A stretch of 33,501 nt of DNA, from the NCBI GenBank assembly GCA_946619045.1, contig CAMOLV010000003.1, positions 1 through 33,501 on the forward strand, read 5' to 3'. The notes beneath the pieces were generated by a model, which saw nothing but the letters and a program-made list of their open reading frames with translations, was not told the origin of the DNA and did not search any database. This document shows positions 1-33,501 of the stretch, piece by piece; the stretch's first letter is position 1, and each line of letters begins with the position of its first letter. The translations under genes were made by a program, and so were the position numbers. This DNA comes from an uncultured Coriobacteriales bacterium. Its GTDB lineage: Bacteria > Actinomycetota > Coriobacteriia > Coriobacteriales > Atopobiaceae.

Positions 1-55
1 CCCCACGTTCGTCCAGCATGCGGCGCAGCTCGTCGGTGTCGGTCATGAGAACTCC
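1..55. repeat. Terminal direct repeat identical to 33447-33501 (contig circularisation overlap)
   Basis: CCCCACGTTCGTCCAGCATG...GGTCATGAGAACTCC is read identically at both ends, 55 bp. The stop of the gene at 43-405 overlaps the start of the gene at 33151-33492 (ATGA) when circularised. Confidence 0.95.
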
Positions 56-405
56 CTTCTTGACCATGGGTAGCCCTCGCGGTCGTAGTAGTCATCGAGC
101 GAGACGCGCGTGTTCATCAGCTCGCCGTCCCTCATGTAGGAGTCGTGGGACAGCACATCTTCCAAGGTGGTCACGTTGTCGTACTCGTCCACCAGCTCCC
201 AATCGCCCGTGGAGAGGTAGCCGCGCAAATCGTCCATGCTGCCGATTCGTGGACGATGCTCGTCAAGAGGCTCCCAGATGTTTTCGCTCGCGCTGCTCCC
301 GTCGAAGTGGACTCGCCAGCCTCCCGACATCTTGCAGACATGCACCTCGTCATAGGTCGGAACCATTCGTGGTTCCTTTCGACGCAGATAGATGTTCGTC
401 CCCAT
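43..405 (-). CDS. Hypothetical phage protein
   Basis: 120 aa ORF; stop overlaps the next gene's start across the circular join. Confidence 0.7.
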   Translation of the reverse strand: MGTNIYLRRKEPRMVPTYDEVHVCKMSGGWRVHFDGSSASENIWEPLDEHRPRIGSMDDLRGYLSTGDWELVDEYDNVTTLEDVLSHDSYMRDGELMNTRVSLDDYYDREGYPWSRREFS

Positions 406-651
406 CTAACACTCCTCGTAGTCGCGTCTAACTCCCCACGCGCAGAACCCGTCAGGCGGCACGGGGTTGCGCAGCGGCTCGTCGTTCCAGTAGTCCCACG
501 TCTGGACAAGCGGGCCGTGGCAGTCGAGCGTGCCATCCTCGCACTCGGTGGCATTGGCGCAGTCGCGGCAGCGCACGACTTCCTCGCGCTGGGACCCATA
601 GGGCCACACGTTCTCACGGTCAACCACGTACTCAGCCATCGGACACCTCAA
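406..651 (-). CDS. Small Cys-rich (zinc-ribbon-like) protein
   Basis: 81 aa; CRDCANATEC...LDCHG...FCAWG cysteine pattern; tightly packed with neighbours. Start may be the internal Met (MAEYVV). Confidence 0.65.
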   Translation of the reverse strand: MRCPMAEYVVDRENVWPYGSQREEVVRCRDCANATECEDGTLDCHGPLVQTWDYWNDEPLRNPVPPDGFCAWGVRRDYEEC

Positions 652-826
652 CGCTCTTCTCGATTGGGTGTTCTACCATCCAGCGCTTACGAGCCTCTAT
701 TACTTTCCGATACGTGTCCTCGTCGGTATCCACCTCCTGTCCCATGACCTCTACGTGGTAGTCTCCATAGAAGTCGCACCGGACCGCCCCGACGCACTCA
801 ATCGGAACCGCTATCTCAACTAGCAT
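632..826 (-). CDS. Hypothetical small protein
   Basis: 64 aa ORF with short overlaps to neighbours. Confidence 0.6.
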   Translation of the reverse strand: MLVEIAVPIECVGAVRCDFYGDYHVEVMGQEVDTDEDTYRKVIEARKRWMVEHPIEKSVEVSDG

Positions 827-1211
827 CTGACACCTCTATTCCCAGCTCGCGTGCCAGCTTCCGTATCTCGCCCATCTGCCAGCACTCGTCCACCTCGCCG
901 TCGTTGCACCGGCGCTTGGTCACGCACCCCTCGCAGCGGTCATAGCTGACGTACTCAGAGAAGCGTCTGCACAACTCCCGCAGCTTGGCGTTCTCGGCCT
1001 TTACCTCAGCAACGAAAGCGTCTGTCGGGTCGTACTGCCCGATGTAGTCTTGGAGCCTTGCCGTCACGTCTAGATTCGCTGATTCAAGCGTTCGTGTATA
1101 CTTCCGCAGCCGCTTGACCTCAGCGCACAGCTCGGCGTTCAAAGCAACTACATCTTTAACTGCTTCCTTTAGCGCGTCCCACTCTGGACGTATCTCGTCA
1201 AGCACGCTCAT
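816..1211 (-). CDS. Coiled-coil protein with Cys cluster, AENAKLREL / ELGIEV paralogue 1
   Basis: 131 aa; VKAENAKLRELC...CEGCVTKRRC...ARELGIEVSDAS. Confidence 0.7.
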   Translation of the reverse strand: MSVLDEIRPEWDALKEAVKDVVALNAELCAEVKRLRKYTRTLESANLDVTARLQDYIGQYDPTDAFVAEVKAENAKLRELCRRFSEYVSYDRCEGCVTKRRCNDGEVDECWQMGEIRKLARELGIEVSDAS

Positions 1212-1528
1212 TCCTGCACCTCGATTCCTAGCTCGCGCTCAAGGCTTTCGCAGCGGCGATGGTTGGTGCCTGATGGGTCGTACAGCGGGCAGAACTCGCA
1301 CAAAGACCCTTGAACACAATACTCAAGTCCGCTCACCAGCTCCCGCAGCTTGGCATTCTCGGCCTGCAGCTCCAGCCTCTCAGCTCGCTCCCGCTGAACG
1401 ACGGTGTCGGGCTCGTAGTACACGAGCCATGCGGGGTTGCGGAGCCTGACACTAGCGGGGAAGGACAATGCATCGTCTGGGATCCACTCATACTGCGTCC
1501 AGTCGCCGATTGTCGGGCCTTCGCTCAT
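1208..1528 (-). CDS. Coiled-coil protein with Cys cluster, AENAKLREL / ELGIEV paralogue 2
   Basis: Start at MSEGPTIGDW; LQAENAKLRELV...CEFCPLYDP...RELGIEVQE; 4-bp overlap with the next gene. Confidence 0.7.
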   Translation of the reverse strand: MSEGPTIGDWTQYEWIPDDALSFPASVRLRNPAWLVYYEPDTVVQRERAERLELQAENAKLRELVSGLEYCVQGSLCEFCPLYDPSGTNHRRCESLERELGIEVQE

Positions 1529-1752
1529 TGCTCCACCTCGATTCCCAGCTCGCGCATGCGCTTCCATACCTCGACGCTGAAATCAATCTCTTCCTTACTT
1601 GCGTGCGGCTCGTCTGGCACGACGCAGTAAAAGTCCCACATGTCCCGCACCAACTCCCGCAGCTTGGCGTTCTCGGCCTGCAGGCGTTCGTTCTCGTCGC
1701 AGAGACGCTCAGCCTCGATGCGCAGCTCGCCGTTCGTAATGAAGCCGCTCAC
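1525..1752 (-). CDS. Coiled-coil protein, AENAKLREL / ELGIEV paralogue 3
   Basis: GTG start (VSGFITNGEL), 75 aa; LQAENAKLRELV...RELGIEVEQ. Confidence 0.65.
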   Translation of the reverse strand: MSGFITNGELRIEAERLCDENERLQAENAKLRELVRDMWDFYCVVPDEPHASKEEIDFSVEVWKRMRELGIEVEQ

Positions 1753-1847
1753 TCGTCCCACCTCCCCGCCGCCAGCATCGCCATGGCGAGCACGCCGAGC
1801 GTGCCGCCGAGCAGAAGCCCGAACGCGAAGCATGCCGTGTGGCTCAT
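1749..1847 (-). CDS. Very small membrane protein
   Basis: MSHTACFAFGLLLGGTLGVLAMAMLAAGRWDE; hydrophobic helix; GTGA overlap with the downstream GTG start. Confidence 0.45.
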   Translation of the reverse strand: MSHTACFAFGLLLGGTLGVLAMAMLAAGRWDE

Positions 1848-2062
1848 GACAGCCTCCTCTCCCAGAAGTCGCCCCCGCAGGGCATGTCCCAGTCCAGCCT
1901 GACCGCAATGGGACTCTCGCCGTCCATCCCGCAGATGCCGCACTCACTGCGCAGCTCCGAGCGCAGCGGCTCGGCCACCTCGGCCCACGGGTCGTAGAGC
2001 ACGCCCATATCCTCGTCCCACCTCTCGCATCGGCGGCACGTGCCGCACCTTCTCTCGTCCAT
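1844..2062 (-). CDS. Small Cys-rich protein
   Basis: MDERRCGTCRRCERW...ECGICGMDG; start preceded by GGGAGGAG. Confidence 0.6.
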   Translation of the reverse strand: MDERRCGTCRRCERWDEDMGVLYDPWAEVAEPLRSELRSECGICGMDGESPIAVRLDWDMPCGGDFWERRLS

Positions 2063-2089
2063 CTCTCTCCTCCCGCGTGGGAGCGGCCC

Positions 2090-2233
2090 CGCAGGGCCGC
2101 GTCCCCGTCCATTGCTGTGCGCCGCAGGGCTTCGCCGTTCCATAGCCGTGCCCTTCGCAGCCGAGCCAAGCCGTCGCAGTGCTCATTATCGCCACGCCGA
2201 GCCATCGCGAAGCACCGCTCTGCGAAGCCCTCG
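2090..2233. repeat. Degenerate short-word repetitive patch (second, smaller patch)
   Basis: Same word vocabulary as 2867-3440: CCATTGCTGTGC, GCCAAGCCGT, CCCTTCGCAG, GCGAAGC; no convincing CDS. Confidence 0.6.
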
Positions 2234-2866
2234 CTAGTCGATGTTGCTGAACACGACCTTGCCCTTCTCGTCGGTCACGCGGCAGGCGAAGCGTCCCTTG
2301 CCGCTGTTGCGCCACTGTCCGATGCCGCGCATGAAGCCGTACTGCAGCCACTCCACGATCAGCGGCACGAGGTCGGCCTTGAGCGTGCTCACCTTGAAGT
2401 CGCACCACGTCCCCTCGGGCAGCGCCTCGGAGTTGGCGAGCGCGACGCGCTCCCCCTGCGGGCCGCTCGCCCTGAGCGGGCGCTGGCAGCTCCCCTCGTC
2501 CATCCCCTCGGGGATGTGCAGCACGATGCGCCTCGGCGTCGGGAACACCAGCCCGTCGATTTCCTTCTTGTAGGCGCGGAGCTTGGCCGACTTGCAGTTG
2601 TCCCCCTTGCGCAGCATCCCGCAGGCGTCCTTGAAGAAGCCCTTGACCTGGTAGTCCCAGAGCATCGGCCTGCCGTCATCGGTGCGCGGGAAGCGCGTTA
2701 TGGCCCGCTCCTCCACCTCGTCGGTGCCGAGCGCCTCGACCTCCTCCTTGAGCGAGGGCGCGTCGGGTGCCTTGCTCGCGATGAAGCGCTCGTGAATCTT
2801 GGGGTCGCTCGACGCGGTGCCCAGAACCTCCTCGAGGAATACCAGATGCACGTCCAGTGTGATCAT
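2234..2866 (-). CDS. Conserved phage protein of the recombination region; possible RAMP-like C-terminus
   Basis: 210 aa, MITLDVHLVFLEEVLGTASSDPKIHERFIASKAPD...DYQVKGFFKDACGMLRK...CQRPLRASGPQGERVALANSE...GIGQWRNSGKGRFACRV; clean ORF. Confidence 0.85.
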   Translation of the reverse strand: MITLDVHLVFLEEVLGTASSDPKIHERFIASKAPDAPSLKEEVEALGTDEVEERAITRFPRTDDGRPMLWDYQVKGFFKDACGMLRKGDNCKSAKLRAYKKEIDGLVFPTPRRIVLHIPEGMDEGSCQRPLRASGPQGERVALANSEALPEGTWCDFKVSTLKADLVPLIVEWLQYGFMRGIGQWRNSGKGRFACRVTDEKGKVVFSNID

Positions 2867-3587
2867 TGTCCCTACTCACTTTCGTCGTTGTTGTTCCTTC
2901 TCTTTGCGGGTCATTGCTGTGCCAAGCCGTAGCCGCTCCATGCCCTTCGGAGCTACGCCGCTGCGTCGATTCGCTGAGCTGTGCCGCCGCATTGCGGTCT
3001 ATGCCATCGCCGGACTCGGCAGCGCCTTGCCGCCGCCTTGCCTCCGCACTGCCATGCCATCGATGCTTCGCCGCTGCTCAATGCTTGGCCATTCCACGCC
3101 TCGCCTTGGCATGTCGTATCGCTGCGGTGCTTTGCCGCTGCCCTTCGGTTCCCTGCCTGTCCATCGCCACGCAATTCAGGGCTAATGCAAGGCAGTGCCT
3201 AGCGGAGCTATGCCATTGCATTGCTGCGCTTTGCCAAGCCGTGGCCATTCTGAGCTTCGCTCTGCCTTGGCGATTCGGTGCGGGGCATTGCCGTGGCCGG
3301 GCTATGCTTGGCTCTGCCGCTGCGCGTCCATTGCCATGCCGTCGCGTCGCCGAGATTAGCTGCGCCACGCCCTCGCCTTGCCCCGCGTCGCCGAGCGCAT
3401 CTATGCCCCAGCGGTGCGTTTCTGCGCTGCGCCACTGCGGCGGGTGGCCCCTCCGTAGTGCCGTCTGCCTTCACGGTGCATCCCCTTCTGCTGCGCGGCC
3501 CAGGAAGATCCAACCCGCCGCGCCGGAACCTTTCGCTCGCACGCACCCAGACGGCACCATGGAAGGGCCATCTCCGCCTCCATGGAC
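2867..3587. repeat. About 0.6-0.7 kb of non-coding degenerate short-word repeats between bet and the 2234-2866 gene
   Basis: Repeated minus-strand words AGCGGCRAAGC, GGCTTGGCA, GCAATGG, GGCAAGGC, ATGGCA. Densest at about 2905-3440. No plausible protein on either strand. Confidence 0.75.
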
Positions 3588-4418
3588 CTAGAAGTCCACG
3601 TCCTGCTCGTAGAGGTCAGGCTCGACCGCCTCCTCGACGGCCACCTGCTCAGGCTCGGCCTCGGCTGGCGCTATCGTCCGCGCCCAGCCCTCGACGCTCG
3701 CCATGCCGTTGGACTGGTACAGCCCCCAGATGTACTTGCGGGCCTCGGCGCGGTCGATGCCGACGCTCGCGGCCAGCTCGCACACCTCGGCCATGCGGCC
3801 CTTCTCCTCGGGCGTCGGCTGCGTCCTCTCGGGCCTCGGCTTCTCGACCTCGGCCTGCACCTCGGTCGCCTGCGCCATCTCCTCCGAGCTGTACATCCCT
3901 TGGAACTCCTGCGGGAAGGCCCCGCGGAGGGCGTGCATCTCGGCGACCTTGACGATCATCGTCCCGGGCATCTTGGCCCAGTTGCTCTTGCCCGTGTTGT
4001 ACTCGCTGAGCGGGACCTCGCTGTAGTAGGGCTTGCGGCCCTTGCGGTACGCCCGCGCCCAGCCGCCGAGCAGCTGCTCGCCGAGCGTCTTGTAGTACGC
4101 CTCGCCAGCGCGGTGGTCGATGGCCCCCTGCGCGGTGAGCACGACCACGCCGACCTCGACGCCATCGTACTCGGGGTTGGAGTCCGCCCTCTTCTGGATG
4201 GCGGCGCGGCTCGTGATGATGCTCGCGGGGCCGCTGCCGTACTTGACGAGGTATGCCTCCTTCGTCCATGGGTTGAGCCGCTGCGTCGCGCAGAGCGCGA
4301 GGAAGAGCTGGATCTCCTGGTCGGTCGCGTTCGGGCAGAAAGTCTGCCGCACGTCCTGCGGCGTTATCTGGATTGACGCGCCCGCGTCATCCTGGAACTT
4401 GACTATCTCGTATGCCAT
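3588..4418 (-). CDS. bet: Phage recombination protein Bet (RecT/Redbeta-type ssDNA annealing protein)
   Basis: 276 aa; ITPQDVRQTFCPNATDQEIQLFLALCATQRLNPWTKEAYLVKYGSGPASIITSRAAIQKRADSNPEYDGVEVG is characteristic of the Bet family. Confidence 0.93.
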   Translation of the reverse strand: MAYEIVKFQDDAGASIQITPQDVRQTFCPNATDQEIQLFLALCATQRLNPWTKEAYLVKYGSGPASIITSRAAIQKRADSNPEYDGVEVGVVVLTAQGAIDHRAGEAYYKTLGEQLLGGWARAYRKGRKPYYSEVPLSEYNTGKSNWAKMPGTMIVKVAEMHALRGAFPQEFQGMYSSEEMAQATEVQAEVEKPRPERTQPTPEEKGRMAEVCELAASVGIDRAEARKYIWGLYQSNGMASVEGWARTIAPAEAEPEQVAVEEAVEPDLYEQDVDF

Positions 4419-4420
4419 GG

Positions 4421-5416
4421 CTACTCCTTGCAGCTCAGCTTGTAGTTCTTCCCGTGCGTCAGGATCTTGACCCGCCGCCTGATGCTGTACCTGTTGCAGA
4501 AGTCGGTGAACGCGTCGGCCTGCGCGGCGTTGCCGTACCCGGCGAACACGTAGTCAGGCACGGCCTCCCCCGGCGCGGGGCTTCCCATCGTGACCGCAAC
4601 CTCCTGGAGGAGTGCGCTCTTCGGCCCCAGCGGGGTCCCCATGCGCTCGCACTCCGCGACGTACTCCTGCGGGGTCATGTGCGTCTTGAAAGGCTCGGGG
4701 TTTATGCGCTCCTGCTCGCGCTCCCCGCGCTCCTGCTCGAGACGGGCTACCCGCTCCCGCTGCTCCTTTGCCTCCTGCGTGCGCCTGAGCGCCCCAGAGA
4801 GGTCGAGCGTGGCGAAGTAGTCGGCCTTGAGCGCGGCCTTGTCGGCATCGTCGTAGGGGCTGCTGTCGATGGTGGCCTCGTCGCTGGCTATGGCCTGCAC
4901 CGCCTTGTGCATGGCCTCCTCGGCCTGCGCGTCGCTCATCGAGCGGGCGTCCCACTGCCTTCCCTTCTCGGTGCCGAAGCGCACGAGGAGCCGCTCGAAC
5001 GGCACCAGCTCGGTGAGGTCGGGCGCGTAGTCGGCGTATGCCTCGGCCAGTGCCGCGAGCCTCGCCGACTTCCAGCGGGACTCGTAGGTCTCGACCTCGG
5101 CCTTGTATCCGGCGTCTATCGCGTCGAGCGGGGCGAGCGCCGCCTTGACCCGCGCGTCCGCCTCCTTCACCGCGTCCTTGATGGCCCTCATGCGCTCGTC
5201 GTAGCGGCCCTTGAGGGCGGCGATGTCCTTTCGAGCGCCCGTGCGCTCGCGCTTGCACTGCTTGTAGTCCTCGTCGGTGACGATCTCGCGCGGCATGTAC
5301 TCCTGCGCCAGGCGCTCCGCCTCCGAGGTGATGCCCGCGACGAGCTGGTCCAGCCCGCTCGTCGGCTCGATGGCCTCCTCTATCGGCGCGGCCTGTGTCT
5401 CGATGACCTCACTCAT
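4421..5416 (-). CDS. DUF1351-like phage protein
   Basis: 331 aa; EIVTDEDYKQCKRERTGARKDIAALKGRYDERMRAIKDAVKEADARVKAALAPLDAIDAGYK; located next to bet. Confidence 0.8.
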   Translation of the reverse strand: MSEVIETQAAPIEEAIEPTSGLDQLVAGITSEAERLAQEYMPREIVTDEDYKQCKRERTGARKDIAALKGRYDERMRAIKDAVKEADARVKAALAPLDAIDAGYKAEVETYESRWKSARLAALAEAYADYAPDLTELVPFERLLVRFGTEKGRQWDARSMSDAQAEEAMHKAVQAIASDEATIDSSPYDDADKAALKADYFATLDLSGALRRTQEAKEQRERVARLEQERGEREQERINPEPFKTHMTPQEYVAECERMGTPLGPKSALLQEVAVTMGSPAPGEAVPDYVFAGYGNAAQADAFTDFCNRYSIRRRVKILTHGKNYKLSCKE

Positions 5417-5894
5417 CCTCTTCCTCCCCCCACGTGATCATGTCCACGATGTCCTTGAGCGGGGCGCTGACCCATGTCTCGGCAGCTTCGGTCGCCATGT
5501 CGATGTGGCCCGTGGCCCCACTCACCTTGAGCAGGTCCTCGACGGTGAGCCAGCACACGTTCTCGCCGAAGCTGGCCGGGGCCTTGCCGCCCTTGGCCTG
5601 GTAGCCCTTGCCCTTGCGCCAGACGATGAGGAGCACGAAGTCCGCGTCCGCGTTGTAGCGCTCGTCCACCGCCTGCCGCTTGAACTTGTCGAGCCTGTCC
5701 GAGGTGAGCCGCTCCACCCGCTTGCACTCCGCGATGCCCTCGTATCCGTGCGCCCTGATGCCGTACACGTCGCCCATGTCGCGGTTGCCGTGCTGCGCCC
5801 TGCGCTCGATGCGGGTGTCGCCCGTGCGCTCGCGGAGGTAGGCCACGGTGGCCGTCTCGAACTTGGTTCCTAAATCTTTTGAAGGGTTAGCCAT
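5409..5894 (-). CDS. PD-(D/E)XK / Holliday-junction-resolvase-like nuclease
   Basis: 161 aa; KDLGTKFETATVAYLRER...RDMGDVYGIRAHGYEGIAECKRVERL gives a plausible E...D...ExK core. Confidence 0.65.
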   Translation of the reverse strand: MANPSKDLGTKFETATVAYLRERTGDTRIERRAQHGNRDMGDVYGIRAHGYEGIAECKRVERLTSDRLDKFKRQAVDERYNADADFVLLIVWRKGKGYQAKGGKAPASFGENVCWLTVEDLLKVSGATGHIDMATEAAETWVSAPLKDIVDMITWGEEEDE

Positions 5895-6060
5895 TCTTCT
5901 CCCCCTGTTCCCTCGCCTGACGCCACGCCCTGACCATGCGGGCCGCGTGGCGCTCGCTCACGCCGAAGCGCTCGCCGATCATGCGGTAGCTGTAGCCGTG
6001 CTCGCGAAGTGCGCTCATGCGCTCGACCTCCTCGGGCGTGAGCCTGCTCTTGCCGACCAT
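5887..6060 (-). CDS. Small helix-turn-helix protein
   Basis: MVGKSRLTPEEVERMSALREHGYSYRMIGERFGVSERHAARMVRAWRQ; HTH-like pattern. Confidence 0.7.
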   Translation of the reverse strand: MVGKSRLTPEEVERMSALREHGYSYRMIGERFGVSERHAARMVRAWRQAREQGEKNG

Positions 6061-6164
6061 CACAGCCACCCCATCAGCCTGCACGCCGCCCAGACGAGCG
6101 GCACCCAGCCGTACATGATCGCCAGGGCGATTCCCACGCCCGTGGCGATGGCCGTCTTGTCCAT
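6060..6164 (-). CDS. Very small membrane protein
   Basis: MDKTAIATGVGIALAIMYGWVPLVWAACRLMGWL, 34 aa, overlaps the next start. Confidence 0.45.
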   Translation of the reverse strand: MDKTAIATGVGIALAIMYGWVPLVWAACRLMGWL

Positions 6165-6235
6165 CTGGTATCCTTTCTGCCGTGCGCACTCGTGTGCGCT
6201 CTTCCTTCTCTCGCGGCATCGCGCGGCTGGACTCC

Positions 6236-6484
6236 CTACTCCCCCGCGCGTGCCGCCCTTCCCTCCATCCAAGCCAGCACGTCCGAGCGCCGCGCCCTGC
6301 GCGGGCGCTTGCACCCGCTCGGCACGCTGTAGGGCAGCAGCCCCGCGTTCATGGCGTCGTTGATGGCGTGGACGGACTTGGCGGTCATCTCGTGGATCTG
6401 CGCCACCGTGAGCAGGTCGGTATGCCTGCCCTCGGCCCTGACGTACAGCGTCCCGTTTATGACCAGCTCGGTCGGCATCTCCAT
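6236..6484 (-). CDS. Excisionase-like / MerR-type DNA-binding protein
   Basis: MEMPTELVINGTLYVRAEGRHTDLLTVAQIHEMTAKSVHAINDAMNAGLLPYSVPSGCKRPRRARRSDVLAWME. Confidence 0.6.
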   Translation of the reverse strand: MEMPTELVINGTLYVRAEGRHTDLLTVAQIHEMTAKSVHAINDAMNAGLLPYSVPSGCKRPRRARRSDVLAWMEGRAARAGE

Positions 6485-6920
6485 GCCGTGCCTCCCGTCT
6501 CCCAAAGCGCCCCCATCGCCGCGCCGCCCCGTCAGGCGGGCGGAAGGTGTCATCCGAAAGGAGGGGAATGTGAGCGACCAGCTGAGAGGGGTCGGTCCCG
6601 CCTTTCGACGGTCCGTGCGCTGGTGTCTCCGAAGGGCGGTAACTCCTGCGGAGCATCGCGGTCACCGAAGTGGGCGACGCAGCGGTCGGGGCGCTCTGGG
6701 TCGTGTCTGGGTTGCTCTCGTTGCCCTCGGCCTCCGTGTGGCAGCGCAGTCGCCGCGCCCCCTTAGCGCGGCGGCGGCTGCGCGGGCCGTCAGGCGCAAC
6801 GCACAAGTAAGGTTGACTCTCCGTTCTTGTGAGGTTGACTTACGGCGGCGTGTCGGTGCGGTCAGGGGACCGCCCCGCCGCCTAATGGGGCGGGGTCTCT
6901 ATGCCGTGAGGGTAACGAGT

Positions 6921-6936
6921 CTAGTAACGTTACTAG
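6921..6936. promoter_or_regulatory. Perfect 16-bp palindrome CTAGTAACGTTACTAG, possible operator
   Basis: Sequence equals its own reverse complement; lies just downstream of a predicted leftward promoter. Confidence 0.5.
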
Positions 6937-6955
6937 TAAGTAAGTCTTGTATAGT

Positions 6956-6983
6956 CTTATAGGAAGGCAATGTTGCCTTGCAA
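6956..6983 (-). promoter_or_regulatory. Candidate leftward promoter (-35 TTGCAA, 16-bp spacer, -10 TATAAG)
   Basis: Read on minus strand; the -35 falls within the first iteron-like repeat. Confidence 0.35.
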
Positions 6984-7076
6984 CTGTGCCGTTTTTGCCT
7001 TGCAACTAGTCCGTTTTTGCCTTGCAACTAATTGTTGAAAACTCGACAGTTGCATGTTGTTTTTGCCTTGCAACTA
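6971..7076. repeat. Iteron-like direct repeats, core GCCTTGCAACT, 4 copies
   Basis: Core starts at 6975, 6997, 7019 and 7065; three copies carry TTTTTGCCTTGCAACTA; spacing 22, 22 and 46 bp. Confidence 0.85.
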
Positions 7077-7427
7077 GGTGGGCGGGTACTGGCCAGCGGC
7101 TATCACCTTTCCGAGGGTGTCCTCGTAGTGCGGACAGTGGCCGAAGCACCCCCTCGTCAGCTTGGTGAGCACGGGGACTCGCTCGCCGTCTGCGGTCGTG
7201 ATCGTCTTTCCGCAGAGCGACCTCAGCGACCGGGTGAACACGTCGGCCCGCATTCCCATCTTCTCCTCGGCGGTATCGGCTGGCATCCAGCACTCGGTTC
7301 GGCTCCTGTCCTTCGGCAGGCCCATGACCAGCGCCGTGTAGGCGCATATCTCGGTACCCGTGGCACCTGCCTCGAGAAGCCCCCGGAGCATGGCGCTGCT
7401 GACCATGGTGAATGCGAACCTCGCCAT
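7074..7427 (-). CDS. Small winged-HTH-like protein, candidate replication initiator
   Basis: MARFAFTMVSSAMLRGLLEAGATGTEICAYTALVMGLPKDRSRTECWMPADTAEEKMGMRADVFTRSLRSL...; stop codon lies inside the last iteron. Confidence 0.6.
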   Translation of the reverse strand: MARFAFTMVSSAMLRGLLEAGATGTEICAYTALVMGLPKDRSRTECWMPADTAEEKMGMRADVFTRSLRSLCGKTITTADGERVPVLTKLTRGCFGHCPHYEDTLGKVIAAGQYPPT

Positions 7428-7431
7428 GGTT

Positions 7432-8388
7432 CTATGCGATTCCCAGCAGCTTCTCGGCTGCGGCCACCACCTCGGCCAGCTCGGGCAGCATGCGGTACTG
7501 CCAGATGAAGGCCGCAAGCTCGCCCTTGGCCTTCTCAAGCTCGCCCTTGCCCTGTGCTTCCTCTAGCTGCTTGCGCAGTCGGTCGTTCTCGTCGCTGAAC
7601 ATGCGGTTTCCGCTTTCCAGCTCGCGGGTTCTGCGCTTTAGGTCTGCGTAGTCATCTGGCACGACCTCCCGCACGACCTCCCGCTCCACCACCTGTTGCT
7701 TCTGGGCGAGGTCATACAGCTCATCGTTCTGCTTCTCGAGCGCAGCCACCTCGTCACGCATGTCGCTCAGCTTGCCCCTCAGCTCAGCTGCGTCGTGCTC
7801 GGCCTCGTCGCGCTCCTGCTCGGCCTGCTTCTGCGCGGCTTTAATGCGCTGGAACGCCTTGTTGGTGCTCAGCCTGCCCTCGTCCCAGTCGGCGAAGTCA
7901 GCGGGATCGAGCAGTTCTGAATTGTCGGCCACATAGAGCGTCTTGCGCGCTTGCTCGCCAGAGATGCCGAACTGTTCGGCGGCTTTGTCGCGGGCGCGAC
8001 CACTCTCACCTGTGGCAAATGTTTGCCGGAGGTCTGTACGTACTCCGCTCCGCTCCTTGGCTTTCTCACTCTCAATAGCCATCTGCCTACGGATGCCCTC
8101 TGCCAGCTCGGAGCCGGTGAAGTTGCGGCGAACCGTGTTCTCGGACAGCTCGATTTCAATGTCCTGAGCCTCATCCTCGGATTCGACCATACGGACGTCC
8201 ACCTGCGACCATCCGAGCAGTTTGCAAGCCCTCAGTCGGCGCTCGCCAGCCAGCAGCACGTGCCTATTGTTGATGGTGATGGGATTGAGCAGACCGTTCT
8301 TCTTGATGTTGTCGGCCAGCTCGTCAATGTCGCCGAAGTCCTTGCGGATTCGGTCGCCAACGATGATCTTGTCAATGTCTATAAGCAT
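7432..8388 (-). CDS. ParB N-terminal-domain (ParB/Srx fold) protein with long coiled coil
   Basis: 318 aa; MLIDIDKIIVGDRIRKDFGDIDELADNIKKNGLLNPITINNRHVLLAGERRLRACKLLGW. Confidence 0.88.
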   Translation of the reverse strand: MLIDIDKIIVGDRIRKDFGDIDELADNIKKNGLLNPITINNRHVLLAGERRLRACKLLGWSQVDVRMVESEDEAQDIEIELSENTVRRNFTGSELAEGIRRQMAIESEKAKERSGVRTDLRQTFATGESGRARDKAAEQFGISGEQARKTLYVADNSELLDPADFADWDEGRLSTNKAFQRIKAAQKQAEQERDEAEHDAAELRGKLSDMRDEVAALEKQNDELYDLAQKQQVVEREVVREVVPDDYADLKRRTRELESGNRMFSDENDRLRKQLEEAQGKGELEKAKGELAAFIWQYRMLPELAEVVAAAEKLLGIA

Positions 8389-8400
8389 GTCGCATGCTCC

Positions 8401-9315
8401 TTACTCGTAGCCGAGAAAGATTTCGGGGAATCTCTCAGGGTTCTTCCCGCCAGGAGTAAACGTGAGGCGCTTCATCTCGTCTCCGCGCATATAGGCGTTC
8501 CACGTCTTGATGATGTAAGCCGCAAGAACGCTGTGCTTGAAGACGCCCCTGCCGTGGCTTCTCATGTCGGCTGCGTTCTCAACAAATTTTTGCTGCAAGA
8601 GCCTAACGGGCATGCAGGCTGCGCTCTTTCCTGCAAGCTGCGCCACAAATTCGTTGAAGTTCTCGTCGCCAGACTTGCGGAACTCGTCAAACAGAGCGCC
8701 GAGAAGTTGAATAGGCACGCCCTTGTAACGATTCGTGACGAGCCGTATGGGCTGGATCAACGGCTCTATGCGGTCATCGTGCTGTTCATGGATGAACCTG
8801 CGTTGCGCCTTGATGGAGCGCTTCGTAGCATTGTTATCAAAGAGGCTTGTCGTGATGCCCATGTCGGCTTTGCGCATGAGAATCTTTCCGATCGTGGAGA
8901 CGTCGGTGTAGTTCTTGTAACCGTCCATCTTGATATAGTCGGCAAGATGACGCCTTGTGCCGCTGTCGATAGTGTCTTGGGTATCGCCTTGGACACCGCG
9001 AACAATTACGGCATCGATGGTTTTCCCTGTTTTGACGCAGGATGTAAGCCTGTGCTGCCCATCAAGGAGGTTCCCGTTGATGTCGAAGATGATGCTCTCG
9101 CCATTGAGCGACCACTCGTCGCCGCTCATGGACTCTTCGAGCGTGCTAAGCGGGACGCTCTTGATCTTGCGGTTCTTGACATTGGTAGCCAGCATCTTCT
9201 TCGCAGTCTCAGGTGTAATGCGTTCGACGCTCACGCTGACTTGCGGGTATTCATGCTCCACGTTCTCACCGTACACATACGGGAACGACATTTGCAGTAC
9301 ACTGTTGTTAGTCAT
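8401..9315 (-). CDS. DGQHR-motif / ParB-fold phage protein
   Basis: 304 aa; WSLNGESIIFDINGNLLDGQHRLTSCVKTGKTIDAVIVRGV. Confidence 0.8.
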   Translation of the reverse strand: MTNNSVLQMSFPYVYGENVEHEYPQVSVSVERITPETAKKMLATNVKNRKIKSVPLSTLEESMSGDEWSLNGESIIFDINGNLLDGQHRLTSCVKTGKTIDAVIVRGVQGDTQDTIDSGTRRHLADYIKMDGYKNYTDVSTIGKILMRKADMGITTSLFDNNATKRSIKAQRRFIHEQHDDRIEPLIQPIRLVTNRYKGVPIQLLGALFDEFRKSGDENFNEFVAQLAGKSAACMPVRLLQQKFVENAADMRSHGRGVFKHSVLAAYIIKTWNAYMRGDEMKRLTFTPGGKNPERFPEIFLGYE

Positions 9316-9382
9316 CGGTTAGTCCCTTCTAACCACCTTGCCCTCGCCCGTGCCAGCGGTCGGGGGCTTCTTTTATGCCGAA

Positions 9383-9401
9383 AGTTCGAGTTTCTCGTAC
9401 T
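9383..9401. promoter_or_regulatory. Candidate repressor operator AGTTCGAGTTTCTCGTACT
   Basis: Matches 17 of 19 positions of the palindrome at 10259-10277; upstream of the leftward gene starting at 9315. Confidence 0.6.
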
Positions 9402-9413
9402 CTCGCGGCGCAG

Positions 9414-9608
9414 CTACACCAATGCCAGCAGGTAGTCGACCTTCTTGCCATACAAGTTGGCCATGGCCACTAGCTTGTCGGCATCCGGCGAGGTCTCGCC
9501 ACGCTCCCACGCGTACAGCGTGGTGATGGAGACGCCCAGCTCGGCGGCGGCGCGTTCTGCGCGGACGTTGGCCTCCTCGCGGGCCTTGCGGTAGTTCTGT
9601 TGTGCCAT
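9414..9608 (-). CDS. XRE-family HTH regulator (Cro-like)
   Basis: MAQQNYRKAREEANVRAERAAAELGVSITTLYAWERGETSPDADKLVAMANLYGKKVDYLLALV; SD GGAGG upstream. Confidence 0.88.
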   Translation of the reverse strand: MAQQNYRKAREEANVRAERAAAELGVSITTLYAWERGETSPDADKLVAMANLYGKKVDYLLALV

Positions 9609-9839
9609 CGGTTCCTCCAATCGAAGTGATTACGCACGCATGGACGCATCCATGCGGCCTCGGTTGTCAGATACCCACCCGTTTCTTGCCATACGAGAAC
9701 ACGGGCAAATCGCTTGCAGTTGTCAAAGAACTCGGCGCTGTGCGCCCTGATGGATGGACACTGGCGGCAGTTCATGTCCATCCGTCAGGAAGCGCAGGTG
9801 GTGGAGTTTAGCCCCTCCACCGTGGGCTTTTGCGCCCCG

Positions 9840-10217
9840 CTAGCTGTTGCGGATGCAACCCATCACGCGGTTGTCTTTGGTGAGAGTCACCTGGTAAACG
9901 ACCTTGGGGCACCAGTCATAGGTGACCTTAAGCTCGCATCCGAGAACCTCGAAAGCCTCCTCATATGTGTGGAGACGGATTCCCAGTCTCTCGGTCTTGC
10001 GGTCGCGCATCTTGGCGTACTTGGAATCGGTTTCGTCCATGATGAGGTCGATTCCCTCCCAATAAGCCTCGACGCTGCCTTTCAGTGCCTCCCAGAGTTT
10101 TTCAGCCGCACCCTGAAGGGCACCGTCCTCAATCGCGTCGAACGTGTTCGCCAGCTCCTCGCGCGTGTAGGTGATGGACTCGAATTTCTGGCTGCGGATG
10201 TACTCGGCGGTGGTCAT
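9840..10217 (-). CDS. Hypothetical protein of immunity region
   Basis: 125 aa clean ORF upstream of the divergent promoter region. Confidence 0.7.
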   Translation of the reverse strand: MTTAEYIRSQKFESITYTREELANTFDAIEDGALQGAAEKLWEALKGSVEAYWEGIDLIMDETDSKYAKMRDRKTERLGIRLHTYEEAFEVLGCELKVTYDWCPKVVYQVTLTKDNRVMGCIRNS

Positions 10218-10258
10218 TGCGCGTCCCTTCTCTCCTTGTTTCTTGCCCTACACCTAAT

Positions 10259-10277
10259 AGTACGGGTTTCTCGTACT
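10259..10277. promoter_or_regulatory. Candidate operator AGTACGGGTTTCTCGTACT
   Basis: Inverted repeat AGTACG-N7-CGTACT in the divergent intergenic region. Confidence 0.65.
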
Positions 10278-10278
10278 T

Positions 10279-10298
10279 TTGCAAGGGTTTTCTTGCAA
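10279..10298. promoter_or_regulatory. Candidate operator TTGCAAGGGTTTTCTTGCAA
   Basis: Inverted repeat TTGCAAG-N6-CTTGCAA, 7-bp perfect arms. Confidence 0.6.
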
Positions 10299-10337
10299 TA
10301 ATTTACTTGACACGGATTTTTTACAAAGGAGGAGTCC

Positions 10338-10556
10338 ATGAGCCTTGGAAAGCGCATCGCGTCCATGCGAGGTTATCGCAGGTTCACGCAGGAGGAGCTG
10401 GGCGGCATGGTCGGCGTGTCGAAGCAGACAATGAGCGGCTGGGAGCACGACACGTCGCGTCCCAACGCCGACTACCTCCGCGCCCTTTGTGTCGCGCTCG
10501 GGTGCAGCGCAGACTACCTCCTCGAACTCACGGACGATTACCGCAGGGAAATGTAG
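10338..10556 (+). CDS. XRE-family HTH repressor (short CI-like)
   Basis: MSLGKRIASMRGYRRFTQEELGGMVGVSKQTMSGWEHDTSRPNADYLRALCVALGCSADYLLELTDDY; SD AAAGGAGGAG. Confidence 0.9.
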   Translation: MSLGKRIASMRGYRRFTQEELGGMVGVSKQTMSGWEHDTSRPNADYLRALCVALGCSADYLLELTDDYRREM

Positions 10557-10572
10557 AGACAGGAGGTACATC

Positions 10573-10782
10573 ATGAAGGTAGGATTCCGCAAGCCGTCCG
10601 TCAGCCGCTCGATTAAGGCCCGAACCACCGGGCGCGCGAAGCGGGCCGTCAAGCGCTCCATCGTGCCGTTCTATGGCCACAAAGGCATGGGGCTGCTCCA
10701 CCCGCTAAAGGCCGCATACGGCTGGGTCTACCGTCGCATATCATTTGGCTGGCGCGCGCTCCTCAACATGTTCAGGAAGTAG
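10573..10782 (+). CDS. Small conserved basic phage protein found near integrases
   Basis: MKVGFRKPSVSRSIKARTTGRAKRAVKRSIVPFYGHKGMGLLHPLKAAYGWVYRR; SD AGGAGG. Confidence 0.8.
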   Translation: MKVGFRKPSVSRSIKARTTGRAKRAVKRSIVPFYGHKGMGLLHPLKAAYGWVYRRISFGWRALLNMFRK

Positions 10783-10784
10783 CC

Positions 10785-11927
10785 ATGCCACGCCGCAAGA
10801 AGCGCAGCGCGTGGGGTTCGCTCACGCAGGTGGACTCGTCAACGTGGAGGATAAGGTACTGGGGCAAGGACTCCAACGGAACGTACCGCAGGATGAGCTG
10901 CACACTCCGCAACGCTTCCCGCCTCGACGCGGAGCGCCGCCGCTCCGAGCTGATGCTGGACCACTCCGAGGACGCGCCATGCCCCACGGTCGGGCAGGCG
11001 TGGGAGCGGTGGGTGCTGCCGTCCTACGAGCGGCGCGTGGACGAGGGCGGAATGTCCGCCCACACCCTCGTGCAGTATCGCGGTGCGTGGCGCAACCACG
11101 TGTCCCCGACGTGGGCCGACGTGCCGCTGGACTCCGTGCGGCCCCTGCGCGTCCAGCAGTGGCTCTCGTCGCTCTCGTGGTCTGCCGCCAACCAGGGCGT
11201 GAAGGTGCTCTCCGCCGTCATGGACGCGGCGGTGCGCTACGAGTGCGTCGAGCACAACCCGATGCGCGAGCGCTACCTCATGCCGCCCAAGTCCACCGTG
11301 TGCCCGCACGACGCGGGCATCTGGACGCTGCCCGAGCTGTACGGGGTCTGGCGCTCCGTGCGCGGCTCGTGGGTCGAGCCTGCGCTCATCCTCGCCGCGT
11401 TCGGTGGGTGCCGCGTGGGCGAGTCGCTGGGCGTGCTCGCGGGCGAGGTCGAGCTGCGCGAGGTGGGCGGCGTGGACGTGGCGCTCGTCTCCGTCGCGCG
11501 GCAGGTGGACAAGTCGGGAGCCGTGATCGACGCGCTCAAGACCGCCGAGAGCCGACGCGTCGCGGTGGTCGCGGGGAGGGCTGCGCTGCGCCTGTCCGAG
11601 CTGGCGGACGCACTGCCGCCCGACTGGTACCTCACGAACGACGGCGCGGGCGCACCGCAGGCTCAGGCGCGGCTCATGCGCCAATGGAAGGCCATGGGGC
11701 AGGCCCACCCGTTCCGCAACCTGCGCAACTCGTGGCAGACGTGGATGAGGTGGGACGCGGGCCTGCCGCCGTACTACATCGAGCCGCTGATGGGCCACCG
11801 CCTGGCTGGCGTGACGGGCCAGCACTACGACCGACCGACCGCCGAGGTGCTCGCTGGCGCGGTCGCGAGGGCCTATGCCGAGCGCCCGTGGGACGATGGA
11901 TGGGAAGAAATGGGACGGGAGGACTGA
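10785..11927 (+). CDS. int: Tyrosine recombinase/integrase
   Basis: 380 aa; AP2-like N-terminus (GSLTQVDSSTWRIRYWGKDSNGTYR), GGCRVGESL (Arg I), RNLRNSW (box II), LMGHRLAGVTGQHYDR (His and Tyr). Confidence 0.93.
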   Translation: MPRRKKRSAWGSLTQVDSSTWRIRYWGKDSNGTYRRMSCTLRNASRLDAERRRSELMLDHSEDAPCPTVGQAWERWVLPSYERRVDEGGMSAHTLVQYRGAWRNHVSPTWADVPLDSVRPLRVQQWLSSLSWSAANQGVKVLSAVMDAAVRYECVEHNPMRERYLMPPKSTVCPHDAGIWTLPELYGVWRSVRGSWVEPALILAAFGGCRVGESLGVLAGEVELREVGGVDVALVSVARQVDKSGAVIDALKTAESRRVAVVAGRAALRLSELADALPPDWYLTNDGAGAPQAQARLMRQWKAMGQAHPFRNLRNSWQTWMRWDAGLPPYYIEPLMGHRLAGVTGQHYDRPTAEVLAGAVARAYAERPWDDGWEEMGRED

Positions 11928-11990
11928 TGTTATAGCGTTTTACCTGCGGTTTTGTAGCCCGTTCTATACTTTTATATTGTAGCAGAGTCA

Positions 11991-12098
11991 TGTCCATACA
12001 TGTCCGCAAGTGTCCCTACCTGCTGTTTCGCACTTCGCGGCATTTCGGGACACGTCGAAACAAGCCGTTTCTGGCCCACTTGGGACGCGCTAGGGACG
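11991..12098. promoter_or_regulatory. Candidate attP arm-site region
   Basis: TGTCC at 11991, 12001 and 12011 (10-bp phasing), then inverted GGGAC at 12047, 12082 and 12093, directly downstream of int. Confidence 0.45.
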
Positions 12099-12099
12099 C

Positions 12100-12135
12100 A
12101 AAAAAGCGCCCCTCCCCGCGTGATGCGGGAAGGGG
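12100..12135 (-). terminator. Rho-independent terminator after the lysis genes
   Basis: Minus strand CCCCTTCCCGCATCACGCGGGGAGGGGCGCTTTTTT. Confidence 0.8.
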
Positions 12136-12142
12136 CTGTTTG

Positions 12143-12319
12143 TCAGCTTTGCGGGTAGACGAATCTCTTCTCCACGGTGTAGTACAGCGGCCTGTGCCGA
12201 TGGTGCTCGCGCTCGCTCTCGCCAGCGTCCACCGCCTCCTCGTAGGTCTTGAACGGGCCGCGCTCCTGCGTGATGCCGCGCAGGAAGTGGATGATCGTGT
12301 AGAACCTCGCAGCGCTCAT
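12143..12319 (-). CDS. Small hypothetical protein
   Basis: MSAARFYTIIHFLRGITQERGPFKTYEEAVDAGESEREHHRHRPLYYTVEKRFVYPQS; 4-bp overlap with endolysin. Confidence 0.6.
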   Translation of the reverse strand: MSAARFYTIIHFLRGITQERGPFKTYEEAVDAGESEREHHRHRPLYYTVEKRFVYPQS

Positions 12320-13134
12320 TCCGCCCACCGCCCGTCGTTGAGCGAGCGCTGCAGGCACTCGGCGCTGTGGTGGCCGAAGTCCCCGTCGATGCTGCCCTTG
12401 TAGTAGCCCCACGCTCGGAGCTGGCGTTGCAGCGCGTTGGTGGTCGCCCTGCCCCAGCAGCCGTCGATGATGCCGTCGTATAGCCCAGCGTCCCTCATGC
12501 GGCGCTGGACGGCCAGCACAAGCGAGCTTCCCTCGCCGCCATGCTCAACCGACCAGACGTTGCGCCTGTAGGAGTCCTCGGACTCGAGCTGGCCGCTGAT
12601 GATGCCGTCCACCACGGCCATGCCCATCTGCCGCTGCCACTCTCTGATGGTCGCGGGGCCGACCGCACCGTCCACGGCGATGGTGCCGCCCTTGGAGCCG
12701 TCGTAGTCGGGGCGCACGCCGATGGTGACTTGCGAGACGTAGCGCAGCTTGCGCGCCACCACGCCGCCCGACGTGTTGCCCTCGATGGCGTGGAACGACC
12801 AGCCGCCGTCCACCCACTCCTCGAACACGCCGATGTGGTCGCCGCCACGGTCGCCGTCCCAGTCGTAGCCCACCATGTCGCCGGGTTGCAGGTCGCTCGG
12901 CTCCACCTGGCGCGAGAAGCCGTCGCGTCGGTCGATTGCCACGGCGCGCGGGAAGCCCTCGCACGTCACGCCCGACTCGCTCAGGAGCCAGCTCGTGAAG
13001 CACGCGCACCACGGCGTGCTGCCGCCGTCCACGTAGGCCCACGAGCCGCCCCAGTACGCCTCCCAGTACTTGCGGCCAGACGTGGTGCCTATCTCGCCGC
13101 GCGCGAGGTTCAGCAGGTCTTGTGCGCTAGGCAT
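12316..13134 (-). CDS. Endolysin: CHAP-type amidase with C-terminal peptidoglycan-binding repeats
   Basis: WCACFTSWLLSESG...PGDMVGYDWDGDRGGDHIGVFEEW (CHAP-like Cys/His) plus DGIIDGCWGRATTNALQRQLRAWGYYKGSIDGDFG. Confidence 0.9.
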   Translation of the reverse strand: MPSAQDLLNLARGEIGTTSGRKYWEAYWGGSWAYVDGGSTPWCACFTSWLLSESGVTCEGFPRAVAIDRRDGFSRQVEPSDLQPGDMVGYDWDGDRGGDHIGVFEEWVDGGWSFHAIEGNTSGGVVARKLRYVSQVTIGVRPDYDGSKGGTIAVDGAVGPATIREWQRQMGMAVVDGIISGQLESEDSYRRNVWSVEHGGEGSSLVLAVQRRMRDAGLYDGIIDGCWGRATTNALQRQLRAWGYYKGSIDGDFGHHSAECLQRSLNDGRWAE

Positions 13135-13534
13135 TGCCGTCCCCCTTGTGCAGTCCGTCCTTGGAATGCGCGAGCATCTGATACCATTCCGTGTCGCTGA
13201 TCTCGGGGTGCATCTCGGCGAAAATCTCCATCAGGCTCCCCAGCTCCATGAGGATGAGCGCGACGCACACCGTTATGAGAACTGGCTGGAATCCCAGCTC
13301 GAGTCCGCCGAGGAGCATGGCGTCAACCACGTCGGCGGCGACCACGATGCCGAAGTTGCCCAGCTTGCGGATTAGCCCCTGCCTGAACTCGTGCGAGGAG
13401 AAGTCGTGCTGAATGAACCATGCGTTAAGCGAGCCGAACAGCACGTCCATCAATGCCAGAATCATCAGCCCGATGATTGCGACCTGCGCCTTGGTGTCGC
13501 TGACGGGCTGGACGAAGTACAGAAGCGGCTCCAT
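13127..13534 (-). CDS. Phage holin family protein
   Basis: 135 aa with several hydrophobic segments, MILALMDVLFGSLNAWF...; adjacent to endolysin. Confidence 0.8.
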   Translation of the reverse strand: MEPLLYFVQPVSDTKAQVAIIGLMILALMDVLFGSLNAWFIQHDFSSHEFRQGLIRKLGNFGIVVAADVVDAMLLGGLELGFQPVLITVCVALILMELGSLMEIFAEMHPEISDTEWYQMLAHSKDGLHKGDGNA

Positions 13535-13800
13535 TACTCGCCCTCCGTCTCAGGCTCGGGCGTCGGCTCAGGCTCAACCTCGTGCGTGTAGCACTTGGAC
13601 TCCATGAGGAAGCCGTCGGCGGTGAGCATCATGGCCGCGTGGATTGGCTTGGTCGAGTTGGCCGCTGCGGCGAGGATGGTGTGGTAGCGCGACTCGGCCT
13701 TGAGCCTCTCGTCGGGGTTGGAGAACGACTGGGACTGGACGCTGCCGATGGAGCCGTCCGCGTTGGTCTGGATTTCGATGACGAGGTAGCGGGGATTCAT
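13534..13800 (-). CDS. Hypothetical protein
   Basis: 88 aa ORF between tail and holin genes, acidic PEPTPEPETEGE tail. Confidence 0.65.
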   Translation of the reverse strand: MNPRYLVIEIQTNADGSIGSVQSQSFSNPDERLKAESRYHTILAAAANSTKPIHAAMMLTADGFLMESKCYTHEVEPEPTPEPETEGE

Positions 13801-13812
13801 GCTGTGCCTCCT

Positions 13813-16182
13813 TTAGGCTAGGGCGGCGAGTTCCGCCGCGATGGTTGTCGTGCGGACGTTGCCGCCTATCGTGACCGCCTCGCCCACGGCGATGGCGGAG
13901 GTCACCTTGACGAGCTGCCCGTCGAGCGTGAGCAGCGTGCCGACCGCGTGGCTCGCCGTGGCGGGGCTTGTCTCGGTGGGCGCGAGGTTGCTGGACGTGG
14001 ACTCGGCCACCGCGTAGCCGTACCTGAGCACGCTCGGTGCGCTCGGCACCACGTAGGCCGTGAGGTCGGGGGCGGGGAGCAGCGCGGGGTCGAGGTGGCC
14101 GAGGTCGATGGTGACGGGCGTGGCGAGCTTGTAGTCAACGGTGACGGGGTTGGCGGCGAGCCACGATGTGAAGTCCGCAAGCGTGGTGTACGGCGTTATG
14201 ACGGTGAAGCTCGGGTGCGTGTCCTGCGCCGAGAAGGTACACGTCCCCTGCTCCTTGTTAGCCTGCAAGGTGCTGAGCGTCACGAAGCGGTAGTGGCTGG
14301 ACATAGACGAGGTGAAGAGGGTGGTGCCCTTCCTGATGTTGGCGTCGAATATCGGCTCCGTGAAGTAGCAGTACTTGCCGTTCGTCGGGTCGGAGTACGA
14401 CGCGCTGGACGAGTACCTCCATCCCTCGTCTCCGCTGCCGTCCAGAACCGCATGTCCCACCCGCTGAGTGAGCACCGCGTGGCCCCACGCATCGACCACT
14501 ACCTCGTCGCGCGTCCCGTCAGGCAGCGAGCGCATGGCGTGGCCTTGCAGGTCGATGGGGATGACGGTCTCGGCGTAGGGCTGGTATGCGTGCTCCGTGC
14601 CGCCCAGCTCCAGCTGGACGTTGGAGAACGTCACATCGCCAGCAGCAGACGCGCTGCCCGTGACGAAGAAGGAGAGGTACACGTCCTCGGTGACCGTGTA
14701 GGTGACTGACAGGTGGCGGGTGCCAGAGGTGACCTGTGCGCTCATGGCCGCTATGACGTTGCTGCCAGAGCGCCTGAATGACAAGAAGCCCGTGCCAGCG
14801 GCCACGGTCACGTCGGCGCTGAGGGTGTAGGTCTGCCCCATGCGGAGCAGGCCGAGCGCCATGAGGGTATTCACCATGTTGTTGACAGTATCGCCTGTGG
14901 ACGCACCCCTGAAGATGCCGTTCTGGGCCGTGCGCACCCTGAACCCATCCTCGGAGCGCTCGATGGTCGTTAGCGTGCCCTCATACACGAGCTTCGGGTT
15001 GAGCATGTTCCTGCCGTGCGCCGCAAGCGCGGCCCCGTTGCCCCAGCCATGCGGCACGTCCCCCTCGTAGCAGCTGATTCGCACGCGTCCGTCCACGACC
15101 GTGCCAGCGGCAAGACCGCCGCCGATTAGCAGGCAGACGCGGCTGATGCCGTCGCAGCTCATGGTGAACGCGCCCGACATGCTGAGCTGCCATGGCTTGT
15201 TGGTGTCACTGCCCACGGTGGATAGGCACTGGAACTGTATGGTGGTCGGCATGTCCTCGGCCTCGTAGGTGAACGCATACGAGCCTGCGGGGAGCATGTA
15301 CTGCGTCTGGTTCGTGCTGCCCCAGAGCAGCAGCAAAGCCGCGCCGCTGCCCGTGGCGGTGCCGCTGACGCGGAACCAGCCCTGTCCCTCGTAGGTCGCT
15401 GTCAGCCCCCTGTTTGACGCACTGATGCCAACGGGGTCTAGGAGCTGCGGCGTGACCGACTGGATGGGAACGGGGCTGTCGGGCGTGGGCGTGCCGTCCT
15501 GCGTGCTCCTGCCGTAGACCTCGATACCCAGCGGCCCACCGCCTGCGGAGTCGGTGACGCTGTGTACGTCAGACTCCGCCGTTGTCTTGCGCGGGATGTT
15601 GGGCAGCATCGTCTCAAGCCACTGCTCGCGCTGCAAGATGCCGCCCTTCTGGATGAGCTTGTCATCGTCCAGAGAGTTGTCCTGCACGGTCGTAGTCCAC
15701 TCGGGGTGGGCGGCGAGCTGCGCGTCCACCTCGTCCACGACCTTCTCGGGGATGGTCGCGGTCATGTCGTTCAGCGAGTCGATGGCCTGCTGAATCTGCG
15801 TGCTGTAGTTCTCGCCCACCCCCGCGTCGGAGGTCGCGTCGCGCAGCACCCGCACGGTGAAGTCCTGCGTGGACGCTATCACGGTCGAGCCGCTGAGAAT
15901 CTGGAAGTAGGCGTTGTCGGTCGTGCCGCTGGCGCTCGCCGCCTGCGTCTCGTCAATCGTGACGGTCGCCACGCCGTTGGAGAACGTCGCGTCCTTCTCG
16001 TAGAAGTGCTCGCCGTCAGGCAGGCGCATGCGGATGCGTGCGGTGTAGCTCCCCGTCAGCAGCACGCCGTGGTCGTAGATGGTGGCGATGATCGTGGTGC
16101 CGTTCTTGTCCCCCTGGCGGATGCGCACCCAGTCGTTCTCGAACCTCTTGTCGAGGTCGAGGTTGAGCCTGAACGTGTTCAT
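13813..16182 (-). CDS. Tail/baseplate protein with BppU-like N-terminus (probable receptor-binding component)
   Basis: 789 aa from MNTFRLNLDLDKRFENDWVRIRQGDKNGTTIIATIYDHGVLLTGSYTARIRMRLPDG...; EVYGRSTQDGTPTPDSPVPIQSV linker. Confidence 0.8.
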   Translation of the reverse strand: MNTFRLNLDLDKRFENDWVRIRQGDKNGTTIIATIYDHGVLLTGSYTARIRMRLPDGEHFYEKDATFSNGVATVTIDETQAASASGTTDNAYFQILSGSTVIASTQDFTVRVLRDATSDAGVGENYSTQIQQAIDSLNDMTATIPEKVVDEVDAQLAAHPEWTTTVQDNSLDDDKLIQKGGILQREQWLETMLPNIPRKTTAESDVHSVTDSAGGGPLGIEVYGRSTQDGTPTPDSPVPIQSVTPQLLDPVGISASNRGLTATYEGQGWFRVSGTATGSGAALLLLWGSTNQTQYMLPAGSYAFTYEAEDMPTTIQFQCLSTVGSDTNKPWQLSMSGAFTMSCDGISRVCLLIGGGLAAGTVVDGRVRISCYEGDVPHGWGNGAALAAHGRNMLNPKLVYEGTLTTIERSEDGFRVRTAQNGIFRGASTGDTVNNMVNTLMALGLLRMGQTYTLSADVTVAAGTGFLSFRRSGSNVIAAMSAQVTSGTRHLSVTYTVTEDVYLSFFVTGSASAAGDVTFSNVQLELGGTEHAYQPYAETVIPIDLQGHAMRSLPDGTRDEVVVDAWGHAVLTQRVGHAVLDGSGDEGWRYSSSASYSDPTNGKYCYFTEPIFDANIRKGTTLFTSSMSSHYRFVTLSTLQANKEQGTCTFSAQDTHPSFTVITPYTTLADFTSWLAANPVTVDYKLATPVTIDLGHLDPALLPAPDLTAYVVPSAPSVLRYGYAVAESTSSNLAPTETSPATASHAVGTLLTLDGQLVKVTSAIAVGEAVTIGGNVRTTTIAAELAALA

Positions 16183-16190
16183 TGGCCCCC

Positions 16191-18422
16191 CTATCTTGCG
16201 TAGATTACCCAGTCGGGCGTGACAGCGGTGCCGTCCACGTATGCCCCCACGGGCGTGAATATCGAGCTGGAGATGCGGAACACCGCCGTGCGACCGCGAG
16301 CCGCCGACGATGCCCAGACGCCGCCGCCCATGTACCACTCGACCTGCGTGGTCGTGAGCTGCGCGACTGGCACGACCATCGATGACCAGTAGTTCGTGCC
16401 GTTGCGCATGAACACCATCAGCTCGCTGTACATGTACTCGGTGCCGTTCACCAGCCCGTACAGGTCGAGCGATACAGGCGTTGTCCCCGTCGTGGTCGCT
16501 ATCTCGTGCCACCTGTAGGCGTTGGCCCCGTAGGGCGTGCCGTCCACCTGCACGCCGAACTCGATGGACTCCGCGTTGCCGCTGCGCGTCGAGAGCCAGA
16601 AGCCCCTGGTCGTGTCGTAGTGCAGCTTGTTTCCAGCGGTGTACCCGACCTCGAGCGAGGTGCCGTCCGTCGAGAAGTGCGGCTCGCCGCTCACGCCGTA
16701 GTTGACGTAGCGCGCGCCGTTGCTGTCCACCGTGAACCACGGGGCCACCAGCGTAGGCTCGCCGTCATTCCACGTGACGTAGACCACCTCGAACGCGCCG
16801 CTCGCGTCCACGAGCGCGGCGAAGTCCGCGCCCTCGCGCACGACCAGCGTGCCGTCCGTGGTGTCCCTGATGAGGGTGTTCAGGCCGTCAACGTCCTGGA
16901 TGACAGTCGTGAGGGCCCTGCCGCCCACCTCGATGGTGTCGTTATCGAGGTCGATTGACACGGTGCCGTTGGCGCTCGTGATGGTTCCCGCGACGAGATG
17001 CGCCGCCGTTACCAGCTCGGATGCGACGTGGCCGGACACGATGACAGTTTTCCACTGCCAGTTGCCCTGGCTGTCCTTGCTGTCGGCGATGCGGATGTTA
17101 CCACCCTTTATCTCCACGACCTTCGTGGCCTCAGCGCCCACGGCTGGGTCGCTGACGGGCGCGTCGTATGTGCGGATGCCCTCGCCCTCGGTGGTGTACG
17201 TGTAGCCGCCCGTGAGGTTGGCCTGCTCGTTCAGGCGCGCGATGAGGTCGGACACGTACTCGCTGGACGCCTGCCGCTCGCCGCTGTTCGCGATCATGTC
17301 GAGCGCCGTCTGGCCAGCCTGCGCGATGGACGCGAGCTGCGAGCCGAGCGAGCTGGGGACGTTGGAAAGCGTCACCACGTTCTGCGACGGGTCGAGCAGG
17401 TCGACCTCCACGCGCACGCAGCGCGTTTCCATCTGGATGCCCGACTCCCCGAACGCGGTGTCCACGACGATGACCTCATCGCCGCACGCGACGCCGCCAG
17501 AGGTGCCAGCCTGCGCGAGCTGAACCACGTCCAGCTCGTAGCTCGCCTTTGGGCGCGTCCACTCGTGTAGGTTGGCCTGCGCCCACGCCAGCAGCTCGGC
17601 TGGTGTCTTTGCGTTGGGGTTCTCGACGTGCTGGACGGGGTACTCCCACCCGCCGCTGCCGTCAGGCTTGCGGACGAGCGGCACGACCTCGGCGTCCTCG
17701 AGGTAGTCAACGCCGCCGTTCACGTCCTCGATGGTTATCTTGCGCCCGTAGCCGCCGCTGTCCAGCTCCTCGCCAGCGCCGAGCGGGATGACCCTGCACG
17801 TCCACGGCTGCTCGAGCACGTCGCGCGTGATTCCCACCACGTCGTGCCCGTAGTCGTATCGGCGCGTCGGTGTCTCGGAGCCTACATGGTTCAGCAGGCT
17901 GACCCTGCGCGTGACCGCCCAGTCCTCAGTGACCGCGATGTCGGCGCGCAGCTCGCCGCCCCACGTCTCCACGAGGAGCTGCATGGCCTCCCAGCCGCTC
18001 TTGCGCCAGAAGGACGCGCTGGCGAGCGTGGTCGGCTCGACCGTGCCGACCGTCCACCTCGCCGTGCCTTGCAGGGCACCCCTGAGCGCGACCGTCGCGC
18101 TCGCTGGCACCCCCGACGTTCCAGGCATCGCCGTGGTGGTCGTTTCGTCCAGGTCTACCTGCACCGACCACGGGCAGTAGTAGGTGTGGGCCACCACTGT
18201 CGGCCCCAGCCGCGTGGACGAGATGCCATACACGACGTACTCGTGCCAGATTCCCGCGTCATCGCGCCACAGCAGGCGGTCATCCTTGGCCAGCTCCTGC
18301 GTAGTCTCGATGACGATCGCGTGCTCGCCGTTGACCTCCTCTATGACCTTTGCGGACAGCATGCGCCCTTGGTCGAGGTCGCCGATTGGCTGCCAGTCGT
18401 GCGTGAATGCCGTGATGCGCAC
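16191..18422 (-). CDS. Phage tail endopeptidase / tail protein (Prophage_tail-like)
   Basis: 743 aa; N-terminus MRITAFTHDWQPIGDL...AHTYYCPWSVQ; directly downstream of Dit. Confidence 0.75.
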   Translation of the reverse strand: MRITAFTHDWQPIGDLDQGRMLSAKVIEEVNGEHAIVIETTQELAKDDRLLWRDDAGIWHEYVVYGISSTRLGPTVVAHTYYCPWSVQVDLDETTTTAMPGTSGVPASATVALRGALQGTARWTVGTVEPTTLASASFWRKSGWEAMQLLVETWGGELRADIAVTEDWAVTRRVSLLNHVGSETPTRRYDYGHDVVGITRDVLEQPWTCRVIPLGAGEELDSGGYGRKITIEDVNGGVDYLEDAEVVPLVRKPDGSGGWEYPVQHVENPNAKTPAELLAWAQANLHEWTRPKASYELDVVQLAQAGTSGGVACGDEVIVVDTAFGESGIQMETRCVRVEVDLLDPSQNVVTLSNVPSSLGSQLASIAQAGQTALDMIANSGERQASSEYVSDLIARLNEQANLTGGYTYTTEGEGIRTYDAPVSDPAVGAEATKVVEIKGGNIRIADSKDSQGNWQWKTVIVSGHVASELVTAAHLVAGTITSANGTVSIDLDNDTIEVGGRALTTVIQDVDGLNTLIRDTTDGTLVVREGADFAALVDASGAFEVVYVTWNDGEPTLVAPWFTVDSNGARYVNYGVSGEPHFSTDGTSLEVGYTAGNKLHYDTTRGFWLSTRSGNAESIEFGVQVDGTPYGANAYRWHEIATTTGTTPVSLDLYGLVNGTEYMYSELMVFMRNGTNYWSSMVVPVAQLTTTQVEWYMGGGVWASSAARGRTAVFRISSSIFTPVGAYVDGTAVTPDWVIYAR

Positions 18423-18423
18423 G

Positions 18424-19149
18424 CTACCACCACCTGTCCGTCACGCTCGCCACGACGGAGGTTCCGCCGTTCGTCACGGTGATGACGTTCTCCCCGGGCT
18501 GCGCGTGCAGCCACCTGGACGATGCGGTGAGCACCTTGGTGGTGCCGTTCACCGTGACCACGCACTCGCTGGACTTGATGGACACGGCAGCGCCAGCGGG
18601 AACTCCGCTGACGCTGAGGGACTGGCCCGTGGTCGTGTTCGTGACGGTGAGCGTGCCAGCCCTGGCACCCGTGACGGTGATGTCGATTGGGGCCTCGCAC
18701 GAGCCGCCCACGAGCAGCGTGGTGGACGAACCGAGCGTCCACTCGTGCTCCTCGCCGTAGAGCCACGGGTCGGGGCAGACGAACGAGACGTGCGCCGCGT
18801 CGGCGTTGAGGAACGCCTCGAGCGGCTGCTCGAGCTGCGGCACGGCCAGACGCCACAGCCCGCCCTCGTCACCGAGGACGAGCTGCGCAGGCTCGCGCAC
18901 CGCGAGGATGGACGCGAGCGAGCGGACGGCGCGCATGCGCCCCTCTCGCGTATCGTCCATGAAGTACAGGTCGGCCTCCACGCTGCGCGGCAGGGCGCGG
19001 GTGCCAGCATAGACCGCGCCGTCGCGCCCCATCACGTCCACCAGCGTCGGCTCCCACGTGGGCAGGTCGCGCGTCACGTGGTACTCGACCACGAACTCGT
19101 CGGCTAGGTCGTGATCATTGAAAACCAGGCACATGCTCGGCTCCATCAC
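18424..19149 (-). CDS. Distal tail protein (Dit, Sipho_tail-like)
   Basis: 241 aa; GRDGAVYAGTRALPRSVEADLYFMDDTREGRMRAVRSLASIL...; between tape measure and tail endopeptidase. Confidence 0.82.
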   Translation of the reverse strand: MMEPSMCLVFNDHDLADEFVVEYHVTRDLPTWEPTLVDVMGRDGAVYAGTRALPRSVEADLYFMDDTREGRMRAVRSLASILAVREPAQLVLGDEGGLWRLAVPQLEQPLEAFLNADAAHVSFVCPDPWLYGEEHEWTLGSSTTLLVGGSCEAPIDITVTGARAGTLTVTNTTTGQSLSVSGVPAGAAVSIKSSECVVTVNGTTKVLTASSRWLHAQPGENVITVTNGGTSVVASVTDRWW

Positions 19150-21395
19150 AGCCTCGACCTCCTAACGCGCTCGGCCTCCTCGTTGATTGCGCGACCGATG
19201 GCCGATATGTCGCGGTCGTTGCGCACGATGAACGTGTTTCCGGTGATGGTCACGCCGTCGTTGCCCACGTCGATGAGGTCTGCGACCGTCTCCGCGAACG
19301 GGCGGACGTAGCGCTTGTTGGTGAGCGGGATGATCGCCTCGGCCCCCGCCTCGCCCGCGATGTGGCGCGTGATGTCCACGCCGCGCCCGGGCCTGTTGGC
19401 GATGAAGCCGTCCGCGTGCTTCTCGATGATCGCGCCACGCGCGAACGCGCCGCCAGTCGCGGAGAACGGGATGGACGTGAACGCCCACCTCGCATACAGC
19501 TTTTGCAGCTTCCTCTCCGCAGGGTCGGTATCCGCATACGACGTGAACGTGATGGACGAGCCGTTCCAGTTGCGGCGCAACTTGGACAGCTTGTTCTCAG
19601 CAGTGCTCGTGTTGGCCTCGGAGTTGAGGGTCATCTTGTAGGACTTGTTCCACGCGTTCTTGATGCGCGTGCTCGTGCTCTCGGCACTGCTCGCGGCGTT
19701 GCCCGTGGAGGTCTTGACGCTGCCCTCGAGAGCGGACATCCTGCTCGCCGTCGTGCTCGCGGCGTTCGTCATGCCAGTGCGGACGCTGGACTCGAGCGCG
19801 GACACGGACTTGGAGCCGTTGGCCTGCATGGTGGTGAAGCTGCCGGACACGCCGCGCTGCATGGTGTTGCCGCTGCTCTGCGCGGACGTGGCCATGGACG
19901 TGAACGTCTTGGACACGCTGCGCTCGGTCGCGCTGGCGGTCTTGGTGACGCTCTTTCCCGTGTTGGTGAACGACCTCTGTATGTCCTTGCCGAAGCTCTG
20001 GATGCTGCCCAGCGGGTCTTTGAGGAAGTCCCCTATCTTGCCGAAGGACTCGCCCAGGAACTCGAGCGCGCCCGTCACGATGTCCACCAGCTTCTCGAAC
20101 GCGTCGGCGCAGAGTTGCGCGGCGTCCGCTAGAACAGGCATGACCGCCTCGGCTATGTCGGCGAGGATGGGCGCGAGCGCCTCAACCGCCTTTGATGCGG
20201 CCTCGAACGCCTTGGCGAGGATGTCACCGACCGCAGAGCCTATCTGCTGCGCATAAGGCGCGAGCGGCGCGAGCCTGTCAATCAGGCCGCTGATTGCCCC
20301 GCCGATGCGCTCAACGCTCGGCTGAATCTTGGCCACGGCACGCGAGAACGCGCCGTCCGTCACGCCGTCCAGCAGCTCGGTCATGGCCTGCATGACCTTC
20401 GGTGCGTTCTCGGCGATTGCGGGCGGGACCTTCTGGATGAGCGCGCCGACCACCTTGACGAGGCGCGGCCCCGCGTTCTCCACGACGGCGAGCGCGCTGT
20501 CCACGACCTCGCCGACGCGGGCCTCGATGTTGCCGTCATCCTTGCCCAGCTCGGTGAGCAGGTTAGTCCACGACGCCTTGGCCATGGCGAGCGAGCCGCT
20601 TATGGTGTGCTCTGCCTCGCGCGCGGTGTTGCCGGTTAGGTTGAGCGCGTCCACGCCACGTTCCAGCATGCCCGTCACGGCCTGCTGATACTGGTCGATG
20701 GGCACCTCGGTCAGCTTCTTGTACTCGCCGCTGAGGAGTCCCGCCGCCTGCGCCTGCTTGAGGAAGTCGGCGCTTGTCGCGGGCAGGATGCCGCTGAACT
20801 GGTCGGCGATGGACTGGTAGCTGGACGTCGAGCGCGTGATCATCTGGTACTTGTCGTTCAGCTCGTCCAGGTTGCGGCCCGTGCCGCTTGCGTAGTCGGA
20901 GATGGCCTGCATGCCGCGTTTTGCGGTGTCATAGCCTCGCTCGTCCCCCATGGTGGCCTTGAACGCCGCGCCGACCTGGTTGATGGACTCCAGGTACTCG
21001 TTCGCGGACATGCCCATGTCCCTGTAGGCAGCCTGTGCGTCCGCCGATATTCTCCCGAAGTCCATCTGCGAGAATATCTGCTCGGCTCCGCCCGCGAGCT
21101 GCTCGTACTGCGCGTAGCTGTCCAGAGCGCTCTTGGAGACGGCAGCAGCAGCCGCAGCAGCCGCGACGGTTCCAGCCGTCGCCGCCTTGGTCACGGTGCT
21201 GATAGTCTTTCCCAGCGCTGAGGACAGCTTGCCCGTCACGCCACTGAGTCCATTCAGGAGTCCGTTGCCGAACGTCTTTCCCGCGTTGGTGCTGATGGAC
21301 TCGATGCCGAGCTGCTTGGAGATTTCGCCCTGTATTCCCTTCATTGAGGGGATGATGGTTACGTATGCCTTGGCCACCTCGATGCCAGAAGCCAT
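19146..21395 (-). CDS. Tape measure protein
   Basis: 749 aa; MASGIEVAKAYVTIIPSMKGIQGEISKQL...; Ala/Ser/Thr-rich helical body. Confidence 0.92.
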   Translation of the reverse strand: MASGIEVAKAYVTIIPSMKGIQGEISKQLGIESISTNAGKTFGNGLLNGLSGVTGKLSSALGKTISTVTKAATAGTVAAAAAAAAVSKSALDSYAQYEQLAGGAEQIFSQMDFGRISADAQAAYRDMGMSANEYLESINQVGAAFKATMGDERGYDTAKRGMQAISDYASGTGRNLDELNDKYQMITRSTSSYQSIADQFSGILPATSADFLKQAQAAGLLSGEYKKLTEVPIDQYQQAVTGMLERGVDALNLTGNTAREAEHTISGSLAMAKASWTNLLTELGKDDGNIEARVGEVVDSALAVVENAGPRLVKVVGALIQKVPPAIAENAPKVMQAMTELLDGVTDGAFSRAVAKIQPSVERIGGAISGLIDRLAPLAPYAQQIGSAVGDILAKAFEAASKAVEALAPILADIAEAVMPVLADAAQLCADAFEKLVDIVTGALEFLGESFGKIGDFLKDPLGSIQSFGKDIQRSFTNTGKSVTKTASATERSVSKTFTSMATSAQSSGNTMQRGVSGSFTTMQANGSKSVSALESSVRTGMTNAASTTASRMSALEGSVKTSTGNAASSAESTSTRIKNAWNKSYKMTLNSEANTSTAENKLSKLRRNWNGSSITFTSYADTDPAERKLQKLYARWAFTSIPFSATGGAFARGAIIEKHADGFIANRPGRGVDITRHIAGEAGAEAIIPLTNKRYVRPFAETVADLIDVGNDGVTITGNTFIVRNDRDISAIGRAINEEAERVRRSRL

Positions 21396-21405
21396 TCTTC
21401 ACCTC

Positions 21406-21867
21406 CTAAGCGTGTTCGGCCCACCACGCCTCGAACTCTGAGACGGGGATGGGGTCGCGCCCGAGCTGCCGCTCGTTCGTCGGCTTTCTCCACGGCCTGC
21501 GGTAGGGCTTGGCCTGTCTTGCCGCCCTGCCCGTCCCCTTCGCAACTACGTTGTTGTTGAGCTGCGAAATCGCGTCGTAGATGTCCGCGAGAATCGCGGC
21601 GGTGGCGTTGCCGTTGGCCCACATCTCCTCGTCGGAGGTCGGGCGCAGCTCGCGGCTCGTGGCGCTCGTGCGCGGTAGGTACAAAAGAAAATGGCGGAGC
21701 GCCCCCCACGAGAGCGCCCCGCCGAGGTCAGCGATTGTGAACCTTGTCAAAGTCATGAGGTCGTAGTCGATAGCTGGCCCGTGCTCGCGCACGAGACGCG
21801 CCAGCTCCGCTATTCCCCCGGCGTCGCACCGTCCGCGTCCTCCGTCTCGGCGTTCCACGCGTCGCAC
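21406..21867 (-). CDS. Tail assembly chaperone T domain, expected as a -1 frameshift extension of the upstream ORF
   Basis: Continuous frame GGIAELARLVREHGPAIDYDLMTLTRFTIADLGG...; overlaps the G ORF end; precedes tape measure. The annotated Met is probably not used. Confidence 0.72.
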   Translation of the reverse strand: MRRVERRDGGRGRCDAGGIAELARLVREHGPAIDYDLMTLTRFTIADLGGALSWGALRHFLLYLPRTSATSRELRPTSDEEMWANGNATAAILADIYDAISQLNNNVVAKGTGRAARQAKPYRRPWRKPTNERQLGRDPIPVSEFEAWWAEHA

Positions 21868-22109
21868 AGCGCGCCGAATTCGTCAGAGTTCATGTCACCA
21901 ACGATGTCCTCGCCGACGTACTCACAGAGCAGGTCGTACATGAAATGCCAGATGGCCTTTCCGCGCTTGTCCTCGTTCTCGATTGAGTACGCGCCGATGA
22001 GCCTGTCCATCCAGCGCGTCGGCAGTTCTCCAGCGGTCGGCGCGGAGTACTCCTTGCCGTCCACCTCGACCACGAACGACCTTTTGCGGCTCGTCTTTAG
22101 CTTGAACAA
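21810..22109 (-). CDS. Tail assembly chaperone G-like protein
   Basis: MFKLKTSRKRSFVVEVDGKEYSAPTAGELPTRWMDRL...; follows the major tail protein gene. Confidence 0.8.
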   Translation of the reverse strand: MFKLKTSRKRSFVVEVDGKEYSAPTAGELPTRWMDRLIGAYSIENEDKRGKAIWHFMYDLLCEYVGEDIVGDMNSDEFGALCDAWNAETEDADGATPGE

Positions 22110-22127
22110 GGCTTACCTCCGTTTTCG

Positions 22128-22715
22128 CTAGGCCGTCAGGCCGTCATCCGTGTAGATGTAGACGAGCTGGCCAGCATCGTCGCTGTTCGCCGAGATGGTG
22201 ACGGGCATGTTGATTGCCTGGTCGGCGGCGAACGTCATGTCGATGCCGGATGTGACCTGCCCATTGGGGCAGAGGACGATCATGCCGAAGTCCCCGTCCT
22301 TGATGCGCAGCGCCCACGCGTGCGGCTCATCAAGCGACGCGCCCACGCTGATCTTCATCTGGTTGCCGTGGCCGCTGCCTGCCGCGACGGTCGAGACGTT
22401 GGAGTCGCCAAAGACGAACTTGGCGTCCTGGGCGTCCATCTGCAGGAGCGTGCAGCCGATGGTGGCGTCCACGCTGTCAAGCGTGCGGCGCACCTGCTTG
22501 CGCGCCCACTCGATTATGCCGTTGGTGGACTTGTCGATGGTGAGCGTGGCGCCGTCCTCGGAGATGTAGCCGCTCATCTCGAAGCTCGCGATTGCGGTCT
22601 TTGCCGCCGTGTAGTCGGCGGGGATGGTGGTCAGCACGTCGCCACGGGACAGAGCGCCCACGGTGGCGCTCTGCTCTGGCGTGCCGATGAACACGTTGGC
22701 TGCGTTGAGTGCCAT
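22128..22715 (-). CDS. Major tail protein
   Basis: 195 aa; position between connector genes and tail chaperones; DDAGQLVYIYTDDG C-terminus. Confidence 0.75.
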   Translation of the reverse strand: MALNAANVFIGTPEQSATVGALSRGDVLTTIPADYTAAKTAIASFEMSGYISEDGATLTIDKSTNGIIEWARKQVRRTLDSVDATIGCTLLQMDAQDAKFVFGDSNVSTVAAGSGHGNQMKISVGASLDEPHAWALRIKDGDFGMIVLCPNGQVTSGIDMTFAADQAINMPVTISANSDDAGQLVYIYTDDGLTA

Positions 22716-22730
22716 GTGTCCTCCTTATGT

Positions 22731-23135
22731 CTAGTCTTGGTTCCCGACGCTCGCCGCTATGCCCACCCTCGCGGTGAAGCACATACGCGGCAGGTCGGGG
22801 TGGTTTGTGTCGTGCGCTGGGTACGGCAGGGCGTTCAACTCCACGCTGCGGCAGAACGCGCCTCCCACGTCCTCGCGCTCCATGGCCTGTAGAGACGCGG
22901 CCACGCGCGCCGCCTCGGCTGCGGCCTCCTCCGACGTCTCGGCCCACGTGTACAGCCTGACGTTGAACACGTCGCGCACCACGTCGGCGCGGTCGCCGCC
23001 CATGCCCTGCACGAGCGTGAGCGGGAGGCTGTCGGCGAGGTCGTGCGGGAGCGGCTGGGCGCAGGCATGGACGCCCACGGAGTTGAGCCAACGCTGGATT
23101 ACGTCATCCGCGTCGGCTGGCGTGACGAGCTGCAT
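22731..23135 (-). CDS. Tail terminator/completion-like protein
   Basis: MQLVTPADADDVIQRWLNSVGVHACAQPLPHDL...; syntenic position. Confidence 0.65.
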   Translation of the reverse strand: MQLVTPADADDVIQRWLNSVGVHACAQPLPHDLADSLPLTLVQGMGGDRADVVRDVFNVRLYTWAETSEEAAAEAARVAASLQAMEREDVGGAFCRSVELNALPYPAHDTNHPDLPRMCFTARVGIAASVGNQD

Positions 23136-23145
23136 GGCGCACCCC

Positions 23146-23382
23146 CTAGATGATGGACTCGAGCGTCTCGCGCTGCGCCTCGGCCTCGGCGGGCGTGGTC
23201 GCAGTCGTGCGGACGAACGCGATCTGCCTGCCGCCGCCATAGCTGCCCACGCGCGAGCGCACCTCTAGGCCGTGGCCCCTGGCGGCCACCTGCTGCGCCG
23301 CCGACTGGACGGCGCTCTTGGTGCCGCCGCCGAGAAGGATGGCGCGGAAGCCCGCGCTGTTGAACTTGATGGAGTCGGCCAC
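23146..23382 (-). CDS. Small minor structural protein (head-tail joining)
   Basis: GTG start, (V)ADSIKFNSAGFRAILLGGGTKSAVQSAAQQVAARGHGLEVRSRVGSYGGGRQIAFVRT; syntenic position. Confidence 0.65.
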   Translation of the reverse strand: MADSIKFNSAGFRAILLGGGTKSAVQSAAQQVAARGHGLEVRSRVGSYGGGRQIAFVRTTATTPAEAEAQRETLESII

Positions 23383-23384
23383 GG

Positions 23385-23735
23385 CTACCCCCTCCACTCG
23401 ATGAGGTCGGCCTGCACGTGGCTGACGCGGCCCGTTGGGCTTTCCCACGGCATCGGCTCGCCGTCCACGAGGAACGCGTGCGCCCTGCCCATGGGGTCGG
23501 TCCACTCGATGCGGTCGCCAGCCGCCACGTCGGAGAACGGCGGGGCGTAGAGCGTGCCGGCGAGGGCCGTCTGCCGCCTGCCGTCCATGTCCATCGAGGT
23601 GGTCGGCGTCTGCACGCTGCACCCGCTGAGGACGTGGCTTTGTGCGTTCGCCCAATCTGGCACGACTGTGCCGCGCGACTCCTTGGACGCGGGGCGCACG
23701 ACCGTCACGGTGTCATGGCAGAAGCTAGGTAGCAT
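23385..23735 (-). CDS. Head-tail adaptor/stopper-like protein
   Basis: MLPSFCHDTVTVVRPASKESRGTVVPDWANAQSHVLSGCSVQTPTTS...FSDVAAGDRIEW. Confidence 0.7.
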   Translation of the reverse strand: MLPSFCHDTVTVVRPASKESRGTVVPDWANAQSHVLSGCSVQTPTTSMDMDGRRQTALAGTLYAPPFSDVAAGDRIEWTDPMGRAHAFLVDGEPMPWESPTGRVSHVQADLIEWRG

Positions 23736-24315
23736 GCGCCGTCACCGCCCTGTACGGCATGAGCGCCGCCATGTCGGAGTCGGTCGCGCTCGTGGCCTCT
23801 GCCGCGTATGCGGCCCCCTGCGCGTAGCTGACGGACACGCCGCCAGCGCTCTCGGAGGTCACGCCGTAGGACATGGCGATGGAGCGCACGACCATGGAGC
23901 GCACGACCGCCATGAGGTCATCGGGCGTGGCGTCGAAGCCCGCCACGTACTCGACCACGGCGGCTTGCAGCGCGCATGGCACGCACACGTCGGACACGAC
24001 CTGCCCGATGCGCGACCACTGGCACTCCGCCTCGGTGCCGTCCACGTCGAGCGAGGACACGCCCGTCAGGCAGGTGGTGCGAAGCCAGATGGTGCGCGAG
24101 CCGTCGCCGTCCACGACGGCGCGGCAGGGCATCGACGGCGCGACGTGCCAGCCGCAGGCGTTGCGGATGGTCGCGCTCGCAGCCGCGATGGCGCTGTCAA
24201 CGCGCCCGTCGCTCGCCCACTTGCCGCCCGTCATGCCGTCGAACTGCTCCCGCGTGATGAGGGGCGGCAACGTGCCGTCCACGTCGTAGCCCCATGGGGT
24301 CATGGTGTAGGCCAT
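23725..24315 (-). CDS. Head-tail connector protein
   Basis: 196 aa; LITREQFDGMTGGKWASDGRVDSAIAAASATIRNACGWHV... Confidence 0.7.
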   Translation of the reverse strand: MAYTMTPWGYDVDGTLPPLITREQFDGMTGGKWASDGRVDSAIAAASATIRNACGWHVAPSMPCRAVVDGDGSRTIWLRTTCLTGVSSLDVDGTEAECQWSRIGQVVSDVCVPCALQAAVVEYVAGFDATPDDLMAVVRSMVVRSIAMSYGVTSESAGGVSVSYAQGAAYAAEATSATDSDMAALMPYRAVTAHAT

Positions 24316-24327
24316 GCCGCCCCCTCC

Positions 24328-24489
24328 TTACTTGTTGTCGGCCTGCCTGGCCTTGTTGGCCGCCGTGCGCCGCTTGGGCGCGGCCTTGGGCTTCTCGGGC
24401 ATGGCTAGGACGTAGCCGTCAGGCTGCGTGCCCTCCTCGTACTGGAAGCACAGGCCGCTAGGCGCTCGGTAGATGCGGAGGTCAGCCAT
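24328..24489 (-). CDS. Small hypothetical protein with Lys/Arg/Ala-rich tail, missing from the ORF track
   Basis: MADLRIYRAPSGLCFQYEEGTQPDGYVLAMPEKPKAAPKRRTAANKARQADNK, 53 aa, fills the gap between capsid and connector. Confidence 0.65.
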   Translation of the reverse strand: MADLRIYRAPSGLCFQYEEGTQPDGYVLAMPEKPKAAPKRRTAANKARQADNK

Positions 24490-24490
24490 C

Positions 24491-25612
24491 TTAAGCGCTC
24501 TTAACCTTGACGAACGCGCCAGGATAGCGCGTGGCGAGGGCGAGGCGCTCCTCCACGATCACGGTCACGCGGTTGTTGGTGCGGTCGTCGTGGTCACCAG
24601 TCACGACCTCGACGCGGGTGCCGTCGCCAGCCTTGGTAACGACGGTAGCGCCCTGTCGAAACGCGCCGACGAGGACGGTGCCAGCGGCAACGGCGTTGGT
24701 CACGACGGTGTTGAGGCCCCAGAGGCCCGGCTGGCGCACGAGCTGCGCGTTGCCGTACGGGCCGTAGAAGTAGCCGCCGCCGTAGTACTGGCCGCTGGTG
24801 CCTCCGTCCTTGGCGAGGCGCAGGGTCTTGTAGTCGGTCGGGTTGATGACGATGGCGTCGGCGTCGAAGTTGGACGCGGACTTGACCTGCATGATGGCCT
24901 CGAAGATATTGTCGGCAGTGGGGGCCTGGGCGATGGTGCCGATGCCCGTGGTGCCGAGCAGGGTGGTCATCAGGTAGGACTCGATAGCCTGGTCAAGCTC
25001 GAACAAGCCACGATTGTCGATGGAGGAGCGCAGGAAGGCGTTGTCCTCGATCAGCTCGTCCGTCTCGTAGTACCAGCCAGCGATCTTCTGGAGCGTGGCG
25101 GTCTTGGAGGCGTATGGGATGTGGAACTGCGGCTTCTGTGCGCCCTCGGCGACGGTGGTCGGCGCGCCCTCAGCGGCTCCGAGCACGAAGTACTTGAGCG
25201 CGGTGCCGGAGATGGACTCGGTGCCGAACAGCGAGCGAATCTCGAGGTTGCGCGCCACGTCCACGACGTTCTGGTCAACGACCTCGATGGGCGTGGACAT
25301 GTGTACGTCGGTAGCTGCCTTGAAGCCGAAGGAGGTGCCAGCGGACTTCGCGGCACCAGCGCGCATGGCGGTCAGGTCGAGGTTCTGCACGGCGAACTCG
25401 CCGAGCGTGCGGGCTGCGGCCTTGGCCACGGGCTTGCCCTCGGACTTGCCGAAGGACTTGATGAGGGCCTCGCCCTCCTTGGCGGCGTCGAGAGCCGCCT
25501 GCGCGGCCTTGACGGCCTCGGTCGCGGACTTGATGGCCTCGGCGTCACCGTTGGCCATGGCGTCGGCGAGGGCGCTCTTGGCGTCCTCGAGCTGCTGCAT
25601 GAGCTTGTTCAT
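24491..25612 (-). CDS. HK97-type major capsid protein
   Basis: 373 aa; N-terminal coiled-coil scaffold region followed by NVVDVARNLEIRSLFG...GWYYETDELIEDNAFLRSSIDNRG... Confidence 0.92.
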   Translation of the reverse strand: MNKLMQQLEDAKSALADAMANGDAEAIKSATEAVKAAQAALDAAKEGEALIKSFGKSEGKPVAKAAARTLGEFAVQNLDLTAMRAGAAKSAGTSFGFKAATDVHMSTPIEVVDQNVVDVARNLEIRSLFGTESISGTALKYFVLGAAEGAPTTVAEGAQKPQFHIPYASKTATLQKIAGWYYETDELIEDNAFLRSSIDNRGLFELDQAIESYLMTTLLGTTGIGTIAQAPTADNIFEAIMQVKSASNFDADAIVINPTDYKTLRLAKDGGTSGQYYGGGYFYGPYGNAQLVRQPGLWGLNTVVTNAVAAGTVLVGAFRQGATVVTKAGDGTRVEVVTGDHDDRTNNRVTVIVEERLALATRYPGAFVKVKSA

Positions 25613-25616
25613 GGGG

Positions 25617-26495
25617 TTACTCCTTAGCTAGAGTGTCGATCGCGGCGAGGATTGCCGCCGCGTACTGCTTGGCGCTTTCAAGCCCCTCGGCATCCGTCAC
25701 CGTCCGCTCCTCCGCCTTGGCCCCGTCAGGCTCCTCGGCGTTGGCGTCAGGCTCAGGCCCGCCGTCAGGCTCGTCTGCGTCTATCTCGTCGGCCAAAAGG
25801 CCGTCGATGGCTTGGGTGATGTTGCTGGCCCACTCGCGGACGCGCCGCAGCTCGTCCTCGTCGTCCTTGGAGTTGCGGCGTCCAGCCTTTAGGCCGATTT
25901 CCAGCCCGTTGTGGGTGGCCTCGGCAATGGCCCTGGTGAACTCCTCGCGCTGTTCGTCGGTAAGTCCCTCGATGCGCGGGCGCAGCTCGATGGTCTGCGG
26001 CTCGCTCTTGATGGACGTGACCACGGCGTGCTGGTTCGCGGGAATCTGTACGAGGCTCACCTCGTAGAGGTCGAGGTCGCGCAGCTCGTAGGCATCCACG
26101 CCGCCCTCGAGCGTGACCATGCCCGCCTCGCGCACGGCGTAGGCGAAGCTGAACTGGTAGAGACGGCCCTCGGACGCCAGCTTGCGGGCGTACTGGGCGA
26201 GGTCGTTGTCCGCGTCGAACTCGGCGTGGATGAACAGGCCCTTCTCGTCCTCGTGGGCCTCGGTCACCTTTCCGATGTTGTGCATGGGGTCATCGGTGTT
26301 GTGGCCGTAGAGCAGCGGGATGGACAGGCCCTCCCCGCCCTTGGCGCGCCACTCGTCCAGGGTGCGTGCGAACGCGCCCTTGGCGATGATGTCGCCGTAG
26401 GAGTCAGGCTCGCGGTCGAACGTGGACGCGTAGCCCTCCACGATGCCGTCTGCTGGCATCTGCACGCCCATCTGGGCGCTCTTGAACTTGGGCAT
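25617..26495 (-). CDS. HK97 family prohead protease (S78), Asp/Glu-rich C-terminal extension
   Basis: GIVEGYASTFDREPDSYGDIIAKGAFARTL...YGHNTDDPMHNIGKV...ELRDLDLYEVSLVQIPANQHAVVTSIKS. Confidence 0.92.
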   Translation of the reverse strand: MPKFKSAQMGVQMPADGIVEGYASTFDREPDSYGDIIAKGAFARTLDEWRAKGGEGLSIPLLYGHNTDDPMHNIGKVTEAHEDEKGLFIHAEFDADNDLAQYARKLASEGRLYQFSFAYAVREAGMVTLEGGVDAYELRDLDLYEVSLVQIPANQHAVVTSIKSEPQTIELRPRIEGLTDEQREEFTRAIAEATHNGLEIGLKAGRRNSKDDEDELRRVREWASNITQAIDGLLADEIDADEPDGGPEPDANAEEPDGAKAEERTVTDAEGLESAKQYAAAILAAIDTLAKE

Positions 26496-26515
26496 CTTGG
26501 CCCTCCTTCCGCATG

Positions 26516-26537
26516 AAAAAGGCCCCTCTCGGGGCCA
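26516..26537 (-). terminator. Rho-independent terminator between portal and protease genes
   Basis: Minus strand GGCCCCGAGAGGGGCCTTTTTC. Confidence 0.7.
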
Positions 26538-26545
26538 CCTGGTCG

Positions 26546-28531
26546 CTAGACCTCGCGCACGACCTCTATCTCGCACTGGCACCCGCACACCTCGTCGGGG
26601 CCACCCGACCAGTCGCCGGGCCAGTCGAGTCCGTTGGGGAAGCGCTCGTCCACGCCAACGGTCACGCCGTTCATGGCGGCGTGGCTCTTGCGCGGATTGG
26701 AGCTGGTCACGACCCACCGCTTCCTCACGCCCTCGACGCCCGACTGGCGCACCGCCTCGAGCGCCGACCAGCCGTTGATGGCCGACGCGATGGCGCTGCC
26801 CGCGCTCTCGGTGCGGTTCTCCACGGCGTTCTGGAACACGCCCTCGGGCGTGGCCATGAGTCCCTCGGCACCAGCCGCCTCCAGCTCGAGCGCACGCTCC
26901 AGCTCGCGGCGCGTTGTCTCGTTCACCCACTCGGCGCGGACTCGGCACATGTCGCGCAGGAAGTCCAGCGCGCGGGCGAGGTCGTACTCGTCATCGGGCA
27001 CGCCGAGGAAGCGGAGCGCCTGCACCGCCGCCGTCTGGCTCTGGCCCTGCGCGACCTCGAACAGGTCATCGGTCAACTCCTTGTCCCAGCGGGTCACGTC
27101 CCACCAGTCAGGCTCGCCGTCCGCCTTGGACTTGGCGGCGCGCAGCTTGGGCAGGACGGAGCGGGACTGGCGCTCGAAGAACTTGGCGAACACGTCGGCG
27201 AACTGCCGCGAGTCCTCGTCCATCGGCTCGGCCTTGTAGCTGACCTCGCTGGACTTGTGATCGGCGCATGCGCACTTGCGCGCAGGCTCGGCACCCAGGC
27301 GGTCGATGGTCGGGTCGGTGTCGTTGGGGCTTGCCAACCCTCCCGTCACGACGTTGAGCGGCACAATCAGCTCGTTGCCGCCCTCGACGGCTGGCAGGTT
27401 GAAGCGCGCGCGTGCCTCGTTGCGCAGCATAAACGGGCCGCCGACTGCGGACTGCAGCACGCTCGCCTGCTCCTCGAAGCTGCCCTGCAGCTTCACGGCG
27501 AGGTCGTACTCGACGTAGTGGCGCACAGGCTCGCCCACCATGGGCAGGAGCGCCGCGTTCACCTTGTCGGTGACCTCCATCAGCGTGGGTGCCAGCGTGT
27601 CGTTGTACAGGGCGCGTGCGTTCTCCTTGGCGCTCGCGTAGGTCTGCCCAGAGCCGGGCCAGATGAGCGACGGGTTGACGTGGTATACGCCCGCCACGTC
27701 CTCGCGGCCCAGCCGCTTGGCCTCGCTCCACTCCGCGTCCTTGGCGTTGAACTGCACCTGGCGAATCTCCATGCCGTCCTCGAGGATGGGCATGGCCCCA
27801 GCGTCGGTGCCGTCGCGCCCCGCCCAGCTCTCGTTCCACGAGCGCTTGAAGCGCTCGAACGCGTCGTTCGTCCACCTCTCCACGTCCTTGGGGCGCGTGA
27901 GGTAGGCGTTGAATCGCCCACCGCGCTGCCACATCTGGCGGCGGAAGTGGGCGCTCTCGATTTGCTCGCCGAGTAGGTCGCGCAGGGCCTCCACGGGGCT
28001 GGTCTGGCGCATGGGGTCGCTCGGGTCGTAGCCGTGCAGCCACAGGCACACGTCGCGCGGCACCTCGATGCGCCGCTTGTCGGGCGTGTCGATGATGAAG
28101 CTGTCGGGTGCCCATGCGTTGCCGCCCACGTATCCGTCCACCCACTCAGGCGGCACGCGCCACATGGCGTATCCGCTGCGCGCGTCCGCGTCGGGAACGA
28201 TGATGGACAGGTGCATGTCATACAGGTACTTGTCCGCGAATATCGCGCGGCGCATCTCGTAGGCGGTCACGTGCTCGTTGGGACGGGACAGCAGCAGGGC
28301 CGCTGGGCTGTCCATCACACGCACGCGGTCGCCGTCCGCCACGCGGTCGTACACCTTCCACGGCACGCTCGCCGCGTTGTCGGCGAGGAAGCCCACGACG
28401 GCGCGCAGGTTCGGCTGCGTGCGGTATAGCTGCGCCGTGTCCATCCCCGCCACGAACGTGGACTGTCCAGGCGCGAGCGTGATCTGGTAGGAGGGCGAGA
28501 AAGCCGCCCTCAGTCGGTCGAAAAGGCCCAT
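26546..28531 (-). CDS. Portal protein with C-terminal MuF-like head morphogenesis domain
   Basis: 661 aa from MGLFDRLRAAFSPSYQITLAPG; portal body plus C-terminal KRWVVTSSNPRKSHAAMNGVTVGVDERFPNGLDWPGD...VCGCQCEIEV. Confidence 0.88.
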   Translation of the reverse strand: MGLFDRLRAAFSPSYQITLAPGQSTFVAGMDTAQLYRTQPNLRAVVGFLADNAASVPWKVYDRVADGDRVRVMDSPAALLLSRPNEHVTAYEMRRAIFADKYLYDMHLSIIVPDADARSGYAMWRVPPEWVDGYVGGNAWAPDSFIIDTPDKRRIEVPRDVCLWLHGYDPSDPMRQTSPVEALRDLLGEQIESAHFRRQMWQRGGRFNAYLTRPKDVERWTNDAFERFKRSWNESWAGRDGTDAGAMPILEDGMEIRQVQFNAKDAEWSEAKRLGREDVAGVYHVNPSLIWPGSGQTYASAKENARALYNDTLAPTLMEVTDKVNAALLPMVGEPVRHYVEYDLAVKLQGSFEEQASVLQSAVGGPFMLRNEARARFNLPAVEGGNELIVPLNVVTGGLASPNDTDPTIDRLGAEPARKCACADHKSSEVSYKAEPMDEDSRQFADVFAKFFERQSRSVLPKLRAAKSKADGEPDWWDVTRWDKELTDDLFEVAQGQSQTAAVQALRFLGVPDDEYDLARALDFLRDMCRVRAEWVNETTRRELERALELEAAGAEGLMATPEGVFQNAVENRTESAGSAIASAINGWSALEAVRQSGVEGVRKRWVVTSSNPRKSHAAMNGVTVGVDERFPNGLDWPGDWSGGPDEVCGCQCEIEVVREV

Positions 28532-28541
28532 TTGCCCTCCC

Positions 28542-30119
28542 CTATACGGTAAGGACGCCCCGCTCCGCGTAGGCGCTCTCGAACTTCTTCTTGGGCTGGT
28601 CTGGCACGCGTGTGGCAAGCCCGTGCGCGTAGGCGCACGCCACGAGCGGGGATATGTCCACAGGGCTGCGCTTGCGGTCGAAAGCCCACGCCGCGTCGCC
28701 CATCAGGCGGGTACGCGCGACGTTCGCGGCCATGTCCAGCGCGGCCTGCGGTCGGTGGCGCACGGGCGTGGCGTCGCTGCGTGCCCCCTCGTCGGGGTCT
28801 AGAGCGCTCACCGCGTCCCAGAAGCGCCCGCACCATCCCGCGATGTCGGCACCAGCGACCTCGGTCACCTGCACGCCGTCGATGGCGGAGAGGACGGAGG
28901 ACATGGACGATGCGGGGGCGCCGCGCCCCTGTATCGCCACCTGCACGGGGTCGAGCGGGTTTGCCACGTCGCGGAACCACGACTCGAGCCACGCGATGCC
29001 CGACTCGTATGCCACGACCTCGACGTGCCAGTCACCGTCCGCGCGCTGGCCGCACACCGCGATTGCGCTGTGCCGCCTGTCCTCCGCCACGTCCACGGCG
29101 AACCAGACGGGGCTGGACTCTGGCACCTCGCTGTCGGGGTCGATGCCCGCGTCCCACGCGCCTACGGGGAACGGCGGCTCGCTGATGGCCTCAACAAACT
29201 GGCAGAGGTTCTCGGTGCGCGCAGCGCGCTCCTCCTTGTTGCGTATGTCGGCGGCGAGGGCGCGCTCGGTCAGGAAGCCGTAGCCGAGCGAGGGGTTGGC
29301 CTCGCACCAGCCCTCCCTGTCCCAGATGCCACGGTCGGGGCGCGCCGACCACTCGAAGATGGCGGGCGGCTCCGCGTCCACCTCGTTGCCCTCGTCATCG
29401 ACGGCGGGCGGCAGCGAGTCCCCCACGTCGCGGCACCAGCCGTCGGGGTCACCGAGGGCCATGTGCGCGAGGAAGCGCTCGTGACGAAGGACGAGCGAGT
29501 AGGGGTCGCCCGCGTTGGACGTGCACCAGAGCATGCCAACCCGCGCCTGGGCGAGCGTGGTCGAGCTGATGGCGTTCCACGCCTCCCAGTTGGTCTGCTC
29601 GCGCAGCTCGTCAATGATCACAAGCTGCGCACGCTTGCCGCGCCCCGCCTTGCGGCTGGACGCCTTGGTGATGTATCGGCGGTTGCCGCTCAGCTTGAGC
29701 CTGCGCCCGCTGTTGCCGTACTTGGCGCTGACCATCTCGGAGCGCAGCTCGTCATCCGACTGGATGGCGTCCACGCACGCGTCCCACGCCTCCTCCGCCT
29801 GGTCCAGCTCCTGCGCGGTGCCGATGATGAGCGCCACGCCGAGGATGTAGAGGAAGTAGAGCGTGATGATGGTCGTGAGGAACGTCTTGCCCTGCTGCCG
29901 CGCGATGAGCACGAGCACCGTGCGGAAGCGCAGCGCCCACTCGCCGTCGAGGTCGCCGATTATCTCGAACGCGTGGACGAGCAGCCACCGCTCCCACGGC
30001 ACGAGCCGGAAGCCCAGCGCCTCGGCGAAGTCGCACATCTCGAAGCCCAGCGTGGTGTCGGGCGTCAGCTCGCGCAGCGGCGGCGTATAGATGCGCGGGG
30101 CCTCGTGGCCGAGCAGCAT
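28542..30119 (-). CDS. terL: Terminase large subunit
   Basis: 525 aa; Walker A-like ARQQGKT, Walker B LVIIDELRE, nuclease-domain FAVDVAEDRRHSAIAV. Confidence 0.93.
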   Translation of the reverse strand: MLLGHEAPRIYTPPLRELTPDTTLGFEMCDFAEALGFRLVPWERWLLVHAFEIIGDLDGEWALRFRTVLVLIARQQGKTFLTTIITLYFLYILGVALIIGTAQELDQAEEAWDACVDAIQSDDELRSEMVSAKYGNSGRRLKLSGNRRYITKASSRKAGRGKRAQLVIIDELREQTNWEAWNAISSTTLAQARVGMLWCTSNAGDPYSLVLRHERFLAHMALGDPDGWCRDVGDSLPPAVDDEGNEVDAEPPAIFEWSARPDRGIWDREGWCEANPSLGYGFLTERALAADIRNKEERAARTENLCQFVEAISEPPFPVGAWDAGIDPDSEVPESSPVWFAVDVAEDRRHSAIAVCGQRADGDWHVEVVAYESGIAWLESWFRDVANPLDPVQVAIQGRGAPASSMSSVLSAIDGVQVTEVAGADIAGWCGRFWDAVSALDPDEGARSDATPVRHRPQAALDMAANVARTRLMGDAAWAFDRKRSPVDISPLVACAYAHGLATRVPDQPKKKFESAYAERGVLTV

Positions 30120-30397
30120 CAGACGGCCTTGAGGCTGGCGCGGCTGTGCGCCCGCATCTTCGCCACGCGACCGCTGCCCACCACGACAGGCTCGGTCTGC
30201 TGCGCGGGGACGATGCCCAGCGCCTTGCAGTACGTCAGGAAGGTGGACAGCATGGACGCCTTTGGCTCGTCCGCGTCCAGCGCGTCGGCGCAGAGCCTAG
30301 CCGCCTCGATGATCGCCGCGTGCTTGTCCTCCTCCACCACGTCCAGCTCGATTGCGGCGGCGAGCGACGTCTCGAATGACTCTCTCATGGTGCCCAA
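30119..30397 (-). CDS. Putative terminase small subunit
   Basis: 92 aa directly upstream of TerL; assignment mostly by position. Confidence 0.55.
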   Translation of the reverse strand: MGTMRESFETSLAAAIELDVVEEDKHAAIIEAARLCADALDADEPKASMLSTFLTYCKALGIVPAQQTEPVVVGSGRVAKMRAHSRASLKAV

Positions 30398-30493
30398 GAT
30401 GCGCTCACCTCGTTTTCAAAACGCCATCGGGGGGAAATCGCTGTTGGCGGCCGTGCCCTGTTCGCGCGCTCGCATTCCAAGATTCGAACTCCC

Positions 30494-30808
30494 CTACCCC
30501 TGCCGCCTGCGCCAGTCCCGAGAGGGTGTGCCGAGCAGGTCGATTCCGGCCCGCTTCTGGCGGCTCCGGTTGCAGTGAGCGTGGCTCGGCCTTATGTTGC
30601 CGAGGTCGTACTCCAGCTCGGGATGGTCATCCACTGGTATGTAGTGATCGGCCTCCCACGCGTCGGGGCACGAGCTGGGCGGGAGCGAGTAGTCGATGGG
30701 CGCGTGGCAAATCCAGCACGGGGCGAACGCCGCGCGGTCGCGCCTGAACGCCTGGGCCTTTGTCCTGTCCCAGCGCGCGCCGCGCCGACGCTTGGGTCTG
30801 TCGGCCAT
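30494..30808 (-). CDS. HNH endonuclease
   Basis: CWICHAPIDYSLP...WEADHYIPVDDHPELEYDLGNIRPSHAHCNRSR. Confidence 0.92.
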   Translation of the reverse strand: MADRPKRRRGARWDRTKAQAFRRDRAAFAPCWICHAPIDYSLPPSSCPDAWEADHYIPVDDHPELEYDLGNIRPSHAHCNRSRQKRAGIDLLGTPSRDWRRRQG

Positions 30809-30823
30809 GGGTTTCCGCCTAAC

Positions 30824-30850
30824 AAAAAAGCCCCCGCTTCCGCGAGGGCC
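30824..30850 (-). terminator. Rho-independent terminator upstream of HNH gene
   Basis: Minus strand GCCCTCGCGGAAGCGGGGGCTTTTTT. Confidence 0.7.
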
Positions 30851-30926
30851 GATTGGTCACTCTATCAATACCACATCGAGCGCAGGCATAGACGCACAGC
30901 GGCGGATGCATTCGTACAGTGGATAT

Positions 30927-31412
30927 TTAGGTTTCCGCAGCTCCAACGCCCTGAACGACGCGATGAATCTCCCATCCGTCCGCAACGTCCAACGCGGCGC
31001 TCGCTTGCTGCTTGACGTGTGACTCAGAGTAGCACATACGCTGCGCGACTAGCGACCACGGGAGGTCATCGAGATAGTGGAGCGCGATGGCGTCGGCACG
31101 CCAACCCACGAGCGCCCAGAGTCCAGCCTGGTTGTCGGTTCCGTAGAGCACGGCGCATGCCAGGTCGATGATCGCGTAGTCCTCCTCCTGCCGCTCGCGC
31201 AGGATGGACTCGCGGTCAACCATCGCCGCCACGCGCCCGCCCATGCGGTCGGGGTCGGACGTGGAGCGCACGCGAGGCTCGAACCCCGAGCCGCCCAGCC
31301 CCTCGGCACGTTCGGCCATCGCGTCGAGCTGGCGGCGTATCCTCTCAGCGTCCCTGCTCGCCTCGCGCGCCGCCTCGAACAGCTCGCGGGCGCTGGCAAA
31401 CTGGTAGGTCAC
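30927..31412 (-). CDS. Sigma-70 region 4-like HTH protein (late transcription regulator candidate)
   Basis: GTG start; LYGTDNQAGLWALVGWRADAIALHYLDDLPWSLVAQRMCYSESHVKQQASAALDVAD. Confidence 0.65.
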   Translation of the reverse strand: MTYQFASARELFEAAREASRDAERIRRQLDAMAERAEGLGGSGFEPRVRSTSDPDRMGGRVAAMVDRESILRERQEEDYAIIDLACAVLYGTDNQAGLWALVGWRADAIALHYLDDLPWSLVAQRMCYSESHVKQQASAALDVADGWEIHRVVQGVGAAET

Positions 31413-31615
31413 GAATCCCCCCTCGCTCGCTCGCGCAGGCCCATCTCGCGGTGCCTGAGCGTGCAGCCCGCGTGCCTGCCCATCTCCCGCAGCGCGGCGG
31501 TCGGGGTGTCGCCCACGCCCTCGCACTCCATGAGGCAGGCCGCGCACCGGGCCACGTACCTATCGCCGTCCCAGTCTACCTCATAGGCGCGGACGGGCGG
31601 CATCACCTCGCCCAT
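31409..31615 (-). CDS. Small Cys-containing protein
   Basis: MGEVMPPVRAYEVDWDGDRYVARCAACLMECEGVGDTPTAALREMGRHAGCTLRHREMG; short overlaps with both neighbours. Confidence 0.6.
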   Translation of the reverse strand: MGEVMPPVRAYEVDWDGDRYVARCAACLMECEGVGDTPTAALREMGRHAGCTLRHREMGLRERARGDS

Positions 31616-31899
31616 GCCCTCGCCGCCTCCCGGACGGACTCCACGCCCTCGCGCCACTGCTCCATGGCCGAGGCGAGCGCCAGCATCTCGTCACGCGCCC
31701 CGTCCTTGGCGAGCTGGTCTATGACGTAGAGCATGGCCTGGTCAATCGTGTTGTACTGGTAGAAGCGGCCACGGTGCATCCATCCCCTGTCGGTCAGCTC
31801 GCACAGCTCCCAGTTCCGCGCGTCGGTCGGGAACAGCTTCCAATGCTCGGCGAGGAGTATCCCCGCGCCCTGTATGTCTTTGGTCTTGCTCGCTGTCAT
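31603..31899 (-). CDS. Hypothetical protein
   Basis: 98 aa; MTASKTKDIQGAGILLAEHWKLFPTDARNWELCELTDRGWMHRGRF... Confidence 0.65.
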   Translation of the reverse strand: MTASKTKDIQGAGILLAEHWKLFPTDARNWELCELTDRGWMHRGRFYQYNTIDQAMLYVIDQLAKDGARDEMLALASAMEQWREGVESVREAARAWAR

Positions 31900-31936
31900 T
31901 CATAAACCCCTTTCTGGCGGCTCGCTCGCGCCGCGC

Positions 31937-31992
31937 AAGCCCCGCAAACGCACGGCATGGGCAATTAGTCCAACTCGGCATCTGCGGGGCTT
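31937..31992. promoter_or_regulatory. Intergenic inverted repeat AAGCCCCGCA...TGCGGGGCTT
   Basis: 10-bp perfect arms at 31937-31946 and 31983-31992, 36-nt loop, upstream of the leftward gene at 31603-31899. Confidence 0.55.
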
Positions 31993-31999
31993 GGTTCGC

Positions 32000-32245
32000 T
32001 CACATCCGCTCGTCTATCGTCTGGTCGTAGACGATGGGCCTCGGGTCGTTCGCGGGACTCGGGAAGCCGTAGTCGCGCGGCGGTCGGTACTCCCACGCAT
32101 AGAGCGCGAACGCGACGATCATCAGACCGATGACTGCCCCCGCCCACGCCCATGCGTCCTGCTCGTCGCCCTGCTCGTCGCGGACGGCGCACATCATGAC
32201 GCAGATGGCAAACGCGAAGCCGATGGCGCACCAGACGGCCCTCAT
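32000..32245 (-). CDS. Small membrane protein
   Basis: 81 aa; two hydrophobic segments (VWCAIGFAFAICVMMCA; AWAGAVIGLMIVAFALYAW). Confidence 0.65.
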   Translation of the reverse strand: MRAVWCAIGFAFAICVMMCAVRDEQGDEQDAWAWAGAVIGLMIVAFALYAWEYRPPRDYGFPSPANDPRPIVYDQTIDERM

Positions 32246-32514
32246 GCGCCCACCTCCTTGGTCAGCTCGCGCAGTCGATAGGAGCCACCGTCATAAGTCT
32301 CTCGGCACCACTGCCTTTCGACGCCCTCTCCCGTGACAGCGCCTAAGCGGTACGGATTAAGCAGCCATTCGCACAGATCGCGCAGCTTTTTACTCTTGGC
32401 CTTTAGGTTGTCCAACTCGTACTCGCGCATGGCGAGCTGCTCGCACAGCTCGGTGCGGTGTGCGCTGCCATCGACCAACTCCATCCTGCGGCGCTCTCGT
32501 TCCGTGACAGTCAT
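32242..32514 (-). CDS. Small coiled-coil protein, distant paralogue of the 816-1752 group
   Basis: MTVTERERRRMELVDGS...LDNLKAKSKKLRDLCEWLLNPYR...YRLRELTKEVGA. Confidence 0.6.
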   Translation of the reverse strand: MTVTERERRRMELVDGSAHRTELCEQLAMREYELDNLKAKSKKLRDLCEWLLNPYRLGAVTGEGVERQWCRETYDGGSYRLRELTKEVGA

Positions 32515-32948
32515 TCGCCCACCACCTTTGCACCGCAGTGTGAGCAGAATCGGACAGGTTGCCACCAGTCGCGCATGTAGACCATGAACCCGCATTGGTC
32601 GCACTTCATCCAGTAGCTGCCCTCGGCATCATGTGGAAACCGCATTTCGGTCATGTGGCACTCCCCGCGCCCGTCACTGCCTTTCTCACTGTCTTTCGCC
32701 GCTCGTTCACTGTTCGAGCAGCTGGACGAACCCAACGTGACTTCGATGGCCTGTTCGGGGGTGCAGGATGCAGAGCACTTGGTTGGCGCGGTAGTCTCAA
32801 CGAGCAGCTTGCCTTCTCGCTCTCTCGCCCAATAGACGAACGCGCCGTTGTGTGTTGACCATTCCGTAGTCTGCTCGAAATCATCGAACGCTTCCCAAAC
32901 AACGCCGCGTTCGGTCAGCATCTCGCGTAGGATTTCGTTCACCGTCAT
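32511..32948 (-). CDS. TPEQAIEVTLG-family zinc-ribbon protein, paralogue A
   Basis: MTVNEILREMLTERGVVWEAFDD...TPEQAIEVTLGSSSCSN...CDQCGFM...FCSHCGAKVVGE. Confidence 0.7.
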   Translation of the reverse strand: MTVNEILREMLTERGVVWEAFDDFEQTTEWSTHNGAFVYWAREREGKLLVETTAPTKCSASCTPEQAIEVTLGSSSCSNSERAAKDSEKGSDGRGECHMTEMRFPHDAEGSYWMKCDQCGFMVYMRDWWQPVRFCSHCGAKVVGE

Positions 32949-33154
32949 TCGCTCACCACCATGCATCCGCAGTACCAGCAGTAGTACACCGTGTAGTCCT
33001 CGGGCTGCATGGCCCCGCACTCGGAGCACGTCAGGAACCCGTGCTCGTCCTCCACGATGCGGCACCACCTGTGTCCGAATATGGCGTCGAGCAGCCTGTC
33101 GATTGCCCCATTGAGCCTCTTGCCAGCCTCGTCAATCGTTGTCGGCTCGTTCAT
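32945..33154 (-). CDS. Zinc-ribbon protein, paralogue B
   Basis: MNEPTTIDEAGKRLNGAIDRLLDAIFGHRWCRIVEDEHGFLTCSECGAMQPEDYTVYYCWYCGCMVVSE. Confidence 0.7.
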   Translation of the reverse strand: MNEPTTIDEAGKRLNGAIDRLLDAIFGHRWCRIVEDEHGFLTCSECGAMQPEDYTVYYCWYCGCMVVSE

Positions 33155-33492
33155 TCGCTCACCACCTTGCGTCCGCATATCGGGCAGAAGAACAAATTGC
33201 TGAAGTTGAGTCCATGACCACAGTACGAGCACTCGAAGTAGTACGGCTCAACTGCGACGTTTTCGCACTCACCACGCCCCAGCGTGGCCTCGATGGCCTG
33301 CTCGGGGAGGAGCGAGCTATAACCAGCGACACCGGCGTTCAGCCATAGGCCATCCTCGCCCTCAATAGCCGTCCATTTGAAAGGGCCAGCGTGCCAATGC
33401 GTGATGACGCCCTCGTTCCAGGGCTCATCGCTCGGCCACCACACCACCCCACGTTCGTCCAGCATGCGGCGCAGCTCGTCGGTGTCGGTCAT
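33151..33492 (-). CDS. PEQAIEATLG-family zinc-ribbon protein, paralogue C
   Basis: MTDTDELRRMLDERGVVWWPSDE...LLPEQAIEATLGRGECEN...CSYCGHG...FCPICGRKVVSE; start lies in the terminal repeat. Confidence 0.75.
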   Translation of the reverse strand: MTDTDELRRMLDERGVVWWPSDEPWNEGVITHWHAGPFKWTAIEGEDGLWLNAGVAGYSSLLPEQAIEATLGRGECENVAVEPYYFECSYCGHGLNFSNLFFCPICGRKVVSE

Positions 33493-33501
33493 GAGAACTC
33501 C
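33447..33501. repeat. Terminal direct repeat, second copy of 1-55
   Basis: Direct comparison with 1-55. Confidence 0.95.

What the first reader, a model, noticed from the sequence alone, without database searches (positions are those of the whole stretch)
2867..3587. Roughly 0.7 kb non-coding degenerate short-word repeat tract between bet and the next early gene
On the minus strand the tract is built from recurring short words, roughly 10-12 nt apart by eye: AGCGGCAAAGCACCG, AGCGGCGAAGCATCG, AGCGGCGTAGCTCCG, AGCGGCAGAGCCAAG, GGCTTGGCAAAGCGCAGCAATG, GGCTTGGCACAGCAATG, and ATGGCATGGCA. It is neither a tandem array nor a CRISPR. The words are shuffled and diverged, as if produced by repeated slippage, templated shuffling or recombination. 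Devoting about 2% of a compact 33 kb phage genome to it, directly downstream of a single-strand annealing protein, suggests a function or an active generating process. Options are a Bet substrate or recombination hotspot, a structured RNA, a decoy, or part of a system with the adjacent 2234-2866 gene. I have an uncertain impression of similar tracts near recombinase genes in other gut phages; this was not searched.
Basis: partly seen in the sequence, partly recalled or inferred. Interest (0 to 1): 0.85.

Follow-up and report, generated by a model that had tools for sequence, protein, structure and literature searches.

The report
Phage RNA-guide array beside Vipr gene
The odd repeat tract is very probably a set of guide-RNA units (a variable three-base word after every fixed two-base spacer) used by the neighbouring CRISPR-like (Cas7/RAMP) phage protein, which makes it a variant of the phage "VIPR" weapon systems first described in a 2026 preprint.

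Summary
The tract is real and non-random, but it is not shuffled debris. On the minus strand it is a degenerate tandem array of 5-nt words, G-H-N-N-N (H = not G, mostly C), with an extra G every 5-7 words, giving units of 26, 31 or 36 nt. It spans 2886-3438, and a second array lies at 2109-2233. The arrays flank the 2234-2866 gene, a Cas7-like RAMP protein: its predicted fold matches type VII Cas7 and Csm3, and it carries a RAMP-like glycine-rich loop.

The pairing is reciprocal. 105 of 109 related genes have such an array, always sense-strand. Searching for the array alone finds the gene in 57 of 65 loci, against 0 of 14 chance matches. RecT/Bet is incidental. The G is strongly constrained; the triplets drift.

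This matches VIPR (PMC13142463): a phage RAMP plus guide RNAs of GGY/NN pentamers that silences competing phages. This family differs: NGH/NN words, inserted G, no conserved accessory gene. Its triplets, with GH removed, carry natural-DNA neighbour statistics, suggesting all three bases are target-derived (3 DNA nt per 5 RNA nt) instead of the published 1-nt skip. No targets were found. Structured-RNA and Bet-substrate readings are not supported.

The parts
2886..3438 (-). Array 1: degenerate tandem array of G-H-N-N-N pentamers with an extra G every ~5 words (26-nt units), upstream of the RAMP gene; putative vrRNA-type guide units
   Evidence: lag-5 and lag-26 autocorrelation; array HMM trained on 107 related tracts; segmentation posterior; decoded words
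2109..2233 (-). Array 2: shorter array of the same grammar, immediately downstream of the RAMP gene (segment 2109-2265, trimmed to the gene's stop)
   Evidence: lag-5/10/26 autocorrelation; segmentation posterior; decoded words
2234..2866 (-). 210-aa Cas7-like RAMP protein (Vipr-like), with RAMP-type G-loop RGxGQWRNSGKGRF
   Evidence: alignment of 27 relatives; AlphaFold model pLDDT 82; Foldseek PDB top hits type VII Cas7 and Csm3, E 2e-8 to 5e-8; BFVD top hit a RAMP protein; PADLOC Cas7_IIId/Csf2/Csm4 weak hits
3588..4418 (-). RecT/Bet single-strand annealing protein: neighbour only, not part of the system
   Evidence: PF03837 E 7e-37; within 1.5 kb of the RAMP gene in 1 of 84 loci

Best explanation
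The tract encodes guide RNA for a phage VIPR-type system. Step 1 (shown): a Cas7-like RAMP gene is flanked by sense-strand arrays of 5-nt words G-H-N-N-N grouped into 26/31/36-nt units ending in GC(A/G)A(A/C/T)+G. Step 2 (inferred from homology and the preprint): the array is transcribed, and RAMP subunits polymerise on each RNA, one per pentamer, gripping the fixed G-H. Step 3 (inferred): the variable bases are displayed to base-pair with dsDNA of competing phages or prophages, silencing transcription without cutting. Step 4 (supported here by statistics only): in this family all three variable bases of each word are target-derived and read contiguously, 3 DNA nt per 5 RNA nt, giving about 12-18 nt of target information per unit, in place of the NN plus 1-nt-skip rule measured for type II VIPR.
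For: Gene-first search: 105 of 109 distinct relatives have an adjacent 5-nt-periodic tract. Array-first search: 57 of 65 loci with a real tract carry the gene and 0 of 14 chance matches do; most of the remaining 8 are truncated at a contig or stored-data end, and one of them (L221) holds a gene fragment. Orientation is sense in 107 of 107. RAMP fold. Weak but specific similarity to SUSP1 Vipr (PDB 36pp): hhalign E 0.0008 (0.0017 in the script run, against at least 0.046 for 16 unrelated families); phrog_4652, the SUSP1 Vipr family, is hit by 2 of 27 members at best E 0.0097. Vibrio-phage relatives of SUSP1 Vipr also have GCNNN words. G changes at 2.5-4%, triplets at 12-19%, 4-fold sites at 21-23%. 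Decoded triplets: 12-mers occur in phage DNA above position-stratified word shuffles (829 vs 732+-22, z = 4.5; not for 4- or 5-nt spacing). The junction base pair across G-H follows natural adjacent-dinucleotide bias (projection z = 5.8, r = 0.71), and several other pairs peak at their decoded distance. Preprint: PMC13142463.
Against: No target was found: no 15-18-mer excess, and two decoded 21-mers had no hit in IMG/VR. Expression, RNA binding and silencing are untested. Sequence similarity to accepted Viprs is marginal. The published GGY/NN consensus and 1-nt skip are not reproduced. There is no conserved accessory (vap) gene (at most 7 of 84 loci) and no constant structured 3' tail was seen. 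Two of the predicted decoded-distance correlations, (3,2) at d=2 and (2,2) at d=3, are weak or absent. Codon-register tests gave no clear answer.
Confidence: 0.86

Rival explanations
1. The protein polymerises on the array RNA (G every 5 nt), but the triplets are not read. The RNP acts as a structural filament, RNA sponge or decoy, for example jamming host class 1 CRISPR complexes with a Cas7-like protein and pseudo-crRNA.
For: Triplets drift at close to synonymous rates in several pairs while G is fixed; no targets were found.
Against: Decoded triplets keep natural neighbour statistics across the G-H spacer and match phage 12-mers above permutations only at 3-nt spacing. In some pairs the array is better conserved than its flanks (L102/L107/L113). 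Related Viprs are experimentally RNA-guided (PMC13142463).
Confidence: 0.1
2. Recombination hotspot or substrate for the neighbouring RecT/Bet annealing protein.
For: RecT is the next gene in this window; block insertions and deletions of units occur between close relatives.
Against: RecT is within 1.5 kb of the RAMP gene in 1 of 84 loci, and found anywhere in the fetched flanks of 12 of 132 loci, whereas the RAMP gene is adjacent to the array nearly always. The strand bias of 107 of 107 to the gene's sense strand points to RNA.
Confidence: 0.02
3. Degenerate DNA produced by slippage or templated shuffling with no function.
For: Two-copy repeats and whole-unit deletions occur; short low-complexity words.
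Against: Same grammar and gene linkage in loci from MAGs of several bacterial phyla, constraint on G, ordered unit length and boundary word.
Confidence: 0.02

Closest known systems
VIPR systems (Viral Interference Programmable Repeat), PMC13142463 / bioRxiv 2026.04.26.720920; type II example Escherichia phage SUSP1, PDB 36pp
   Same: Small phage-encoded RAMP protein; flanking long non-coding tracts of tandem pentanucleotides alternating fixed and hypervariable positions; phages of many hosts; no CRISPR array or other cas genes.
   Different: Words are N-G-H/NN instead of GGY/NN (first G free, Y often A); an extra G every 5-7 words makes 26/31/36-nt units in arrays of up to ~1 kb or more; no constant structured tail seen; no conserved vap gene. 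The main text implies that only one of the seven types (type I) lacks a vap, so this may be that type (inference; the supplement could not be read). Statistics favour contiguous three-base reading over the 1-nt skip.
Class 1 CRISPR RAMPs: type VII Cas7, Csm3 (III-A), Cas7 III-D, Csf2 (IV-A)
   Same: Predicted RRM-type RAMP fold and glycine-rich loop; guide RNA units that vary in fixed steps per subunit.
   Different: No repeat-spacer array, no Cas1/Cas2, no Cas10/Cas5/Cas6 partners seen among recurrent neighbours; 5-nt instead of 6-nt pitch, encoded in the DNA itself; the region aligned by eye with the catalytic Asp of Csm3 is not conserved.
TIGR-Tas (PMC12045711)
   Same: Phage and bacterial RNA-guided system with a tandem array next to a single protein gene.
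   Different: TIGR-Tas proteins carry a different RNA-binding domain, not a RAMP; different array architecture (abstract only; details from general knowledge).

Membership tests
VIPR | Small single RAMP protein (about 20 kDa) with RRM core and G-loop | tested here: met
   210 aa; Foldseek to type VII Cas7/Csm3 E 2e-8 to 5e-8; C-terminal RGLGQWRNSGKGRF conserved. Thumb not examined.
VIPR | Homology of the protein to an accepted Vipr (SUSP1, PDB 36pp) | tested here: inconclusive
   hhalign E 0.0008 vs at least 0.046 for 16 controls; phrog_4652 best E 0.0097 in 2 of 27: positive but weak.
VIPR | Flanking non-coding tandem pentanucleotide tract alternating fixed and variable bases (GGY/NN or a related consensus) | tested here: met
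   Related consensus N-G-H/NN, tract adjacent in 105 of 109 loci; strict GGY is not met (first G only ~23%).
VIPR | Fixed bases conserved, variable bases hypervariable | tested here: met
   G 2.5-4%, H 8-12%, N 12-19% substitutions vs 21-23% at 4-fold sites.
VIPR | Minimal locus, phage or provirus encoded | tested here: met
   80+ IMG/VR loci; no CRISPR genes among recurrent neighbours.
VIPR | Accessory vap gene (typical, not universal) | tested here: not met
   No neighbour family adjacent in more than 7 of 84 loci; no SUSP1 vap1 homologue.
VIPR | Invariable structured 3' tail (reported for the SUSP1 clade) | tested here: not met
   Only a short recurring unit end GC(A/G)A(A/C/T)+G; array RNA no more folded than shuffles.
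VIPR | vrRNA transcribed and bound by Vipr | not testable with these tools
   Needs small-RNA sequencing and pull-down; 107 of 107 sense orientation is only consistent with it.
VIPR | dsDNA recognition by NN with 1-nt skip | tested here: inconclusive
   No enrichment of NNx matches; signal instead for three contiguous bases; no target identified.
CRISPR-Cas class 1 | Repeat-spacer array with cas1/cas2 and multi-gene effector | tested here: not met
   No such neighbours among recurrent families; array grammar is pentameric.

The most novel reading that the evidence does not exclude
A large single-gene branch of VIPR, linked to phages of Clostridia, Coriobacteriia and other phyla, uses a different code: every 5-nt RNA word carries three contiguous target bases behind a fixed G-H, in short tandem guides (12-18 nt of target each) delimited by GCAAAG, with no skipped base.
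Probability: 0.4. Interest if true: 0.85.

Novelty: new variant of a known kind. Interest (0 to 1): 0.7.

Why it matters
RNA-guided systems that do not use a continuous guide were reported only in 2026 and may be ancestral to CRISPR. This family is abundant, has a single protein gene and a much longer array than the characterised type, and its arrays hold enough information to infer a reading rule from sequence alone. If the three-base rule holds, it is a second decoding rule for the same RAMP scaffold, and it makes the rule directly testable with a plasmid reporter in a laboratory strain.

Tried and rejected
Coding function of the tract: the antisense ORF is clearly found only in the near-identical phage. 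Structured RNA or Rfam family: none. Direct DNA similarity of the tract to phage genomes: only chance-level hits. Contiguous or gapped target matching in 1.6-1.9 Mb of phage DNA with 0-4 nt spacing: no 15-18-mer excess. Start-codon targeting (ATG-led units looked tempting): ATG not enriched over first-order expectation. Codon register by stop depletion: two of three frames depleted about equally, not decisive. Exact 21-mers of two decoded units in IMG/VR: no hits. Terminators after arrays: 6 of 60 downstream arrays, 0 of 34 upstream, 11 of 306 random, not informative. Conserved accessory gene: none.

Full report
WHAT IS THERE. On the minus strand the tract has lag-5 autocorrelation z of about 9 and lag-26 z of about 8 against dinucleotide shuffles, and 3430-3587 has none. 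A hidden Markov model trained on 107 related tracts learns one cyclic word: G (0.88), then C 0.61/A 0.22/T 0.14 (almost never G), then three variable bases, with an inserted G on about one word in six. The spacing between inserted Gs peaks at 5-7 words, so units are 26, 31 or 36 nt. The word before the inserted G is biased to GC-A/G-A-A/C/T. Segmentation gives array 1 at 2886-3438 and array 2 at 2109-2233; the printed segment 2109-2265 runs into the gene's 3' end. In this window most units have about 5 words, which explains the 26-nt lag.

THE PARTNER GENE. The gene between the two arrays (2234-2866) has no Pfam or PHROG hit on its own. Its family profile weakly hits type VII Cas7 and Csm4 (E 0.014), and PADLOC Cas7_IIId, Csf2 and Csm4 models. 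The AlphaFold model (pLDDT 82) matches type VII Cas7 and Csm3 chains at Foldseek E 2e-8 to 5e-8 with probability 1.00, and in BFVD a phage protein named RAMP superfamily. The C-terminal RGLGQWRNSGKGRF looks like the RAMP glycine-rich loop.

THE LINK. Gene-first: 105 of 109 distinct relatives from viral and genome contigs have an adjacent periodic tract. Of the four without, L082 shows a short array by eye and L156 is cut at the contig end. Array-first: two degenerate patterns that know nothing of the gene hit IMG/VR loci. 65 of these have a true periodic tract and 57 of those carry the gene; 14 lack a tract and none carries it. Most of the 8 exceptions are truncated, and one of them holds a gene fragment. 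All 107 tracts read on the gene's sense strand. RecT/Bet is within 1.5 kb in 1 of 84 loci, so the Bet idea falls. Folding is no better than shuffles (z 0.09).

EVOLUTION. Close pairs show whole-unit gains and losses; L029 and L030 differ by a clean 330-nt block. Over aligned words the G changes at 2.5-4%, H at 8-12% and the triplets at 12-19%, against 21-23% at 4-fold sites of the gene. Some arrays are nearly identical while most flanks differ by 4-9% (L102/L107/L113), which suggests selection or exchange of whole arrays.

WHAT IS KNOWN. After reaching the RNP-guide idea from these data, a literature search found PMC13142463. VIPR systems are phage RAMPs with vrRNAs of alternating GGY/NN pentamers. 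They bind dsDNA by NN with a one-base skip, silence transcription and mostly target competing phages. There are seven types, with 'GGY/NN motifs, or a related consensus'. The SUSP1 Vipr is solved (PDB 36pp). Comparison with the SUSP1 family: hhalign E 0.0008, against at least 0.046 for 16 unrelated neighbour families; phrog_4652, the SUSP1 family, is hit by 2 of 27 members at best E 0.0097. Vibrio and Listonella members of the SUSP1 family also show GCNNN-type words next to the gene.

HOW IT IS READ. In SUSP1 the word is GGY+NN. Here the first G position is free (A 38, C 15-16, G 23-24, T 22-23%), so each word has three variable bases. Removing G-H and joining the triplets gives strings whose 12-mers occur in phage DNA more often than word permutations stratified by unit position (829 vs 732+-22, z 4.5). 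Spacing by 4 or 5 nt does not do this. After removing near-duplicate arrays (160 arrays, 2,134 units), the pair formed by the third variable base of one word and the first of the next, three bases apart in the array, shows natural adjacent-dinucleotide bias (TA 499 vs 579, GT 282 vs 338, TG 428 vs 374; projection z 5.8, r 0.71). Other pairs peak at the distance they would have after decoding: (4,3) at 2; (3,3) and (4,4) at 3. Pairs (3,2) and (2,2) do not show it clearly. This favours three contiguous target-derived bases per word. It is a statistical inference and was exploratory (several pairs and distances were examined). No actual target was found, so the rule and the target remain unproven.

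VERDICT. The tract and gene form a VIPR-type RNA-guided system. Identity is well supported by anatomy, linkage and fold; direct homology to accepted Viprs is weak; mechanism is inferred. No accessory gene is conserved, which by elimination from the preprint's main text fits its type I, but the supplement was not readable here.

Noticed in passing
L168:2741-3000: Periodic array with no RAMP gene detected in the 12.5-kb locus, away from the locus ends: possible orphan array or lost gene.
   Followed up: partly
L099 and L100 (about 73-kb phages): Several separate arrays spread over about 6 kb around one RAMP gene, the largest set seen; the two phages are about 91% identical and the array regions align at 73-82%.
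   Followed up: partly
L029 vs L030, 4640-5320: Near-identical phages whose arrays differ by one clean 330-nt loss of whole units, suggesting recombination between units.
   Followed up: yes
L102, L107, L113 (array upstream of the gene): Array 98.6-98.9% identical while most flanks are 91-96%: array conserved or exchanged as a cassette.
   Followed up: partly
L089:3461-3920: A 5-nt-periodic signal that looks like a different, regular repeat (GCCAACCTGAGCGGA...), probably a coding repeat and not an array of this kind.
   Followed up: no
window 6973-7030: 22-nt unit tandem repeat, 2.6 copies (TTGCCTTGCAACTAGTCCGTTT), of unknown role.
   Followed up: no
window 7432-8388 and 8401-9315: ParB-like partition/nuclease protein next to a protein of PHROG 5931 (unknown function).
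   Followed up: no
PHROG 4652: This 'unknown function' phage family is the SUSP1 Vipr family (all 7 SUSP1-family members tested hit it), so many annotated phages carry unrecognised Viprs.
   Followed up: partly
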